From Sphingomonas daechungensis (lineage in GTDB: Bacteria; Pseudomonadota; Alphaproteobacteria; Sphingomonadales; Sphingomonadaceae), in contig NZ_CP060780.1 of assembly GCF_014489495.1 (NCBI RefSeq), positions 2,429,001 to 2,493,000 on the forward strand: a stretch of 64,000 bases of DNA. The letters run 5' to 3'. Below the pieces are notes generated by a model, which saw only the letters and a program-made list of their open reading frames with translations, was not told the DNA's origin and ran no database searches. How positions within the stretch are numbered: the stretch's first letter is position 1; every line of letters begins with the position of its first letter. Made by a program: the position numbers and the translations under genes. This document shows positions 1 through 64,000 of this stretch, piece after piece.

Positions 1-222
1 CATCCGCGACAAGGTACGGTCGCTCAACGCACCGATGATCGGTTGCACCAGCAGGCCCGTCATCGGACCGGCAAGCCAGAGCAATGGCATGGTCGCCTCG
101 TCGGCGCCGAGGAATTTGTAGATCGGCGTCATGTTTGCCTGCTGCAGCCCGAAGCTGAACTGCAGGCCGAAGAAGCCGATGTTCATTTCGACAATGCGCC
201 CGATGCTCAGCCGATCGCGCAC
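1..222 (-). CDS. MFS transporter (GPH/SLC45-like sugar carrier), 3' part beyond window
   Basis: The first 74 codons of a membrane carrier read from a GTG at 222, directly preceded by an in-frame stop; the rest lies outside the window. The visible N-terminus contains [11 protein letters not shown] and [19 protein letters not shown], the end of transmembrane segment 1 and the TM2-loop motif (GxLSDR variant of the MFS signature) typical of glycoside-pentoside-hexuronide and SLC45-like carriers. Inner-membrane uptake of a sugar or glycoside is the family role; the substrate cannot be read from this piece. It lies upstream-facing away from the acyl-CoA dehydrogenase and is probably a separate transcript. 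Confidence 0.8.
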
Positions 223-293
223 TCACGTCCCCGCCAATGCAGCGGACCTTATGGGCGCAATCCTCACGCGGGCAAAATCAGGCCTAACCTGAG

Positions 294-1445
294 TTAGGAG
301 CCAACCAGCTCCCGGCCGATCAACATGCGGCGGATTTCGTTCGTGCCGGCGCCGATGTCGAGCAGCTTCGCGTCGCGATAGTAGCGTTCGACCGGCCAGT
401 CCTTGGTGTAGCCCGCGCCGCCCAACGCCTGGACCGCTTCGTTTGCGACCTTCACCGCATTTTCCGACGCCAGCAGGATCGCACCCGCCGCATCGTGCCG
501 CGTCGTCTTGCCCGCGTCGCACGCTTTGGCGACCTGGTAGACGTAGGCACGCGCCGAATTGAGCGCGACGTACATGTCGGCGACCTTGGCTTGCATCAGC
601 TGGAATGTCCCGATCGGTTTCCCGAACTGCTTGCGCTCGCGAACGTAGGGCAGGACCACGTCGAGGCATGCCTGCATGATTCCGATCTGCATGCCGGCGA
701 GAACGGTCCGCTCGTAATCGAGCCCGCTCATCAGCACCTCGACGCCCTTGTTCTCCTCGCCGAGGATATTCTCGGGCGGAACGAAGCAATCGTCGAACAC
801 CAGCTCCGCCGTCGGCGAGCCGCGGATGCCGAGCTTGTCGACCTTCTGGCCGATCGAGAACCCGTCCATCTCGCGCTCGATCAGGAAGGCGGTAATGCCG
901 CGGCTGCCCTCGCCCGTCTTGGCATACACGACGAGCGTGTTGGCTTCGGAGCCGTTTGTAATCCAGAACTTGGTGCCGTTGAGGCGGTAGCCGTTGCCGA
1001 CCTTCTCCGCCTTCAGCTTCATGCTGACGACGTCGCTGCCCGCGCCCGCCTCGCTCATAGCGAGCGCGCCGACATGCTCGCCGCTGATGAGCTTGGGGAG
1101 GTACTTCTGCTTCTGCTCCGGGTTCGCCCAGCGACGGATCTGGTTCACGCAGAGGTTGGAGTGTGCGCCATAGCTGAGCCCGACGGAGCCGGACGCGCGG
1201 GCGACCTCTTCCTGCGCCACGACATGCTCGAGATAGCCGAGGCCAAGTCCGCCATCCTCTTCGGCGACGGTAATTCCGTGCAGCCCAAGCTCGCCCATCT
1301 GCGGCCAGAGGTGACGCGGAAACTCGTCCTTCTCGTCGATCTCCGCCGCGATCGGCGCGATCTTGTCGGCGGCGAAGCGCTGCGTGGATTCGCGGATGGT
1401 GTCGGCCATCTCGCCGAGCTGGAAGTCGAAGGTCGCGTCGGACAT
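294..1445 (-). CDS. liuA: isovaleryl-CoA dehydrogenase (acyl-CoA dehydrogenase family)
   Basis: A 383-residue FAD flavoprotein expected to oxidise isovaleryl-CoA to 3-methylcrotonyl-CoA in leucine breakdown, passing electrons to ETF in the cytoplasm. The acyl-CoA dehydrogenase signatures are present: [10 protein letters not shown] near residue 130, the FAD-stacking WITNG near 161, and C-terminal [20 protein letters not shown]. The catalytic base appears as Glu245 in GLDYER, the position used by isovaleryl-CoA dehydrogenases; straight-chain enzymes carry it near residue 376 instead, so this residue decides the subtype. Length is normal and the frame is intact. The start codons of this gene and of the thiolase face each other across 108 bp, so a shared divergent promoter is likely. 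No other liu gene lies in the window. Confidence 0.9.
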
Positions 1446-1553
1446 TTCAAAGCCTCTCGTGTTGGAGGCGCGCGTAGCACCGGCATTGAGGTTTGAACAA
1501 GCAAGCCGGCAGTCTTATGTGCGGCGCAACAATCCGACTCCGGAGCACATTCG

Positions 1554-2747
1554 ATGGCCACCACCGCTGAAGATCCCACCGTCATTCTTTCGATCGCCCG
1601 CACGCCGATGGGCGCCATGCAGGGCTCGCTGTCCGACGCGACCGCGACCGACCTGGGCGCGACGGCGGTGAAGGCCGCCGTGGAACGTGCTGGCGTCTCC
1701 GGCGAGGATATCGACCGCATCTACATGGGCTGCGTGCTTCCGGCCGGTCTTGGTCAGGCCCCTGCCCGCCAGGCGGCGCTCAAGGCGGGTCTCCCGAAGT
1801 CGGTCCAGGCGACCACCGTCAACAAGGTCTGCGGCTCGGGCATGCAGACGGTGATCATGGGCGACGAAGCTCTCACGGCCGGCAATGCCGACTTCATCAT
1901 CGCGGGCGGCATGGAGTCGATGACCAACGCCCCGTATTTGCTCAAGAAGCACCGCTCGGGCGCACGCATCGGCCATGACACGGCCTACGACCACATGTTC
2001 CTCGACGGCCTCGAGGACGCCTACGAAGAAGGCCGCGCGATGGGGAGCTTCGCCCAGTGCACCGCCGACGAATATCAGCTGACGCGCGAGCAGATGGACA
2101 ATTACGCCATCGAGAGCCTCAGTCGCGCCAAGGCCGCGATCGACAATGGCGGCTTCAAGGACGAAATCGTCCCCGTCACCATCAAGAGCCGCGCCGGCGA
2201 GACCGTCGTCGACACCGACGAAGCCCCGGGCCGCGGCCGTCCGGACAAGATTCCGCAGCTGAAGCCCGCTTTCTCGAAGGAAGGCACGATCACCGCCGCG
2301 ACCAGCTCGTCCATCTCCGACGGTGCCGCCGCCGTCGTCCTGACCCGCGAGAGCGTCGCCAGCGCCAAGGGCCTTGATCCGGTCGCCCGCATTGTTGCGA
2401 CCGCCGCCCACGCGCAGGAGCCGGCGCAGTTCACCGTCGCCCCGATCGGCGCCATCGAGAAGGTGCTCGAAAAGGCCGGCTGGAAGGCTTCGGAAGTCGA
2501 CCTGTGGGAAGTGAACGAGGCGTTCGCCTGCGTCGCCATGTTCGCGATGAAGGACCTCGGCATCCCGCACGAGAAGATCAACGTCCACGGCGGCGCTACC
2601 GCCCTGGGTCACCCGATCGGCGCCAGCGGAACGCGCATCCTCGTCACTCTCATCAATGCGCTCAAAGGCAAGGACCTCAAGCGCGGCGTCGCCAGCCTCT
2701 GCATCGGCGGCGGCGAAGCGACGGCCGTGGCGGTGGAACTCGTCTGA
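1554..2747 (+). CDS. acetyl-CoA C-acyltransferase (thiolase)
   Basis: A complete 397-residue thiolase that condenses or cleaves acetyl-CoA units in the cytoplasm. The nucleophilic cysteine is Cys93 in NKVCGSGMQ; NEAF (321-324), His353 in GGATALGHPIGASGTR and the second cysteine Cys383 in SLCIGGGEA complete the active site. Sequence and length match biosynthetic or ketogenic acetyl-CoA acetyltransferases (PhaA/AtoB/MmgA type) rather than FadA. It is transcribed away from isovaleryl-CoA dehydrogenase, consistent with use of the acetoacetyl-CoA produced by leucine catabolism, but it could equally serve polyhydroxybutyrate synthesis. No phaB or phaC is visible. Confidence 0.92.
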   Translation: MATTAEDPTVILSIARTPMGAMQGSLSDATATDLGATAVKAAVERAGVSGEDIDRIYMGCVLPAGLGQAPARQAALKAGLPKSVQATTVNKVCGSGMQTVIMGDEALTAGNADFIIAGGMESMTNAPYLLKKHRSGARIGHDTAYDHMFLDGLEDAYEEGRAMGSFAQCTADEYQLTREQMDNYAIESLSRAKAAIDNGGFKDEIVPVTIKSRAGETVVDTDEAPGRGRPDKIPQLKPAFSKEGTITAATSSSISDGAAAVVLTRESVASAKGLDPVARIVATAAHAQEPAQFTVAPIGAIEKVLEKAGWKASEVDLWEVNEAFACVAMFAMKDLGIPHEKINVHGGATALGHPIGASGTRILVTLINALKGKDLKRGVASLCIGGGEATAVAVELV

Positions 2748-2757
2748 CCGCTTGACT

Positions 2758-2773
2758 CCGTACCGCGGTACGG
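2758..2773. terminator. 16-bp perfect palindrome after thiolase
   Basis: CCGTACCG followed directly by its reverse complement CGGTACGG, 10 bp after the thiolase stop. It could act as a weak terminator or as a protein-binding dyad; there is no T-run, so intrinsic termination is uncertain. Confidence 0.3.
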
Positions 2774-2781
2774 GAGCTAAA

Positions 2782-2818
2782 GGAGTGTCCGACTCGTTCT
2801 AAAGACGAAGGACACTCC
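2782..2818 (+). promoter_or_regulatory. leader hairpin overlapping the ribosome-binding site of the glutaredoxin gene
   Basis: GGAGTGTCC (2782-2790) and GGACACTCC (2810-2818) are perfect 9-bp inverted arms around a 19-nt loop. The arms end one base before the ATG at 2820. The Shine-Dalgarno-like GAAGGA (about 2807-2812) straddles the loop and the 3' arm, so folding of the mRNA would partly hide it. Translational or redox/temperature control is an inference; a transcription-factor operator is the alternative. Confidence 0.45.
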
Positions 2819-2819
2819 A

Positions 2820-3586
2820 ATGACCAAACATGACCCGATCGCTCCGGCGACGGAGAAAACCGCCATCCTCTACCGGATGGTCATGCCCAGCCATGTGTGC
2901 CCCTGGGGAATCAAGTCGAAGCACCTGCTGGAAAGCCGCGGGTTCAAGGTCGATGACCGCCACCTGCGGACCAGGGAGGAAACCGACGCATTCAAAGCCA
3001 CGCATAGCGTAACGACGACGCCGCAGACCTTCATTCACGGCGAACGCGTCGGCGGCTACGACGACCTGCGGCGCTTTTTCGGGAAGCGCGTGCAGGCGAA
3101 GGGCGAAACCAGCTACGTGCCCATTATCGCCTTGTTCTCGCTTACGCCCTGGGCGCATTGGCGTTGAGCGTCGCCAATTTCGAAACACCCTTCACCGTTC
3201 GAGCCGCGGAATGGTTCATCGGCATTTCGATGATCGTTCTGGCATTCCTGAAATTGCAGGACGTCGAATCGTTCTCTGCGATGTTTCTCAACTACGATCT
3301 GCTGTCGCGGCGATGGGTTCCATACGCCAGCCTGTATCCGGTGCTCGAAGCCATAGCGGGCGTTCTGATGCTGTCTGATCGCCTGCATTGGCTGAGCGTG
3401 CCAATTGCCCTGTTCATCGGGACCGAAGGGGCAATCAGCGTCTTCAAAGCTGTCTATGTCGACAAGCGAGAACTGAAATGCGCGTGCGTCGGCGGATCGT
3501 CGAACGTGCCACTTGGCTTTGTCTCGCTAACCGAGAACTTGTTCATGGTCGGGATGGCGATTTGGATGGCGCGAATGTGGCTCTGA
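2820..3586 (+). CDS. glutaredoxin-MauE/DoxX fusion membrane protein (frame broken near 3143)
   Basis: The N-terminal 100 residues form a glutaredoxin fold with active site CPWG (Cys27), the cis-Pro loop TTPQTF and a GG GSH-binding turn (VGGYDDL). After one missing base near 3141-3146 the frame continues into a four-helix MauE/DoxX-type membrane domain (AEWFIGISMIVLAFLKLQD, then FLNYDLLSRRWVPYAS, and KRELKCACVGGSSNVPLG). Restoring one base gives a single polypeptide of about 255 residues, an architecture I know from alphaproteobacteria, so the two halves are one gene. MauE relatives move reducing equivalents or help disulfide formation; a role in passing thiol electrons across the inner membrane is inferred. 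The conserved CAC motif in the membrane domain supports redox function. A hairpin overlaps its ribosome-binding site. Confidence 0.8.
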
Positions 3587-3642
3587 TTCGCGGCCCAAAC
3601 GATCCGGTGATATGGCGAGACCCCTCAAACGGGGAGAAAGCC

Positions 3643-4089
3643 ATGCGCCTGACGATCGTCACACTTGCCGCAATTGCCTTGGTTAGCTGCAACAAAGCCG
3701 AAGCACCGGCAGACACGAATGCCGATGCCAATGCCGTCGACGTTAACGCTGTCGACGCAAATGCCGCCGCGACGCCCGCCGCGTTCCAGCTCAACGAGAC
3801 GACCTGGACCTTCACCGACAAGGACGGCCAGGCCATCAAGGAGTCGATCGACGCCAGCGGCAACTACATCGCCAACGCGGGTGACAAGCATCTCGACCAC
3901 GGCACCTCGGTGATAAAGGATGGCAAGGCTTGCTTCACCAGCGCGATGAACAAGGACGGCGAGGTCTGCTGGACCATTCAGGCCGTCGAGGTCGGTCAGG
4001 CGATGGAAACGACCAGCGACAAGGGCGAGAAGCTCACCGTCACGCGAGTTGCGTATGAACCGATGACGATGCCGGCGCCCGCCCAATAA
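3643..4089 (+). CDS. small exported lipoprotein of unknown function
   Basis: The protein has 148 residues starting at ATG 3643, chosen because GGGGAGAAAG precedes it by the right distance. The signal sequence ends in the lipobox LVSC. A low-complexity linker rich in Asp, Asn and Ala (residues about 20-45) follows, then a globular domain with WTFTDKDGQAIKE and two cysteines (KACFTS, EVCWT) that could form a disulfide. Short Asn/Ala-rich lipoproteins of this design are common in sphingomonads. Function is unknown; the domain looks like a small beta-sandwich facing the periplasm. It is convergent with the RidA gene and shares a hairpin with it. Confidence 0.75.
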   Translation: MRLTIVTLAAIALVSCNKAEAPADTNADANAVDVNAVDANAAATPAAFQLNETTWTFTDKDGQAIKESIDASGNYIANAGDKHLDHGTSVIKDGKACFTSAMNKDGEVCWTIQAVEVGQAMETTSDKGEKLTVTRVAYEPMTMPAPAQ

Positions 4090-4102
4090 GCAGACGCTGC
4101 TG

Positions 4103-4126
4103 CGCGGGCCCTACTTTGGGCCCGCG
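4103..4126. terminator. hairpin between convergent lipoprotein and RidA genes
   Basis: CGCGGGCCC, loop TACTTT, GGGCCCGCG: a perfect 9-bp stem 13 bp after the lipoprotein stop. It overlaps the stop codon of the convergent RidA gene. No T-run follows on either strand, so it is a likely but imperfect bidirectional terminator. Confidence 0.5.
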
Positions 4127-4559
4127 TAGGCCAGGCACTCGAGCTCGAGTTGGGCTCCCAGCGCAAGGCCGCTCGCTCCGAATGCACTGCGTGCGGGCAG
4201 CTTCCCTTCGGGAAGTAGGGCACGTACACCGCATTGAACGCCGGCCAGTTCTTCATGTCGGCGATCATGACCGTGCATTTGAACACGTCGCCCCAGTCAA
4301 GGCCCCTCGCCTTCAGCGCGGCGCCGACGTTCTCCATCGTCTGCTTGGCCTGGCCCTCGAAGGTCTCCGGCAGCTTGCCGTCAGGTCCGATGCCGATCTG
4401 ACCGGAGAGGTACATCACGTCCCCGACGCGTACCGCGCTGGAGAAGGGAGCGGGCCGGCCGGTGATCGCCCCTGGCGCAGGGAAGTATTCGACGGTCGGC
4501 GGCGCAGCCTGTGCGGCACCTGCGGACATGAGCAAAATCACCGACGCGATCAATTTCAT
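4111..4559 (-). CDS. periplasmic RidA/YjgF-family protein (frame broken near 4210)
   Basis: Start ATG 4559 follows AGGGGCGAAG. Residues 1-18 form a signal peptide (MKLIASVILLMSAGAAQA), so this RidA domain acts outside the cytoplasm. The fold is recognised by VGDVMYLSGQIG, GQAKQTMENVGAAL and FKCTVMIADM. One missing base in the stretch coding FPEGKLP breaks the frame. Restoring it gives ARSAFGASGLALGAQLELEC, including the arginine that RidA enzymes use to bind the imine/enamine carboxylate, and a stop at 4111. Cytosolic RidA deaminates reactive 2-aminoacrylate; what exported members hydrolyse is not established. Length after repair (149 aa) is normal. Confidence 0.8.
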
Positions 4560-4603
4560 CTTCGCCCCTGTTGTGGTCGCGACCGTCATAGCATCTTTGC
4601 GGC

Positions 4604-5241
4604 TCAGCGGGGCATCAGCATTCCGCGCCTGCCGACGGCGATGAATGCGGTCAGGAGCTGGAGGATGATGAGCAGGGACACGAACGCCAGCGGGCTGATC
4701 CAGGGCACGTACCCGAGGTGCGCAAGCGCCGCCCAGCCGCCGAACAAGACGAGGGTCGCGTAAAAGCCATAGGCCGAGGCTTCCCTCGTCAGCTGCCACG
4801 TCAGCTCATCATATTGCTTCACGCCAGCCGCGGTCACCGCGACGACGGCAATCAGGCACAATGCCGCAATTGCCAGCGCGACCTGGTTGTCGATGCCGCC
4901 CCCGCCATGGCGAGAACGAGCACGAAGACGCCGATCAAGATGGTTGCGATTGCACTGGTCCTGAGCTTTGGCCGCTCTTCGCGAAGTTCGTCGGCATCCT
5001 CGACGTTGAGGAAGTGCGCCCCAGTCTTTGGCGCCGCCACGCCCAAAGCGACCATCAGACCGATTAGCAGGTAGACAATGCCGCACGCGGCCGCGATGAG
5101 CACGGATGGGTTCTTCAGGTCCATGTTCGGCTCGCCGACGAACTTGAAGAACAAAAGGGACGCGACCGCTCCGACGATAGCTCCCGCAAGCATGCGCCAA
5201 ATCATGACGCGCATTTTCCTGGCATCCATGGTTGCACTCAT
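4604..5241 (-). CDS. integral membrane protein paired with a HTH regulator (frame broken near 4901)
   Basis: A hydrophobic protein of about 212 residues with five to six predicted helices, starting MSATMDARKMRVM at 5241. The frame breaks inside a run of C at 4899-4903. One added base joins LVLAMAGG to GIDNQVALAIAALCLIAVVAV, and the product then ends GRRGMLMPR at 4604. The start overlaps the stop of the small XRE regulator by four bases (ATGA), so the two are translationally coupled. Such regulator/membrane pairs resemble the many small HTH plus multi-helix operons of unknown purpose in proteobacteria. I recognise no transport or enzyme motif. Confidence 0.75.
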
Positions 5242-5453
5242 TTCGACGGTTCCTCCGGTTCCCATTTGTCGATGAAGATCTGGTCGACGGGCACGGCGAA
5301 GAGTTTCGCCAGGCGCAGCGCCAATGGGAGGCTCGGGTCGTACTTGTCGGTTTCGACACAGTTGATGGTCTGCCGCGAGACGCCAATGCGCCTCGCCAAC
5401 TCACCCTGACTCCAGCCGCGCGCCTCGCGGATGTGCTTCAGCCGATTCTCCAC
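5238..5453 (-). CDS. XRE/Cro-type helix-turn-helix regulator
   Basis: A 71-residue DNA-binding protein consisting almost only of a HTH_3 domain: IREARGWSQGELARRIGVS, then RQTINCVETDKYDPSLPLAL, followed by LAKLFAVPVDQIFI. This is the compact YozG/MqsA-like type usually found before a membrane protein. It overlaps the downstream gene by ATGA and probably represses its own operon. The AT-richer 65 bp upstream (5454-5518), with CTTGACTGTCAAGAG, contains a short dyad (TTGAC/GTCAA) that could be its operator. Confidence 0.9.
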   Translation of the reverse strand: MENRLKHIREARGWSQGELARRIGVSRQTINCVETDKYDPSLPLALRLAKLFAVPVDQIFIDKWEPEEPSK

Positions 5454-5518
5454 GCGCCAATCATCTGTCCAGAACTCTTGACTGTCAAGAGTGTTGGACA
5501 GGTACTCGCAGAGACGAA

Positions 5519-6000
5519 TTAATCGACGGTTTCTCCGTCACTTACGCCCCAGATGTCGGACGTGCGGATATAGCCTTCGCGCTTGTCGACGCTGAAATGG
5601 CACCAGCCGTTTCCACAATGCTCAATGCGGCCGACCACCCCGGCTGGGCATTGTAGCGAAGCCGGCTGCCGGCATCGGGCTTGGCATAAATGGATCGCGG
5701 ATCGCCTGGCTTCACGATGGCAGTGCGGCGATCGCTGAGCAGCGTAACCAGCATCCAGCCCTGCGTGCCCTCCGGATCCTCGATCAGGCGCCAATTCGGA
5801 TAGGTCTTTACCACCCGGATCGGCAGGTCGCGGCGCTTGTAGAGCCAGACGCCCGGATAATTCCGCCCCGGACCAGTGCGCATCATTGCCTCGCCCGAAG
5901 CGATCGATGCCCAGTACGGCGGCTTCTTGTCCTGCGCGGCCGCGGGAACGGCGAGCGCCAGGATGACTGCGGCGAGAACCCCCTTACGCACGAACCTCAA
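5519..6000 (-). CDS. exported bacterial SH3-domain protein (frame broken near 5640)
   Basis: A signal peptide (cleavage after AAAQ, about residue 23) is followed by two SH3b-like repeats: ASGEAMMRTGPGRNYPGVWLY and, after restoring one G in the run at about 5638-5641, YNAQPGVVGRIEHCGNGWCH, ending EGYIRTSDIWGVSDGE. The two-cysteine strand CGNGWC is typical of periplasmic SH3_3 proteins. Such domains bind cell-wall peptides or partner proteins. The start overlaps the stop of the following nitronate monooxygenase-like gene by four bases, so both are made from one mRNA, although no functional link is known. Confidence 0.8.
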
Positions 6001-7403
6001 GCTCCCGTCAGGATGCGGTCCACAAGTTGCTTCACCGTCGGGACGAAGCCGTTCGAATAAAATGGGTCGGTCTTGAACCGGAACGCCGCGTGCCCGGCGA
6101 AAATGAGGTTGTTTTCGACGGGCCCGCCATGCGCGATATCCTGAAGCGTCTTCTGGATGCAGAAGCTGCGCGGGTCGGCGAGACGCCCGGTCGAATTCTT
6201 CTCATTGTCCGCCCAGGATGAGAACGAACATTGGCTGAGGCAGCCCATGCATTCCGCCTGGTCGTGGCGGATCTGGTTCTTCTCCTCAGTCGTGACGAAG
6301 ATGAGCGTTTCGTCCGGAGTCTTCAGCGCCTCATTATACCCGGCGGCGAACCATTCGCGCGCATGCTGAAGGTCGCCCTTGGTGACCCAGTAGCCACGCT
6401 TCCTGCCGACGCCCACGTCGAGCTCGAAGTGATGGTCGCCGAGGGGCTCCTTGGTAAAGGCCACCTGCCGGTGCGACCGCGCCTCAAGGTTGCGCAGGAA
6501 CGGGTTGCGGACTGCGGAAGAATAGAAGCCGGTCGGCGAAAAGCGGTGCAGCAGCACATCGCCCTCTTCCAGAGTCATCAGCCGCGCCTTCCACTCGGGC
6601 GGGATCGGGCTTTCCTGGGTCAGCAGCGGCCGGGTTCCGAACTGAAAGACAATCTGCCCGAGCTCCGGATTGTCGATCCAGTTCTCCCACTCGTCGAGGC
6701 GCCAGACGCCGCCGGCCATCACGATCGGAACGCTGTCGGCGATGCCGTTGTCGCGCATGGTTTGGCGAAGTGCGGCAACGCGCGGATAAGGATCCTGCGG
6801 CGCGCGCGGGTCTTCGGCATTGGAAAGCCCGTTGTGACCGCCAGCCAGCCACGGATCCTCGTAGACGACCGCGGCCAGCCATTCCGCCGCCTTGGAATAT
6901 GCGCGCTTCCACAATGCGCTGAAAGCACGAGCGGAGCTGATGATCGGCAGATAATTGACGCCGTAGGAGGCTGCGATCTCGCTCAGCTTGTAGGGCATGC
7001 CGGCGCCGCAGGTGACGCCGGTGACCAAGCCCTTCGTGCGCTCGAGTACGCCGTGGAGCACGCGCTGCGCGCCGCCCATTTCCCACAGCACGTTGATGTT
7101 GATCGCGCCCTTGCCCGACGCCATGTCGTAAGCGCGCTGGACCTGCGCGACGGCACCGTCGATCGCGTACTGGATAAGCTCTTCGTGGCGATCCCGGCGG
7201 GACATGCCGTTGTAGATTTGCGGGATGATCCGGCCTTCCGGATCGTAGCTGTCGGCATTGACCGCGGACACGGTGCCGATGCCGCCGGCAGCCGCCCAGG
7301 CGCCGGAACTCGCGTGATTGGTCGCAGAGACGCCCTTGCCGCCTTCAACCAGCGGCCAGACCTCGCGTCCGCCGTAAAGGATGGGCTGCAGCCCCTTGAA
7401 CAA
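5997..7403 (-). CDS. NAD(P)H-dependent flavin oxidoreductase, nitronate monooxygenase family
   Basis: A complete 468-residue FMN enzyme of the TIM-barrel nitronate monooxygenase/2-nitropropane dioxygenase group. Flavin-site segments visible are the N-terminal PILYGGREVWPLVEGGKGV, INVLWEMGG, GVTCGAGMP, the phosphate-binding IVMAGGVWR and a FQFGTRPLLTQES stretch. It is longer than classical members because of a C-terminal extension with several cysteines (ECMGCLSQCSFSSW) that could hold a metal or disulfide. This long subgroup is common in alphaproteobacteria, and its physiological substrate is not known. The gene is intact and is coupled to the SH3 protein gene. Confidence 0.82.
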   Translation of the reverse strand: MFKGLQPILYGGREVWPLVEGGKGVSATNHASSGAWAAAGGIGTVSAVNADSYDPEGRIIPQIYNGMSRRDRHEELIQYAIDGAVAQVQRAYDMASGKGAININVLWEMGGAQRVLHGVLERTKGLVTGVTCGAGMPYKLSEIAASYGVNYLPIISSARAFSALWKRAYSKAAEWLAAVVYEDPWLAGGHNGLSNAEDPRAPQDPYPRVAALRQTMRDNGIADSVPIVMAGGVWRLDEWENWIDNPELGQIVFQFGTRPLLTQESPIPPEWKARLMTLEEGDVLLHRFSPTGFYSSAVRNPFLRNLEARSHRQVAFTKEPLGDHHFELDVGVGRKRGYWVTKGDLQHAREWFAAGYNEALKTPDETLIFVTTEEKNQIRHDQAECMGCLSQCSFSSWADNEKNSTGRLADPRSFCIQKTLQDIAHGGPVENNLIFAGHAAFRFKTDPFYSNGFVPTVKQLVDRILTGA

Positions 7404-7485
7404 TTCGTCTCTCCTGTTTCGCGGCTATATACGGTCTCTTGCTGACAATTCTGCAAAAATCCACTGGGGAGCGCCCATAGCAAAC

Positions 7486-7509
7486 GGGCCGGGGATTTCT
7501 CCCCGGCCC
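7486..7509 (-). terminator. terminator of the glycine-zipper gene
   Basis: GGGCCGGGGA, loop, TCCCCGGCCC: a perfect 10-bp stem with a GAAA tetraloop on the minus strand, 29 bp past the stop of the gene at 7538. On the minus strand it is followed by GTTTGCTATG. Confidence 0.7.
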
Positions 7510-7537
7510 GCCCTTGATTGTCTATCGGTACCTTTGC

Positions 7538-8023
7538 TTAGCAGCGGCCCTGCGCAACCTGGCCGCCGACGACCGCGCCGAGCGCTCCGCCGATCAGCGC
7601 GCCGGCCGTACCGTTGCCCGTGCGATAGCCATAGCGGTTGTGACTGGTCGCAACCTGCGATCCGACGACTGCGCCAAGCGCACCGCCGATCAACGCGCCG
7701 GTCGTGCCGTTGCCGCAGCGGTAGCGCTCGCCGTAGTAGCGGCTGTTGTACCCGTTTCCGTAGTAGGGCGAGCCATAGTAGCTGTTGCCGTAGTACGGGC
7801 TGCCGTAATAGCCGCCGTAGGCGTTCGAGCCGTAGTAGCGCGAACCGTAGTAGGGGCTCGCATACCGCGTCGAAACGTAGCGCGTGCGGTTCGGGACGTA
7901 GCGGACCGTCTCGACCGCCCGGACCCTGTGATGGCGATTCCAATCGTGGTCCCTCGCCGAAGCGGCGGTCGGGGCCGCGATCATCGACGCTGCCGAGAGC
8001 GTCAGGATTGCAGTCTTTAACAT
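7538..8023 (-). CDS. exported Tyr-rich protein with two glycine-zipper segments
   Basis: The product has 161 residues with a signal peptide ending TAASA. The middle third (about 55-100) is built of short repeats of the form YYGSxYYG/SPYYGN. Two nearly identical glycine-zipper segments follow (TGALIGGALGAVVGSQVA and AGALIGGALGAVVGGQVA, each after a GNGT motif). Glycine-zipper 2TM proteins of the outer membrane or envelope use GxxxG packing to insert in membranes. The duplicated zipper suggests an internal tandem duplication. Function is unknown; an envelope-stress or surface role is an inference. Its own terminator follows. Confidence 0.82.
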   Translation of the reverse strand: MLKTAILTLSAASMIAAPTAASARDHDWNRHHRVRAVETVRYVPNRTRYVSTRYASPYYGSRYYGSNAYGGYYGSPYYGNSYYGSPYYGNGYNSRYYGERYRCGNGTTGALIGGALGAVVGSQVATSHNRYGYRTGNGTAGALIGGALGAVVGGQVAQGRC

Positions 8024-8112
8024 CGAAATACTCCTCGATGACCAGTGGCCACGCGGGGCCAGTCAAGGAGTTAAGTACGACTTTGCAACTGACAACGCGC
8101 TGAATGCGCCGT

Positions 8113-8966
8113 TCACCCCAGGTCTTGCAGCGAATAGTCGAGCCCGATGTCGACCGATGGCGCGGATTGGGTGATCCGTCCGACCGAGATGTAGTTCACG
8201 CCGGTCTCCGCAATGCCGCGGATGGTGTCGAGGTTCACGCCGCCGGAGGCCTCCAGCGGGACGCGACCGGCAACCGACTCCACCGCCTCGCGAAGAACCG
8301 GAGGTGGCATGTTGTCGAGCAGGAGGCGATCGGCGCCAGCTTCCAGCGCAGGCTCGATCTGCGCAACGCGATCGACTTCGACCTGGACCTGGAACCCGGT
8401 GTTCGCAGCCTTCGCCGCACGAACGGCATTCGCCACGCCGCCAGCGACGGCGACATGGTTGTCCTTGATCAGGAGACCGTCGTCGAGCCTCATGCGGTGG
8501 TTCTCCGCTCCTCCCATCCGCGCCGCGTATTTCTCTAGCAGCCTCAGTCCGGGGATGGTCTTGCGGGTGTCGAGCAAGATCGCCCCCGTCCCGCGATCTT
8601 CTCGACGTAGCGTCGCGTCAGGGTCGCAATCCCCGACAGGTGCTGGAGCGTGTTCAACGCCGAGCGCTCGGCAGACAGCATGGCCCGCGCATTGCCTTCG
8701 AGGCGCATTATCACCGACCTGGCGGGTACGCTGTCCCCGTCCGTGACCAGCTTCTCGATCCGCACATCCTTGTCGAGCGCGCGGAAGAAGGCGGCAGCAA
8801 TCTCAAGCCCCGCGATGGCGATCGGCTCCCGGCAGTTCATCTCCGCGGTGAAGCGAGCATCGGCCGCGATCGTCGCGGCGGAAGTGATGTCGCCGCCTGA
8901 GCCCAGGTCCTCGGCAAGCACGCGGCGGACGAATTCCTGAACATCGAACTGGTCGGATAAAGCCAT
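8113..8966 (-). CDS. nadC: nicotinate-nucleotide pyrophosphorylase (frame broken near 8590)
   Basis: NadC converts quinolinate and PRPP to nicotinate mononucleotide, CO2 and pyrophosphate in de novo NAD synthesis. The N-terminal part (VRRVLAEDLGSGGDITS, LNTLQHLSGIAT) and C-terminal part (LDTRKTIPGLR, GLLIKDNH, VQVEVD, LLLDNM, EASGGVN, VGRITQSAP) lie in frames offset by one missing base. Restoring one A/G near 8590 reads IAGTGAILLDTRKT, the family consensus, and yields 284 residues, a normal length. All substrate-binding Arg/Lys/His residues are present. No nadA or nadB is nearby, so the gene stands alone. Confidence 0.9.
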
Positions 8967-8998
8967 GCGCCGCCTCTAAGCGAGCGCCGCGCAGCCTG

Positions 8999-9850
8999 CT
9001 AGTGAGTCGCGTCCTCGACTACCTTTTCGTCGCCGACGATCCGCCAATGATCCTCCCGGCGTTCGTAGCGCTGGGTCGTTCGGGACTCGAACCCGCCGCC
9101 CTTCAAAGCCTGCAGCGTCAAGGTGACGGCGTCGTCGACGATATCGATCCGGTTGAAGTTCTGTTCCTCGTCCCGAAGACGCACGGAGGTCGCCGTTCCC
9201 GCCTGGACTACGAGCGCCGGTCCGGCGCGGGTGACGAGATCGTGGGCGCTATGCGTCGAGGCCGTGTGGTGATGACCTGCCAGCAGCAAGTCGACTCCCG
9301 ACTCTGCGGCTGCGTCGAGCGCAAGTCCGCTCCTCCCCGCTGCTCGCTCGACTTCGCCGGTTTCACCGACCGGAAGAGCGAATAGGGGATGGTGAGTGAC
9401 GAGGACCCGCAGGCAGTTCGGATCGCTGCGTTCGAACGTGCTGCGGATGAACTGGATCTGCTCGCGGCTGATGCGGCCGTCCTTGAAGGTCAGCGATCGC
9501 GCCGTGTTGATGCCAAGCACCGATACGCCGGGCAGTTCATGAAACGGGCACAGCGTCTCGTCGATGTACCTCTTGTAACGGGTCAGTGGCGACAGGAAGC
9601 GCCGAAAGACGTCGTACAGCGGGACATCGTGGTTGCCCGGAACGGCCAGAACGTCGTGTCCTGCTTCGCGCAGGCGCTCCAGGAACTCGCATGCCTGCTG
9701 GAACTGCTCGGTGCGCGCGCGCTGGGTGAAGTCGCCGCTGATGACGACCAGGTCGGGCTTCTCTTCGTCGACACGCTGCACGACCGCATCCACCAGACGG
9801 GGATCGTGTGCGCCGAAATGAAGATCGGAAAGGTGGATCAGGCGAACCAT
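8999..9850 (-). CDS. calcineurin-like metallophosphoesterase (CpdA-like)
   Basis: A 283-residue cytoplasmic protein with every metallophosphoesterase metal motif in order: DLHFG, GDFT, GNHD, a histidine in VTHHP and GHHH. This arrangement is typical of class III cyclic-nucleotide phosphodiesterases and related DNA or lipid phosphoesterases; the exact substrate cannot be read. The frame is intact. It sits next to a palindromic repeat and is divergent from the APH-like kinase gene. Confidence 0.88.
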   Translation of the reverse strand: MVRLIHLSDLHFGAHDPRLVDAVVQRVDEEKPDLVVISGDFTQRARTEQFQQACEFLERLREAGHDVLAVPGNHDVPLYDVFRRFLSPLTRYKRYIDETLCPFHELPGVSVLGINTARSLTFKDGRISREQIQFIRSTFERSDPNCLRVLVTHHPLFALPVGETGEVERAAGRSGLALDAAAESGVDLLLAGHHHTASTHSAHDLVTRAGPALVVQAGTATSVRLRDEEQNFNRIDIVDDAVTLTLQALKGGGFESRTTQRYERREDHWRIVGDEKVVEDATH

Positions 9851-9864
9851 GTGCTTCCAACACT

Positions 9865-9959
9865 GTCACCCTGAACTTGTTTCAGGGTCCATGAACTCGG
9901 CACTTGCAGTCGGCCGCCAACGCTGGTGTTCATGGATGCTGAACCAAGTTCAGCATGAC
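9865..9959. repeat. palindromic intergenic repeat, family A (three-stem element)
   Basis: A 95-bp element bounded by GTCA and TGAC. Hairpin 1 is CCCTGAACTTGTTTCAGGG, hairpin 2 is TGCTGAAC..GTTCAGCA, and TCCATGAAC and GTTCATGGA pair to close the structure into a cloverleaf-like fold. Elements with this CCTGAAnnnGTTTCAGG core are widespread in sphingomonad intergenic regions. It separates the divergent phosphoesterase and kinase genes, and its right end is 7 bp from the kinase start. Confidence 0.8.
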
Positions 9960-9966
9960 GGGGGCG

Positions 9967-11035
9967 ATGGACCGTACCGACGCGAATACCGGGACGCGCG
10001 AAGTATCCGAGCGGCTGCGCTTCGATACCGAAGCGCTGGACGGATGGATGGGCGAGCACATCCCGGAGTTGGCGGGCCGATCTCGGTCAGTCAGTTCAAG
10101 GGCGGCCAGTCCAACCGACGTACCGCGTCGACAAGGGCTCCCAAAGCTTCGTCCTTCGCCGCAAGCCGCCGGGCAAACTGCTCCCCGGCGCCCATGCGGT
10201 CGACCGTGAATATCGCGTGCTTGCGGCACTCGGCGCCCAGGGCTTTCCGGTCCCGCGGGTGTACGGCCTGTGCGAAGACGACAGCGTCATTGGCACCGCC
10301 TTCTACGTCATGGACATGGTGCCCGGCCGGATCGTCTGGGAAGCGCATTTCCCGGGCATGAGTCGGGAACGGCGAGCCGCACACTTCGACGCCATGAACG
10401 CAACAATCGCCTTGCTGCACAGCTACGATCCGGACGCCATTGGCCTCGGTGACTATGGCAAGGCGACAGGGTTCGTCGAACGCCAGGTAGGACGGTGGTC
10501 GAAGCAATATCTCGCCGACACGGATGGCGGGCGCGTGCCGGCAATGGACGAGCTCGTCGACTGGCTCGGCAAGCACCTCCCAGCCGACAACAGCCGATCC
10601 AGCGTCGTGCATGGCGACTATCGCTGCGACAATATGATCTTCGACGCGGACGAACCGGCGGTCCGCGCAGTGCTCGACTGGGAATTGTCCACGTTGGGTG
10701 ATCCCGTGGCGGACTTCACCTATCACCTGCTGATGTACCGCATGCCCGGAGGACCGAGCTTCAGCGGCCTGGCCGGTATGGACCTCGAGGCTTTGGGCAT
10801 CCCGTCCGAGGACGATTATGTCGCCGCCTATTGCCGTCGCACCGGCCGCGATCACTTGCCCAACAAGGATTACCTGGTCGTCTTCTGCCTGTTCCGGCTC
10901 GCCGCCATCCTTCACGGGATCAAAGGCCGGTTGGCGCGGGGCAACGCTTCGTCGGCTCATGCGGCGCAGATGGTGGAGAGGCTCGAACCTCTTGCCGAAC
11001 TGGCGCTCTCCGAAGCGAAAAAGGCGCAGTTGTAG
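9967..11035 (+). CDS. APH-family phosphotransferase, ACAD10/11-like (two frame breaks near 10077 and 10126)
   Basis: After restoring one C at each of two CC(C) sites the frame gives 356 residues. The N-terminus then reads GPISVSQFKGGQSNPTYRV (the phosphate-binding loop GGQSNPTY) and VLRRKPPGKLLPGAHAVDRE, as in ACAD10/11-type kinases. The catalytic loop HGDYRCDNMIFD and metal site VLDWELSTLGDPVADF are intact. Enzymes of this subgroup are thought to phosphorylate hydroxyacyl-CoAs before dehydrogenation and are often encoded near acyl-CoA dehydrogenases, although none is adjacent here. Antibiotic resistance is unlikely. Confidence 0.82.
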
Positions 11036-11120
11036 CGCTTTTCAGCAAGTGCTCAGGACTTCCTCAGGCTTTCTGCTCCGGCTTGAGTGACTGACAATGC
11101 GTCGTTTGAAGGAGGCGCAC

Positions 11121-11684
11121 ATGGAAGCAGTCACGGATATTGTCGCAGGCTCGCGCTGGAGCCGTTGGCGAATCGTCATGTGGGGAACCGCTACGTTCCT
11201 GCTCCTGCTGCCCGCGATCGCGATGCAGTTCACAAGCGAAGTCGATTGGGACGCGCGCGATTTCGTTATCATGGGTGTGATGCTCGCGAGCGCATGCGCT
11301 GTATGCGAACTGGCTGCCCGGGCATCAAGCAATGGCGCTTACCGAACCGCTGCAGGGATTGCGGTCGGGACCGCCCTTCTCACCGCCTGGACAAACCTGG
11401 CCGTTGGAATGATCGGTTCGGAGTCCAATCCCTACAACTTGGTGTTCGCGGGCGTTCTGGGCATTGCGCTGGTTGGAGCAATCGTCGCGCGGTTCGAGGC
11501 GTCCGGAATGGCGCGAGCGATGATCGCGGCCGGTCTCGCCCAAGCCGCCGCCGGTGCATTCGGACTGACCGCTGACGTCCGCGGCGCGCTGTTCAGCATG
11601 GGCTTCTCAGGTCTCTGGCTGCTGTCGGCGCTGACCTTCCGCGTCGCGGCGCGGCAATTGGCCGCTTCTTCCAAACTCGTGTAA
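11121..11684 (+). CDS. multi-pass membrane protein of unknown function
   Basis: Start ATG 11121 was chosen because GGAGG ends 5 bp before it; an upstream in-frame ATG at 11097 has no ribosome-binding site. The 187-residue product shows five hydrophobic segments (around IVMWGTATFLLLLPAIAM, FVIMGVMLASACAVCELAA, AGIAVGTALLTAW, LVFAGVLGIALVGAIVA, FSGLWLLSALTFRVAA). No enzyme motif is visible. It probably forms a small bundle in the inner membrane. The gene is intact and followed by a small secreted-protein gene on the same strand. Confidence 0.7.
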   Translation: MEAVTDIVAGSRWSRWRIVMWGTATFLLLLPAIAMQFTSEVDWDARDFVIMGVMLASACAVCELAARASSNGAYRTAAGIAVGTALLTAWTNLAVGMIGSESNPYNLVFAGVLGIALVGAIVARFEASGMARAMIAAGLAQAAAGAFGLTADVRGALFSMGFSGLWLLSALTFRVAARQLAASSKLV

Positions 11685-11729
11685 AGTTCGAAACGCACGA
11701 CTCATCTGCGTGCGAGAGGGAGACGGCTC

Positions 11730-12177
11730 ATGCACAAAGGCATTGCGGCGTTCCTGGTCATGGCCGCGGCAATCGCCCCGGCCCTGTTCCCGACTTCACG
11801 GCGAGCGCCGACCCACGCGCTTCGGCGACCCCAATGAGAAGATCTGCGAGGATATCATCGTCACCGGAAGCCGGCTTGCGAAAAGACGCTTTTGCGGCAC
11901 GCGCCAGGAATGGGAAGAAAAGCGCATGGAAGACCGCAAGCTGATCGAAGAGATTCAGCGTAGCCCGTGCCAGATCACGAAGAGCGGGGAAACTCGAACG
12001 CCTGCGTGCCAATATAGGAAAGGGCCTCGTCGATCGCTCGAAGAGGGCCGATTACCTAATTCGTCGGAAAACCGCGCTTCTTCAGCAATGCGTTCACGTC
12101 GGGATCGCGGCCGCGGAACTCGCGGTAGGCTTCGGCGCGATCGGTCTCGTTGCCGGTCGACAGCAGATACTTCTTGA
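11730..12177 (+). CDS. small exported protein with a TonB-box-like motif (two frame breaks, 3' end uncertain)
   Basis: ATG 11730 begins a signal peptide (MHKGIAAFLVMAAAIAPA). Restoring one C near 11790 and one near 11822 joins FTASADPRA to FGDPNEKICEDIIVTGSRLA, then KRRFCGTRQEWEEKRMEDRK and SPCQITKSG. Small sphingomonad proteins with a CEDIVVTGSRL..R.C.TR.EWE pattern and conserved cysteines are familiar to me but uncharacterised. EDIIVTGSR resembles the N-terminal motif of TonB-dependent receptors. In the restored frame the next stop is at 12177, inside the convergent peptidase gene, so a further missing base near 12000 and an earlier stop are likely. Confidence 0.5.
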
Positions 12178-14200
12178 AGTTGCCTGCGACCGTCTTGTCC
12201 CACGGGCTGCCCGCCTCCTCGAACGCCGCCCAGGTGTCGGCGTCCATCACTTCCGACCAGAGGTAGGAATAATAGCCGGCCGAATAAGCGTCGGACGAGA
12301 AGAGGTGACCGAACTGCGGCATGCGGTGCCGCATCACGATCTCCTTCGGCATGCCGATTTCCGCCAGCGTCTTCTTCTCGAACGCGTCCGGATCGACCAC
12401 GCCGCTGGGGTCGGTGTGCAGCTTCATGTCGACGATCGCCGAGCCGAGATATTCGACCGTGGCAAAGCCTTGGTTGAACGTCTTCGCCTTCTGGATCTTG
12501 TCGACCAGGGCCTGCGGCATCGGCGCGCCGGTCTGGTAGTGCTTCGCAAAGCGTGACAGCACTTCCGGCGTCAGCAGCCAATTCTCGTTCACCTGGCTCG
12601 GATACTCGACGAAGTCGCGCTGCAAGCCGCCGAGGCTCGGATAGCGGACGTTGACCAGCAGGTAGTTGATGGCGTGCCCGAACTCGTGGAACAGGGTTTC
12701 CGCATCGTCGAGGCTGATCAACACCGGCTTGCCCGGTTCGCCCTTGGTGAAGTTGTTGTTGTTCGACGCAAGGACGATGTTGTCGTTGAGCAACTTCGAG
12801 CGGCTGCGGTACGTCGTCATCCACGCGCCCGAGCGCTTCCCGTCACGCGCGAAGGCGTCGAAGTAGAAGACGCCGACGACCTTGCCAGTCGGGATGTCCG
12901 TCACTTCGAACGTGCGGACATCCGGATTAAAGACGGGGATCTTGCCCGTATTTTCCTTGAAGCCGAGGCCGTAGAGTTGGCCCGCCTCCCAGAACATGCC
13001 GTCGACGAGATTGTTGAGCGCGAAATACGGCTTAATCTCGTCCTGGCTAAGGTCGTACTTCTGCTTGCGGACCTTCTCCTGGTAGTAGCGATAATCCCAC
13101 GGCTCGATGGTGATCTTGTCGCCCAGCTTGTTGGCGAGCGCCTGCTGGTCCGCGACCTCTTCCTTCACGCGGGCGACCGCCGGGGTCCAGACGCGCATCA
13201 TCAGGTCCATCGCCTTGGCCGGGTCCTTGGCCATGGTGTCCTGCATCCGCCACTCGGCGTGGTTCTTGAACCCTAGCAGCTTTGCGCGGTCGGCGCGCAG
13301 CTTCACGATCCTGGCGATGGTCGCGTTGGTGTCGTTTGCGTTGCCGTTGTCGCCGCGGTTGACGAACGCCGTCCAAACCTTCTCGCGAAGCGCGCGATTG
13401 TCCGCGAACGACAGCACCGGGTCGACGACCGAGCGCGTGTTCTTCAGCGCATAGGTGCCGGCCGGAAGCTTGCGGTCCTTGGCCGCGCCGGCGAGCGCGA
13501 CCTTCACGTCGTCGGGAACGCCCTTCAGCTCCGCCTCGGTCGCGGTGATGTAGGTGCCCTCGTCTGCCAGCAGCCTCTCGTTGAACGTCGAGAAAAGCGT
13601 CGCCAGTTCCTGGTTCATCGACGCCAGTTGCGCCTTCTGCGCTGGGTTCAGGTTGGCGCCGCTGCGAATGAAACCCTCGTAGGTCCGCGTCAGAAGGCGG
13701 TCCTGCACGGCATCGAGGCCGAGCGTCGCCTTGCGGTCGTAAAGCGACTTCACGCGCTGAAAGAGCTTCTCGTTGAAATTGATCTCGTCGAACGCGGCGG
13801 AGATTTTCGGCTGCCAATCCTTGTCGAGCGCCTGGTATTCCGGCGTCGACATATTGTCGGTCATGACGGCGAACACGTTCTCGACCCGAGAGAAGCGCTG
13901 CCCGGCCTTTTCCATCGCTTCGATCGTGTTTTCGAATGTCGGCGGCGCCGGATTGTTGGCGATCGCATCGATCTCGCGGCGCTGATCTTCGATGCCGAAC
14001 TGGAACGCCTGCGGAAACAGCTTGGGATCGACCTTATCCCAAGGCGGAACGCCATCGTACGGGCCGGACCAGTCGGCCAGCAGGACGTTGGTCGGAACCG
14101 CTACGCTGGCGGACGCGGCCGGAGCCTTCGCCTGCGCATGTGCGGCCGTGCCAATGGCGGCCATCGAAAGAATGGCCGTCGTGGCCAGCAGCATCTTCAT
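12056..14200 (-). CDS. dcp: M3-family peptidyl-dipeptidase (Dcp-like), exported
   Basis: A 714-residue zinc metallopeptidase with a signal peptide (MKMLLATTAILSMAAIGTAA, cleavage near AHAQA), so it acts in the periplasm. The zinc site HEFGH (in ETLFHEFGHAINYL) has the downstream glutamate in QRDFVEYPSQ. Other M3 landmarks are DYRYYQEKVRKQKYDLS, GVFYFDAFARDGKRSGAWM and the C-terminal substrate-binding tyrosines in FSSDAYSAGYYSYLWSEVM. Dcp enzymes release dipeptides from peptide C-termini and support peptide nutrition. Full length, intact, and transcribed as a single gene. Confidence 0.92.
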   Translation of the reverse strand: MKMLLATTAILSMAAIGTAAHAQAKAPAASASVAVPTNVLLADWSGPYDGVPPWDKVDPKLFPQAFQFGIEDQRREIDAIANNPAPPTFENTIEAMEKAGQRFSRVENVFAVMTDNMSTPEYQALDKDWQPKISAAFDEINFNEKLFQRVKSLYDRKATLGLDAVQDRLLTRTYEGFIRSGANLNPAQKAQLASMNQELATLFSTFNERLLADEGTYITATEAELKGVPDDVKVALAGAAKDRKLPAGTYALKNTRSVVDPVLSFADNRALREKVWTAFVNRGDNGNANDTNATIARIVKLRADRAKLLGFKNHAEWRMQDTMAKDPAKAMDLMMRVWTPAVARVKEEVADQQALANKLGDKITIEPWDYRYYQEKVRKQKYDLSQDEIKPYFALNNLVDGMFWEAGQLYGLGFKENTGKIPVFNPDVRTFEVTDIPTGKVVGVFYFDAFARDGKRSGAWMTTYRSRSKLLNDNIVLASNNNNFTKGEPGKPVLISLDDAETLFHEFGHAINYLLVNVRYPSLGGLQRDFVEYPSQVNENWLLTPEVLSRFAKHYQTGAPMPQALVDKIQKAKTFNQGFATVEYLGSAIVDMKLHTDPSGVVDPDAFEKKTLAEIGMPKEIVMRHRMPQFGHLFSSDAYSAGYYSYLWSEVMDADTWAAFEEAGSPWDKTVAGNFKKYLLSTGNETDRAEAYREFRGRDPDVNALLKKRGFPTN

Positions 14201-14315
14201 ATTACCCCTCGATCAAGGAAAAATGGTGTCGCCGCATCGCGGACCGGCCGCGATGCAACAAGCGGGACTTCGACGAACGGCAGATAGGTACCCGCAAGTG
14301 AACCGTCGCTGACGT

Positions 14316-14830
14316 TCAGAACTGCATGAAGTTCAGCAGCTTGACGTCGACGGCCATGCCCTCGGCCCGTCGTGCTGCGACGAATGCGGCTATATCTTCG
14401 CGGGCGACCAGATGGACGTTGATGTCCTCATGGTCCGTGCCCCGCCCTCGCCGACTTTGCGGAGACCGGTCGCGCGAACCAAAGTGAAGCTCTCGGTCAG
14501 CATTCCCGGCGAGGACTGGAATTCGCCGAGCACCTCGATTTGATCTGCGGTGTAACCCGTCTCTTCCTCGAGTTCCTTGACGGCCGTGCCCTCGACGGTC
14601 GCATTGGGGTCCTCGTCGCCGACGAGGCCAGCCGGTAGCTCGAGGCAGCGATTGCCGACCGGTACGCGATACTGGTCTATCAGGACAACCTTGCCCTCGG
14701 TCTCGGCGAGGATGACGACTGCCGTTACCCCCCGCGTCCGCGAGACATATTCCCAGCGGCCGCGCTTCAGGGTGCGGACGAACTTCCCTTCCCACTTCAC
14801 TTCCAATGGAGCGTCGGCGTCCGCTGTCAT
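14316..14830 (-). CDS. NUDIX hydrolase, ADP-ribose pyrophosphatase type (frame broken near 14442)
   Basis: A 171-residue protein once one G is restored in the run coding VGEGGGTDHED. The NUDIX box is GLVGDEDPNATVEGTAVKEL continuing EEETGY, and the preceding RVPVGNRCLELPAG matches the NudF/ADP-ribose pyrophosphatase group; QSSPGMLTESFTLV is the expected downstream loop. It would hydrolyse ADP-ribose or other nucleoside diphosphate sugars. Its ATG overlaps the stop of the upstream TPM-domain gene by four bases (14827-14830), making it the last gene of the lemA operon. Confidence 0.85.
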
Positions 14831-15501
14831 AGTTCGATGAGCTTGTCCGGAATCTCGTTGGTATCGGTGGCGGAACGCGGGAAGTGCTCGGCAAGCACCG
14901 CACCGACCCGCTCGATGGCCGCCACGATCCCGTCCGCGGGCCTTCCAGCCTTCACGCCTTCGAGAAGAGCAGCCATCGCCTCGCCCCAAGTCTCCGGCGT
15001 CGTGACCTTGAGGATAGCTTCGTCGGCGACAATCTCGGCGCGCCGCTCGCCCATCGAAAGATAGATGAGGATGCCGGTGCGGCCGACGGTCCGGCGCTCG
15101 GCGCCCGCCTTGAACACCGAAATCGCCCGACGCCGCACCCGCCGGGTCTTGGTCGCTCCAGGCGTCAACGCCAGTCGCAGCGGCATGTACTTAAGGATGA
15201 GAAGGACCGCGGTGAACTTCAGCACCGCCAGGATCATCAGGAATGTCAGCAGCTCGCGAAGCGTCGATTCCGGCCGCCACGACCCGAGGAAGACGTCGAG
15301 CCACCATTCGAGTCCCCACGGCCAGATCGCCGCCCAAGCGAGCACTGCGATCAACGCCAGCACCGCCCAGTGCAACGCGACATCATGATAGGAATCGCTG
15401 AGCGGCGTCGCGGCCGCGATGATCTCGCCATCGCTCTTCGCCTCCGCCGCGGCAATCGCCGCGCTGACCCGCGAATGATCCTCTTCGCTAAGTTGCAGCA
15501 T
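14827..15501 (-). CDS. TPM-domain membrane protein, second of pair
   Basis: Start ATG 15501 lies inside the stop of the upstream gene (TGATG). The 224-residue product lacks a signal peptide. It begins MLQLSEEDHSRVSAAIAAAE with a TPM-type alpha/beta start, has two central transmembrane helices (VALHWAVLALIAVLAWAAIW and LTFLMILAVLKFTAVLLI), then a TPM phosphatase-like segment (VGRTGILIYLSMGERRAEIV, ADEAILK). Proteins of this layout (COG3762) occur next to LemA and YgcG-like proteins. Envelope homeostasis is the only role that can be inferred. Confidence 0.85.
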   Translation of the reverse strand: MLQLSEEDHSRVSAAIAAAEAKSDGEIIAAATPLSDSYHDVALHWAVLALIAVLAWAAIWPWGLEWWLDVFLGSWRPESTLRELLTFLMILAVLKFTAVLLILKYMPLRLALTPGATKTRRVRRRAISVFKAGAERRTVGRTGILIYLSMGERRAEIVADEAILKVTTPETWGEAMAALLEGVKAGRPADGIVAAIERVGAVLAEHFPRSATDTNEIPDKLIEL

Positions 15502-16363
15502 CACCAGCTTCCCCCTGCGCCGCCGCCGCCAAAGCCGCCTCCGCCACCGGAGAAGCCCCCGCCTCCGCCGAACCCGCCGCCGCCGCCAAAGCCGCCTCCA
15601 CCGCCCCAGCCACCGCCGCCGCCCAGCCGCCACGATTGCGCGACCCGCGGCTGAGCTCATTGAGGCCCCACAGCACAATCAGGGATCGATTCCGCCACGG
15701 CGGCGGCGATAGCGCCGTCCGCTCATGCCGCGCGAAAGCGAACCGATGATCACGAAGAAAATGACGACGATAAAAATGACCGGGATGAAACCCGCGCCGC
15801 CGCTCCGCCGCTGACTCTCCTGCTGGCGGCCTTGTCGATGTTGGCCTGCGCCTGGTCGGCCGGAAGCTCCATCTGCTTGATGATGGCGTCCGCCCCGCGG
15901 TTATTCCCGCGCCATAGTCCGGCGGGTTCTTCTTGAATTCCGGAAGGATCTTCTCGCGAACGATCACGCCGGACATCGCGTCGGTCAGGAACCCTCCCGC
16001 GCCATAGCCGGTGGTGATCCACACCTTCCGCTCATTCGGTGCGACGAGGAGGATGACACCGTCATCCTCCTTGGCCTGGCCAATGCCCCACCTGCGGCCG
16101 AGCTGGTAAGCGTAGTCCTCGATCGGCAAGCCATCGAGGCTCTTCACCGTCGCGACCACGAACTGCCGCCCGGTCTGTGCTTCGAGCGTCTGCGACTTGC
16201 TCGAGATGTCGAGTTCCTGCTCCGGACGAAGCAGCTCTGCCTGGTCGACCACGCGGCCGGTCAGCTTCGGAAAGTTCTGCGCCGAAGCTGGCGCTGCCCA
16301 CAATACTAACACCGTCATTGCGAGCGCAGCGAAGCAATCCAGAAGCTTCCGCTGGATCGCCAC
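15501..16363 (-). CDS. YgcG-like TPM-domain protein with Gly-rich tail (four frame breaks)
   Basis: Begins at GTG 16363; its first 20 or so codons are supplied by a palindromic repeat. A signal peptide (KLLDCFAALAMTVLVLWAAP, ending ASAQ) is followed by the TPM domain: KLTGRVVDQAELL, GRQFVVATVKSLDG, YAYQLGRRWGIG, DDGVILLVAPNERKV and GYGAGGFLTDAMSG. Restoring one base near each of 15894, 15823, 15681 and 15622 gives GADAIIKQMELP, a transmembrane helix (FIPVIFIVVIFFVIIGSLS), LIVLWGLNELSRGSRNRGG and a tail of repeated GGGGF/GGGGW units ending GAGGSW. The repaired length of 288 residues and the coupled stop at 15501 support the repair. Confidence 0.82.
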
Positions 16364-16387
16364 GTCGCTACGCTCCTCGCGATGACG
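16313..16387. repeat. palindromic intergenic repeat, family B, copy 1
   Basis: A 75-bp element starting CGTCATTGCGAGCGCAGCGA and ending CTCCTCGCGATGACGG, with imperfect arms that pair end to end. It matches copy 2 at 21036-21110 over most of its length. It lies between lemA and the YgcG-like gene and extends into the coding sequence of the latter, providing its GAGGAG ribosome-binding site, GTG start and signal-peptide codons. Confidence 0.85.
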
Positions 16388-16397
16388 GGTCAGTGGA

Positions 16398-16994
16398 TCA
16401 GCTCGCGTTGAAGTTCACCGATGGCGCAGCTTCCGCGCCTGCCGCCGCCTGAAACGGCACCTTCGGCTTGGCGCCATAAAAGATCTTGGCGCCGATCGCG
16501 TCCGGGAACGTGCGGATGCGGGTATTATAGGCCTGCACCGCCTCGTTATAGTCGCGGCGCGACGCGTTGATGCGGTTCTCCGTGCCTTCCAGCTGATCCT
16601 GCAGCGCGAGGAAGTTCGTGTTGGACTTCAGGTCGGGATAGGCTTCCTGCAACCGCTGCAGCGGGATGATCGCCTGCGTCAGCCGGTTCTGAGCCTCGTT
16701 GAACGCCTGCACCTTGGCAGGGTCGCTAAGGTCGTCCGCGCTGAGCTGGACGCGGCCGGCATTGGCGCGGGCGTTGGTCACCTCGACCAGCACCGATTTC
16801 TCCTGTTGAGCGTATCCCTTGACGGTCTCGACCAGGTTCGGGATCAGGTCCGCGCGCCGCTGATAATCCGCCTGCAGGTCGCCCCACTTCGCATTTACGT
16901 TCTCCTCTGCAGTCGGAACGCTGTTGAGCCCGCACCCGGCAAGGCTGAGAGCGGCAAGTGGAGCGAGAAGACCAAATCGACGCAGTGCGGTCAT
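16398..16994 (-). CDS. lemA: LemA-family lipoprotein
   Basis: Start ATG 16994 is preceded by AGGGGAAAC. A 22-residue lipoprotein signal ends in the lipobox LAGC. The LemA domain follows: VNAKWGDLQADYQRRADLIP and NLVETVKGYA (the characteristic four-helix start), then VTNARANAG, FNEAQNRLTQAI, LKSNTNFLALQDQLEGTENR and the C-terminal RRDYNEAVQAYN. Family members anchor in membranes with coiled helices; biochemical activity is unknown. The 198-residue frame is intact. It heads the lemA-TPM-TPM-NUDIX gene set. Confidence 0.92.
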   Translation of the reverse strand: MTALRRFGLLAPLAALSLAGCGLNSVPTAEENVNAKWGDLQADYQRRADLIPNLVETVKGYAQQEKSVLVEVTNARANAGRVQLSADDLSDPAKVQAFNEAQNRLTQAIIPLQRLQEAYPDLKSNTNFLALQDQLEGTENRINASRRDYNEAVQAYNTRIRTFPDAIGAKIFYGAKPKVPFQAAAGAEAAPSVNFNAS

Positions 16995-17134
16995 GACGTT
17001 TCCCCTGAAGAGCAACCGGCGCGCTAAGTAGAGGGCGGCAAGCTGTTTTACAATAGCAACACACGTGAACTGCTGACTTCCAAACGTCCACATCTGCGCT
17101 AGGCTCCACTCCGCGAAGCGAAAGGAGAACCTCC

Positions 17135-17557
17135 ATGTTCAGCGAATTCCGGGACTTCATCGCACGCGGCAACGTGCTCGACCTCGCCGTAGCCGTCATC
17201 ATCGGAGCTGCATTCGGAACGATCGCCACCAGCCTGACGGGCGACATCATCATGCCGATCGTCGGCGCGATCTTCGGCGGGCTCGACTTTTCCAGCCATT
17301 TCATCGTGCTCGGCCAGATCCCGGCGGACTACGGCGGCTCGGTGACCGATTACGCCGCGCTCAAGAAAGCGGGGATCCCAGTCTTGGGCTGGGGCGAGTT
17401 TGTCACGGTCGTCATCAACTTCGTCATCCTCGCCTTCATCATCTTCCTGCTTGTTCGAACCGCGAACAAAGTGATGAAGAAGGCCGAGGACGCGCCTGCC
17501 GGCCCGACGGAGGTCGACCTGCTCACGGAGATTCGGGACGAGCTGAAAAAGCGCTAG
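17135..17557 (+). CDS. mscL: large-conductance mechanosensitive channel
   Basis: A complete 140-residue MscL. FRDFIARGNVLDLAVAVIIG is the N-terminal helix plus TM1 pore-lining segment, with the GAAFGTIATSL gate region; TM2 is FVTVVINFVILAFIIFLLVR, and the C-terminal bundle ends LLTEIRDELKKR. It forms a pentamer that opens on hypo-osmotic shock. GGAGAACC lies before the start. The divergent partner is lemA, about 140 bp away. Confidence 0.97.
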   Translation: MFSEFRDFIARGNVLDLAVAVIIGAAFGTIATSLTGDIIMPIVGAIFGGLDFSSHFIVLGQIPADYGGSVTDYAALKKAGIPVLGWGEFVTVVINFVILAFIIFLLVRTANKVMKKAEDAPAGPTEVDLLTEIRDELKKR

Positions 17558-17560
17558 GCT

Positions 17561-17674
17561 TTGTTCTGGTTAGTCATCTTTGCGGGCGTCTTCGTGGTGC
17601 TGCTCGCGTCATGGAGCCGCAAGCAAAAGCAGGGGCAGCGGTCGCGGGAATCCGCACTCACTTCCCGCGCATAG
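17561..17674 (+). CDS. possible 37-residue single-helix membrane peptide
   Basis: A TTG 3 bp after the mscL stop opens a frame reading FWLVIFAGVFVVLLASWSRK, then basic and polar residues, and stops at 17674. A hydrophobic helix followed by a Lys/Arg-rich tail is the usual design of small membrane proteins. It overlaps the start of the next gene in another frame and has no good ribosome-binding site, so it may be a chance frame or part of a broken gene. Confidence 0.25.
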   Translation: MFWLVIFAGVFVVLLASWSRKQKQGQRSRESALTSRA

Positions 17675-18012
17675 CCCGGTTGCGTCTGATTGCGGCATGC
17701 CCCGGCCTCGACGGCATCCTCCAGGAAACCGAGCTACGAATGCTCTTCGACTGGATCCTGCTGCAGCTCTACGGGCGGACCCACACGTCGAGTTTTGGCG
17801 ACCTCATGCAATGGACCATCGAGCATGGCGAAGGCGAAAGCCTCCAGCTGATGTCTGAGGTCACGCGCGACGCGGTCGACCGTCTTCCGGCGCCAGCCTT
17901 GCAGGTGATCGACGGCTGCGAAGGACGTGTCGTCGCAGCCGTAATCATCGACCAGGCATTGAGCGAGACCGGGCGCAACATCGCGCCCGAACTCAACCAG
18001 AAATACGTGTGA
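17611..18012 (+). CDS. conserved-looking hypothetical protein
   Basis: The 133-residue intact frame starts at ATG 17611 and ends one base before the convergent amidohydrolase stop. The codon pattern is coding-like, but I recognise no family. The interior LRMLFDWILLQLYGRTH and RDAVDRLPAPALQVIDGCEG suggest a small alpha/beta cytoplasmic protein without signal peptide. The N-terminus overlaps a short hydrophobic frame, so the true start could be further downstream, for example at the methionine of RMLFDW. Confidence 0.5.
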   Translation: MEPQAKAGAAVAGIRTHFPRIARLRLIAACPGLDGILQETELRMLFDWILLQLYGRTHTSSFGDLMQWTIEHGEGESLQLMSEVTRDAVDRLPAPALQVIDGCEGRVVAAVIIDQALSETGRNIAPELNQKYV

Positions 18013-20046
18013 CTATTTTGGACGGCCGTTGAAGCCCGCCTCCGCTCGCAACGCGTCGGCATCCATCAGGACACCGTCGCTCATCACCTGATTAACGTGA
18101 CGTAGGTCGCCGATGCGCTCCGACGGATCGCCATCGACGAGTACCAGATCGGCTTCCTTGCCGACGGTGATCGAACCAGTGCGGTTGTCAGCTTTCACAT
18201 TCCGGGCCGCGTTGATGGTCGCGGTCGCAAGCGCCTGTCCCGGCGTCATGCCGCCGTCGACATAGAGTTCGAGCTCTCGCACCAGCTCCATGCCGTAGCC
18301 GTCGGTGCCGGCGACGATCGGCGCCCCGGCCGCGCGGAGCCTGTTCACGTAGACCCCCATTTTCTTGACGCTTGCCTCGGCATCGGCGCGAGTCATGCCC
18401 TCCGGATAGGGGATGGGCCCCGACTTGAAGCCGCGCTCGGTCGCTGCCGGCAGCGTTCCGACATATGCGGTATACGCCGGCTGGATCTGCCCCGCATTGG
18501 CAAGCAGCACGCCTTCGACGACCACCAGGGTCGGGTCGAGCGCAATCTTCTTCTCTGCCATGGTCTTGATCACCGTCTTCATCGGCTCGGCATCGAGGTC
18601 GACGTCCTTGAAGTACTGGCCCGGCCCGGTCATCCGCGCGGTCGTGTTCGACTTCGCGACGATTGCGTCCGGCATCGCCTGCATCGTTCCGAAGTAAATG
18701 TGGGTGATTTCGTCATAGCCGGCGTTGATCGCATCCAGCGTCCGCATTCCGGCGGGGATGTGGCCGTGGACGTGAAGCCCCAGCTCATGGGCCAGCTTCG
18801 CAGCGGGAGGGATCCAGGCCGGATTCATCGATGTGTAGAACTTCACGCCGGTCAGGCCGGCGTCGTGAATCTTCCGGACGGCCGCGAGAGTCTCTTCGAG
18901 GCTGCCAACCGCCATGCTTCCCTGCGCGGCGAGCGGCCCTTTCTGGTCGACAATGACGGAATCGAAGCATTCGGGCGCCAGCAGCTTGCCGTTCGACCGC
19001 CGTTCGCGCTGCGACACCTGAAGCTCCAGCGGCCCACCGGGATTGCGGCAGGACGTCACGCCGAGCGCGAGCTCGCTAACCGCCGTGAAGTCGTCCGAAA
19101 CGTGCATGTGGCTGTCCCACAGGCCGGGAACTAAGGTCTTCCCCGCACCGTCGATCACGCGCGTTCCCGCGGGCAAGGACGCCGGAACCGCGCCGACGCT
19201 GACGATCTTGCCGCCGGAAGTCAGGACGTTCTGGTTGGCCACGAACGTCTCGCCGAGCGAGTCATAGACCTGCACATTCTTGAACAGCACGGGCCGCTTG
19301 GCGTCGGCGGTCAGGAACTTCGCTGCTGTTGCCGGGGCCAGACCGGCGATCGCCGCATCCTGCGCCGCCTGCATCCTGTCCATGTTGGCCTCATAGCCTT
19401 CCGGCAGAAGCGTCAAGCCGACGAGCGCTCCGAAGAACTTGCCGTCGGACGTCCATACTGGCGTCGGGGTCTGAGTCGTGCCGCGCAGAAGCTGGAGCTC
19501 AACCTTCCTCTTTCCCTGCGGCCCCTCGACCTCAAGCTCGGAAATCTTGGTCAGCGTCGCCTTGCCCGAGGGCAGGAGCGGCAGGCCAGCTTCGCCAGCC
19601 GCGAGGATGCGGTCGATCTGCGGCGCGAAGGACAGGAACGTCCCGCCTTGCGGAAGATAATAAGCGGCACTCGTATAGGGCGCGCTGCCCTTGTCGACCG
19701 GGCTGGTCCAGGCTGCCTGCCCGCCGCTCACGGCATAGTTTTCCGCCGCGTCGCCACTTGGCGTCACGCCGCGGATGACGATCTCGCTCGGCATGTTGTC
19801 CGAACCGAAGCGGAAGGTTTCGTCTGTCTCGAAAATCAGTCCGCGCAGCAGAATCGACTGCCGAAACGCCATCCGCCCATCGGGGAGTTTCCACGCATAT
19901 TCGTCGCCATGCTTGCCGGCCGAGGAAATCACCACGTAGTGCGCAGCGTCCTTTGGCGGCACGAGCAGCTGATCCTTTGGCGTCGGAGCGGCAATGGCGG
20001 CTGGCGCGGACGCGACCAGCAAAGCGGAAAGAATCGTATGGCGCAC
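18013..20046 (-). CDS. exported metal-dependent amidohydrolase (imidazolonepropionase-like)
   Basis: GTG 20046 begins a signal peptide (RHTILSALLVASAPAAIAAP). An unusual N-terminal domain of about 240 residues precedes the amidohydrolase barrel. The barrel carries the metal ligands WDSHMHV, a carboxylated-lysine candidate in TGVKFYTS, HVHGHIP, DEITHIYFG and the aspartate in IVAGTDGYG. The C-terminal beta-sandwich includes GSITVGKEADLVLVDGDP. Members are periplasmic peptidases or lactonases of uncertain substrate. At about 677 residues it is longer than typical members because of the N-terminal domain. The frame is intact. Confidence 0.85.
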   Translation of the reverse strand: MRHTILSALLVASAPAAIAAPTPKDQLLVPPKDAAHYVVISSAGKHGDEYAWKLPDGRMAFRQSILLRGLIFETDETFRFGSDNMPSEIVIRGVTPSGDAAENYAVSGGQAAWTSPVDKGSAPYTSAAYYLPQGGTFLSFAPQIDRILAAGEAGLPLLPSGKATLTKISELEVEGPQGKRKVELQLLRGTTQTPTPVWTSDGKFFGALVGLTLLPEGYEANMDRMQAAQDAAIAGLAPATAAKFLTADAKRPVLFKNVQVYDSLGETFVANQNVLTSGGKIVSVGAVPASLPAGTRVIDGAGKTLVPGLWDSHMHVSDDFTAVSELALGVTSCRNPGGPLELQVSQRERRSNGKLLAPECFDSVIVDQKGPLAAQGSMAVGSLEETLAAVRKIHDAGLTGVKFYTSMNPAWIPPAAKLAHELGLHVHGHIPAGMRTLDAINAGYDEITHIYFGTMQAMPDAIVAKSNTTARMTGPGQYFKDVDLDAEPMKTVIKTMAEKKIALDPTLVVVEGVLLANAGQIQPAYTAYVGTLPAATERGFKSGPIPYPEGMTRADAEASVKKMGVYVNRLRAAGAPIVAGTDGYGMELVRELELYVDGGMTPGQALATATINAARNVKADNRTGSITVGKEADLVLVDGDPSERIGDLRHVNQVMSDGVLMDADALRAEAGFNGRPK

Positions 20047-20123
20047 GGTGAACCCCCTAGTTCGAAGGGGGCGCACCGTAAGGCGCAAACGGGCCGAGGC
20101 AAATCGCGTTCGACGAACGCGGC

Positions 20124-20998
20124 TTACTGCAGACGGACGAGCGCCTCCGGGATCTTGCTCGACCCGGGGCCGACTTCCCAATGGACCTGCTTGCCGAGCG
20201 CGTGCGGCGACGTGCCGTCCTCGCTGTTGTTGGTCGCAATCTCACCGTCGGTGACGATGGTAAAGCGGCCCTGCGCCCTGGACACCGGACCGTCCTTCAT
20301 CTGGCTCGCGGCGGCGGCGCCGGCGCGAGCCCGAGCGGCCCTGCCCCACCAGTGAAAGCAGGCGCGTTGACGAACACAGAACCGTCGGCGCGTCGCCGGA
20401 TCGCGATGAAGGGAATGATTACGTCATTGTCGGGCAGAGCGGGGAAGACGAAGTCCTGCGTCGCGCGCCCTTCGAAATGATAGTCGACGTCATAGACGCC
20501 CTTTCCGCGATAGGTGACGGAGCGATATCCGGCATATTTGCCGAGCTTGGTTGCGAAGGCTCTGGCGGACTCGTCGTCGAACCCTGGAAGGCCGAACATC
20601 TTCGCCATGTTCTCGGCGTCTTCGCGCTTGGATTTCACGCGCTCGGCCGATTGCTTTTCGTATTCGCCCTTAGCCTTGGCAAGCTCGGCCGCAGTGCAGG
20701 GGCGCACTGAATCTTCGCCCGGAGGCGGCTCTTCCGTGACCTGCATGGACCCCTGAACCGAGGTTAGCACCCGCGTGCTCCCGTCCTTGTGGCAGCGCAG
20801 AAATTCGTTTTTCCACGGCTCGACCTTGGCCTCCGCATCCGGCGGGGTCTGGAGGACGATCTCGCCCTTGTAATCAAGGATGAAATTGCCGTCCTTCTTC
20901 AGCGTCAGGTCGGACGCGAATTTGCCCGGGCCCCAAAGGCAGCCGGTCAGCAGTAGCGGCGCGGCCACTGCGAAAATGCGCTTTCCCCAAGTGTGCAT
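20124..20998 (-). CDS. exported lipoprotein of unknown function (frame broken near 20325)
   Basis: Start ATG 20998 follows AAGGGGG. The signal ends in the lipobox LTGC and continues LWGPGKFASDLTLKKDGNFI, DYKGEIVLQ. Three cysteines (LRCHK, RPCTA) and a charged, helix-prone middle (AELAKAKGEYEKQSAERVKS) follow. One missing base near 20325 cuts the frame. Restoring it continues SQMKDGPVSRAQGRFTIVTD, GEIATNNSEDG, HWEVGPGSSKIPEALVRLQ and a stop at 20124, which explains the otherwise empty stretch before the next gene. I recognise a sphingomonad family but no function. Confidence 0.75.
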
Positions 20999-21035
20999 GG
21001 CGTACCCCCTTGCAAGGACGCTAGCCAACCATTCT

Positions 21036-21110
21036 CGTCATTGCGAGCGTGGCGAAGCAATCCAGACGTTGGCTGCATTGCCGCGTCGCCTGCGGCTCCT
21101 CGCAATGACG
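21036..21110. repeat. palindromic intergenic repeat, family B, copy 2
   Basis: A 75-bp element beginning CGTCATTGCGAGCGTGGCGA and ending CTCCTCGCAATGACGG, the same boundaries and arm order as the copy at 16313-16387. It lies between the tmRNA terminator and the lipoprotein gene, with no coding overlap. Confidence 0.85.
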
Positions 21111-21121
21111 GAAAGGAAAGT

Positions 21122-21149
21122 GGGGAGCTTCTGTTGCCCGGTGCTCCCC
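21122..21149 (-). terminator. tmRNA terminator
   Basis: GGGGAGC and GCTCCCC form a 7-bp stem, and on the minus strand the sequence continues ACTTTCCTTTCC. The loop contains a 16-nt sequence (positions 21128-21143) that is repeated exactly at 21166-21181 in the 3' part of the tmRNA. Confidence 0.65.
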
Positions 21150-21159
21150 GTACCGCTGG

Positions 21160-21500
21160 AATCCCCTTCTGTTGCCCGGTGGGGTCCGACCGCGCTTTTG
21201 TCTTTGTAACTTAGACCGTTAGGCCGTCAGTTACGCAGCAATTGCGAGCGCCTCGTTATCGTTGGCACTTGTGTGAATGAGCCGTCACGGTGGCATCCAT
21301 ACCGATCGGCAACCGCGTCTTTATTACACTCGTCGATCCTATTTCGCCCCCGTCAGCAACCGCCGGATTTCGCCCGGTTGGCGGCTGGTGGTGGAGGCGC
21401 CGGGGTACTGCCCCCGGGTCCGAAGTGTCTATTCCACGCGACAGTCTACCGACATAGCCGGGTTGCCCCGGCAGGGACCAAGATAGGGATTTCGGAACCT
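21160..21500 (-). ncRNA. ssrA: permuted two-piece tmRNA (alphaproteobacterial ssrA)
   Basis: The minus strand contains every landmark of a circularly permuted tmRNA. The acceptor piece ends CGCCTCCACCA at 21389, and a 37-nt loop is removed in maturation. The coding piece starts at 21351 with GGGGGCGAAATAGGATCGAC, whose first seven bases pair with CGCCTCC to form the acceptor stem. The tag frame at 21266-21231 reads GCC AAC GAT..GCG TAA, giving ANDNEALAIAA and stop, a sphingomonad-type proteolysis tag. It rescues stalled ribosomes with SmpB. The outer boundaries are estimates; the landmarks are exact. Confidence 0.95.
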
Positions 21501-21572
21501 CGGGACAAGTTTGCATGGGTTTTGCAGCGTTGCTATGCGTGACCCGATACAGAACGCCTTTGGGGTAAGTCG

Positions 21573-21854
21573 ATGAAGAAGCTTGGTTTTCTGCTTGTTG
21601 GGACCGCGTCGCTGGCTCTCGCCGCGTGCGGCAGCAAGGACTCGGACACGCTGAACGAAGCCGAGGCCGCGAATGTCGAGGCGAACGCGCTCAACGATCT
21701 CGCCGCCAATGCCGCCAATGCGGAGATGGAAGCGCTCGGCAACCAGCAGCAGCAGCTCGATGCCGAGAATGCGGCCAACGCAACGGTCCCTGAGACGGTG
21801 GACGGCAACCTGACCAGCCCGTCGAAGGTCGAGGACGACGTTCAGGGCATGTAA
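21573..21854 (+). CDS. small Ala/Asn-rich lipoprotein
   Basis: The lipoprotein has 93 residues with signal MKKLGFLLVGTASLALAAC (lipobox LAAC). The mature part is low in complexity: EAANVEANALNDLAANAANA, then EMEALGNQQQQLDAEN, likely a short alpha-helix or coiled segment anchored to a membrane. It resembles Lpp-like or entericidin-like small lipoproteins in layout only. It is divergent from tmRNA and ends in a strong terminator. Confidence 0.75.
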   Translation: MKKLGFLLVGTASLALAACGSKDSDTLNEAEAANVEANALNDLAANAANAEMEALGNQQQQLDAENAANATVPETVDGNLTSPSKVEDDVQGM

Positions 21855-21875
21855 TCGCCCACGATGGAATGGCTG

Positions 21876-21911
21876 AGGCCGTCGTCCCTGCGGGCGGCGG
21901 CCTTTTTCTTT
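21876..21911 (+). terminator. intrinsic terminator after small lipoprotein
   Basis: AGGCCGTCGTCCC, loop TGC, GGGCGGCGGCCT, followed by TTTTCTTT. The stem has about 11 pairs with one bulge. Confidence 0.85.
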
Positions 21912-21939
21912 GCTCCGCGCACGCCTAGGTCGCTTGGTG

Positions 21940-22682
21940 ATGAGCGATGACGCCATACCCGCCGCGACCGTGATCATCGTTCGCGAGAACGGCGAGCAAG
22001 TGCCCGAGATCCTGATGGTGGAGCGCGCCGCGGGGATGGCCTTCGCCGGCGGTGCCTGGGTCTTCCCCGGCGGGCGCATCGACGAAGCGGACCGCACGCT
22101 CGGTGACCGTTTCGCCTTTGATGGCGCCGCCAGGATCGCCGCAGTCCGCGAGGCCCTCGAAGAAACCGCGATTCCGGTAGGACTTACACCGGTTCCTTCC
22201 AGCGATCTCTCGGCCGGTTTGCAGCGCGAATTGCTCGCCGGCCGGGCACTCGAGGATCTCACCGGGGAGCACGGTCTGAACCTGTCCCTAGATGCCCTGA
22301 CGCCACTCGCCAGGTGGGTGCCCCGCTTCCATGCCACCCGGCGCTTCGACACCTTGTTTTATGTTGCGCGCGCACCGGACGGCGACTGGCAGCCCAACGT
22401 GCTGGAGCACGAATGCGCGGGCGCGCACTGGACCACCGCCGCCAATGCCCTGGACCGCGACAGCCGCGGTGAAATTCAGCTGATCTTTCCGACCCGTCGT
22501 ACGCTTGAGCGGCTAGCGCAGCATTCCAGCTTCGACGAGATCGTCGCCGACGCCGGATCGCACGCCATCGAACCGATCAGCCCGTGGGTCGAAGAAATCG
22601 ACGGGAAAGGTTCATCACGATCCCCGAGGGCATCGGATTCCCGGTCACGCGGGAAAAGCTCGAGGGTCTCTGGCGCGGCTAG
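21940..22682 (+). CDS. NUDIX hydrolase, NUDT7/19-like (frame broken near 22610)
   Basis: Starts MSDDAIPAATVIIVRENG at ATG 21940. A long NUDIX box with insertion is visible: FPGGRIDEADR, about 20 residues, AAVREALEETAIP. The WVPRFHATRRFDTLFYVAR stretch matches the peroxisomal CoA-diphosphatase-like group (NUDT19). One missing base in EIDGKRFITIPEGIGF breaks the frame; repair ends LEGLWRG at 22682 with 247 residues. The reaction is probably hydrolysis of CoA esters or nucleoside diphosphates. It converges with the SWIB gene. Confidence 0.85.
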
Positions 22683-22731
22683 CGGCCGGACGGTCGCTGC
22701 GATCTCTTCCGAGTCGCGTGCTCGTCACAAT

Positions 22732-22765
22732 AAAAAGGGGACCCACAGTCGCCTGCGAGTCCCCT
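22732..22765 (-). terminator. terminator of the SWIB gene
   Basis: GGGGAC and GTCCCC pair around a loop that contains a second short stem. On the minus strand the stem is followed by TTTTTA, so it terminates the SWIB transcript. It may also help stop the convergent NUDIX message. Confidence 0.75.
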
Positions 22766-22787
22766 GTTCGCCTCAAGGGCGACGCTT

Positions 22788-23060
22788 CTACTTCAGGTGG
22801 TTCGAAAGGTGCTTATTCATTTCGAACATCGTCACGCGGTCCTTGCCAAAGACCTTGCGAAGCTTGTCGTCAGCGACGATTTCCCGCTTGTTCTGAGGGT
22901 TTTGCAGGTTGTTCTTGCGAATGTGATCCCACACCTTCGAGACAACCTGGCTGCGCGGAAGCGGATCGCTACCGGTGATTGCAGCGAGATCCGCTGAAGG
23001 CTGAACCGGCCTCGCCAGTCCGCCGCCTGCTTTCCGCCCCGACCCTGATTTTTCTGCCAT
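22788..23060 (-). CDS. SWIB/MDM2-domain protein
   Basis: Start ATG 23060 follows GGAGGGCCGTT. The 90-residue protein has a basic Gly-rich N-terminus (SGSGRKAGGGLARPV) and a SWIB fold: DPLPRSQVVSKVWDHIRKNN, LQNPQNKREIVADDKLRKVF, RVTMFEMNKHLSNHLK. Stand-alone SWIB proteins occur in Chlamydia, sphingomonads and other bacteria, where they are thought to bind chromatin or topoisomerase. The frame is complete and has its own terminator. Confidence 0.92.
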   Translation of the reverse strand: MAEKSGSGRKAGGGLARPVQPSADLAAITGSDPLPRSQVVSKVWDHIRKNNLQNPQNKREIVADDKLRKVFGKDRVTMFEMNKHLSNHLK

Positions 23061-23143
23061 AACGGCCCTCCTGTTGTTCTCTGATTGATAGAGCGGAAAG
23101 AGTCGCTCTTGGCAATGCGTTTTCAGAGGGAAACTCGGCGATT

Positions 23144-23946
23144 TTACAGTCGGAACGGAACGACTCGGTTCAGGACGTCGTGACCGATGTCCGCGCGCCC
23201 TCCGAATGGCACTCCGGATCGCTTGCACCACTCATGCACGATCGCGACTTCGTCACGCCCGAAATCGGGGTCGTTGTCGGGGATATCCCCCACTCTCCCG
23301 AGCCGCAGACGCGCCACCTTCCGGATGTTCGCGCTGCCCGTCACATGGAACATCGTGCGGTCAATGCGATAGTGATGCTCGCTCACATCCTCGATAAGCA
23401 AATCGACGCCTGTGAAGTCCGGTTCGAGCACCGTGCCGAGCAGGGCCGCGAGCACGGTCAGATTGAATGCCATCGCTGGAGACTGGAGGTCGGGCTCCAG
23501 CGCTGACGGGTCGCGATTGACGATCCAGTCGAGCGCCCGGCTTACCGCCACTTCACCCCCTCGCGCATCAGGTCCTGCGGCATCGGCCCCCAGGCTACGT
23601 TCAGTCCGGCCTTGTGAAATCCCGCGTGGAGAAATCCCGCGTCGCTGTAGCCCATGTACAGTTTCGAACGCGCCGCATCGGGGAGATGCTTGAGCGCGGC
23701 CTCCGCGATCCGGTTCGATCCGTAGCCGCCGCGCGCGAACCAGACCGCGCCGAACTCCGGATCCTTCATCACCTCGATCAGCGCCGACAGACGCTGGTCG
23801 TCGGTCCCCGCGAAATGCCCGTCCGACAGGAAGCATTGCGGATGGATGGCAAGCTCGCAGTCGCCGCGCTTGGCAACCAGCGCTTCAAGTCGCTCCGCGG
23901 CCTCGCGCGACAGCGTGCAGCTCGGAGCAACGACGGCAATCTTCAT
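23144..23946 (-). CDS. ldcA: LD-carboxypeptidase, S66 family (frame broken near 23558)
   Basis: LdcA removes the terminal D-alanine from muropeptide tetrapeptides in the cytoplasm during wall recycling. The first 133 residues include the oxyanion loop RGGYGSNR and the nucleophile Ser101 in MGYSDAGFLHAGF. A missing G in the run at 23556-23560 breaks the frame; repaired, MREGGEVAVSRALDW leads to LLIEDVSEHHYRIDR (catalytic glutamate) and DIGHDV (catalytic histidine). The repaired length of 267 residues is slightly short for the family. A Mur ligase and a D-aminoacylase-like gene follow on the opposite strand. Confidence 0.85.
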
Positions 23947-24056
23947 CCCCGCTGCTTAGGGTGAGACCGCGAGCCTCCGCAATGGGTGGGACGCCGTCGA
24001 CACCTGCAAATGGCGACTTTGGGCGGAGAACGGACATTCTGTGGTAGGCTGGCTCG

Positions 24057-24779
24057 ATGAGTAGCCGCCGAAAGAGCGTACTGGTCGTTCTGACTGTGGC
24101 GGCGATGGCGAGTTGTCGCCCCGGCGAAAGACCCTTCCTTCAAGTCCAGTTCTGTCTCACGGAATCAGCAGGAGCAGACGAACTTAAGCGTGTGCTTCGG
24201 CAAATCGCCCGCGACGAGGAAATGGAATTCGGAGACCGCAGCGCCGAAACGAACGAGGAACTACGGGCAATGGGGAACAGCCTGGCGCCCGAGGTCGAGC
24301 GATCCTTTCCAATAATCAACGTTTTTGTGCGTCGCGGCGACATCGGAGTGGGAGGTGGGAACGTCGGCCTAGGTCCAAACCAAGTGGCTTTGGGGTTTAG
24401 TCGCGACACTACTGAAGGGCGTCTCTTTGCAAAACGAACGGTTCATCGCCTTCAACAAACGTGGATGCTGGTAAAGGTGCCAAATGATCGGGGCGCGTTC
24501 CCGCTAAAGAATTGCCCCCTGCCGCCTAATGGCAGGTTGAGTTCGAAAGCTGCCATTAGCCTCCAATGCCGCCCACATCTTGGCGGTGGCGTCGTGGGCC
24601 AAGTTGGTGCAGCTTTGGGTCCGACAGGGGGACCTCATGAAGACAAGAATTGCGTTCGCATTGGCCGTCACCGGCCTGCTGTCGTCGTCGGCGCTGGCGC
24701 AAGCGCCCTCCGACTACGATTTGCTGATCGACAACGGCACGATCTACGACGGCATGGGCGGGACGCCGTTCACCGGTGA
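24057..24779 (+). CDS. hypothetical exported lipoprotein (3' end uncertain)
   Basis: ATG 24057 opens a signal ending in a possible lipobox (AAMASC). The mature part has QVQFCLTESAGADELKRVLR, MEFGDRSAETNEELRAMGNS, GGNVGLGPNQVALGFS, TVHRLQQTWMLVKVPNDRGA and FPLKNCPLP. Base composition is less GC-rich than its neighbours. The frame stays open into the start of the next gene, so the real stop is probably near 24540-24600 with a missing base. No family recognised; possible recent acquisition. Confidence 0.45.
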   Translation: MSSRRKSVLVVLTVAAMASCRPGERPFLQVQFCLTESAGADELKRVLRQIARDEEMEFGDRSAETNEELRAMGNSLAPEVERSFPIINVFVRRGDIGVGGGNVGLGPNQVALGFSRDTTEGRLFAKRTVHRLQQTWMLVKVPNDRGAFPLKNCPLPPNGRLSSKAAISLQCRPHLGGGVVGQVGAALGPTGGPHEDKNCVRIGRHRPAVVVGAGASALRLRFADRQRHDLRRHGRDAVHR

Positions 24780-26345
24780 CGTTGCGATCAAGGGTGACAA
24801 GATCGTCTACGTCGGGCCGCAGGCGCCCGGCGCGGCAACGAAGACCATCGACGCCACCGGCATGGCCGTCTCGCCCGGCTTCATCAACATGCTGAGCTGG
24901 GCGGTGGAAAGCCTGATCCAGGATGGCCGCGGCCTCAGCGACACAACGCAGGGCGTTACGCTCGAAGTCTTTGGCGAGGGCGATTCCATGGGTCCGCTCA
25001 ACCCGAAGATGAAGAAGCTCGCCGTGGCGCGGCAAGGCGACATCAAATATCCGATCGAGTGGACGACGCTCGGCGAGTATCTGACCTACCTCACCAGGAA
25101 GGGGATCACGCCCAACGTCGCCTCCTTCATCGGCGCGACCACGGTCCGCATGCACGAACTTGGCGAAGGTGATGTTGACCCGACGCCGGAGCAGTTGGCC
25201 CGCATGCGCGCGCTTGTCCGCGAAGCGATGAAGGAAGGCGCACTCGGGGTCGGCTCGTCGCTGATCTACATGCCGGCCTATTTCGCCGAGACGCCCGAGC
25301 TGATCGCGATCACCGAGGAAGCCGGCAAGTGCGGCGGAATGTACATCAGCCACATGCGCAACGAGGGCTACAAGCTGCTCGAAGCGATCGACGAGCTGAT
25401 CGAGATTTCGCGCAAGTCGGGCGCGCCCGCCGAAATCTACCACTTCAAGCAGGCCGGGGCGGAGAATTGGCCCAAGCTCGACGAGGCGATCGCGCGCGTC
25501 GAAAAGGCCCGTGCCGAGGGCCTGCGGATCACCGCCGACATGTACACCTATCCGGCCGGTGCGACAGGCCTCGACGCGGCCATGCCGGTCTGGGTCCAGG
25601 CAGGTGGGCTGGAACAATGGATTGCGCGGCTGAAGGACCCGGCAACGCGGGCGAAAGTCATCGCGGAGATGAAGGATCCCAAGGCCGATTGGGAGAATCT
25701 CGTGCTGCTTGCCGGAGGTCCCGAGAAGGTGCTGCTCGTCAGCTTCAAGAACCCGAAGCTCAAGCCGCTGACGGGAAAGACCCTCGCCGAGGTCGCGAAG
25801 ATGCGCGGCAAGAGCCCTGAAGAGACCGCAATGGACCTCGTCATCGAGGACGGCAGCCGCGTAGGCACCGTCTATTTCCTGATGAACGAGGACAATGTTC
25901 GCCGCGAGACGGCATTGCCGTGGATGAGCTTCGGCTCCGACGCCGAGTCCCAGGCGCCTGAAGGCGTCTTCCTCAAGTCGAGCACCCACCCCGCGCCTAC
26001 GGCAACTTCACGCGCGCGCTAGGAACCTATGCCCGCGACCAGAAGACCGCACCGCTGGCCGACATGATCCGGCGCATGACCTCCCTCCCGGCGACCAACA
26101 TCGGCATCAAGGGTCGTGGAGTATTGCGCGATGGCTATTATGCCGACGTCGTCATCTTCGACCCCGCCAGGATCCAGGACCATGCGACGTTCGAAAAGCC
26201 GCAGCAGCTGTCGACCGGAGTCCGCGACGTTTTCGTGAACGGCACGCAGGTTCTGAAGAACGGGCAGCACACCGGCGCAAAGCCGGGCCGTTTCGTGCGC
26301 GGGCCGGGCTGGACCGGCTGGGCGGACGGAGGCGCTTGCAAATAA
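24637..26345 (+). CDS. D-aminoacylase-like amidohydrolase, exported (frame broken near 25990)
   Basis: ATG 24637 follows CAGGGGGACC. A signal peptide (MKTRIAFALAVTGLLSSSAL) precedes the composite beta-sandwich/barrel of N-acyl-D-amino-acid deacylases: LLIDNGTIYDGMGG, DATGMAVSPGFIN, GALGVGSSLIYMPAYF, ISHMRNEG, EIYHFKQAG. Restoring one base near 25990 joins LKSSTHPRAYGNFTRALGTY, then IGIKGRGVLRDGYYADVVIF and GVRDVFVNG, 569 residues. The usual first metal-site HxH after PGFID is absent (PGFINMLSWAVE), a feature of this subgroup, so the true substrate and metal content are uncertain. Confidence 0.82.
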
Positions 26346-26372
26346 GCGTCCGCCCAATAGGGCCGTGTGGCA

Positions 26373-27770
26373 ATGACTGAATCCAACGTCTTCTTCTGCG
26401 GCATCGGCGGCAGCGGCATGCTTCCGCTGGCGTCGATCGTCCGCGCAACCGGCGCAAAGGTCGCCGGCTCAGATCGCTCGCTCGACGCCGGCCGCGTTGC
26501 CAACAAGTTCGCTTATCTCCGCTCGCTCGGCATCGGCCTGTTTCCTCAGGACGGGTCCGGGCTCGCGCCGGGAATGACCCTGGTGACGTCTGCGGCCGTC
26601 GAGGAAACGGTGCCCGACGTCGTCCGCGCCCGCGAGCTTGGCCTGGACCATCTCACCCGCCCGCAATTCCTCGCCCAGTTGCTCAATGACGCACAGCGGA
26701 GCGTCGCTGTGGGCGGCACCAGCGGCAAGTCGACGGTGACGGGCATGATCGGCTGGATCCTCAACGCCACGCACCGCCAGCCGACGGTGATGAACGGCGC
26801 GGTGATGAAGAACTTCGTCACTCCATCCGCACCCTTTGCCAGCGCACTTGTCGGCGATCCGGAATTGTTCGTCAGCGAGGTCGACGAAAGCGACGGCTCC
26901 ATCGCGCTCTACAGGCCGGAAGTCGCGGTGCTGACCAACATCAGCCTCGACCACAAGGAAATGGACGAGCTGCGGTCCCTGTTCGCGTCATTCCTGCTGC
27001 GCGCCCGCCGCGCTATCGTGAACCTCGACGACCCCGAGACGCGCGCCATCGCCGACGCCATCCCGGCCGACCAGCGCATCGGCTACGGCTTCGACGCCCC
27101 AGGCGCCGAATTCATGGGCAAGAATTTGGAGCTGCTGCCGGGCGGAAGCACCTTCACCGTGATCGCCGGCGACGAGACTCACGACGTCCAGCTCAATGTC
27201 CCGGCCGCCACAACGCGTCGAATGCCCTCGCTGCAATTGCCGCGACGCGAGCGCTCGGCGTTGCGCTAGCGGATTCCGCAGCGGCACTCGGCCGCTTCGA
27301 GGGGTTGAAGCGCCGGCTGGAAAACGTCGGGACGGCTGGTGGAGTCACGGTCATTGATGACTTCGCGCACAACCCCGACAAGATCGACGCATCGCTTGCG
27401 ACCCTGCGTGCGCAGCCCGGCCGGTTGCTGATCATGTTCCAGCCGCACGGTTATGGGCCGCTGACCAAAATGGGCGAGGAGCTTGCCGACAGTTTCGCCA
27501 AGGGTCTCGCGCCCGACGACCGCCTCTATCTCCCGACCCCGTCTATCAAGGCGGCACGGTCGAACGCACGCGGGGATCGGATTGGCTGGCCGATCAGGTC
27601 CGCGATCGGGCGGCCAGGCGGAACATATCGCGGATCGTGCCGCGATCGGCGAAGCGCTGCTGGCCGAGGCGCGCGACGGCGACCGCATCGTCATCATGGG
27701 CGCGCGCGACGATTCCCTCAGCGAATTCGCCGTGCTTCTCGTCGAGCGTCTCGCCCAACGGAACTCCTGA
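26373..27770 (+). CDS. Mur ligase family protein, MurC/Mpl-like (three frame breaks)
   Basis: An ATP-dependent ligase of 466 residues after restoring one base near each of 27202, 27535 and 27607. The N-terminal Rossmann domain starts [19 protein letters not shown], the P-loop is [14 protein letters not shown], and [22 protein letters not shown] and [10 protein letters not shown] are the Mg-, nucleotide- and UDP-substrate sites. The repaired C-terminus reads [14 protein letters not shown] and [27 protein letters not shown] instead of GTHGKT separates it from housekeeping MurC. Reuse of murein peptides (Mpl-like) is possible given ldcA nearby, but is an inference. Confidence 0.8.
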
Positions 27771-27792
27771 GCCGGTTTGGCGTCGGGCAGGC

Positions 27793-28167
27793 ATGGCCAA
27801 ACCCGGCAGCGTCACCGGATGGCTCCTTGCGGAAGACGACCGCAAGAAGCTGTTGCGACAGTTCCCGCCCAAATTCGAAAACGCAGTCGCGCATCACGTG
27901 ACAGTGCGGACGGAAGCGGAGCACGAGTCGATCCCGCCGGAAGTGACCGCGCAGATCGTCGGGAGGACGGACGACGGAAAAGGCGTCGAGGCCATGGTGG
28001 TGACCATCGACGGCAGCACCGATCGCGCAGACGGATCGACCTATCACATCACATGGTCGCTGGCGGAAGGGCGGCGCGCTCGCGAGAGTAACGACGTCCT
28101 GAAGGAGCGTGGCTGGAAGGAGCTGGATCACCCGATCGCGATCCATCTTCGGCCGGCGCGAATCTAA
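27793..28167 (+). CDS. small protein with two HxT motifs, 2H-phosphoesterase-like
   Basis: 124 residues from ATG 27793. Two motifs of the 2H phosphoesterase superfamily are spaced as in that fold: His35-Val-Thr37 in VAHHVTVRT and His85-Ile-Thr87 in [21 protein letters not shown] also resembles bacterial proteins related to RNA ligase or cyclic phosphodiesterase. The protein is half the usual size and could be a minimal version. The stop overlaps the start of the HAD phosphatase gene (TAATG), so the two proteins are made together. Function is inferred from motifs only. Confidence 0.65.
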
Positions 28168-28657
28168 TGGCGAAGCAGCCTCATCTTTTCCTGGATTGCG
28201 ACGGGGTGCTCGCGGACTTCGACGCCGGCGCGAAGCTGCTGCTGGGAATGAGCCCGACGCAGTTCGAAGCACGCCATGGCCGCGGTGAGTTCTGGAAGCG
28301 ACTGGCCCGCCACGGCAATTTCTACGGCGACCTCAAGCAAATGCCGGACGCCCAAGATCTGTTTCAGGCCGTGAAGCACCTCAAGCCGACGATCCTGACC
28401 GGGGTGCCGCTAGGAACCTGGGCCGCGCCGCAGAAGGAACGCTGGGCGAAGAAGCATTTTCCAGGCGTGCCGATCATCACGACGCTCGCCCGCAAGAAGC
28501 ATCTCCATATGGAGCGTGGCGACGTCCTGGTCGATGACCGTCAGAACCACCGGCACTTATGGGAGCATGCCGGGGCGTGTTCATTCATCACAAGAATGCG
28601 GAAGACACGCTTCGCGCGCTCGCGGACATCTATCCGTCAGTGAAAGCGGACGCCTAG
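28167..28657 (+). CDS. HAD-superfamily phosphatase, NT5C-like (frame broken near 28573)
   Basis: Motif I is FLDCDGVLADFD, motif II Thr is in KPTILTGVPLG, the motif III lysine is in LARKKHLH and motif IV is VLVDDRQNH. This set matches the 5'(3')-deoxyribonucleotidase-like HAD group. Restoring one G in a GGGG run turns EHAGACSFI into EHAGGVFIHHKNAEDTLRAL and gives a stop at 28657 and 163 residues. The gene starts within the stop of the 2H-like gene and overlaps the convergent gene by four bases. Substrates could be nucleotides or nucleic-acid phosphate ends. Confidence 0.8.
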
Positions 28658-29208
28658 GCGGCCTGTTGCAGGTCCACCTTTTCGACCCACTCCGGCCAGA
28701 ACACCGGCTCCCGGTTCGACCAGCCCGGCGCCGTCGCAGCGCTCTCGCTGATCGACTGGAGCAGGGTCCGGCGACGGTCCGGATGCAGGTGCGGCAGCGC
28801 CGCAGCCGAACAGAACGAGGCCGGCAGCCACGGACGGGCCGAAGCACCCACCAGCCGCTCGTAGAGAAAGCGGAATGCCGCGAAGTTCGGCAGGCGGTCC
28901 TGGCCGAGATCGAACGCGGCGAGCGTGATCAGCATGCCCATGAACGGCTCGATCATGTCGAGGCCGCTGTCGTCGGGCACCTGCATGCGAAGATGGTCGA
29001 GCTGCTTGTAAATTCGGGATTGTGCGCGGATCGAGGCGGCTTCGCCTTCATCTCGGGCCCAGCATTCGATCGCATCGCGACGGCCGTAAGCCACATCCAG
29101 CGAGCGGCGAATGTAGCGCTGCGTCGCCTTAGGGAAGCTTGCGAACTCCTTCATCTCAGAGATCAGCAACGCGCCGTTTGCTGGCTGGCTGGTCCGCGTG
29201 ATCATCAC
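28654..29208 (-). CDS. conserved-looking hypothetical protein
   Basis: A 184-residue intact frame without signal peptide or membrane segment. ATQRYIRRSLDVAYGRRDAI, LDHLRMQVPDDSGLDMIEPF and MGMLITLAAFDLGQDRLPNF are helix-rich. I recognise no family. It is convergent with the HAD gene, sharing four bases, and is read alone. An in-frame methionine at ISEMKEF is an alternative start. Confidence 0.6.
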   Translation of the reverse strand: MMITRTSQPANGALLISEMKEFASFPKATQRYIRRSLDVAYGRRDAIECWARDEGEAASIRAQSRIYKQLDHLRMQVPDDSGLDMIEPFMGMLITLAAFDLGQDRLPNFAAFRFLYERLVGASARPWLPASFCSAAALPHLHPDRRRTLLQSISESAATAPGWSNREPVFWPEWVEKVDLQQAA

Positions 29209-29400
29209 CCCGACTCCTTAGTCCCACCGGCAGGATGATGCGGCCGCAGTAGTTGCGGTTTGCTTAACCACTTATCCCACCCCATTCAGATTGAATCAGA
29301 CGGTGGGCATGACAGCAACGTTAAACTTTAACGACTCGTCGCAAAACGATGCCGCTGTTGATTCCGGGCAACTGAATTGGGGATAAGTCCCCGTCAGAGC

Positions 29401-29625
29401 CTAATTTTTGTCGGGAAATCCGGAAGACGGCACCGGTTCGTCGCTGCCCGGCTGGGCCGCGGAGGGCGGATCGGATGCGTCCATCGATTCGTCGCTTCCG
29501 ACATCGACCTTGGCTTGCTCGCAGCCTGGATTTTCCTTCAATTTGTCCTCGAGATCCTTGCCCGGTGGGTTGGAGATCACTGGCGGCGGAACCTTGGATT
29601 TCTCGTCCCTGGCCTGGTCGTTCAT
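29401..29625 (-). CDS. small hydrophilic protein, probably disordered
   Basis: The 74-residue product is dominated by Asp, Glu, Pro, Ser and Lys: KSKVPPPVISNPPGKDLEDK, LKENPGCEQAKVDVG, DESMDASDPPSAAQP. There is no hydrophobic core, signal or known motif. Small acidic, proline-rich proteins like this are common in sphingomonads beside sensor kinase genes, but nothing firm links it to the LytS gene 150 bp away. It may be a non-coding frame. Confidence 0.4.
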   Translation of the reverse strand: MNDQARDEKSKVPPPVISNPPGKDLEDKLKENPGCEQAKVDVGSDESMDASDPPSAAQPGSDEPVPSSGFPDKN

Positions 29626-29777
29626 ATGGATGTCCTTCGGCGAATCGTTTCGAAGGCTGAACGAGCAATGCGTGGCTGCGTTCCTGCACTCGCCCCGTTT
29701 ATCTGGCGTTCAGCTTCGACGAGCCGCCGCGACGCTTCTGCCAAAGGCCAGGCGGCAATTGCGACGGTGCGAATTGC

Positions 29778-31021
29778 GTGATTACTAACAGCCAAATGCA
29801 AGCATTCTCGCCCAGCCCCGCCGACGACATCGAGCAGGGCCGATTTTCGGACTGGCCGCTGGCGCTGAAGTCGATCCTCGGCTTCTGGTTCGTCTACGCC
29901 TTGACCGTCGCCGCCCGGGCCCTGATGGGCACCGACGCCTTTACCGTCCTGTTCAACAAGCTGATCATCATCGGCATCGGCATTTTGCTGACTGGCCTGA
30001 TCTACGTCCTGATCGCCACCTTCGCGGGCACTTCGAACATCAGGCGCAAGGCAATCGTCGCCGGCATCGCGTCCGCGCTCGCCTCGATCGGCATGGCCGG
30101 CGCCTTCATCGCCATCGAAGACCTGATGCGCGAGCCCAAGGAAGTCTTCCGTTACCAATCGCGCGAAGGCTTCGTCATCATCGAGAAGGGCCATACGCTG
30201 ACCGTCGAGCGTCGTGCGCAGGAGCCGCTGGTCGTCACCTGGCCGCGAATGGGGCAGCTCGATGCCTACAAGCGCGTCCGTTACGCTGCCGACACCGCCG
30301 TCGTCTGGCTGTTCTTCTTCGCGGCGTGGAGCGCCTTTTATCTCGCGACCAAGGCGCAGGCCGAAGCGCTCACCGCCCAGCGGCGCGCAGTCGAGGCGGA
30401 AAGCGCCGCCCAGGCCGCCCAGGTCCGGGCCCTCCGCTACCAGATCAACCCGCACTTCCTGTTCAACACGCTGAACTCGCTTTCCTCGCTGGTCATGAGC
30501 GGCCGGCCCGAGGAAGCGGAGAACATGATCCTCAAGCTTTCGACGTTCTTCCGGTCCAGCCTGTCGCTGGATGCATCGGCGGACGTGACCCTCGCTGAGG
30601 AAATCGAGCTGCAACGCCTGTACCTCGACATCGAGAAAGTCCGCTTCCCGCGCCGGCTGAAAGTCGAGATCGATATTCCCCAGGAGCTCCGCAGCGCGCG
30701 GGTCCCGGCCTCCTGCTCCAGCCGCTTGTCGAGAATGCGATCAAATATGGAGTGTCCGGCACCCGCGACACGGTCACGCTGACGATCCGCGCGGCCGAGG
30801 CCGGGCCGGGCCGTTTCACCATCGAAGTGCAGAACAGCGGCGCGGAAGCCAATTCGAGGAGCCGCAACGGCAAGCCGGACGGCACCGGCGTCGGCCTGAC
30901 CAATGTCTGCCAGCGCCTCGAAGCGCGCTTCGGTTCGTCCGCGAAATGTGAGTTTGGCCCAACCGCCGACGGTGGTTATCGTGTCTTCCTGACACTGCCG
31001 CTGGATCGCTCGGATGGATGA
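29778..31021 (+). CDS. LytS-family sensor histidine kinase (frame broken near 30711)
   Basis: The N-terminal half has three to four membrane helices (LALKSILGFWFVYALTV, KLIIIGIGILLTGLIYVLIA, AIVAGIASALASIGMAGAF, AVVWLFFFAAWSAFYLA). A coiled linker rich in Ala/Gln/Glu precedes the phospho-acceptor domain YQINPHFLFNTLNSLSSL. One missing C near 30711 breaks the frame; repaired, VPALLLQPLVENAIKYGV (the N-box) and GTGVGLTNVCQRLEARFG (G-box) complete the kinase, 414 residues. GTG 29778 or ATG 29796 could be the start. It overlaps the LytTR regulator gene by eight bases, forming a cognate pair. Confidence 0.87.
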
Positions 31022-31765
31022 AGAGCAGCCGCTGAGGCTTCTGATTGCCGATGATGAACCGCTGGCTGCCGAGAGGCTCCAGCTGCTGTTGGCGCAGTGC
31101 CCGGAAGTCGACCTGATCGGCACCGCGAGCGACGGCGAAAGCGCCGTTCGCATGGCCGAAGCGCTGAACCCCGATCTCCTGCTGCTCGACATCGAGATGC
31201 CGGGCCTCGACGGAATCGAGGTCGCCCGAGCGCTCGCCGCGAAGAAACCTTCGGCCGTCGTGATCTTCATCACCGCCTTCGATCAGTTCGCAGTGGCCGC
31301 GTTCGAGGTCGAAGCCGTCGACTATCTGATGAAGCCGGTCACGCCCGACCGGCTCAACCGCGCCCTGAAGCGCGCCCGCGACCATCTCCGACGGCGCGAA
31401 AAAGCGCCCGCAGCGAAGCCGGCATCGACATCGCCTTACCTGGAAGAGTTCTGGGCATCGGATCTTTCAGGCCTCGTTCGCATCGCCTCGCGGACGTCGA
31501 CCGCGTCTCGGCCGAGCGCGATTACATGCGCCTCCACGTCGGCCGGCGCAGCTGGCTGATCCATCATTCGATGAATGCGCTCGAGGAGGGCCTCGATCCC
31601 GAACTGTTCGTGCGCCTCCATCGCTCGGCGATCGTTCGAAAGGACTTCATCGCCGGCTTCTCGCGCAATCCCTCCGGTCGCTGGATCGCTCGCCTCAGCG
31701 ACGGGACGGAACAGCCGGTGGGCCGCCTCTACACCGACAAGGTCCGTACGATCGCCCGGCGCTAA
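31014..31765 (+). CDS. LytTR-family response regulator (frame broken near 31482)
   Basis: The receiver domain has LLIADDEPLAAERL, the phospho-Asp in LLLLDIEMPGLDGIEVA, the Thr/Ser switch FITAF and the Lys in DYLMKPVTP. A proline/alanine linker follows. Restoring one C near 31482 gives LVRIALADVDRVSAERDYMR and LHVGRRSWLIHHSMNALEE, the LytTR DNA-binding domain, ending LYTDKVRTIARR (250 residues). It overlaps the sensor gene. LytTR regulators bind paired direct repeats; target sites cannot be named from this window. Confidence 0.88.
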
Positions 31766-31840
31766 AGCATTTGCCCGGCTGCCGCGCCTGAGGAGAGGCG
31801 CCGCAACCGGACTTCTGCAATCTGAATTTCGCTGGGCGGG

Positions 31841-31981
31841 CTAGGCGCGCAGCGTGGGCGTTGCGACAGCCGCGGCCGAAGCCACCTGCTTTCCAACCTC
31901 GCCCGCTTGCCCCTGGGTCACCGTCGGCAGCACTAGACCGGCCGAGGCGACGGCGGCTGCGATAATCATCAACAGTTTCAT
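31841..31981 (-). CDS. small secreted peptide, 46 residues
   Basis: ATG 31981 is preceded by AAGGGAG at good spacing. The frame reads MKLLMIIAAAVASAGLVLPT, then VTQGQAGEVGKQVASAAAVA and TPTLRA. This is a signal peptide with a short, Ala/Val-rich mature tail of about 20 residues. It converges with the LytTR regulator. The strong ribosome-binding site and clear export signal argue that it is real; role unknown. Confidence 0.6.
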   Translation of the reverse strand: MKLLMIIAAAVASAGLVLPTVTQGQAGEVGKQVASAAAVATPTLRA

Positions 31982-32181
31982 CGTCTCGCTCCCTTGATTT
32001 GCGGCGCGGCGGCCTATCGGGGAAGTCGAGGGGTGATCGAACCGCCGCGTCGCACGATCCCGCTACGACGAAGGTTCACGTGCGTCCCGTGCGGCTCGAC
32101 CAATGCCGCGTGGCCGTCTGCGACCGTTTACATGTGTCGACGAAGGCCGTTCGTCTGGCGGCAGTTCGACGAACGCCCGAT

Positions 32182-33479
32182 CTAGTCCTCGCTTGAAACG
32201 GACTCCGTGCTCTTGTTCACAACGGTGGTCACGGCGACGTCCAGCGTGACGTTGCCGAGCGTGCGGAAGATGTCCGGCACCATCTCCACCGCCACCAGCA
32301 ATGCGAGGGGCGCGATCGGCACACCCAAAGCCATGGCAATGGGCGCGATCGAGCTGATGAAGCTGACTTCGCCGGGCAGGCTAACGGCGCCGTAGCTCAT
32401 CACCGCGCCGACCGCCGTCGCAGCGATCATCTGCGCCATGGTCGGCTCATACCCAAGCCAATGCGCGACGTAGAATGCGACTGCGGTGTTCATCGCCGGT
32501 CCCGTTGCGCGGAACAAAGCGACCGCCAGCGGCAACGTGACGTCCGCAACCTGCTCCCGGACGCCGAGCACCTTTGCAGCCCGAGCATCGCCGGCAGCGA
32601 GGCAAGCGAAGATCGCGTGGAAATGGCGACGCTCTGCGGTGCGATGAGCCCTTTACTGAATGTGGCAAGACCAATCCGGCCCCAGATCAAGGCAATCGGA
32701 TAGGCCCACAGAGTAACCAGCACGCCAATTGCGGAGATGACGAGAATGTAATGCCCGAGCCCGGCAAACGCAGCGCCGCCAGCGCTCGCACCGACGCTGA
32801 ATGCGAGCGCGAAGACACCGAGCGGCGCGATCAGCAGCACCCAGCCGATGATGATCAGCAGCGCATCCGCGATCCCCTGGAACAGCTCGACGATAGAGCG
32901 CCGGCGGGTGACGTCGATTCGTGCAACCGCCAGTGCGAACAGCAGAGCGAACACCACGAGCGGAAGCACGTCTCCATTGGCGGCGGCCGAGATGACATTG
33001 CCGGGGATGACGCCTTTGAAGAAGTCGATCGCGGCGGGCATCGGTCCCGAGGCCACCGACTGATCGAGCCCGGCAAGGCCGGCCTGCATCGCCTGGGCCT
33101 GCGCTTCCGGAAGCGGGACCGCGCCCGTCAGAAGCGTCACCGCTACTGCTCCGAAGATCGCGGATGCCGTGCAGAGGATGACGATCCACAGCACCGATCG
33201 GGCCGCGATCTTTCCTGCGCGCGCCGCCTCGGCCCCCGCCGCGACGCCTGTGATCAGAAGCGCGACGACGAGCGGAATGACCGTCATCTTCAGCGCGTTG
33301 AGCCACAGGCGGCCGATCAGGCTGGTGGCCTGAAGTGCAGGCTCGCGGAGGCCGTCGCCAGTGCGTTGGGCGATGACCCCGGCGATGAGCCCGAGGATCA
33401 AGGCGATCAGGACGAGATAAGGCCGCCCTCCACGAATTGGCTTGGCGGCGGCCTCTTCGGCCCGATCGGCTGTGGTCAT
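32182..33479 (-). CDS. dicarboxylate/amino acid:cation symporter (frame broken near 32579)
   Basis: A DAACS-family carrier of 432 residues after repair. Helices include YLVLIALILGLIAGVIA and LKMTVIPLVVALLITGVAAG (the KMxxxPLV motif), with PGNVISAAANGDVLPLVVFA. The hairpin loop is TRSSLASLPAM. Restoring one G near 32579 continues LGAAKVLGVREQVADVTLPL, AVALFRATGPAMN and the substrate motif region. It imports glutamate, aspartate or C4-dicarboxylates with Na+ or H+. The start overlaps the stop of the upstream methyltransferase-like gene (ATGA). Confidence 0.88.
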
Positions 33480-34243
33480 TTAGGCTTCCGGAACTTGTAG
33501 ACGAAACGGTCGGTCTTGCCGCGGATCTTCGCGTCGAAGACCAGCAGGCTATGGTCGTCCGCGGGGTTGCGAAGCAAGTCGCTTTCCGCCTCCAGCTTGA
33601 AGCCGGCTTTTTCGAAATCCGCCTTGACCACCGCCGGATCGATCCGGTGATACTTCTCGACCGTCTCGCGGGTGTCGCCCGGATTACCGACGTGGTCGAT
33701 GACGCCGACGATGCCGCCCGGCTTCATCGCTTCATAGAGCGTCTTCACGAAGACGTCGGGATCCATGCGGACGACGCCGTACTTTGCGCTCTCCCAATAG
33801 ACGTCGTGATAATTGAGGTTGATCATCGCAAAGTCGTAGGACTTGGCCGGCAGGGAGATTGCCTCGAACGGCTGCACGATCATGTGCGTGTTCGGCGTCT
33901 TCGCCTGGAACGCGGCGAACTTCTCCTGCGTCTCCTTGCCGTAGAACTGGTTGGGCTCCCACACCGTCACGTGCCCGGCCTTGCCGACGGCGGGCGCCAT
34001 GATTTCGGCCCAGTATCGATTGCCGCCGAACAGGTCGATTGCCTGCATCCCGCTTTGCAGCCCGAGGAACTTGAGCACCTCGGCAGGCTTGCGGGATTCG
34101 TCGAGCTTCACATTGTCTTCGCTGCGGCTGGAGGTCGCGGCGACGGCGGCCGCCACATCGGCCGGCTTCGCGACCGCGATCGTGGCCAGCGTCGACCCAC
34201 TCGCCAGAGCCAGCGAAAGGCCGAGCAATTTTATGGTTCGCAT
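33476..34243 (-). CDS. exported class I SAM-methyltransferase-like protein
   Basis: ATG 34243 follows AAGGGGGAATCCC. A signal peptide (MRTIKLLGLSLALASGSTLA, then TIAVAKPADV) precedes a Rossmann-like fold with VLKFLGLQSGMQAIDLFGGN (motif I, degenerate), RYWAEIMAPAVGKAGHVTVW and EAMKPGGIVGVIDHV (motif IV/post). Members of COG4798 are exported, an odd location for a SAM enzyme, and may bind something else. The gene is intact and is coupled to the symporter gene downstream. Confidence 0.82.
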   Translation of the reverse strand: MRTIKLLGLSLALASGSTLATIAVAKPADVAAAVAATSSRSEDNVKLDESRKPAEVLKFLGLQSGMQAIDLFGGNRYWAEIMAPAVGKAGHVTVWEPNQFYGKETQEKFAAFQAKTPNTHMIVQPFEAISLPAKSYDFAMINLNYHDVYWESAKYGVVRMDPDVFVKTLYEAMKPGGIVGVIDHVGNPGDTRETVEKYHRIDPAVVKADFEKAGFKLEAESDLLRNPADDHSLLVFDAKIRGKTDRFVYKFRKPK

Positions 34244-34392
34244 TGGGATTCCCCCTTGTTGATGTGCCGTCCGGCTATCTGGCCTTCGCGGCGGCCAACA
34301 ATCACTCTTCTGTAAACGTGCAGCATGGCGCGCCCAAGGGATTATCGTTAGGACTGTGCTCCCAATCAGCCATGATCTTTGGGGGAAGTGCA

Positions 34393-35141
34393 ATGGCTAC
34401 TGTTGCTTCGTCGGCCGCCGATCTTCAATCCCGCGAGCGCCGTTTTTACACGCGGATGGCGCTGTTCCTGACCGCGCTGGTTTTCGTTGGCTTCGCGCCT
34501 AGCTTCTACCTGCGCGGAATCGTCCCCGAATACCCGCGCCCCAACCCGACCCTTCCGCCCTGGGTTATTTTCCACGGATTGCTGTTCACGCTCTGGATGC
34601 TGGTCTTCGTCACCCAGACGCAGCTCGTCGCCGCTGGCCGCCGCGACATTCACATGAAGCTTGGCGCGGCATCGATGTTCCTCGCCATCGCCATGATCCC
34701 GGTCATGTATCTGACAGGCGTGTGGCAGGTGGTCCGCAATAACGTCCCGCCCTTCACCACGCCGCTCGACTGGACAGCGCTCCCCCTCCTCGCGATGCCT
34801 GCTTTCGCATTCCTCGTCTGGCAGGGCTGGAAACGCCGTCGCGAAGCGCAATGGCACAAGCGTCTTATGCTCGGCGCGGCGATGGTCGTCGTGCTCGGTC
34901 CCAGCTTCGGCCGAATTCCGCTAGCCCCACCGGTCAAGGCCCTCTTCGCGGTTCAGATGATCGTGACCCTAGCCTTCTTCCTGCCCCTGTTCATTTGGGA
35001 CAAGCGCACGCTCGGCAAAACGCATCCCGCGACAAAGGTCGCGTTCGGTACCTACGCGCTGGCGACGCTCGCCGCTGTTGCGCTGATCGTCAGCGGCACC
35101 TGGGCGCCGATCGCAGCGCGGTTGCCGGGGTTGGGGGTTAG
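34393..35141 (+). CDS. polytopic membrane protein of unknown function (frame probably broken near 35135)
   Basis: ATG 34393 follows GGGGGAAG. About seven helices can be traced: RMALFLTALVFVGFAPSFYL, WVIFHGLLFTLWMLVFVTQ, KLGAASMFLAIAMIPVMYL, LLAMPAFAFLVWQGWK, HKRLMLGAAMVVVLGP, ALFAVQMIVTLAFFLPLFIW and YALATLAAVALIVSG. Charged loops carry His and Arg (RRDIHMKLG, QWHKRL), seen in a family of sphingomonad membrane proteins. A G-run near 35135 appears one base short; restoring it gives LPGLGG and a stop at 35141, otherwise the frame runs to 35190 across the next gene's end. Confidence 0.7.
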
Positions 35142-35155
35142 TCCCGCCGCTAGAC

Positions 35156-35965
35156 CTAGCCTTCCAATCGCCATGACATGCGTTGGGTAAACGAGCTTTT
35201 GGCTGGCTTGCCCGACTGGTCGATGGCCGGCGAGAACGTCGCGCGTTCCATGATCACGCCACACGTTCGCGAGTCGAGCAAAGCACTTCCGCTGGTCTGA
35301 AGCACAGAGCAATCCTTCGGCATTCCCGTTTCATCCACCAAAATGAGAACGCGTATCGAGCCCTGCTGATTCAGCCTTTGTGAAGTCAGAGGATAATCGT
35401 CGCCTGACACTACGGCGGTCCTCTGGAGATTGCCTGTCGCTCCAGCGCGGAGTTTCGCTTGGCGTTCATCCCCAATGTTCCAACGATCCTGTAGCCGATC
35501 CACGCATCCGTTCAGCTCGGTGAGAACGGGTTGGGGCAGGGGCCCGAGATCGAATTCGTCATTGAGCCCTTCCTGAATCGCGATTTTCACAGATTTCGCC
35601 GTTCGGGCCGCAGAGGATTGCGCTGTGCCAAGATTGATAAGGTGGGTGACGCGCTTGTTGCCACTCGTGGGATAGCTAAGCGAACTTTCGGTGAAACTCT
35701 GCCCATCAAAGGTCAGCGTCGCATCAGATTGCAATTGCCCTTTGCGGTATCCCGAACGAAGGATCGCTAGCTGATAAGTGCTTTCTGTCGGCGCAGCCTT
35801 CAGAGCCAGCGTAATCGGCTTCTTGGGATCGCCGTACTGTCGGGTTACGAGGCAACGCAAATCCGAGGCTTCCACTTTCCAGGCACCAATTGGCGGAGCA
35901 GCAAAGGCCGACTGGGAAACCCCGGCGAACGCCACCGATGCCACGAGCAAGACGCGGATAATCAT
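35156..35965 (-). CDS. exported TonB C-terminal-domain protein
   Basis: A signal peptide (MIIRVLLVASVAFAGVSQSA) is followed by a beta-rich N-terminal domain and a C-terminal TonB-like fold: DYPLTSQRLNQQGSIRVLIL, VDETGMPKDCSVLQTSG, LDSRTCGVIMERATFSPAID. Cysteines in CSVLQ and TCGV may pair. It lacks the N-terminal membrane anchor and Pro-rich spacer of energising TonB, so it is probably a periplasmic relative rather than the TonB of the ExbBD complex. Intact. Confidence 0.82.
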   Translation of the reverse strand: MIIRVLLVASVAFAGVSQSAFAAPPIGAWKVEASDLRCLVTRQYGDPKKPITLALKAAPTESTYQLAILRSGYRKGQLQSDATLTFDGQSFTESSLSYPTSGNKRVTHLINLGTAQSSAARTAKSVKIAIQEGLNDEFDLGPLPQPVLTELNGCVDRLQDRWNIGDERQAKLRAGATGNLQRTAVVSGDDYPLTSQRLNQQGSIRVLILVDETGMPKDCSVLQTSGSALLDSRTCGVIMERATFSPAIDQSGKPAKSSFTQRMSWRLEG

Positions 35966-36006
35966 CAGCTGATCTCCCCAACATCACCGAGCGAAACGGC
36001 AATACG

Positions 36007-37580
36007 CTAGGCCGCGGCAGCCTTGCCAGCCCTCTCGGACGCCATCGATTGCACTAGCTTCAGCGCATGTTGCGCCGACAAAGCGGAACCCTCCTGCCAC
36101 AGGCCGAGATACGACAAATGCTCGCCGGCGAAGACGATCGGTCCCTCCGGCTTCAGCAGTTCGGTGTATTCGCTCCCGCGCGGCCCCTCATCGCCGAGAC
36201 CGCCGCCCACAGCGCTCCGACACCTTCCGAATAAGGCACCTGGCCCCAGTTCACGGCCAATGGGCTTTCCAGCAGTTGGGACTTGCCGGGGTGAAGCGCT
36301 TCGATCGACTCCCGGCTGACCCGAATCTGGTCGGCGATAGGGAGTTTCACGAAAGCGTCGGGCGTATTGTCGTGCGTCCAGCCCGCGACATAGGCGCCGA
36401 CGATGACTCCCCGCGCCGAGTGATGACCGCTGCTGGGATAAAGGACATTCTCGTTCAGCTTGTCCGTCCAGGCGAGGCCCCATAGACTCCGTCGGCCTCC
36501 CAGAAGCGAGGCGACTCGAACGCAACCTTTGCGCTTCGCAAAATGTTGACCTTCTTCAACGCAGCCTTCTTGGCGGGTGAAAAGTCGTTTGGCACTCGCT
36601 CCAGGATGTTGGCCGGCAGCGTGACAATCGCGAAGTCGGCTTCGGTCACTCCGCCCGCATGTTCGATCCGCACCCGGTCGCCGACCCGGCGGATCGCGTT
36701 GACCGGGGTGTTGAGGCGGACGCTCGGCTTCACCTGCTCGTAGATCCCGTAGGATATGCGATCCATGCCTCCGACCGGCTGCAACATGGTCGGCTGCATA
36801 TCGATGATCGCCTGGAAGATTTGGGGAAACGCAGCCCCGCGGTTCGGCAGCATTTCCCTGATCGTCAGCGGGTCCAGCGCCTTTCCTGCCTGAGTGTAGC
36901 CACCCGGCCATTCGGAATAGCCGGAGCTTGGCTGGGCAACCAGAACGCCCTTCTCGTTGAGGCCGCCGTAGAACCGCAGGAACTGGCGAAACTGGCCGAG
37001 CTCTTCCTTGGGCATGGCGGCGTTCAGCGCGTTCTGGTCGATCGCCTTGGCCAGCAGCTCGGCGATGCGGCCCTGCATGTCATTGACCATCTGCCGGCCC
37101 GGACGGACTTTCCCGCCAAAGTCCCAGCCGGTCGCCATGTGGCTGTTGACGAAGGTCTCCATCGGGACGTTGAAGCGGCGGGCATAGCCGAGGATCGCGT
37201 GGTGCCACGAAGGGATGCGCGCCGGTCCCGCGTTGAAATACAGCCCTCCGAAAAGTTCGCCCGCTGCGCCGGCCGGTCGATCTGGATCAGCGGGTCGTTG
37301 CCGCGGATCGTCCAGGCGCGCCCGCCGACACGGTCGCGCGCCTCGAGAACGGTGACTTGATAGCCGGCCTGCTGAAGCTCATAGGCCGAGACCAGCCCGG
37401 CGATCCCCGCGCCCAGGATGACGACCGAACGCCCGTTTCCCGAGGCCTTGGGCAACGCGAAATCCGCCGCTGACGCAGCCGACGGCATCGACAATCCGAG
37501 CATCTGCATCGCTGCGAGCGCCGCCCCGCTCCGCCCACCGTGCCGACACGCATAAGCACTTCACGCCGACTGATCGCCAT
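36007..37580 (-). CDS. Tat-exported flavin amine oxidase (four frame breaks)
   Basis: ATG 37580 follows GGGGGCAGACG. The N-terminus [13 protein letters not shown] carries a twin-arginine motif and leads to [19 protein letters not shown], a Tat signal peptide. The FAD site is [20 protein letters not shown] and [13 protein letters not shown]. Restoring one base near each of 37525, 37245, 36478 and 36203 yields 525 residues, including [33 protein letters not shown] and the C-terminal [20 protein letters not shown] that contacts flavin. It would oxidise an amine or L-amino acid, releasing H2O2 in the periplasm. Confidence 0.85.
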
Positions 37581-37737
37581 TCGTCTGCCCCCTGTTTCGA
37601 CTCGCTCCATCCCCCAGCTGTTCGGCAGGATGCCAAGGATTTGCGGTCGATGCCTCATTTATCCGCCGGCCCACGCATCGCCTCGGCTGTTCGCGCGTTC
37701 TTCCAACAACTTAACCCAAGGACAGTGGAGCTTCCGG

Positions 37738-38193
37738 ATGGAAAACAAGGACCAGATCAGCACTCTCAACACGCTCATTGCCACCACAATCGATAGCATC
37801 ACGGGTTACGAGGATTCCGCCCAGAACGTCGACAGCGAGCGACTGCGGGAGATCTTCCGCCGCAACGCCGACGAACGCCAGGAAGTCGTCAGCAGCCTGC
37901 GCGAGGAAGTGCGCCGGCTCGGCGGCGATCCGGAAGAGTCGGGCTCATTCCTCGGCAAGGCTCACCAGCGTTTCGAGGACCTGAAGGCGGCCATCACCGG
38001 ACGCGACGAAAAAGCGATCGTCAACGAGGTCGAGCGCGGAGAAGACTATCTGAAGGAGAAGTTCGAAACCGCCCTCGAAAGCGGCGACCTCACCGGCGAC
38101 AGTCGCGCGACCGTCGAGCAATCCTACCAGACGGTCCGCCGCGGGCATGACCAGATCAGCCAGCTCAAGCACGGCATGGAAGCGGGCGCCTGA
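37738..38193 (+). CDS. PA2169/DUF2383 four-helix-bundle protein
   Basis: The protein has 151 residues from ATG 37738. Heptad-like helices are TLIATTIDSITGYEDSAQNV, SERLREIFRRNADERQEVVS, RFEDLKAAITGRDEKAIVNE and DYLKEKFETALES. Such ferritin-like bundles are often stress-induced, and the ExxE-type residues may bind metal. It is cytoplasmic, intact, and ends at a strong terminator. Confidence 0.85.
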   Translation: MENKDQISTLNTLIATTIDSITGYEDSAQNVDSERLREIFRRNADERQEVVSSLREEVRRLGGDPEESGSFLGKAHQRFEDLKAAITGRDEKAIVNEVERGEDYLKEKFETALESGDLTGDSRATVEQSYQTVRRGHDQISQLKHGMEAGA

Positions 38194-38218
38194 CCCTCGA
38201 CTCAGTTTAGCGAATATG

Positions 38219-38248
38219 CGGCGGCGTCTTCGGGCGCCGCCGTTTCTT
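38219..38248 (+). terminator. intrinsic terminator after DUF2383 gene
   Basis: CGGCGGCG, loop TCTTCGGG, CGCCGCCG, then TTTCTT: a perfect 8-bp stem with a T-rich tail. It touches the stop of the convergent TetR gene. Confidence 0.85.
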
Positions 38249-38913
38249 CATGCGCCGAACAACAGCTTCACGTGGTTGCGGAACAGCCGCGTCTGGCGTC
38301 CCATCAAACCAGGATCGGCAAGCGCCTTCGACAGGATAATCGCCCCTTCGACCGTCGTCGTTAGCGTATCGGCGAGGCCTTCAAGGTCGACCTCCACCTT
38401 TGCCGGATGCACCGCCGCGATCTCGTTCAGCCAGCCCGAAAATCGGCCGCGCATTCGCAGCAGGTAGGACGTGTTCATCTGGATCACCTCGGCGTCGAAC
38501 AGCCGCTCCTGATAGGTGACACTGGCCACCATGCAGCCAGGGTGCAGCGTCTCCATGTCGTCCATCATCTGGGCGTAGAGATTGAGGAAGATGAGAAAGG
38601 CCTGCAGCGGATCGTCCGACAGTTCGCGCGCCCGTCCCTCCAGCGTCTCGATGATCTTCTCGTCTTCGGAAAGGAAGCGGTCGAACAGCTGCCGCGCCAT
38701 GTCGTTCTTGTCGCGGAAATGGTAGAAGAAGCCGCTTTTCGTAATGCCCGCCGCCTCGACCAATTCCTCGATCGATGTCGCCGCGAACCCCTTCTGGACG
38801 ATGGCATCGTACGCGACGTCGAGGATCTTCTCTCGCGTGCGCTCGCCCTTGGTCTGCGCGCTCGACTCCAACTGTACCGCAGGTCCAGTTTTCTCCATCA
38901 GCTTGTCGACCAT
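38248..38913 (-). CDS. TetR-family transcriptional regulator
   Basis: The protein has 221 residues from ATG 38913. The HTH is GFAATSIEELVEAAGITKSG, FFYHFRDKND, preceded by the usual helix TREKILDVAYDAIVQKG. The C-terminal ligand domain has TetR_C-type helices, with GCMVASVTYQERLF. It is divergent from a fatty-acid hydroxylase gene 145 bp away, the usual layout of a local repressor and its target. The 8-bp palindrome CCAATTGG between them is a possible operator core. Confidence 0.88.
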   Translation of the reverse strand: MVDKLMEKTGPAVQLESSAQTKGERTREKILDVAYDAIVQKGFAATSIEELVEAAGITKSGFFYHFRDKNDMARQLFDRFLSEDEKIIETLEGRARELSDDPLQAFLIFLNLYAQMMDDMETLHPGCMVASVTYQERLFDAEVIQMNTSYLLRMRGRFSGWLNEIAAVHPAKVEVDLEGLADTLTTTVEGAIILSKALADPGLMGRQTRLFRNHVKLLFGA

Positions 38914-39058
38914 GAGCGCGTTGTCCCCGCGAGACTCACTACAAGTCACTGAATCTCTGTGTTTTTGCAAGAAGGCACGCCCTAGAGACCGTGCTCCTGC
39001 TAGAGATGGTATAGACCAATTGGGTAAATCCGTCCCACAACCAGGATCGGGGAAGACG

Positions 39059-39781
39059 ATGATCGGACTGTACCACTACATTGCGCTGGGGTTCTTCGTC
39101 GGTTTTGCCGCGCTCGAGCTGTTGCTCGCCGGGCGCAAGTTCCCGCCGGTTGCCCATTGGCGGCTGCAGGGCACGGCCTTCACCCTCCTCTATTTCGCGC
39201 TTGCGACTTACGCGCCATTGTTCTGGGACGGATGGCTCGGCGAGCACCGCCTCTTTGCCGCGGATACCCTGCCCCTGTGGCTCCAGATCGTCGGAGGATT
39301 CCTCCTGCTGGAGCTCGGCATCTACGTCTGGCACCGGACTATGCACAACGTGACGTTCCTGTGGCGCTGGTTCCACCAGATGCATCACAGCCCGGAGCGC
39401 GTGGACATCTGGGGTGCGCTCTATTTCCACCCATTTGATTCGATCGGCTGGGCCTTCCTTGGGAGCCTCGCTCTGGTTCTCGGATTTGGGGTCAGCGCGG
39501 AAGCAGCCATTGCCATCAACGTGATCGCGACGTTCTACGGCATGTTCCAGCACCTGAACGTCCGTACGCCGCACTGGCTCGGCTACATCATCCAGCGCCC
39601 GGAAAGTCATTCGGCGCACCACGAACGCGGCGTCCACGCACGGAATTATTCGGACCTGCCGATGTGGGACATGATCTTCGGCACGTTCCACAACCCGAAG
39701 GAATTCACCGGCGAGTGCGGCTTCTACGACGGCGGTTCGAAGCGCGTCGGCGACCTGCTTCGGGGCAAGCTGATCGCCTGA
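39059..39781 (+). CDS. sterol desaturase/fatty acid hydroxylase family membrane protein
   Basis: ATG 39059 begins 240 residues with helices HYIALGFFVGFAALELLL, LQGTAFTLLYFALATYA and LQIVGGFLLLELGIYVWH. The di-iron histidine boxes are HRTMH, HQMHH and HSAHH, followed by HARNYSDLPMWDMIFGT, the hallmark of this family. It inserts hydroxyl groups or double bonds in lipids, carotenoids or hopanoid-type substrates in the membrane. Control by the adjacent TetR protein is likely. Confidence 0.9.
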   Translation: MIGLYHYIALGFFVGFAALELLLAGRKFPPVAHWRLQGTAFTLLYFALATYAPLFWDGWLGEHRLFAADTLPLWLQIVGGFLLLELGIYVWHRTMHNVTFLWRWFHQMHHSPERVDIWGALYFHPFDSIGWAFLGSLALVLGFGVSAEAAIAINVIATFYGMFQHLNVRTPHWLGYIIQRPESHSAHHERGVHARNYSDLPMWDMIFGTFHNPKEFTGECGFYDGGSKRVGDLLRGKLIA

Positions 39782-39844
39782 TCTCAGTCGTCCGGCGTTC
39801 AGGAACATGTGGTAAGAGCGTGAACCCCGGAAGGAGTTTCGCCG

Positions 39845-40213
39845 ATGCGCCGTCTCCTGTTGCTAGTCCCCGCTCTCATGATCGTCGCTCCAGCCGCGAT
39901 CGCCGCGCCGCCAGTGCAGACCATCTCGCTCTACAGCTACGGCTACAAGCCCGGCCCGATTGCCTTGGCAGCCGGTCAGGAAGTGACCCTCAAGTTCGTC
40001 AACACGGCCGGCAAAGGCCACGACTTTACCGCACCCGATTTCTTCGCCCATTCGAAGATCGTCTCGGGCGACGTGAAACAGGGCGAAGTCGACCTCAAGG
40101 GCGGCGAGACGAAGACGGTCACGCTCGTACCTTCCGCCGGCGAGTACAAGGTTCACTGCGGACACCCGTTCCACTCGACCTTCGGGATGCACACGACGAT
40201 TGTCGTACGTTAG
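39845..40213 (+). CDS. periplasmic cupredoxin-like copper protein
   Basis: GGAAGGAG precedes ATG 39845. A signal peptide ends near AIAAPP. The blue-copper fold has GHDFTAP (first histidine) and the C-terminal loop HCGHPFHSTFGM with Cys, His and Met ligands, a class-1 copper site resembling plastocyanin/amicyanin or azurin-like donors. 122 residues, intact. It may shuttle electrons in the periplasm, perhaps to an oxidase elsewhere. It is convergent with the lipase gene, sharing four bases. Confidence 0.88.
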   Translation: MRRLLLLVPALMIVAPAAIAAPPVQTISLYSYGYKPGPIALAAGQEVTLKFVNTAGKGHDFTAPDFFAHSKIVSGDVKQGEVDLKGGETKTVTLVPSAGEYKVHCGHPFHSTFGMHTTIVVR

Positions 40214-41348
40214 AGGCGACGGCAGTCGCTCGGCGCGGGCCGGCCGGCGAAGCGGTCCTGAATCCAGCTAAGCGTTTCCGTTGCGCTGTCCTTGGCGCTG
40301 GTTGCATGACCCGGCCCGCTGATCGTGATGTATTTCAGGCGGGCGCCGGACCGGCACAGTGCCTTCGAATGTGCGAGCGTGACGGCCGGCGCTACCAGAT
40401 CGTCCTTTGGGTTTTGCGCGATCAGCAAAGGCACTCCGAAATCGTGCGTGGTCGGACTGTTGCGATGAGCGAGCGAGGCCCAGGGCTCAATGCGACCCAA
40501 ATCCAAAGTCTTCCATCGGCTCTGCAAGGTAGCGACGCCCAGAATCGTCCCAAGCTTCGGCTTGGAGTTGAGCTCGATGCAATTGTTCTGCGCCAGCCGC
40601 TTCAGGATGCGCTGAGACTGTGCACCGCCGAACGGCGCCAGTGAAGCGTGGTAACGCTGGTTCCAAGTGTAGCCGATGTACGCGGTGAAGAAGGTCCGAA
40701 CCGATTTATTCGCGCTCTGCCGCAGGTTCTGCACGAGATCCGTGGGCGGAGCGGCGGCGGCCACTCCAACGAGCTGCAGCTCGGGCGCGTAACGGGCCGA
40801 AATCTGACCGGTCCACAGTGCCGCATGACCGCCCTGGGATTCACCCCACACCGCGTAACGGCTCCCGGCCGCAGCGCCCGGAATGGACCGCGCCGCCCGC
40901 ACCGCATCCAGCACCGAGCGGCCTGTATCAACCCCAACCAGGAACGGATGGACGCCGTCCGAGCCGAGCCCGGGATAGTCGGGCGCGACGACGACATAAC
41001 CGCTCCGGACTGCTTCAAGCCCGGGAGTCGCATTCCAGAAATTGGGGCTCAGGGACGGCGCGCACTTCGTTACCACGCCCCAGGTCCCGTGGGTCCAGGC
41101 CAGCACGTTTCGCGGCTGTGCTGGAATGGCCTCGCGCGGCGCAGCGACGATCCCGTCGCCTGCACCGGCCGGCCATCGCCGAGCAGGGTCCAATAGCGGA
41201 CCTTCCACGCCTGCATCCCGCCCGGCGTTTCCACGATTGGCTCGGCGCTGATCAGCGTGCCGGCGCGCCCCTGCGCCAACGCAGGAGATGCGGCGCTCAA
41301 CATCAATGCCGGGATCAGGAAGGTGGAGATCGTCCGTACAGCGCGCAT
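40210..41348 (-). CDS. secreted lipase, LIP family (frame broken near 41152)
   Basis: ATG 41348 follows GGAGGCAGA. A signal peptide (RTISTFLIPALMLSAASPAL) is followed by an alpha/beta hydrolase: LAWTHGTWGVV (oxyanion), APDYPGLG, the nucleophile in YAVWGESQGGHAA, PLLIAQNPKDDLV (acid) and ISGPGHATSAKD (histidine). Restoring one G near 41152 joins PVQATG to IVAAPREAIPAQPRN and gives 379 residues. GESQGG and overall order match secretory (LIP) lipases such as those of Candida and their bacterial relatives. Confidence 0.85.
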
Positions 41349-41524
41349 TCTGCCTCCTGCTGCCATGCGGCGAGACGCAACGCTACAACCCGTCCGGCTC
41401 GCCGACGGCCGGAGGCGAATTGCGTAACAGAAACATCCGTAGAAACCACTAGGCTGAAAGGCCGCCTCGCTTGCGTGTTTTCTCGATCTGGCAATAGTCA
41501 GCGAAACTGACTGGGGGATCGGCG

Positions 41525-41925
41525 ATGCGCAGAGTCTTGCTGGCGCTTGGCGCAATCATGTTGATCGGGGCGACGTCGTCCGATGGGTCTCAGCGAACGC
41601 CGGAAACGCAGGCGAAGCTGGATTCCTGGCTGGCCGGGCGCGTGGCCGGCAAGCCGATGCGCTGCATCGCGCCGGACAAGACACGAAGCCCGATCGGGAT
41701 CGACGACGGCACGCTGCTGTTTCGCGACGGCCCCGCATCTGGCGCAACGACTTGCAGGCCGGTCAGGGCTGCTCGGATCTATCCGGACTTCGAACTCTGG
41801 GACGGGAGGGCAATCGCCTGCGGGTATGCCGCGGAGAGCGGCTGCTCGTCGTCGACATGCCCACCGGCTCCACTGTCGGCGCCTGCATCCTCGGCGACTT
41901 CGTCCCCTACGAGCGCGCCAAATAA
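41525..41925 (+). CDS. small exported protein, hypothetical (frame broken near 41733)
   Basis: ATG 41525 begins a short signal (MRRVLLALGAIMLIGATSSD), then TPETQAKLDSWLAGRVAGKP and MRCIAPDKTRSPIGIDDGTL. Restoring one C near 41733 reads FRDGPRIWRNDLQAGQGCSD, REGNRLRVCRGERLLVVDMP and GACILGDFVPYERAK with a stop at 41925 and 133 residues. Four cysteines probably form two disulfides. This layout is familiar from sphingomonads but has no assigned function. Convergent with a PilZ gene. Confidence 0.75.
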
Positions 41926-41948
41926 GGGCACTCGCAGGAATCTCAGCG

Positions 41949-42313
41949 TCAGCAACCCATGACCCAATTGTCGAACGCGGCCCTGATTTCAGGGGCAGGC
42001 CGCGAGCGGTCGACACTCGTAGCTTCAGACGCTCCACGTCCCCATTCGAAAGCGGAACGTCGAACGTCACTCCGCACTCGCCATGCTCCGACCAGGCGAC
42101 CGTGCCGAAAGCCCTTACTTCTGCGATTGTGACGACCAGGTCTGCGCCCATCTTGGGAAGCAGTTGTCCGCTCAGCCGGGCACCCGTGGAGGACACGTCA
42201 ACGACCAACACGGAATGCGATTCCGTGAGGGTCGTGATTACCGCGATCAGCGGCGCATCCGTCCTCGGCGCGGCCCGACGACCGCCACCGAAACTCTTTC
42301 CAAAAATACTCAT
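41949..42313 (-). CDS. PilZ-domain protein (frame broken near 41990)
   Basis: A single PilZ domain of 121 residues: SIFGKSFGGGRRAAPRTDAP leads into the beta-barrel, with VLVVDVSSTGARLSGQLLP (the D/NxSxxG c-di-GMP motif as DVSSTG) and VRAFGTVAWSEHGECGVTF. The RxxxR half of the site appears as RRAAPR. One C restored in a CCCC run gives RGLPPEIRAAFDNWVMGC and a stop at 41949. It probably senses cyclic di-GMP. Confidence 0.82.
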
Positions 42314-42487
42314 ACTCGGCCCTTACCTGGGCCCCCACTCGAACCGCCCGTTTGGGCCGATTAACCTAAGCCTTTGTTCCCGGACGTGATTAACGGACGC
42401 CTGCGGGCGGCGCAGTATCTCTCGGGGCGGCTGGAAAGGCAGCGACCGCTGGCTATTGTTCAATGTTCGTAGGATCGAGAAAGGCAC

Positions 42488-42934
42488 ATGATGTTTCTCA
42501 ATGTCGATCACGTGACCATCGCAGTGGCCGACGCGGGCCCGGCCATCGCCTTCTTCGCCCTTCTCGGCTTTCGGGAGGAGCATGTGCTGACGATCGATGG
42601 CGGCGCTCCCGCGCACTACATGGGCATGCCGGAGATGAAGGCGCAGCACATCACGCTCGCGCTCGAAGGTGCGAACCCACGGTTCGAGATTCAGCTACTC
42701 GAATTCACGCCGACGCCAGGGACCGATCCCGGCCTGCATCCGACAAATCTTCGGGAACGGGGTTTCAACCATCTCGCGCTTCGGGTCGACGATCTGGGCG
42801 CTGCAGCAAAGCACCTCGAGGCCAATGGCGTCACCATGCTGAGTGAAGAGCTGGACTACATCAGCCGGAAGCTGCGGCTCTTCGAGGGTCCGGAGGGAAT
42901 TACGCTTGAGTTGGTGCAGTGGGTTGGAAGCTGA
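42488..42934 (+). CDS. VOC-family protein (glyoxalase/dioxygenase-like)
   Basis: The protein has 148 residues with two beta-alpha-beta-beta-beta modules: VDHVTIAVADAGPAIAFFAL with metal-ligand His8, EIQLLEFTP, then GFNHLALRVDDLGAAAKHLE and the glutamate in GPEGITLELVQW. Metal ligands expected for a vicinal-oxygen-chelate enzyme (His, Glu, His, Glu) are present. The substrate is unknown. Intact, own transcript. Confidence 0.85.
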   Translation: MMFLNVDHVTIAVADAGPAIAFFALLGFREEHVLTIDGGAPAHYMGMPEMKAQHITLALEGANPRFEIQLLEFTPTPGTDPGLHPTNLRERGFNHLALRVDDLGAAAKHLEANGVTMLSEELDYISRKLRLFEGPEGITLELVQWVGS

Positions 42935-43003
42935 TTTCCCGTCTCGCGGCACAGCAGGATCGGTTCATGTTCTTGTTCGGCCCTTCCATGTAAGAGTCTC
43001 CGC

Positions 43004-44176
43004 ATGCGTCGCCTGTTCATCTCCGCGCTGATCGTCCTTGTGGCAGCATTCACCGCAGGTCCCGCCGCTGTCGCGCAAACGCAGGCCCCCGCGGCCGCAG
43101 CCCACAACCCGCTTACCGGCGAGATTCCGATCAAGAGCGAGTTCGTCCTGTCGACGATGCTTCAGAAGTCGTGGGGCGAAGGCAAGATTCCGCCGTCCGC
43201 CGCGCCCGACGTGGTCGGAGCCTTCCGCTTTCAGTGCAACCCCGGCCACCTGCTCTACGACGACCCGATCGTTTATCCGGGCCAGCCCGGCAAATCGCAC
43301 CTGCACCAGTTCTTCGGCAATCTCGATGCGGACGCTTATTCGACCTACCGTTCGCTTCGCACGAAGGGGAACAGCACCTGCGGTGGAGCGGTGAACCGTT
43401 CGGGCTACTGGCAACCCGCGATGCTCGACGGCAAGGGCAATGCGGTCCGCCCGATCTACACCACCATCTACTACAAGCGCCGGCCAAGCAGTGATCCAGT
43501 CTGCTGGGACCGCAAGCACTGGGCATACCAGGGCAAGTGCGTGCCGTTGCCCAACGGTCTCAAGTTCATCTTCGGGTACGACATGCTGACGAAATCCGCT
43601 CCAACCGGCTCGTTCGACTGGATCTGCGTGCACAAGGGCGAGCCGGTGCAGCAGCGCGCCTTTCCGACCCTTAAGAAGCTGGCCGATTCCGGCATCTGCC
43701 AGGTCGGCATGGAAATCTGGTCGCGAGGACATTCCCCGACCTGCTGGGACGGACAGAACCTCGACAGCCCCAACCATCGCACGCACGTCTCTTACGCACA
43801 GCGGGACATGGGCTCCGGACAACCGCGCTGCGACAACAAGCATCCCTACGTGATCGCCGATTTCCAGCTGAGCTCGGCCTACAAGATCTTGCCCGGCGAC
43901 GACATTCGCCTGTGGTCCCTTTCATCGGACGCGATGGTCGGCAAGGAAGCGGGCGCCTCGTTCCACGCTGACTTCTTCATGGCCTGGGACCCGGACGCGC
44001 ACGCGATGTGGGAAGGCCCGGACGGCTGCATCGAGCGGATGCTCAACTGCTCGGGCGGCGACATGGGGAACGGGTTGCAGATCATCGACGCCTGGGCCCG
44101 CGGCGACGAAGACCCCCACCTTGTCCCACTGTCGTCGATCCCCAATCACCAGATGGCGATGGCGCACGAGCACTAG
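43004..44176 (+). CDS. exported DUF1996-domain protein
   Basis: A signal peptide (MRRLFISALIVLVAAFTAGP) is followed by about 350 residues of DUF1996: GAFRFQCNPGHLLYDDPIVY, SHLHQFFGN, STCGGAVNRSGYWQPAMLDG, GFDMLT-like FIFGYDMLTKSAP, GMEIWSRGHSPTCWDGQNLD, SPNHRTHVSYA and FHADFFMAWDPD. The family is best known from fungi and some bacteria, with conserved His, Cys and Trp. It is secreted or periplasmic with no proven enzymology. Intact. Confidence 0.88.
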   Translation: MRRLFISALIVLVAAFTAGPAAVAQTQAPAAAAHNPLTGEIPIKSEFVLSTMLQKSWGEGKIPPSAAPDVVGAFRFQCNPGHLLYDDPIVYPGQPGKSHLHQFFGNLDADAYSTYRSLRTKGNSTCGGAVNRSGYWQPAMLDGKGNAVRPIYTTIYYKRRPSSDPVCWDRKHWAYQGKCVPLPNGLKFIFGYDMLTKSAPTGSFDWICVHKGEPVQQRAFPTLKKLADSGICQVGMEIWSRGHSPTCWDGQNLDSPNHRTHVSYAQRDMGSGQPRCDNKHPYVIADFQLSSAYKILPGDDIRLWSLSSDAMVGKEAGASFHADFFMAWDPDAHAMWEGPDGCIERMLNCSGGDMGNGLQIIDAWARGDEDPHLVPLSSIPNHQMAMAHEH

Positions 44177-44228
44177 TCATCTGAGGGAGCCAGCCGGCTC
44201 AGCGTGATCGCAAACCCCAAACAGAAAT

Positions 44229-44254
44229 GGGGGCCGGCATTGCTGCCAGCCCCC
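44229..44254 (-). terminator. strong minus-strand terminator hairpin
   Basis: On the minus strand GGGGGCTGGCA, loop GCAA, TGCCGGCCCCC: an 11-bp stem with one G-U pair capped by a GNRA tetraloop, followed by ATTTCTGTTTG. No minus-strand gene is recognised upstream, so it points to a non-coding transcript. Confidence 0.75.
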
Positions 44255-44700
44255 ACTGCGCCGAGCGAAGGATCTACCGGTTTTCAAGTCCAGATCCCGA
44301 GAGATCCGATCCAGAAATCCAAGTTCACCAGCTCAGGCGTCGCTTCCCATCAAATCGCTCCCTCGTGAGAGGAGCCTCGACCATCTACTGGACTGCGCCA
44401 CCCGAGGGTTCGCTTGTCTTTCAACTATCGTCGCCTGGTCCGAAAACCAAAACAATCCGATGTTCCGCGGCCCTTCTTGGGTCGACCACTCTTGCGTCTC
44501 GCTTTGCTCTTCCGACCGAAGTCTTCCGAACCGCGTCGCGCTAGAGGAAGATCAACTCTTCCGGCGCCTCTTCCCGACTGGCCCCGCGATCCTCCGAGGA
44601 GTTTCACATTGCCTGTCGGCGGAGATCGGTCCTTCCGTCACTCGCCGCTCCTTCCTGCCGTTGCCGGCGCTCCGGTGAGGCGGGACTTCCGTCCCGATCA
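44229..44700 (-). ncRNA. candidate structured non-coding RNA
   Basis: The 680 bp between DUF1996 and the helicase hold no convincing protein. The minus strand is rich in strong hairpins: CGGGAC-GGAA-GTCCCG (44681-44696, GNRA loop), GGAAGA-GTTGA-TCTTCC (44546-44562) and the terminator at 44229-44254 with a GCAA loop. A further stem is at 44357-44375. Stems with stable tetraloops and a final terminator suggest a transcript of about 450 nt. Short frames on this strand are Arg/Lys-rich and look accidental. I do not recognise it as RNase P, SRP or 6S RNA. Confidence 0.5.
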
Positions 44701-44758
44701 CCCTTGAACAATGCACCTCGCCGCCGAGTCGGGGAAGCGAAAAATACGTGCTCAAGCC

Positions 44759-44767
44759 TGTGGATAA
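44759..44767 (-). other. perfect DnaA-box match
   Basis: TTATCCACA read on the minus strand, in the gap before the helicase gene. It is isolated, with no cluster of boxes around it, so an origin is not supported; transcriptional control by DnaA is possible. Confidence 0.4.
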
Positions 44768-44862
44768 CGGGGATATCGGTAACAAAGGTTAGAACGTTTC
44801 GTGACTCTTTCGAGTCGTCCGAAAAAGTTGCCGTTCCGTTCCCCCTAACCTACCTCAGGTCC

Positions 44863-47172
44863 GTGCCTGAATCGCCGTCCAACCTGCCCGACTCGCCCGA
44901 TCCGAGTCGCGAAGCCCCTGGCTCGCCGGCCTCAACCCGCCGCAGCGGGAGGCCGTGCTCACGACCGAGGGCCCGGTGCTGGTCCTCGCCGGCGCCGGCA
45001 CGGGCAAGACCTCCGCCCTCACCGCCCGCCTCGCCAACCTGATCGCGACCCGCAAGGCGTGGCCCAGCCAGATCCTCGCGGTCACCTTCACCAACAAGGC
45101 CGCGCGCGAGATGAAGGAGCGCATCGCCAAGATCAGCGGCGGAGCGATCGAGGGCATGCCCTGGCTCGGCACCTTCCACTCGGTCGCCGCGCGCATGCTC
45201 CGCAGCCATGCCGAGCTCGTCGGCCTCCAATCCAACTTCACCATCCTCGACACCGACGACCAGCTCCGCGTCCTCAAGCAGCTGATCAGCGCCGCCAATC
45301 TCGACGAGAAGCGCTGGCCCGCGCGCCAGCTCGCCGGCCTCATCGACCGCTGGAAGAACCGCGGCTGGACCCCGAAGGAAGTCGACCTCGGCGAAGCGGA
45401 GGCATTCGGCCCCGGGCGCGGGCGCGAGCTTTACGCCGCCTACCAGGACCGCCTGCGCACATTGAACGCCTGCGACTTCGGCGACCTGCTGCTGCACATG
45501 CTGACCATCTTCCGCACGCACCCCGACGTGCTGGAAAGCTACCGCGATCGCTTCCGCTACATCCTCGTCGACGAATATCAGGACACCAACCAGTCGCAGT
45601 ATGCCTGGCTGAGGCTCCTCGCCGAGCCGCGGCGCAACCTGTGCTGCGTCGGCGACGACGACCAGTCGATCTATTCCTGGCGCGGGCCGAAGTCGCCAAC
45701 ATCCTCCGCTTCGAAAAGGACTTCCCCGGCGCGAAGATCGTCCGCCTCGAACAGAACTACCGCTCCACCTCCCACATCCTCGCCGCCGCCGACGGCCTCA
45801 TCGCCAACAATTCCGGCCGCCTCGGCAAGACGCTCTGGACGGACAAGGGTGACGGCGAAAAGGTCAAGGTCGTCGGCATCTGGGACGGCCCGGAGGAAGC
45901 GCGCCGCATCGGTGAGGACGTCGAGGGCTTCCAGCGCCGCGGGCTCAGCCTCGACGACGTCGCCATCCTCGTCCGCGCCCAATTCCAGACCCGCGAGTTC
46001 GAAGAGCGCTTCATCGCGATCGGCCTGCCCTACCAGATCATCGGCGGCTTCCGCTTCTACGAGCGCGCCGAGATCCGCGACGCCCTCGCCTACCTCCGCC
46101 TCATCCACCAGCCCGCCGATGACCTCGCGTTCGAGCGCATCGTCAACCAGCCCAAGCGTGGCCTCGGCGACAAGGCGTTGGCCACCATCCACGCGCACGC
46201 GCGCGCGACTCAGGAGCCCCTGCTCATCTCCGCCGCGCGGCTGCTCGACACCGACGAGCTTCAGGCCCGCGCCCGCTCCAGCCTCGGCCGCTTCGTCGCC
46301 GACATCCACCGCTGGAAGCAGATGTCGAACGAGCTACCTCATGCCGAGCTCGCCCGCATCATGCTCGACGAAAGCGGCTACACCGCCATGCTCCAGGCCG
46401 ACCGCAGCGCGGAAAGCGCCGGCCGCCTCGAAAACCTTGCCGAGCTCACGCGCGCGATGGAGGAGTACGAGACCCTCCCCGCCTTCCTCGAGCATGTCAG
46501 CCTCGTCATGGACAATGACGAGAACCGGCAGGGCGAGAAGGTCACCATCATGACCATCCACGCCGCCAAGGGGCTGGAGTTCGACGTCGTCTATCTGCCC
46601 GGCTGGGAGGAAGGCATCTTCCCGTCGCAGCGCGCGCTCGATGAAGGCGGCCTCGCCAGCCTCGAGGAGGAGCGCCGCCTCGCTTACGTCGCCATCACCC
46701 GCGCGCGGAAAAAGGCGACGGTCATGCACGCCGCCAACCGCCGCATCTACGGCCAGTGGACCAGCTCACTCCCCAGCCGCTTCGTCGGCGAGCTTCCCGA
46801 CGAGCACATCGAGACGGAAACGACCATGTCCGGCGGCGAGAGCCTGTGGCGAGCGCAATGGAGCGAGCGCGCCGACCCCTTCGCCCACCTCGGCCCCGCC
46901 CAGTCGATGCGGGCGTCGACGCGAGGCCCCGGCTGGCAGCGAGCAAGCCAGGGCGGCCGCTTCAACCGCGACCCGGCCCGCGTGATCGAGGCGAAGGCCT
47001 CGGCGGTATCCTTAGGCAACCAGGGCCGCACCGACCTGGAGCTCGGCCAGCGCGTGTTCCACGGCAAGTTCGGCTACGGCAAGATCGTCGCGCAGGAAGG
47101 CAACAAGCTCGAGATCGAGTTCGAGCATGCGGGTTGAAGAAGGTGTTGGATTCGTTCGTCAGCGCAGGCTGA
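44863..47172 (+). CDS. uvrD: UvrD/PcrA-type DNA helicase (three frame breaks)
   Basis: A superfamily 1 helicase of 770 residues after restoring one base near each of 44922, 45687 and 47131. Motifs in order: LAGLNPPQREAV (Q motif), LAGAGTGKT (I), VTFTNKAAREMKER (Ia), DEYQDTNQSQY (II), VGDDDQSIYSWRGA (III), LEQNYRS (IV), TIHAAKGLEFDVVYLPG (V) and VAITRARKKA (VI). The tail is the UvrD-type tudor-like end FGYGKIVAQEGNKLEIEFEH plus AGLKKVLDSFVSAG. It unwinds DNA 3' to 5' in mismatch and excision repair. GTG 44863 is the likely start. Confidence 0.9.
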
Positions 47173-47184
47173 ATTAGACACACA

Positions 47185-47216
47185 TGATTGTATATGAACA
47201 ATCACTAAATTAGTGA
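47185..47216 (+). promoter_or_regulatory. twin overlapping operators before the ArsR-type repressor gene
   Basis: TGATTGT-ATATGA-ACAATCA (47185-47204) and TCACTAA-A-TTAGTGA (47202-47216) are two perfect 7-bp inverted repeats overlapping by three bases in an AT-rich island. The second ends 6 bp before the ATG at 47223. No Shine-Dalgarno sequence is visible. Autoregulation of the sulfide operon by the repressor is the natural reading. Confidence 0.75.
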
Positions 47217-47222
47217 CTGCTA

Positions 47223-47621
47223 ATGGATAAAGTAGTCGCCATATCCCCTTCCGAAATGACCGCTAATGCGGCCAAGGCCGCGGCGCTACTGAAGATGCTC
47301 GCCAACGAGAATCGGCTGCTAATCCTCTGCCATCTCATTGCTGAGGAAGAGATATCGGTCGGCGACCTTACGTCGCGAATTGGCCTAAGCCAGTCCGCAC
47401 TCTCGCAGCATTTGGCAAAGCTTCGGGACCAAGGCTTGGTCGCGTTCCGACGCGAGGCCCAAACTCTTTTCTACAGGGTCGGTGACGAACGTGCGGCTCA
47501 GGTGCTGATCCTGCTTCATAAGATGTTTTGCTCGAAGGAAGGTGGCGACCCTTCGTGGAAATCACCTAATGCGGACAAGCAGCCAGCACGGCAGATGGGC
47601 CCAAAAGGAACCCGCCCATGA
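47223..47621 (+). CDS. bigR: ArsR-family persulfide-responsive repressor (BigR/SqrR-like)
   Basis: The protein has 132 residues. The winged HTH is EISVGDLTSRIGLSQSALSQ, HLAKLRDQGLVAFRREAQTL, FYRVGDERA. Cys36 (LLILCHLIA) and Cys103 (HKMFCSKEG) are 67 residues apart, as in BigR and SqrR, where the pair forms a tetrasulfide or disulfide on exposure to reactive sulfur and releases DNA. The position at the head of a persulfide dioxygenase, YeeE/YedE and TauE operon fits that function. It overlaps the next start by ATGA. Confidence 0.9.
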   Translation: MDKVVAISPSEMTANAAKAAALLKMLANENRLLILCHLIAEEEISVGDLTSRIGLSQSALSQHLAKLRDQGLVAFRREAQTLFYRVGDERAAQVLILLHKMFCSKEGGDPSWKSPNADKQPARQMGPKGTRP

Positions 47622-48576
47622 ACGTTCCAGCGAATCTGATCCAGCGCAACGACGCGGCCGTTCACTTCGGACGTGCGGAAACTCAGGTCGAACAAGCGCT
47701 CCAGAGCGACATCCATCGCCCGTCGTTCGCACCTTCTTCGACGAGCCGACTTTCACTGCGACCCACATCGTGCACGATCCTGCGACGAAGGCGGCAGCCA
47801 TCGTCGATAGCGTGATGGATTTCGACGAGGCAGCAGGACGCACATCCTTCGAAAGCGCTGACCGGATCATCGATTACGTCAAGGCGGAGGGCCTGACCGT
47901 CGAATGGCTGCTGGAGACCCACGCTCATGCCGATCACCTGTCGGCGGCGCCTTATCTTCAGCAGAAGCTGGGAGGAGCCCTCGCGATCGGCGAGGACATC
48001 CGCAGCGTTCAGGAAGTGTTCGGCAAGATCTTCAACGAGGGCACAGAATTCGCGCGTGACGGATCGCAGTTCGACAGGCTTTTCGCCGATGGAGACAAGT
48101 TCAGCCTCGGCGGAATCCCAGCAATCGCGCTCCATGTTCCCGGGCACACGCCGGCCGATATGGCCTACGTGATCGGCGATGCTGCCTTCATTGGCGACAC
48201 ACTCTTCATGCCCGACTACGGCACCGCGCGAGCCGACTTCCCCGGCGGCGACGCACACCGGCTGTTTCGCTCCATCCACCGGCTACTCGAACTTCCGGAC
48301 GAAACCCGCCTGTTCCTGTGCCACGACTATAAGGCCCCGAACCGCGATGAATTCGCCTGGGAGACGACCGTCCGCGCTGAGCGATCGAGCAACGTGCACG
48401 TCCACGAAGGCGTCGACGAAGACGCTTTCGTGGCCATGCGCACCGCGCGTGATGCGACGCTCGACATGCCGCGCCTGATCCTGCCTTCGGTGCAGGTGAA
48501 CATGCGAGGCGGCCATTTGCCCGAGCCGGAATCGAACGGCACTCGCTACCTCAAACTGCCGCTCAACCTGCTATAA
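47618..48576 (+). CDS. metallo-beta-lactamase-fold persulfide dioxygenase-like protein (frame broken near 47729)
   Basis: Begins MNVPANLIQRNDAAVHFGRA at ATG 47618, within the stop of the repressor gene. One restored C near 47729 joins DIHRPVVRTFFDEPTFTATH. The non-heme iron site is THAHADHLSA, GHTPAD, GDTLFMPDYG and CHDYKAP, as in ETHE1/Blh. It is shorter than Blh because a rhodanese domain is absent. It oxidises glutathione persulfide to sulfite in the cytoplasm. 319 residues. A second homologue is at 60523-61390. Confidence 0.88.
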
Positions 48577-49006
48577 TGCTGGAACCGCTCCCGTTGCATT
48601 TGCCGTCTTCGGCGGATTGCTGATCGGCGCTGCAGCTGCACTGCTTCTTTTGCTCACGGGCCGGATTGCCGGTGTTAGTGGAATGTTCGCTACGGTAGTC
48701 CGGATCGCGGATGCAGGACCGCCGTGGCGACTGGCTGCTGCTTTCGTGATCGGTCTTCCGGTTGGAGCGATTGTGGCTTCGACGTTGATCCGCCAGCCGC
48801 AGATTGAAGTGACCTCGTCGGTACCGGTGCTGATCGCTGCGGGACTGCTCGTCGGTTTCGGCACACGCCTCGGGAACGGATGCACAAGCGGGCACGGCGT
48901 CTGCGGGATCGGCCGCCTTTCATTTCGCTCAATCGCCGCGACCCTCGCCTTTATGGCAGCCGCGGCCGCCACGGTATTCGTCACTCGACATTTGATGGGA
49001 GCCTGA
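48576..49006 (+). CDS. YeeE/YedE-type sulfur transporter, N-terminal half (frame broken near 48595)
   Basis: The ATG overlaps the dioxygenase stop (TAATG). One restored base near 48595 gives MLEPLP followed by FAVFGGLLIGAAAALLLLLT, the known start of this family. GRIAGVSGM, VLIAAGLLVGFGTRLGNGCT and SGHGVCGIGRLS carry the GNGCTSGHG signature whose cysteine handles thiosulfate or persulfide. About 143 residues and four helices form one half of the pair encoded with the next gene. Confidence 0.85.
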
Positions 49007-49007
49007 C

Positions 49008-49456
49008 TTGCGCACAGTCCTTCCAGCCCTGGCGTCCGGCATTCTGTTTGGTGCCGGCCTCGCGGTATCGGACATGATCAATCCGTCTCGCGTGTTAGGG
49101 TTTCTGGACCTCGCCGGGTCTTGGGATCCAACCCTTGCCTTCGTGATGATCGGGGCCGTGCTTGCGTCAGCCATCGGGTACGTCGTTTCACGGCGATTGA
49201 GGGCACCGATTTTCGGACGCAGCTTCTTCATCCCGGAAAACCGTCAGCTTGACAGTCAGCTGATCGGTGGAGCGGTCTTGTTCGGGATTGGCTGGGGAAT
49301 GGTCGGGTTCTGCCCGGCCCGGCCATCGCCGGACTCGCCTTCGGAATGTGGCAGGCGTGGCTGTTCGTTGCAGCAATGATCATCGGGATGTTCCTGCACC
49401 GCGTCGTTGCGGGTCTGCGCCGAATGAGCCCGATGCATTCGCCGACTGACGCCTGA
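49008..49456 (+). CDS. YeeE/YedE-type sulfur transporter, C-terminal half (frame broken near 49316)
   Basis: TTG 49008 lies 1 bp after the previous stop. LPALASGILFGAGLAVSDMI, NPSRVLGFLDLAGSWDPTLA and LIGGAVLFGIGWGMVGFCPG form the second half of the YeeE/YedE fold, with FCPGPA as its conserved Cys motif after one base is restored near 49316. The repaired protein ends RRMSPMHSPTDA at 49456, sharing the A of its stop with the next start. With the first half it likely imports or exports sulfur species. Confidence 0.85.
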
Positions 49457-50240
49457 TGCTGGAGACCTCCCAGTACATTCTCGGCGCGTTTTCAGGCGGT
49501 CTCGTCGGCTTCGTGCTTGGCTTGGTTGGCGGAGGCGGCTCGATCCTCGCCGTTCCACTCATGGTTTACCTAGTCGGCGTCTCCAATCCGCACGTGGCCA
49601 TCGGCACCAGTGCTTTCGCCGTCGCCGCCAATGCAGCCACCGGACTTGCGAGCCATGCCCGGCATGGCCACGTTAAATGGAGGTGCGCTGCAGTTTTCGC
49701 CCTCGCCGGAATTGCCGGCGCAGCGGCCGGGTCAACGCTCGGAAAGAACTTCGACGGCCAAAAGCTGCTCTTCCTGTTCGCGCTGGTCATGATCGCGGTC
49801 GGCATCCTCATGCTCAAACGTCGAGGTCATGCCGGCGACGCCGGAGTCCGGCTGGGACGCGAAAACGCTCCGAAACTCGTTGCTTACGGGCTCGGAGCGG
49901 GGCTCTTCTCTGGATTCTTTGGAATAGGGGGCGGCTTCCTGATCGTGCCTGGCTTGATCGCGGCAACGGGCATGCCAATGCTCAACGCGGTCGGCTCGTC
50001 GTTGGTCGGTGTAACTTCCTTCGGCCTGACGACGGCCGGAAACTACGCCATTTCCGGGCTGGTCGACTGGCCACTCGCCGTGGCCTTTATCGCCGGGGGC
50101 TGGGAGGCGGCATCGTCGGAACGCGCGCAGCTCGCCATCTTTCCGCAAAGCGGGACGCGCTAACCCTCGTCTTTGCAATCCTAATCTTCGCCGTCGCCAC
50201 CTACATGCTTTGGCAAACGGCCGGTCAATTTCTCTCCTAG
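49456..50240 (+). CDS. TauE/SafE sulfite/sulfonate exporter (frame broken near 50102)
   Basis: ATG 49456 lies within the previous stop. Eight-helix TauE/SafE architecture: VGFVLGLVGGGGSILAVPLM, GTSAFAVAANAATGL, AVFALAGIAGAAAGSTLG, LFSGFFGIGGGFLIVPGLIA, GVTSFGLTTAGNYAIS. Restoring one G near 50102 completes GGLGGGIVGTRAARHLSAKR and LIFAVATYMLWQTAGQFLS, 261 residues. It would export the sulfite made by the dioxygenase. Confidence 0.88.
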
Positions 50241-50247
50241 ATCGGAA

Positions 50248-50266
50248 AAGGCTGTCCTACAGCCTT
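50248..50266 (+). terminator. hairpin ending the sulfide operon
   Basis: AAGGCTGT, loop CCT, ACAGCCTT: a perfect 8-bp stem, 7 bp after the TauE stop. The downstream tract AGTTCTA is only weakly T-rich. Confidence 0.6.
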
Positions 50267-50582
50267 AGTTCTATGATCCAATATGGTTCATGGGCCCGTT
50301 TTTCACGAACCAGTCAATTTCACTTCCGGACGATGCCCGCGCCATTAAGGCTGGACGGCGGAAAGGCAGATCGCCTTCATCGGGGCGCTGGCCGAAACCG
50401 CGAATGCACTGCCCTCAGTGCGAACATTGGGACCATTCGCGCCCGCTTCTCCCGCGCCCGGCACGGTCAATTTGGTCAACTTCCCTCTGGCAAAGCTGAC
50501 GCTCGCTGGCTTTCGAACGGCCCGACGCCCTCTCGGCGCGCGGATATCCGTCGCGCCCCGTGGCGTGGACGCACAAGCGCCG
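50267..50582 (+). other. 316-bp gap, possible degenerate gene remnant
   Basis: No intact gene is seen. One frame reads ERQIAFIGALAETANALPSV, resembling the start of helix-turn-helix proteins of sphingomonads, before it diverges. It could be a decayed fragment or a gene with several sequence errors. A CxxC motif in another frame (MHCPQCEHW) is not supported by context. Confidence 0.25.
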
Positions 50583-51931
50583 TCAGGTCGTTTCCTTGAA
50601 GACCTTGCCGTCCTTCATGATGACGGAGAAGTTGGCCGGGTTCCCGACCAGGTCGACGTTGGCGAGCGGGTTGCCGTTGACGAGCAGCAGGTCGGCCAAT
50701 GCGCCCTCCTGAACCACGCCGAGCTTGCCTTGATAGGGCGAGCGCAGGCCGGACAGCGCCAGCAGCTCCGCATTGTCGTGCGTCACCATCTTCAGGATTT
50801 CCGCAGACGTGAACCACGGCTTCAACCGCAGGATGTACGCGTTCTGCTGCGCGTTGAGCTCCGGCTCGAACAGGAAGTCCGTGCCCCAGGCGAGCTTGAC
50901 GCCAAGCCGCTTGGCCATCGGCCACAGCCGGGCCTGGCCCTCGATCACGGGCTTGCGCTTCTCCCGCCGCTGCGGGCTCATCGCGTCGGTGCTTTCGACC
51001 AGGTTCTGGCTCGACAACCAGATGCCGCGCTCCGCCATCAGCCGGAGCGTGTCTTCGTCGAGGAGCTGTCCGTGCTCAATGCACTTGACGCCCGCCTCGA
51101 TCGCCCGCCGCACCGCCCGCGACGTATAGGCGTGAACCGTGACGTACGTGCCCCAGTCCTCGGCGGCGTCCACGGCCGCCTTCATCTCGTCCAGCGTGTA
51201 TTGGGTCACGTCCACCGGGTCGTAGTCGGACGACGTCCCTCCGCCCGCCATGACCTTGATCTGGCTCGCCCCGAACCGCAGCGCCTCGCGGGTTGCCGCA
51301 AGGACCTCGTCGCGCCCGTCGGCGATGTAGCCGGCGCCCATCAGTTCGGCACGCGACGCCTTGCCTGTCCACCGGCGCGGTCCCTCGTCCGGGGTGCGAT
51401 AGTCGCCATGCCCTGCGGTCTGCGAAATGGTCGGGCCCGATGGCCAGATCCGGGGACCACTGACCCGGCCCGCGTCGATCGCCTGCTTCAGCTCGAAAAT
51501 CGGCCCGCCGACGTCCCTGACCGACGTGAAGCCGCGCATCAGCGTGCCGGTCGCGTTGGCGGCCGCGGCCTTGCCGACTTTCTCGGGCGTCAGATCGGGC
51601 GAGGCCATCTGCTGCTGGGTCAGCGCCCGAAGGTCAGGTGGACGTGAACGTCGATCAGGCCCGGCATCAGCGTGCGGCCGCGACCTTCGATGACCTTGGC
51701 ACCGGATGTCGATCGGACCTGGGGGCCAATCGAAGCGATGTGATTGCCGCGAACCAGGACGTTGGTCGGTCCCGACAGGCTCGGCCCGACGCCGTCGAAC
51801 ACCCTGACGTTCCGGAACAGGACCTCGGTCTCGAGCGGTGGCGTGCCTTGCGCGCTGGCGATTGATGGAAACGCCAACGCAAATGGCGCGAGGAACGATA
51901 TCCATCTTGATGGAGGCGTTCGCAGGTTCAT
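50583..51931 (-). CDS. exported amidohydrolase, imidazolonepropionase-like (frame broken near 51631)
   Basis: ATG 51931 lies behind GGAGATTGC. A signal peptide (SFLAPFALAFPSIASAQ) precedes the domain. Metal ligands are LIDVHVHL, the lysine candidate in ASQIKVMAGGG, YVTVHAYTS, CIEHGQLLD and LAWGTDFLF. A base missing near 51631 separates VHVHLTFG from ALTQQQMASPDLTPEKVGKA; repaired length 449 residues. It probably hydrolyses dipeptides or related amides in the periplasm (Xaa-Pro/Arg/Lys dipeptidase-like subgroup). Confidence 0.87.
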
Positions 51932-52059
51932 CGCAATCTCCACGAAGGAAAGACGAGAACTGGCGGGTCGCGAGCACTGTCGAACCGCTTCGCCGAGCTA
52001 TCCCTTCCGCGAAGCTGCCACAATGTAGGCTATGTGCTTAATGGACGCTGCGAGGCGGT

Positions 52060-52287
52060 TCAGTCCGCGCTTTGCAAGTTACGTTCCGCCTTTGCCGCGG
52101 CTTCCAGCGCACGCATGTGCTCGGACCGTTCGGCCCTGGCCGCCATCTGCATCCAGGCAGCTTCGGCGCGCAGGCAGCGGTCGCGGACATTGTCCAGCGT
52201 GGCGGCATCCGCTTCGGAACGAGCCTGCTCGGCGCGGAGCAGGTAGACCTGCCGCTCCTTGGAATGCGGTTGGGAAACAACGGTCAT
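52060..52287 (-). CDS. small hypothetical protein
   Basis: ATG 52287 follows AGGAG with 8-nt spacing. 75 residues, almost wholly helical and charged: RQVYLLRAEQARSEADAATL, DNVRDRCLRAEAAWMQMAAR and ALEAAAKAERNLQSAD. It is a coiled-coil-like short protein. Similar 70-80-residue RAEQARxEA proteins are frequent in sphingomonads and have no assigned role. Confidence 0.7.
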   Translation of the reverse strand: MTVVSQPHSKERQVYLLRAEQARSEADAATLDNVRDRCLRAEAAWMQMAARAERSEHMRALEAAAKAERNLQSAD

Positions 52288-52374
52288 GATCAAAACTCCT
52301 GGGCTCCCGCAGCCCGCTCCGCGCGTGGCGGAACGGGCCGAAGGTCCTCCCGAGGACGGGAGGGAAATGCGTAC

Positions 52375-52581
52375 TTAGGCGGACTGAAGGTTGACCGCGC
52401 TGGTCTTGCCGCGACGGTCCTGCTCCAGCTCGTAGCTGACGCGCTGGTCCTTCTGCAGCGTGCGCAGGCCCGCGCGCTCGACTGCCGTGATGTGGACGAA
52501 AGCGTCCGTGCCGCCGTCTTCCGGGGCGATGAAGCCGTAGCCCTTTTGGTCGTTGAAAAACTTTACGGTGCCGATTGGCAT
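52375..52581 (-). CDS. cold-shock domain protein
   Basis: Start ATG 52581 (GTVKFFND) is preferred over the ATG at 52590, because GGAAGGA sits 9 bp before the former and directly touches the latter. The 68-residue OB-fold has RNP1 KGYGFIAP and RNP2 AFVHITAV. It binds single-stranded RNA or DNA as an RNA chaperone. The long upstream region is typical of cold-shock genes. Confidence 0.93.
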   Translation of the reverse strand: MPIGTVKFFNDQKGYGFIAPEDGGTDAFVHITAVERAGLRTLQKDQRVSYELEQDRRGKTSAVNLQSA

Positions 52582-52982
52582 GAGTGTCATTCCTTCCTGG
52601 AGGACCGCCGATCGGTCCTCTCCCGCTAGGAGAGGCGAATAGAAGGAATAAGGAGCCGCAAAGCGCCTGAAGACCGTTCGATTGCGACTGATAGCGAGGG
52701 CTAGATAGGCCTTTTCACGGCAAATGTAACCTTGCGGACAATCCGTGCCTGATGTGCGCGGCTCGCGGGCCCCACAGCTACCGCGTCATAATCGATGCTC
52801 ATGCCGCCATAAATCGCGGGATTCCGTACTTTTCTTTGTACTGTAACCTAAACGATGTTAATGCCGATGCATCGGGTCCGTTCAGTTCGGTCATCCGCAA
52901 ACGGGGGTTTGCCCGCAAGTCGCGTTCATCCAACAAATGGTGGGCCGCAGGCACGCGCGTCCATGACCAGAAGGAGGGCACG
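52582..52982. promoter_or_regulatory. 401-bp intergenic region between cold-shock and porin genes
   Basis: Divergent start sites with no gene between. An AT-richer tract (ACTTTTCTTTGTACTGTAAC) about 140 bp before the porin start is a plausible promoter zone. The strong GAAGGAGGG at 52971-52979 serves the porin gene. A long structured leader for the cold-shock mRNA is likely but not shown. Confidence 0.35.
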
Positions 52983-53906
52983 TTGCGAAAATATCTACTG
53001 GCTGCCGCTGCTGCGGCGGCAATTGCCTCACCGGCCGCGGCTCGCGATGGCAGCGGTTATTTCGGAGTTGAGGGCGGCGCCCTCTTCCCGAAGGACAAGT
53101 CGGCCGTGTTCGCGGGCAACTTCTCGTCCTCCGAAGGCTTTTCCTACGACTTCATCGCCGACTACAAGACGAACTATAAGACCGGCATCGATCTCGACCT
53201 CATCGCGGGTTACGATTTCGGCATGTTCCGCCTCGAAGGCGAAGTGGGCTGGAAAAAGGCCAAGCACGGCAGCTACGACAATGCGACCCTGGTTGCGGAC
53301 AGCAGCGAGGGCAGCACGTATACCTACGGACCGTACGATATCGACGCCGACGGCCGGACGACGGTTCTGTCCGGCATGGTCAACGCCTTGCTCGATTTCG
53401 GCGACGAGAACGGCCTCAGCTTCTATGCGGGCGGCGGTATTGGATACGCCTCCGTCAAATATAAGCTGGCGGTCAGCACGACAGCGACCAGTCCGGCGAC
53501 GGTCGTCGACGCGGCGTCCGGATCGATCAAGGACAGCGGCCTCGCCTGGCAAGCCATCGCGGGCATACGCTATGCGATATCGCCCAACATCGACCTCGGT
53601 CTGAAGTATAGATACTTCCAGGGACCGAGGGTGAAGGATGCCTACACCTTCGATAATGGGATCCTTGCGGGCGCCGCGGCCTTTGATGCAGGAAGGTTCC
53701 AGTCGCATAGCGTGCTGGCGAGCCTGATCTACAACTTCGCGTCGCCGGCACCGCCGCCGCCGCCTCCACCCCCGCCACCTCCGCCGCCTCCGCCGCCGCC
53801 GGCGACGCAGACGTGCCCGGACGGATCGGTGATCCTGGCGACCGAGGCCTGCCCGGCTCCGCCGCCTCCGCCTCCTCCGCCGCCACCGGCGCCGGAACGC
53901 GGCTGA
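52983..53906 (+). CDS. outer-membrane beta-barrel protein with two polyproline tracts
   Basis: TTG 52983 follows GAAGGAGGG. Signal peptide RKYLLAAAAAAAIASPAAA; then an eight-strand OmpA-like barrel: GYFGVEGGALFP, IDLDLIAGYDFGMFRLEGEV, LSFYAGGGIGYASVKYKLA, GLAWQAIAGIRYAISPNIDL and SVLASLIYNF. The end is unusual: a run of about 17 prolines, a TQTCPDGSVILATEACP hairpin, then about ten more prolines. No peptidoglycan-binding OmpA domain follows. The frame is intact and a terminator follows. Confidence 0.88.
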   Translation: MRKYLLAAAAAAAIASPAAARDGSGYFGVEGGALFPKDKSAVFAGNFSSSEGFSYDFIADYKTNYKTGIDLDLIAGYDFGMFRLEGEVGWKKAKHGSYDNATLVADSSEGSTYTYGPYDIDADGRTTVLSGMVNALLDFGDENGLSFYAGGGIGYASVKYKLAVSTTATSPATVVDAASGSIKDSGLAWQAIAGIRYAISPNIDLGLKYRYFQGPRVKDAYTFDNGILAGAAAFDAGRFQSHSVLASLIYNFASPAPPPPPPPPPPPPPPPPPATQTCPDGSVILATEACPAPPPPPPPPPPAPERG

Positions 53907-53931
53907 CTTTAGTCAGGCGTGAAATGAAATC

Positions 53932-53962
53932 GGGCGGGTGGGAAACCACTCCGCCCTTTTTC
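53932..53962 (+). terminator. intrinsic terminator after porin-like gene
   Basis: GGGCGGGTGG, loop GAAA, CCACTCCGCCC, then TTTTTCTT: a long stem with one mismatch and a T-run. It probably also slows the convergent sulfotransferase transcript. Confidence 0.88.
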
Positions 53963-53966
53963 TTGA

Positions 53967-55568
53967 CTAGCTGTCCCAGTTTTCGAGGGCTGGCCCGAGC
54001 GCATCCTTCAGCTCGCCTAACCAGGGCTCGTAGTTCCGCCAGACGTCGACGCCGTCACGGTTGATGGGCCGCCGAACCTGCTCTGCACTCGGCGTGCGCA
54101 CTGCCCTTCTGTTGGAATGGAACTCCATGCAGGCCGGATCGAACGGGACACCGATGTAATCCAGCATCCGCCGCACTTCAGGCTCCGGTTCCTCGATCAG
54201 CCGTTCGTTGAGGACATGGTGGATCGCTCCCGGCTGAACCGTCTCGAAATGCCGCATGAAGCGCCAGTAATTGAAGTAGAACTCCCCGATCGCTCGCAGG
54301 CTGTAGGAAAAGGTCACCCCGGTCGCGTAATTCTGTTTGAAGTTCGAAAAGCCGCACGCCATCGGGAAGCGCCGCGCATCGATCATCTTCGCGTTGGGAA
54401 GCGCAAGTCGGATCAAGGTTGCGTTGATCCAGTTGCCCGGCATCTTGTCGACGAAAAATGGCTTGTCGGTGTGCCGGAACGGCCGTGTCCGCTCCACATA
54501 CTCCTCGCCGATCGCCTTGATCTCCGATGCGTCGAGCGCGGCAATCGCCTCGCCCACCGTCTGCCCCGTCGACCGCCGCAGCCGCGAAGCTAGCGCATTC
54601 AGGACCGGCAGCTCCGACGTCCCTTCGATCTGTGGATGGCTGGCGAGGATCTGTTCGATCAGCGTCGATCCCGACCGGTGTAGGCCGAATACGAAAATCG
54701 GGTCGGACGCCGGACAGCCGGCACCGCGGAACCGTTCGAAGATCTCCGGTGTGCAGTGCTCGATTGCATCCTCGACCGGTGCATCGATGGGCACGGACTC
54801 CGGATCGATCTGGCTGGTGCGGATGACGTTCCCGGCAAGGTAATGGCGGAACGAAGATTCGAAGTTGCGCTGGTCTTCATACGCTTTTCCGAGCGCGAAA
54901 TGGATGTGGAGCGCTTCGTCGGGAGTAAGCTTGCGGCCGAGCGCCTGGTGCATCTGCGCAATGTCAGGCGCGGTAAAGCGATAGGACTTGAAGTTGGCGA
55001 GAGTCCAATACGCCTGGCCCATCGTCGGCTCGATCTTGGTTGCGCGCTTCAGGGCCTTCACCGCTTCATCAGTCCGCCCCGCTGTCTTCAGCGCGTTGGC
55101 GAGGTTCATCCAAGTCCCGGCTCGGTTCGGCTGCTGGCGAAGCATGCGCTTGTAAGTCCCGATCTGCTCATCGTGCATGCCGAGCAGGCCGAGCGTCCGG
55201 GCCTCCATCCCGCTGACTTCGATCCGTGAGCGGAAGTCGGCGGGAAGCTCTTCGAACTCCTTTAGCGCGAGCGCGGCGCCGGCATGCTTCTGAAGGTGTT
55301 CGATCAACGCCAACCGCCTGTCCGGCGACGGGTCGGCCGACACGGCGCGACGCAGGAGAACTGTCGCATCCTCCACGCGAGCATCCTCTGCGGCAATCTG
55401 CGCAAGGACGGTCAGAGCATCTGCGTCAGTCGGGTCTTCGATCAAGCGGTCGCGCAGCAGCATCTGCGCCTTGGCCCGATCGCCCGCGCGCAGAGCGGCC
55501 GCGGCGAAATTGAGCGCGACCTTCGACTTTGCGGAGCGGCCCCTAAGCGACAGCGGATTGGCGAACAT
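53967..55568 (-). CDS. TPR-repeat sulfotransferase
   Basis: The protein has 533 residues. The N-terminal half has about five tetratricopeptide repeats (KVALNFAAAALRAGDRAKAQ, ALTVLAQIAAEDARVEDATV, GTWMNLANALKTAGRTDEAV). The C-terminal half is a PAPS-dependent sulfotransferase with the phosphosulfate-binding loop FVFGLHRSGSTLIEQILASH and the 3'-phosphate site RRFPMACGFSNFKQN. Such proteins resemble tyrosylprotein sulfotransferase-like enzymes. It may act on surface proteins or glycans. Intact. Confidence 0.88.
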   Translation of the reverse strand: MFANPLSLRGRSAKSKVALNFAAAALRAGDRAKAQMLLRDRLIEDPTDADALTVLAQIAAEDARVEDATVLLRRAVSADPSPDRRLALIEHLQKHAGAALALKEFEELPADFRSRIEVSGMEARTLGLLGMHDEQIGTYKRMLRQQPNRAGTWMNLANALKTAGRTDEAVKALKRATKIEPTMGQAYWTLANFKSYRFTAPDIAQMHQALGRKLTPDEALHIHFALGKAYEDQRNFESSFRHYLAGNVIRTSQIDPESVPIDAPVEDAIEHCTPEIFERFRGAGCPASDPIFVFGLHRSGSTLIEQILASHPQIEGTSELPVLNALASRLRRSTGQTVGEAIAALDASEIKAIGEEYVERTRPFRHTDKPFFVDKMPGNWINATLIRLALPNAKMIDARRFPMACGFSNFKQNYATGVTFSYSLRAIGEFYFNYWRFMRHFETVQPGAIHHVLNERLIEEPEPEVRRMLDYIGVPFDPACMEFHSNRRAVRTPSAEQVRRPINRDGVDVWRNYEPWLGELKDALGPALENWDS

Positions 55569-55601
55569 ACCACCGGAATGGATACTCGCCGCACCCGCCT
55601 G

Positions 55602-55787
55602 TCAACTTCGGCTGAAAGCTTCCCGCGCCTTTCGTTCGGCAATGATTTCGGCGTCGATTGCCATCGCCTCGAACTTCGCCGCGATCTGCGGGTTGGAGAG
55701 CCGCGCCGCCATGCGGTGAAAGCGGTCTGCCCGCTCGCGATAATCCTCGGCCGGAAGATCCTCTACCGGCATCTTGTACCAGCGCAT
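55602..55787 (-). CDS. small helical hypothetical protein
   Basis: 61 residues from ATG 55787: MRWYKMPVEDLPAEDYRERA, DRFHRMAARLSNPQIAAKFE and AMAIDAEIIAERKAREAFSR. Charged amphipathic helices with YRERAxxxxxxA spacing place it with small sphingomonad proteins of unknown role. An upstream in-frame TTG at 55826 would add 13 residues. It lies behind the sulfotransferase start on the same strand. Confidence 0.6.
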   Translation of the reverse strand: MRWYKMPVEDLPAEDYRERADRFHRMAARLSNPQIAAKFEAMAIDAEIIAERKAREAFSRS

Positions 55788-55963
55788 CTGACGTTCCCGG
55801 CAGTTCTGCGGGACCGTTTCGCTCAAGCAGACCGGGTTTCACATACGGTGATGTACTTAGGGTCCAGGCTTCGAGATTTATCCACCGGAATATCATTCGC
55901 ATCGGCCCGGATTGTAAGGTCTTGTTTACTGCAATCCGGTCACTTGAAGGCCGGAGGTGGCGT

Positions 55964-56428
55964 ATGACAATTCAAGCCCGGCTGGAGACTTTGAAGACGA
56001 CGTCGAGGCGGACGTCACCACGCCGGAAGCTGAGCCTGAGCGCGTCGCTTCCATCGAGCGGAATGCCCGTGGTGATCCACGACATCTCGACGACTGGCGT
56101 GCTTCTGCAGACGGCGGCCAAGCTGGAACCGTTCGACGATTTCGAGATCGACCTACCCGCAATCGGCGCAACCAGCGCGTTCGTGGTCTGGAACAGCGGC
56201 GAATACTTCGGATGCGAATTCGCGAACCCCGTTTCTCGTGCGGCGGTCAGCGCGGCACTTCTCCGCAGCCCGATCGTGAAGCCCGACACGGCAGTAGCGG
56301 TCGAAGAAGAAAGCGAGGTCGATGACCCGCCTGACGACCGCTTCGCCCTCGGAACGCGACTGAGAGCGATTCTGGGCATTTCGATCGCGCTCTGGGCTGT
56401 CATCCTCTGGCTGGTGGGCGTGCTGTAG
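55964..56428 (+). CDS. PilZ-domain protein with C-terminal membrane anchor
   Basis: ATG 55964 follows CGGAGGTGGC. The PilZ domain runs about 10-105: RRTSPRRKLSLSASLPSSGM (RxxxR part RRTSPRR), VVIHDISTTGVLLQTAAKLE (DIStTG), and FVVWNSGEYFGCEFANP. An acidic linker (EEESEVDDPPDD) leads to a single C-terminal helix (LRAILGISIALWAVILWLVG). It would tether a cyclic di-GMP sensor to the inner membrane. 154 residues, intact. Confidence 0.87.
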   Translation: MTIQARLETLKTTSRRTSPRRKLSLSASLPSSGMPVVIHDISTTGVLLQTAAKLEPFDDFEIDLPAIGATSAFVVWNSGEYFGCEFANPVSRAAVSAALLRSPIVKPDTAVAVEEESEVDDPPDDRFALGTRLRAILGISIALWAVILWLVGVL

Positions 56429-56497
56429 CCGGGCGGCGTTTGCCATGGCTGCATGAAGCGCTATCCGATCATTGCAACGGTCGCGGGAAGGTCAATC

Positions 56498-56860
56498 ATG
56501 GATCACGCAACGCCGAACCTCCCATCTCGCGATTTCGAGGCCACATCGCAATTCTATGTCCGGCTCGGTTTCGAGGAGACGTGGCGCGACCGCGGCTGGA
56601 TGATCCTCAAGCGCGGCGGGCTTGCGCTGGAGTTCTTCCTCTACCCCGACCTCGATCCACTCGAGAGTTCGTTCGGATGTTGCCTGCGGCTCGACGACGT
56701 CGCGAGCTTCTACGAGACTTGCAGGGAAGCGGGAATTCCGGAGGCTCGAACCGGCCTGCCCCGGCTTCAGCCGCCCAAGGTCGAAGCGAGCGGGCTGACC
56801 ATCGGTTACATGGTCGACCTGGATGGCACCCTGGCCCGGCTCGTCCAGAATTCGTCCTGA
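56498..56860 (+). CDS. VOC-family bleomycin-resistance-like protein
   Basis: ATG 56498 follows GGGAAGG. 120 residues with TPNLPSRDFEATSQFYVRLG, ILKRGGLALEFFLYPDLDPL and IGYMVDLDGTLARLVQN, the two-module VOC fold typical of bleomycin-binding proteins that lack metal. The true ligand is unknown. Its 3' end overlaps the convergent DUF3892 frame by 55 bp. Confidence 0.82.
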   Translation: MDHATPNLPSRDFEATSQFYVRLGFEETWRDRGWMILKRGGLALEFFLYPDLDPLESSFGCCLRLDDVASFYETCREAGIPEARTGLPRLQPPKVEASGLTIGYMVDLDGTLARLVQNSS

Positions 56861-57198
56861 TCCTCGATCGCGGGCCGCTCCACGGCTTGGGCAAAGCGGA
56901 AGGCACTGCGGGACGATCCGGCCTGTGGGCATTCGGACAGGCTGGCGAGCTCGCTCAGCGGCTGGCCGCCCCGCTCCGTCGTCAGGAAGTACCGGCCCGT
57001 TCGAAGATGCTGCCGCGCACTGACCCACACGCTCTCGCCGTCATCGTCGACAACCCAAAGCTGGTTATCGGGAGACGCGTCCAGCCAGCGCATCGTTTCG
57101 TCGATCGAGTAGATCTGGCCGGCGAAGCCGACGGATTCGATCAGGCAGTCCGGATGCGCGCGGTCGCGCCGGATGGACGTCACCTGGTAACGAGACAT
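56806..57198 (-). CDS. DUF3892-like small protein
   Basis: ATG 57198 sits behind GAGGAGG. 130 residues: RYQVTSIRRDRAHPDCLIES, SIDETMRWLDASPDNQLWVV, VSARQHLRTGRYFLTTERGG, LSELASLSECPQ. This resembles DUF3892. Typical members end just after the SLPECP motif, so the last 40 residues may be an artefact of a missing base and the true gene may end near 56920. Confidence 0.65.
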   Translation of the reverse strand: MSRYQVTSIRRDRAHPDCLIESVGFAGQIYSIDETMRWLDASPDNQLWVVDDDGESVWVSARQHLRTGRYFLTTERGGQPLSELASLSECPQAGSSRSAFRFAQAVERPAIEDQDEFWTSRARVPSRSTM

Positions 57199-57329
57199 CG
57201 ACACCTCCTCGGTCCGCGGATCGACTCAGCACGAGCGGCACTTCTGTTTCATTATGGCACAGTAACAATTGTTATCGCAACTCCGCCGCAAGCCTGGCGG
57301 GAGTCCGGGACCGCAGCTAAGTCTGCGCA

Positions 57330-57655
57330 ATGCAATCAAATCATTTGAGAATCCGCGACAATGCCGACCTTCACCGGTTCGAGATTGACCTCGGCAACGG
57401 CAGCCGGGCTTTCGCGCAATACATGCTCGGTCACGGCAAGATCGTCTTCACACATACTGAGGTTCCGAAGGATCACGAGGGCAAGGGATCGGCACTGCGT
57501 TGATCCGGTTCGCGCTCGACGCGGCCCGGGATCGCGGCCTCAAGGTTGTTCCGACCTGCCCATTTTTCGCGGATTATCTGAAGAAGCATCCAGACGTTCA
57601 GGATCTGCTGACTGAAGACTGGAAGCAACGTCTGGGTGTGGTTTCTCCCGATTGA
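57330..57655 (+). CDS. GCN5-related N-acetyltransferase, YidJ-like (frame broken near 57491)
   Basis: ATG 57330 opens LRIRDNADLHRFEIDLGNGS, MLGHGKIVFTHTEVPKDHEG. Restoring one G near 57491 gives the acetyl-CoA loop KGSGTALIRFALDAARDRGL and KVVPTCPFFADYLKKHPDVQ, with 108 residues in total. This is the compact PF14542 acetyltransferase type with a conserved PTCPF motif. The substrate is unknown. Confidence 0.85.
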
Positions 57656-57711
57656 CACGATTGCCAAAAGCTGGACCCCTTTTTGCCTCAAATCCCTTCT
57701 AGCAGAGGCAC

Positions 57712-58739
57712 ATGGCGACAACCGCACCTTCCGTTCCCAACTGGCCGTCGCAGCGCTTCGCCTGCATCGTCGGAGCGCCGCGGTGCGGAACGACGACGCT
57801 TGCCCGTCTGCTCGAAAGTCATCCCGAGGTCAGTTTCTCAAGTGTGAAGGAGCCGCATTACTTCGCGCTGTTCGATCTCGACGATCTCGACCAGGATGAG
57901 CTGAAACAGACTGTCGCCGACGAATATCTGGCGCGTTACTTTCATGACGTCGATCCGGATGCCCAGGTGATGGCAGAGGGATCGGTTTCCTACCTGTACG
58001 CGCCCGAGCGCCTGCTGCCGTTGCTGCGGCTTTGGCCCGACGCCAAGTTCATCATCGCCGTGCGTGACCCGATCCAGCAGCTGCCGTCGTTCCACCAACG
58101 GCTTGTCCACCAGGGCGACGAGACGGTGGAGGACTTCGAAGAGGCCTGGCGGCTGATCGACGAGCGCCGCTCAGGCCGGAAGATCCCGCGAACCTGCCTC
58201 GACGCGCGCCAGCTCCAGTATGACGAGGTCGCCCGGTTCGGGAAGCATGTCGGTCGCTTCTTCGACGTTGTCGGCCGCGATCGTTGCCACGTCGTCGTCT
58301 TCGACGATCTGCGGGCCGATCCGGCAAAGGCCTATGCGGGCGTTCTCGATTTCCTCGACCTGCCTCCGGCGCCGATGCCGGAAAACTGGAACCCCGCCCG
58401 CGCCGGGGCGTGAAGGTGAAATGGCTGCAGCGCCTGCTGAAGCGGCCGCCGATCGCCCGCACCGTTCTGGCCGGGCCGCAGTTCCGCAAGCGGATCGCCG
58501 CCAAACCGCAGCGAAGGCCGCCGGCACCGCTGCGCGCAATCATGTCGGCTCGCCGGGCCCTGCTGGAATGGAATCGCACCGATCCTCCGCCTGTGCGCCT
58601 CAGTCCGTCCTTCGCACAGGAAATCCGCGAGGCCTTGCGCGATGACGTTGCGAAGCTCTCCGCCCTCCTCGATCGCGATCTCAGCCACTGGCTTGGGTCA
58701 AGTGACAAGAAGAGCGCGTCCTACGATCAGGCCGCCTGA
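57712..58739 (+). CDS. sulfotransferase (frame broken near 58400)
   Basis: PAPS-binding loop CIVGAPRCGTTTLARLLESH near residue 18; AKFIIAVRDPIQQLPSFHQR (3'-phosphate site), RQLQYDEVARFGKHVGRFFD and CHVVVFDDLRADPAKAYAGV follow. A missing base near 58400 splits the C-terminus; repaired it continues VKVKWLQRLLKRPPIARTVL and ends SSDKKSASYDQAA, 342 residues. It is the second sulfotransferase in 5 kb, of a different subtype without TPRs. Confidence 0.85.
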
Positions 58740-58793
58740 CGGAACCGCCACTGAGCTGTCGCAGTTTCGGCACTGCGTGACGGAGGGCTGACC

Positions 58794-59347
58794 ATGTCCG
58801 ACCAGGCTCGAAAATACATCATCCGGACCTGCGGCGTGCTGATCGTCCTGCTCGCGGCGGGCGCGGCGTTGCTACCGCTGGAGCGTGGTTTGCCCGGACG
58901 CCTGGTGGTCGGTTGGCTGCTGGTTGCCGCAGGAGCGATCGAATTGGTGGCGGCAATGGCCCGCCGGGTTCACTGGCCAAGCGGAGCGATCGCCGCGGCT
59001 GCAACAATGCTCGCCGGATTCAGGCTGGCGTTTGACGAGGACGCCAATTTCTTCCCGGTGCTCAACATGGTCATACTATGGCTGGTCATTCGCATGGCGG
59101 CGCTGGCCTTCGCCGCAAGCCGGTCGATGCCGCCGCTGCGAGGCTGGTTGAGGGTCGTCGCGGCCACCGATTTCCTGCTCGCCGTGATGCTTCTCGCGGG
59201 CATTCCAATCGCGCTCATTGTCTACGGCCTGTTCGGAACCACCAGCGAGATCATCGCCACATTCGCGTGGGTCCTGGCCATCAGTTTCGTCGTCAACGGG
59301 CTTTCCTGTTCGCCGCCGCACCGATCGAAGCGAGCGAACGCGAATGA
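58794..59347 (+). CDS. HdeD/DUF308-like membrane protein (frame broken near 59306)
   Basis: Six helices: CGVLIVLLAAGAALLPLE, VVGWLLVAAGAIELVAAMAR, AIAAAATMLAGFRLAF, LNMVILWLVIRMAALAFAAS, TDFLLAVMLLAGIPIALIVY and IATFAWVLAISFVVNGLSLF. One restored C near 59306 gives the proper end FAAAPIEASERE and stop at 59347, 184 residues; otherwise the frame runs to 59426. HdeD-like proteins respond to acid or membrane stress. Confidence 0.75.
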
Positions 59348-59440
59348 GGCGCAATCGCGGAAAACGGCCGTAGCAAGGAACCCGACTCGGCCGAAAAGCA
59401 TTGTTCCGGCCAAAGTCAATAATTGAAAAAGAGCATTGTT

Positions 59441-59992
59441 ATGAGGAAGCTAGCGCGTGCGCTTGCGGCTGTGGCCGTCTGCGCTCTTAGTGTCCCCACC
59501 GTCCCGGCCGTCGCTTCGGTCGAAACCGTCGAAGCGCAAATGACTGCGGCGAGCGCCGCGTCGATCGCCCGCCAGGACATGTTCGACGCCTTCGGCGAAG
59601 CGGACATCAAGCCCGGACAGTATCTGTGGCGCGACGTCCCGAAAAGCGCGGGCGAAGAGCGGGTGGTGATCAGCCTGTCGGATCAGATGGCCTATCTGTA
59701 TCGCGGCGAGACCATCGTCGCGGCGGCGTCGATCTCGACTGCGAAGCCGCCGAAGATCACGCCGACCGGTATCTTCACGGTGCTGGAGAAGCGCCCGATG
59801 TACCGGTCGAAGAAGTACGACAACGCGCCGATGCCGTTCATGCAGCGCATCGACGACTACGGCATTGCCATGCACGCCGGATACAATCCGGGCGAGCCGG
59901 CTTCACACGGTTGCATCCGCATGCCGTCCAAGTTTGCGGCCAAGCTGTACCAGGTGACCGGCGTCGGGACGCCGGTCCTGATCGGCGCCTGA
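59441..59992 (+). CDS. L,D-transpeptidase (YkuD family)
   Basis: ATG 59441 starts a signal peptide (ALAAVAVCALSVPTVPAVAS). The YkuD catalytic domain has VVISLSDQMAYLYRGETIVA, TPTGIFTVLEKR, the histidine in YGIAMHAGYNPG and the nucleophile cysteine in PASHGCIRMPSKFA. It forms 3-3 cross-links or attaches proteins to peptidoglycan in the periplasm. 183 residues, intact. Confidence 0.92.
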   Translation: MRKLARALAAVAVCALSVPTVPAVASVETVEAQMTAASAASIARQDMFDAFGEADIKPGQYLWRDVPKSAGEERVVISLSDQMAYLYRGETIVAAASISTAKPPKITPTGIFTVLEKRPMYRSKKYDNAPMPFMQRIDDYGIAMHAGYNPGEPASHGCIRMPSKFAAKLYQVTGVGTPVLIGA

Positions 59993-60002
59993 CGGTCCGA
60001 TC

Positions 60003-60187
60003 ATGGACGACAAGGTCTACGACGAGCCCAGTGAGGTGGAGGCGGAGGACGGCGTCGTGGTCGTCAACGGCCCCGACGCCGTCGACGTGCAGCTCACCCC
60101 GAGGCGGCCGACGAAATCTCCGAACGGCTGATCACTGGCGCGATGAAGGCGCGCGGACAGCGTTACTTCTCCGATCGCAAGAAATGA
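60003..60187 (+). CDS. small hypothetical protein (frame broken near 60103)
   Basis: ATG 60003, 11 bp after the transpeptidase stop. Restored with one C near 60103, it reads MDDKVYDEPSEVEAEDGVVV, VNGPDAVDVQLTPEAADEIS, ERLITGAMKARGQRYFSDRK, 61 residues. A DxVYDEPSxVxAxDGVVxV start followed by a helical tail is common in sphingomonad genomes but uncharacterised. It is probably co-transcribed with the transpeptidase. Confidence 0.7.
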
Positions 60188-60209
60188 AAAGGGGCCGCTG
60201 TGCGGCCCC
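60187..60209 (-). terminator. minus-strand terminator
   Basis: GGGGCCGC, loop ACA, GCGGCCCC followed by TTTTC on the minus strand: a perfect 8-bp stem. It lies about 310 bp past the stop of the dioxygenase at 60523, so it may end a separate RNA between the two. Confidence 0.8.
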
Positions 60210-60400
60210 GGCAAGTATTCGGAAGGTGACGAAACGAAAGCCGTCCGGGTGGAGGGTGGGGTGTCAGGCTCCCGCCCATCACCTTCCGATGCCTGCGCCG
60301 CGATCTTTGAGGATCGCAACGCAAGGTAGGCGCGGAACGTCTGAAGCCTGCGCGCGCAAGCGGGTTCGTTCTTTCGAAACTCCCCCACCAACGACAGGCC
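60187..60400 (-). ncRNA. candidate rod-shaped non-coding RNA (6S-like architecture)
   Basis: Nested helices fold the gap into a rod: GCCGTC (60240-60245) with GACaGGC (60393-60399), GGTGGGG (60255-60261) with CCCCACC (60383-60389), CCCGC (60271-60275) with GCGGG (60360-60364), and a tip hairpin GCGATC-GATCGC (60300-60317). A 9/18-nt internal loop between the second and third helices recalls the central bubble of 6S RNA. An alternative 10-bp pairing (60220-60229 with 60279-60288) could compete. A minus-strand terminator ends the unit. Identity is unproven. Confidence 0.45.
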
Positions 60401-60448
60401 GACTCTTTGAACGCCCCGAGTCGCGCTTACCCAAGGCCGGAGGATATC

Positions 60449-60484
60449 ATGAATTTCAGAGGAGTCGGACTCTTCTGTGCATAA
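60449..60484 (+). CDS. possible 11-residue leader peptide
   Basis: GGAGG then ATATC and ATG: MNFRGVGLFCA and stop, 36 bp. The frame is built on a 21-bp near-perfect palindrome (60457-60477). It could be a chance event; no downstream plus-strand gene follows. Confidence 0.15.
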   Translation: MNFRGVGLFCA

Positions 60485-60522
60485 GTCAGTGGATGGGCGT
60501 CGTTTTTGCCCAGCCGCCACCC

Positions 60523-61390
60523 TCACGCAGTCTTCACGCGCACCGGGATCCGCAGATAGGAGACGCCATTTTCTTCCGCCGGCGGCATGCGTCCGGCACG
60601 GATATTCACCTGGATCGACGGCAGCAGAAGCTTCGGGTCGAAAGGGTGGTGTCACGCTCCTCGCGCATCGTCACGAACTCGTCCTCGGTGACGCACGCGG
60701 TCAGATGCACGTTCCGACGCTGGTCCGCGACCGTCGTCTCCCAGCGATACTCGTCGCGGCCCGGAGCCTTGTAGTCGTGGCACATGTAAAGCCGAGTGTC
60801 CGGCGGTAAGGCGAGCAGCTTCTGGATCGATCGATAAAGCTGGCGGGCATCGCCGCCCGGGAAATCCGTTCGCGCCGTGCCGTAGTCCGGCATGAACAAG
60901 GTGTCGCCGACGAACACGGCATCGCCGACTCGATAACTGACGTCCGCCGCCGTATGGCCCGGCGTCGCAATCACCTCGATCTCCAGCTCTCCGAGAGCAA
61001 TCCGGTCGCCATCGTTCAGCAGCAGGTCGAAATCGCTTCCGTCGACCTTGAGGTCGTCGGCTGAGAACATCGGCCGGAACACCTTTTGCACGTCCCGAAT
61101 CTTCGCCCCGATCCCGATCCTCGCGCCGGTCTTCGCCTTGAACAGCGGCGCGGCAGACAGGTGATCGGCATGAGCATGCGTCTCGAGCACATGAGTGACA
61201 GTCAGCCGGTTGGCGGCGACCGCTTCGAGCACCCGTTCCGCGGACTGCGTATCGACCGTGCCGTCCACTGGATCGTAGTCGAGCACTGGGTCGATCACGA
61301 CCGCCTGCCGGCTCTGGGGTCCCAAATCAGGTAGGTAATCGTGTTCGTTTGGTCGTCGAAGAAACCGCGGATTTCCGGCACGTCGCTCAT
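60523..61390 (-). CDS. persulfide dioxygenase-like metallo-hydrolase, second copy (two frame breaks)
   Basis: ATG 61390: MSDVPEIRGFFDDQTNTITY, joined after one C near 61320 to LIWDPQSRQAVVIDP. Iron-site motifs THAHADHLSAAP, GHTAAD, GDTLFMPDYG, CHDYKAP. A second base near 60648 gives PKLLLPSIQVNIRAGRMPPA and the stop at 60523; 289 residues. The catalytic core shares long identical stretches with the operon copy at 47618-48576. It stands alone, probably constitutive or separately controlled. Confidence 0.88.
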
Positions 61391-61421
61391 GGAAGATTAG
61401 AGGCTCCCTCGAGCCGCAAAA

Positions 61422-61577
61422 TCAAGGGCGCTCGTCGAACTCTTGCGCGGTCCGGCCCGCGTGCAGGTCGGCGAGTTCTTCGTGACGGCGGCGGATATCG
61501 GGATCCGTCGCATTTTCCGCCAGTTCGCGGCATTGCTGCTCACGATGACGATGATAGGCCAACTGATCGAAGGTCAT
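61422..61577 (-). CDS. 51-residue helical small protein
   Basis: ATG 61577: MTFDQLAYHRHREQQCRELA, ENATDPDIRRRHEELADLHA, GRTAQEFDERP and stop at 61422. The YxxRxREQ..RELAxxAxDPxxRxxHExLAxxHA pattern is a recurring sphingomonad small-protein signature. It could bind RNA or act as a chaperone, but nothing is known. Spacing to the dioxygenase start (31 bp) suggests one transcript. Confidence 0.65.
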   Translation of the reverse strand: MTFDQLAYHRHREQQCRELAENATDPDIRRRHEELADLHAGRTAQEFDERP

Positions 61578-61757
61578 GGCCAACTCCAGCTTACAAGCGT
61601 CAGCTTTGTCATGCTGTCAGGGCGCCGTGCCTGAGGGATACGAGGCGCCGATAAACATGCGTTAGCACGTCCCGGCCGCTGCACCTAATCCTCCTCCGGA
61701 AAGCGGTCGCGCTACCGCAACAGCCGGCGCGTTCCGGAGGAGTCGTCGTTCTTCCGC

Positions 61758-62270
61758 TTAGATTTGCACTTCTTCGAGCGTGGTGGTCTCAGGCGCCGGC
61801 AGTCCCGAGTTTCTGATTTCCTGCTGAAGCTCTTCCTTCCGCATAGCCATCCGCTCGCCAAGTTCCTTGACGTCGACGTCGGCTGCCCGCGTTTGGGCGA
61901 ACAAGCCTTCCTTGGGCTTCTCTTCTTCCTCGACGTGGTGCTCGATTTCTTCCTTCAGCACCTTGACCTTGGCGTCGTAGAATTCGTCCGACGGTTCGCC
62001 GGCCTCGATCTCGGCGATCAGGACTTTCGCGGCGTCATGTTCGACGAAGCTCTCCTTCACCAGGTCGTCGTCGACCTTCCCTTCCACTGCCGGATAGAAG
62101 ATTTCCTCCTCCAGCATCGTGTGGATGGTGAGTTCCTTGCAGATTTCGAGCGCAAGCTTCTGCTTGCGGCCGTCCCCGCGCGCTTTCTCGAACTGTTCGA
62201 ACAGGTCTTCGACCTTACGATGATCTTCTTTCAGGAGCGCGATGGCATCCTGAGACTGGGCACTGGCCAT
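61758..62270 (-). CDS. hemerythrin HHE-domain protein
   Basis: ATG 62270 follows GGAGGACCACC. 170 residues: IALLKEDHRKVEDLFEQFEK (His), LALEICKELTIHTMLEEEIF (HxxxE), FVEHDAAKVLIAEIEAGEPS and LKEEIEHHVEEEEKPKEGLF: the His/Glu set of di-iron hemerythrins. It may bind O2, NO or iron. A basic-acidic tail follows. Intact. Confidence 0.9.
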   Translation of the reverse strand: MASAQSQDAIALLKEDHRKVEDLFEQFEKARGDGRKQKLALEICKELTIHTMLEEEIFYPAVEGKVDDDLVKESFVEHDAAKVLIAEIEAGEPSDEFYDAKVKVLKEEIEHHVEEEEKPKEGLFAQTRAADVDVKELGERMAMRKEELQQEIRNSGLPAPETTTLEEVQI

Positions 62271-62328
62271 TGGTGGTCCTCCTTCTTTCGGGAGTGAAAC
62301 CAACCGTTTGCCTCGGTGTTCCTGAAGC

Positions 62329-62583
62329 GTGCGTCACGAAAAAGGTAAAGCTACGGGCACGGACCGCGTGGACTGGAAAGGGATCGGGTACCTGACCTCG
62401 ATTGCGAGCGTGGTCTTTCTCGGCGCGGTCGCCTGGCCGGGTCCTGAAGAGCCCGATTGGGTGCTGCCCGCGCTCATTGCAGGCATGGTCCTGTCAATCC
62501 TCGGCATGGGCTTCCGCTACATGTCGCATCTGCAGGAACGGCGCGAGATTCGGGAAGCGAAGGCCGAGGCCCGCCGAAGCTGA
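62329..62583 (+). CDS. small two-helix membrane protein
   Basis: 84 residues from GTG 62329: a basic start (RHEKGKATGTDRVDWK), then GIGYLTSIASVVFLGAVAWP and WVLPALIAGMVLSILGMGFR, then RYMSHLQERREIREAKAEAR. Two helices with a charged tail. Divergent from hemerythrin. No family recognised. Confidence 0.65.
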   Translation: MRHEKGKATGTDRVDWKGIGYLTSIASVVFLGAVAWPGPEEPDWVLPALIAGMVLSILGMGFRYMSHLQERREIREAKAEARRS

Positions 62584-62586
62584 AGG

Positions 62587-63906
62587 TCAGCCGCGCACGC
62601 GCTTGCGTTCCCGGCCGCCGCCGTCGCCGCTCGACACCTCGTCGTCGTTTTCCGCGCGAGCGATCGTCCTCGGATCGCCTCCGGTTTTGTCGAGTTCCAG
62701 CCAGTCGCGGAACGGCAGGTGATAGATCATGTCCATCACCTCGAACTCCAGCCCGCCCGGCTGGCTCGTATTGCTGTTCCACAGCGCAACCACGCCGCTC
62801 TTCTTTTGCGGGTCGAACAGGATCAGCGAGCGGTACCCGGCAACGCCACCGCGGTGCCCGACGATGTGATGGCCGGCATAGTCGTAGCTGCGCCAGCCGT
62901 AGCCGTAGTCGGCCTCACCAAGTCGCTCGAGGAACTTGCGCATGCGGCCCCGCTCGCCCGGCGTCTTCACCAGCGGCGCGTGGACGGTGTCGAGCACGCC
63001 TTGCGACAAGACGTCCGGCATCTCGCCCATCTGCGCGAGCATCCACAGCGACATGTCCTTGATGTTGCTGTTGACGCCCCCGGCGGCCGGGACGCGGTAA
63101 TAGCTGTCGTTCAGCTTGATCGGCCGGCGCGCAGCGTCGTGCGGCTTGGCCCAGCTCCTGGCACCGGTCAGGCCGCTCATCGACACCGACGCCTGGGTCA
63201 TGCCGATGGGGTTGAACAGATACTGCATCACCGCCTTTTCGTACGGCAAGTGCGTAATGCCCTCGACCAGCTCCGACGCGCCGTCGTAGGCGACGTTCTG
63301 GTAGCTCCAGCACGTTCCCGGCGGGCAGATCAGGTTCAATTGCGAAAGGCTGGCGCGGAGCAGCTTGGTGTCCTGCCCTTCCTCGAGCTTGTTATCGTAG
63401 GCATTACGATAGAGCCCAAGCCGGTGGCTCAGCATGTCACCCACGGTCGCGCGATATTCCGCGCCCGCCGGCAGCTTCAGCGAAGGCACGTAGGTCGCGA
63501 CCGGTCCGCTAAGGTTGACCTTGCCCTCTTCGGCGAGCTTGGCGACCATCGATCCCGCGACACCCTTCGAAACCGAGGCCCAGCGGAAAATCGTGTCCGG
63601 CGTCACGCGCTCCCCTGAGCCTGCCTCGGTCTCCCCATATCCCTTCAGGAACGTGATCCGGCCGTTCTCGACCACCCCGACCGCGAGGCCGACCATCGAG
63701 CGCTTTTCCGCGAGCTGTTGAAGCCGCCGGTCGAGCGAAGCGTAATCGACGTCCTTGCGAGCATCTGTCGACAGCGATGCGAGACGAACGTGGGATTTCG
63801 GGATGGTGTGCGCCGCGGGCTTCGGGTCCTCCGGCGAACGCATTGCGAATGCAGCCGTCGCAAGCAGCGCGAATGCGCCGAGCCCTAAGATATGCGGCTT
63901 TTCCAC
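62587..63906 (-). CDS. exported serine hydrolase, beta-lactamase/esterase (class C) family
   Basis: The protein has 439 residues. The N-terminus MEKPHILGLGAFALLATAAF is a signal or anchor. The S-x-x-K motif is FRWASVSKGVAG, Tyr-x-Asn is in CWSYQNVAYDGASELVEG, and a third box is in VGHRGGVAGY. GLYRNAYDNKLEEGQ and NPIGMTQASVSMSGLTGARS are typical of esterase EstB/PBP4*-like enzymes. A Gly-rich tail (SSGDGGGRERKRVRG) ends the protein. Resistance cannot be inferred. Intact. Confidence 0.88.
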   Translation of the reverse strand: MEKPHILGLGAFALLATAAFAMRSPEDPKPAAHTIPKSHVRLASLSTDARKDVDYASLDRRLQQLAEKRSMVGLAVGVVENGRITFLKGYGETEAGSGERVTPDTIFRWASVSKGVAGSMVAKLAEEGKVNLSGPVATYVPSLKLPAGAEYRATVGDMLSHRLGLYRNAYDNKLEEGQDTKLLRASLSQLNLICPPGTCWSYQNVAYDGASELVEGITHLPYEKAVMQYLFNPIGMTQASVSMSGLTGARSWAKPHDAARRPIKLNDSYYRVPAAGGVNSNIKDMSLWMLAQMGEMPDVLSQGVLDTVHAPLVKTPGERGRMRKFLERLGEADYGYGWRSYDYAGHHIVGHRGGVAGYRSLILFDPQKKSGVVALWNSNTSQPGGLEFEVMDMIYHLPFRDWLELDKTGGDPRTIARAENDDEVSSGDGGGRERKRVRG

Positions 63907-64000
63907 CAGTTACTCCCACCACCAACGCCGATGTGACCGTGGAGTCCATTCCGCTCAACGACTCTCGCTCCCTCCTGCGGCGAAGCGGGCGGGGTCCACG

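Follow-up and report, generated by a model that had tools for sequence, protein, structure and literature searches.

A dispersed palindromic repeat appears to supply the start codon and first half of a predicted signal peptide at the lemA–TPM junction of Sphingomonas daechungensis

The export signal predicted for a YgcG-like TPM-domain protein of Sphingomonas daechungensis is a composite of repeat and non-repeat DNA. About 28 residues long, it takes 17 from a palindromic repeat, termed F1, and 11 from non-repeat DNA. F1 is dispersed in the genome and recurs at the same junction in related species, where its start codon, frame and one otherwise variable codon are conserved beyond the level of copies elsewhere. 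We consider it probable that repeats lying past the lemA stop codon have been kept where they lengthen the N-terminal half of the signal or take its place, and that F1 was captured in this way. The window referred to below is the whole stretch of DNA analysed, 64,000 nucleotides of contig NZ_CP060780.1.

Results

Organization of the junction in the window

The features of the junction are listed in order of coding, followed by a second F1 copy that served as a control.

16398..16994, minus strand: lemA, upstream gene of the presumed operon (Pfam PF04011, E 5.7e-52), its start assigned by judgement at MTALRRFG
16313..16387, minus strand: F1-type palindromic repeat, 75 bp, two CGTCAT-headed monomers head to head (sequence reading, RNA fold, genome copies)
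16353..16387, minus strand: F1 left monomer of the CATCGC / GTGGCGATCCA subtype, holding the ribosome-binding site and start codon (1 mismatch to pattern)
16373..16378, minus strand: GAGGAG, Shine-Dalgarno-like, within the repeat (direct reading)
16361..16363, minus strand: predicted GTG start codon within the repeat (first in-frame ATG, GTG or TTG past the lemA stop)
16313..16363, minus strand: 17 repeat-derived codons, VAIQRKLLDCFAALAMT, forming the n-region and first half of the h-region (direct reading)
16313..16340, minus strand: F1 right monomer, read in frame as the hydrophobic (L)DCFAALAMT (exact pattern match)
16280..16312, minus strand: 11 non-repeat signal codons, VLVLWAAPASA, with an A-x-A motif (sequence reading)
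16279-16277, minus strand: expected mature N-terminus, Gln (sequence comparison)
15893..16252, minus strand: TPM domain of the predicted exported YgcG-like protein (Pfam PF04536, E 3.1e-37)
21036..21110, minus strand: second F1 copy in the window, used as a control; it is intergenic, ahead of a lipoprotein-like ORF, and has no in-frame start

The lemA stop codon occupies 16400-16398, and 34 nt separate it from the repeat GTG. Direct reading of the minus strand bears out the original prediction that the repeat enters the coding region with GAGGAG, a GTG nine bases on and the VAIQRKLLDCFAALAMT codons, which terminate exactly at the repeat edge, 16313. The same prediction held that the repeat forms the charged start and hydrophobic core of the signal; this is accurate for the n-region and the first half of the h-region, and the rest of the core is non-repeat. 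It also placed the mature protein directly after the repeat, an error of 11 residues, as VLVLWAAPASA, with the remaining hydrophobic core and the A-x-A motif, intervenes before the conserved mature start, QNFP. These 11 non-repeat residues led us to reject the repeat as the entire signal peptide.

By sequence, the composite has the features of a Sec (SPase I) signal: a positive n-region (Q-R-K ahead of the core in the window, net +1), a hydrophobic core and an A-x-A motif before the predicted mature start. An Asp, as in LDCF, is unusual within a signal-peptide core.

The predicted RNA fold of the repeat with short flanks (16300-16395) reaches -55.7 kcal/mol, against -31.9 +/- 3.3 for shuffles (z -7.2). 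GAGGAG and GTG are partly paired inside this hairpin, so initiation would be expected to suffer unless translation of lemA unfolds it; our guess is that translational coupling to lemA, with its stop 34 nt upstream, would free the TPM start.

Separately, the TPM reading frame is broken 3' of the TPM domain (15490-15900) by small length differences relative to S. sediminicola, most of which lie within or next to G or C homopolymers; the N-terminus is untouched. These breaks may well be sequencing errors, the assembly being 86.6% complete.

F1 as a dispersed repeat

A right-arm pattern allowing at most 3 mismatches gave 17 matches in the 3.0-Mb window genome, 12 forward and 5 reverse, and none with the reversed control pattern, in agreement with the earlier description of F1 as a dispersed element. 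For comparison with the copies at the TPM gene, we assembled 58 full-length control copies outside it, from the window genome and its relatives. These comprise 13 of the 16 non-TPM matches in the window genome (three with 2-3 mismatches were left out), 21 right-arm matches, one beside the TPM gene of G010 and 23 found by protein search; five F1 copies without a recognised left arm were left out. The controls range from 66 to 89 bp. Where the window TPM copy has GACGTGGC, 41 of the 58 have GACGAAGC or GACGCGGC, and a single one has GACGTGGC.

In most F1 copies the right arm reads as (L)DCFA-LAMT, and the repeat is thus hydrophobic in its own right. This lends something to the view that a common repeat happens to sit at the junction by chance, where any hydrophobic frame suffices. 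Against it, only one of 63 F1 copies elsewhere (L129) leads, in a frame of more than 100 codons, into a strongly hydrophobic N-terminus, and a recognised repeat is present at 17 of the 55 junctions that lack an extra gene, though each family has at most tens of copies per genome. We therefore regard chance placement as very improbable. A 29-residue F1-signal query against 71 genomes of the genus returned only the TPM gene at E < 1e-6 (8 matches), the query being biased towards that gene by its TPM-like tail.

Two further observations concern the ends of the repeat. About 10 nt past several window-genome copies (L003, L008, L079 and the copy at 21036) lies a GCTAGCG-like or GCTAACG-like sequence, perhaps a piece of a longer repeat unit. 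Read outward, the CGTCAT head becomes ATGACG (Met-Thr), whose ATG in several copies resembles a start codon for the gene that follows. The candidates are a GidA-family gene beginning MTQTFDIHIIGGGLAG (L124, match 1501 onward), an aminotransferase-V gene (L120), a gene for an AMP-binding enzyme (L298), an ORF without a Pfam match (L135) and a DUF4893 lipoprotein-like ORF (L129); we take the GidA-family gene to be TrmFO-like and the aminotransferase-V gene to be kynureninase-like.

The junction across the genus

A TPM match was found in 68 of the 71 genomes, and their lemA–TPM junctions were read and classed by eye. F1 occupies ten of the 68: the window genome (G000), G038, G055, G054, G061, G060 (split over two contig ends, L016 and L067), G030, G028 and, in decayed form, G036 and G037. 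A second family, F2 (PAKAG...PAFAGMT type), is present at five junctions and a third, F3 (SEGWHP...SLRWGD type), at two. Both are dispersed, with 9-45 matches per genome in the five F2-junction genomes and 39 and 26 in the two F3-junction genomes. Another 34 junctions lack both an extra gene and any recognised repeat; in 23 of them, 61-64 nt lie between the lemA stop and the mature Gln, with a plain signal such as VTRFLAVMLLALVALAAPASA. Four junctions are odd or doubtful.

In the remaining 13, lemA and the TPM gene are separated by an extra gene (L011, L043, L045, L047, L049, L054, L057, L060, L061, L064, L066, L070 and L073), which itself matches TPM in L011, L057, L060, L061, L070 and L073. 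F2-type repeats were matched in 37 of the 71 genomes, and a Y1-type (RAYT) transposase in only three.

The nearest relatives of the window genome are S. sediminicola (G034) and G069, the latter with an extra gene between lemA and TPM. S. sediminicola has no repeat at the junction and an ordinary signal, VTRFLAVMLLALVALAAPASA, with a GTG 1 nt past the lemA stop. That ordinary start is gone in the window, where the first in-frame start lies inside the repeat. Comparison with the N-termini of repeat-free orthologues had been named in the original prediction as a possible refutation; the differing N-terminus found there supports capture instead. The presence of F1 in the same place and frame in nine other species, and of other repeat families there, is likewise in keeping with the proposal that the repeat was captured as a putative export signal. 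A single recent insertion specific to the window genome was rejected on the same nine species.

Start codons of repeat-bearing genes

In-frame starts were located relative to the lemA stop in the F2 and F3 genomes and in nine of the ten F1 genomes. All seven F2 and F3 genes have an in-frame ATG between -1 and +10 nt from the stop. Among the F1 genes, two of nine have an in-frame start near it (a GTG at +1 in G038 and upstream TTGs in G054), and these could be real starts. F1 thus seems to carry its own start, and F2 and F3 to sit behind a resident start as an in-frame n-region.

The alternative is that translation begins upstream or downstream of the repeat GTG, the repeat being a longer n-region or non-coding. 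The F2, F3, G038 and G054 starts favour it, and many REPs at 5' ends may be non-coding, with translation starting downstream, according to the available excerpts of Di Nocera 2013 (PMC3733652). In the opposite direction, seven of the nine F1 genes have no upstream start. Reading of the window found no in-frame ATG, GTG or TTG between the lemA stop and the GTG at 16363, and the next start downstream, an ATG at 16318-16316, leaves 13 residues before Gln. Thirteen residues is short for a signal peptide. We judge a start other than the repeat GTG to be improbable, and initiation at that GTG the most likely reading.

Conservation of the encoded peptide

Three features distinguish the TPM copies of F1 from copies elsewhere, in Fisher tests that take related species as independent. 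An in-frame start at least 4 codons ahead of CTG-GAT is present in 10/10 TPM copies and 14/58 controls (7e-6), and a length divisible by three in 10/10 and 24/58 (9e-4); the 23 protein-search controls favour in-frame copies, so their bias runs against the frame and start tests. At a freely varying right-arm codon, Ala is encoded in eight of ten TPM copies and in 23 of 118 listed arms elsewhere (1.7e-4), the others that are not Ala including Ser (37), Thr (28), Pro (24), Leu (5) and Gly (1). The 118 arms are listed copies with at most one mismatch from six genomes (G010, G000, G028, G036, G037 and G038). For G038 they are the best 12 of 20, four further genomes are not among the sources, TPM copies were left out, and so was one G036 copy with a shifted arm (118 of 119).

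The spacing behind F1 is also constant. Exactly 12 codons, counting the mature Gln, separate the repeat end from that residue in all ten F1 genes, against 16-20 in the F2 and F3 genes (20 in F3), whose arms are less hydrophobic. The constant 12 codons fit a core whose length is fixed, with core residues replaced by the F1 arm but not by the F2 and F3 arms. All ten F1 signals have A-x-A. Their best 12-residue hydropathy is 2.13-2.90, compared with 2.32-3.18 for 20 ordinary signals picked among the 34 junctions. The net charge preceding the core is +1 in seven F1 signals and 0 in three, compared with +1 or +2 in all 20 ordinary ones.

Individual genomes also bear signs that the peptide is what is retained. 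In G036 and G037 the palindrome is largely decayed, with start, frame, core and A-x-A still present. G028 has GTC at the old GTG start position, and the GTG of the repeat is now ATG. The TPM copy is the sole one with a CATCGC-type left arm, at most 3 mismatches allowed, in G028, G030 and G060.

These data also bear on a possible RNA role, in which the repeat would be retained because it shields the 3' end of the lemA transcript or lowers translation of TPM. The coding overlap of the repeat would then be a by-product, tolerated because lemA and TPM abut and signal peptides accept nearly any hydrophobic sequence. REPs are found between co-directed genes near the 3' end of the upstream ORF, according to excerpts of PMC3733652, several unrelated palindromes occupy this junction, and a strong hairpin is predicted in most F1 genes, not significantly weaker than in copies elsewhere (mean dG/nt -0.50 at TPM against -0.57, p 0.13). 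Conservation of the start codon, frame and Ala codon above the level of copies elsewhere runs counter to such a role, as does retention of the signal in G036, G037 and G054, where palindromes are decayed or weaker. Moreover, none of the 34 repeat-free junctions, at which the operon is kept, passed an ungapped inverted-repeat test that also misses F1, its arms being out of register. We view an RNA role as the doubtful option, and retention as part of the signal as the preferred one.

Descent of the F1 copies

The CATCGC subtype accounts for 9/10 F1 copies at the TPM gene and 5/58 elsewhere. Sharing of this rare subtype suggests one old insertion followed by losses or exchange, and the F1 genes are then not independent events. 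On an RpoB tree of 62 genomes, from which G055, G060 and others without a usable rpoB were left out, the pattern of the eight F1 genomes takes 7 changes, of which starred branches force at least 5, and a single gain needs 11 losses. On a LemA+TPM tree, the ten need 9 changes (at least 7). Many independent gains of F1 are not claimed here, the changes on the trees being offset by the common descent, with losses or exchange, that the shared subtype suggests. Three families share the junction, and it seems that the TPM gene has acquired repeat-derived parts of its putative export signal on more than one occasion.

Other repeats and other genera

Caulobacter and some further Sphingomonadaceae have palindromes of other types at the junction. 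Among 80 loci, four Caulobacter records (L195, L203, L206 and L219) and a MAG (L171) have CCTCCCCCGC-type palindromes in frame behind the start; the inverted-repeat script supports those in L171 and L206. Pattern counts exceed the reversed control in the L171 genome (143 against 62) and show no excess in the four Caulobacter genomes (53-96 against 56-100). We therefore do not treat the CCTCCCCCGC type as a proven dispersed family and leave it as probable.

In other genera of the family, strong inverted repeats occur at four of 22 direct junctions (L303, L311, L317 and L320), drawn from 26 loci with lemA upstream, and one was seen by eye in L321. A GAGCCTGTCGAAG-type repeat is present at the junction of L317 and L321, two other genomes of the family. 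The Sphingobium junctions examined span 61-94 nt and have ordinary-looking signals.

A 50-residue query containing the F1 signal was run against 397 Sphingomonadaceae genomes, no fewer than 11 of which belong to the genus; among the matches listed, only the window aligned from residue 1 (88%). No F1 arm was found in the 14 listed rows reaching residues 2-7, the best having 9-12 mismatches of 27 set positions and the script not locating the N-terminus in four of the 14. With F1 confined to the genus among the matches listed and other palindromes present elsewhere, the site, not one repeat, is what stays constant.

Discussion

A model of repeat capture

The following model would account for these observations. 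A dispersed head-to-head repeat, F1, probably related to CGTC-tagged REP dimers, would have inserted just past the lemA stop, at a point where the TPM gene begins at once. In doing so it would have displaced the start codon that the TPM-domain protein used before, together with the N-terminal half of its signal peptide. Translation would most likely start from the left-arm GTG with GAGGAG as its ribosome-binding site. The positive residues would come from the loop and the first half of the hydrophobic core from the right arm, with the old second half of the core and its putative A-x-A cleavage site retained. Purifying selection may since have maintained the start, frame and hydrophobicity. In relatives, other repeat families at the junction would act as in-frame extensions of the n-region behind the resident start codon.

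A broader reading, to which we give even chances, is that the alphaproteobacterial lemA–TPM junction acts as a trap that has repeatedly turned unrelated palindromes into parts of signal peptides. F1 would then be a portable export cassette, comprising ribosome site, start, charged n-region and core, selected as a peptide after the palindrome and its sister copies decay.

The junction offers a clean case of selfish-looking intergenic repeats that now seem to be part of a working protein feature. It comes with built-in controls, namely sister species that differ in having the repeat, several repeat families sharing one site and numerous non-coding copies. The long-standing question of whether palindromic repeats inside genes are tolerated or used thus becomes directly testable. 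For annotation, it is a warning that REP-derived starts, whether a GTG within an arm or an ATG-ACG at the end, may be real.

Comparison with known systems

CGTC-tagged REPs, as described in the available excerpts of Di Nocera 2013 (PMC3733652), are mostly head-to-head dimers, common in alphaproteobacteria and often found directly past stop codons, with some at the N-termini of ORFs. F1 resembles them in its CGTC head, AT-first arms, CCA tail, head-to-head dimer form and position past a stop. Its monomers run CGTCATCGC...GCGATCCA and CGTCATTGC...GCAATCCAG, with the CGTC end, AT-first stem and CCA-like tail of the excerpted definition, and the dimer form is found in many copies (58 non-TPM two-arm copies in the window genome and relatives). 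Unlike F1, REP monomers in that description fold alone into an 8 or 9-bp stem with a 4-5-nt loop. Folding gave no such stem for the left F1 monomer (z 0.19) and a 5-bp outer stem for the right (z 0.23). Having the head, tail and dimer form but not the monomer stem, F1 is termed REP-like and is not filed as a CGTC-tagged REP. The F2 and F3 consensus monomers agree with the CGTC-1 REP type as excerpted, with an 8-bp stem, 4-nt loop and CCA tail (z -4.1 and -5.0). A search of the window genome (86.6% complete) for a Y1-type tyrosine transposase (PF01797) gave no match, and a RAYT was accordingly set aside as the mover of F1. The excerpts of PMC3733652 make no mention of signal peptides of the F1 kind or of the lemA–TPM junction.

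A closer precedent is RU-2, a 168-bp enterobacterial element in the predicted signal peptide of YPO1552, whose homologues in other genera have unrelated signals (Delihas 2007, PMC2759123, in the parts available). That case, so far as those parts describe it, involves one 168-bp family without a comparison to non-coding copies, whereas here 75-bp repeats of several families occupy one junction in many species. Unlike the RU-2 case as presented there, the start, frame and Ala of F1 are conserved beyond copies elsewhere.

The original prediction likened F1 to Rickettsia palindromic elements (RPE; Ogata 2000, 2002, as cited in the excerpted PMC10969869), which lie in frame inside protein-coding genes. 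The likeness is apt as an analogy, drawn from lengths and descriptions and not from RPE sequence: F1 too is a palindromic repeat retained in frame within a coding gene. By the same excerpt, RPE are about 150 bp long and form peptide insertions in many unrelated genes, whereas F1 is 75 bp and replaces or extends the predicted export signal of one gene.

In the open-access literature, as far as its accessible text extends, RU-2/YPO1552 was the repeat-derived signal found, with nothing on the lemA–TPM junction. Palindromic repeats within coding genes and signals are thus already known from RPE and RU-2, as those sources describe them; what looks new here is their recurrence at one junction, the involvement of several repeat families, a start apparently donated by the repeat and the comparison with non-coding copies.
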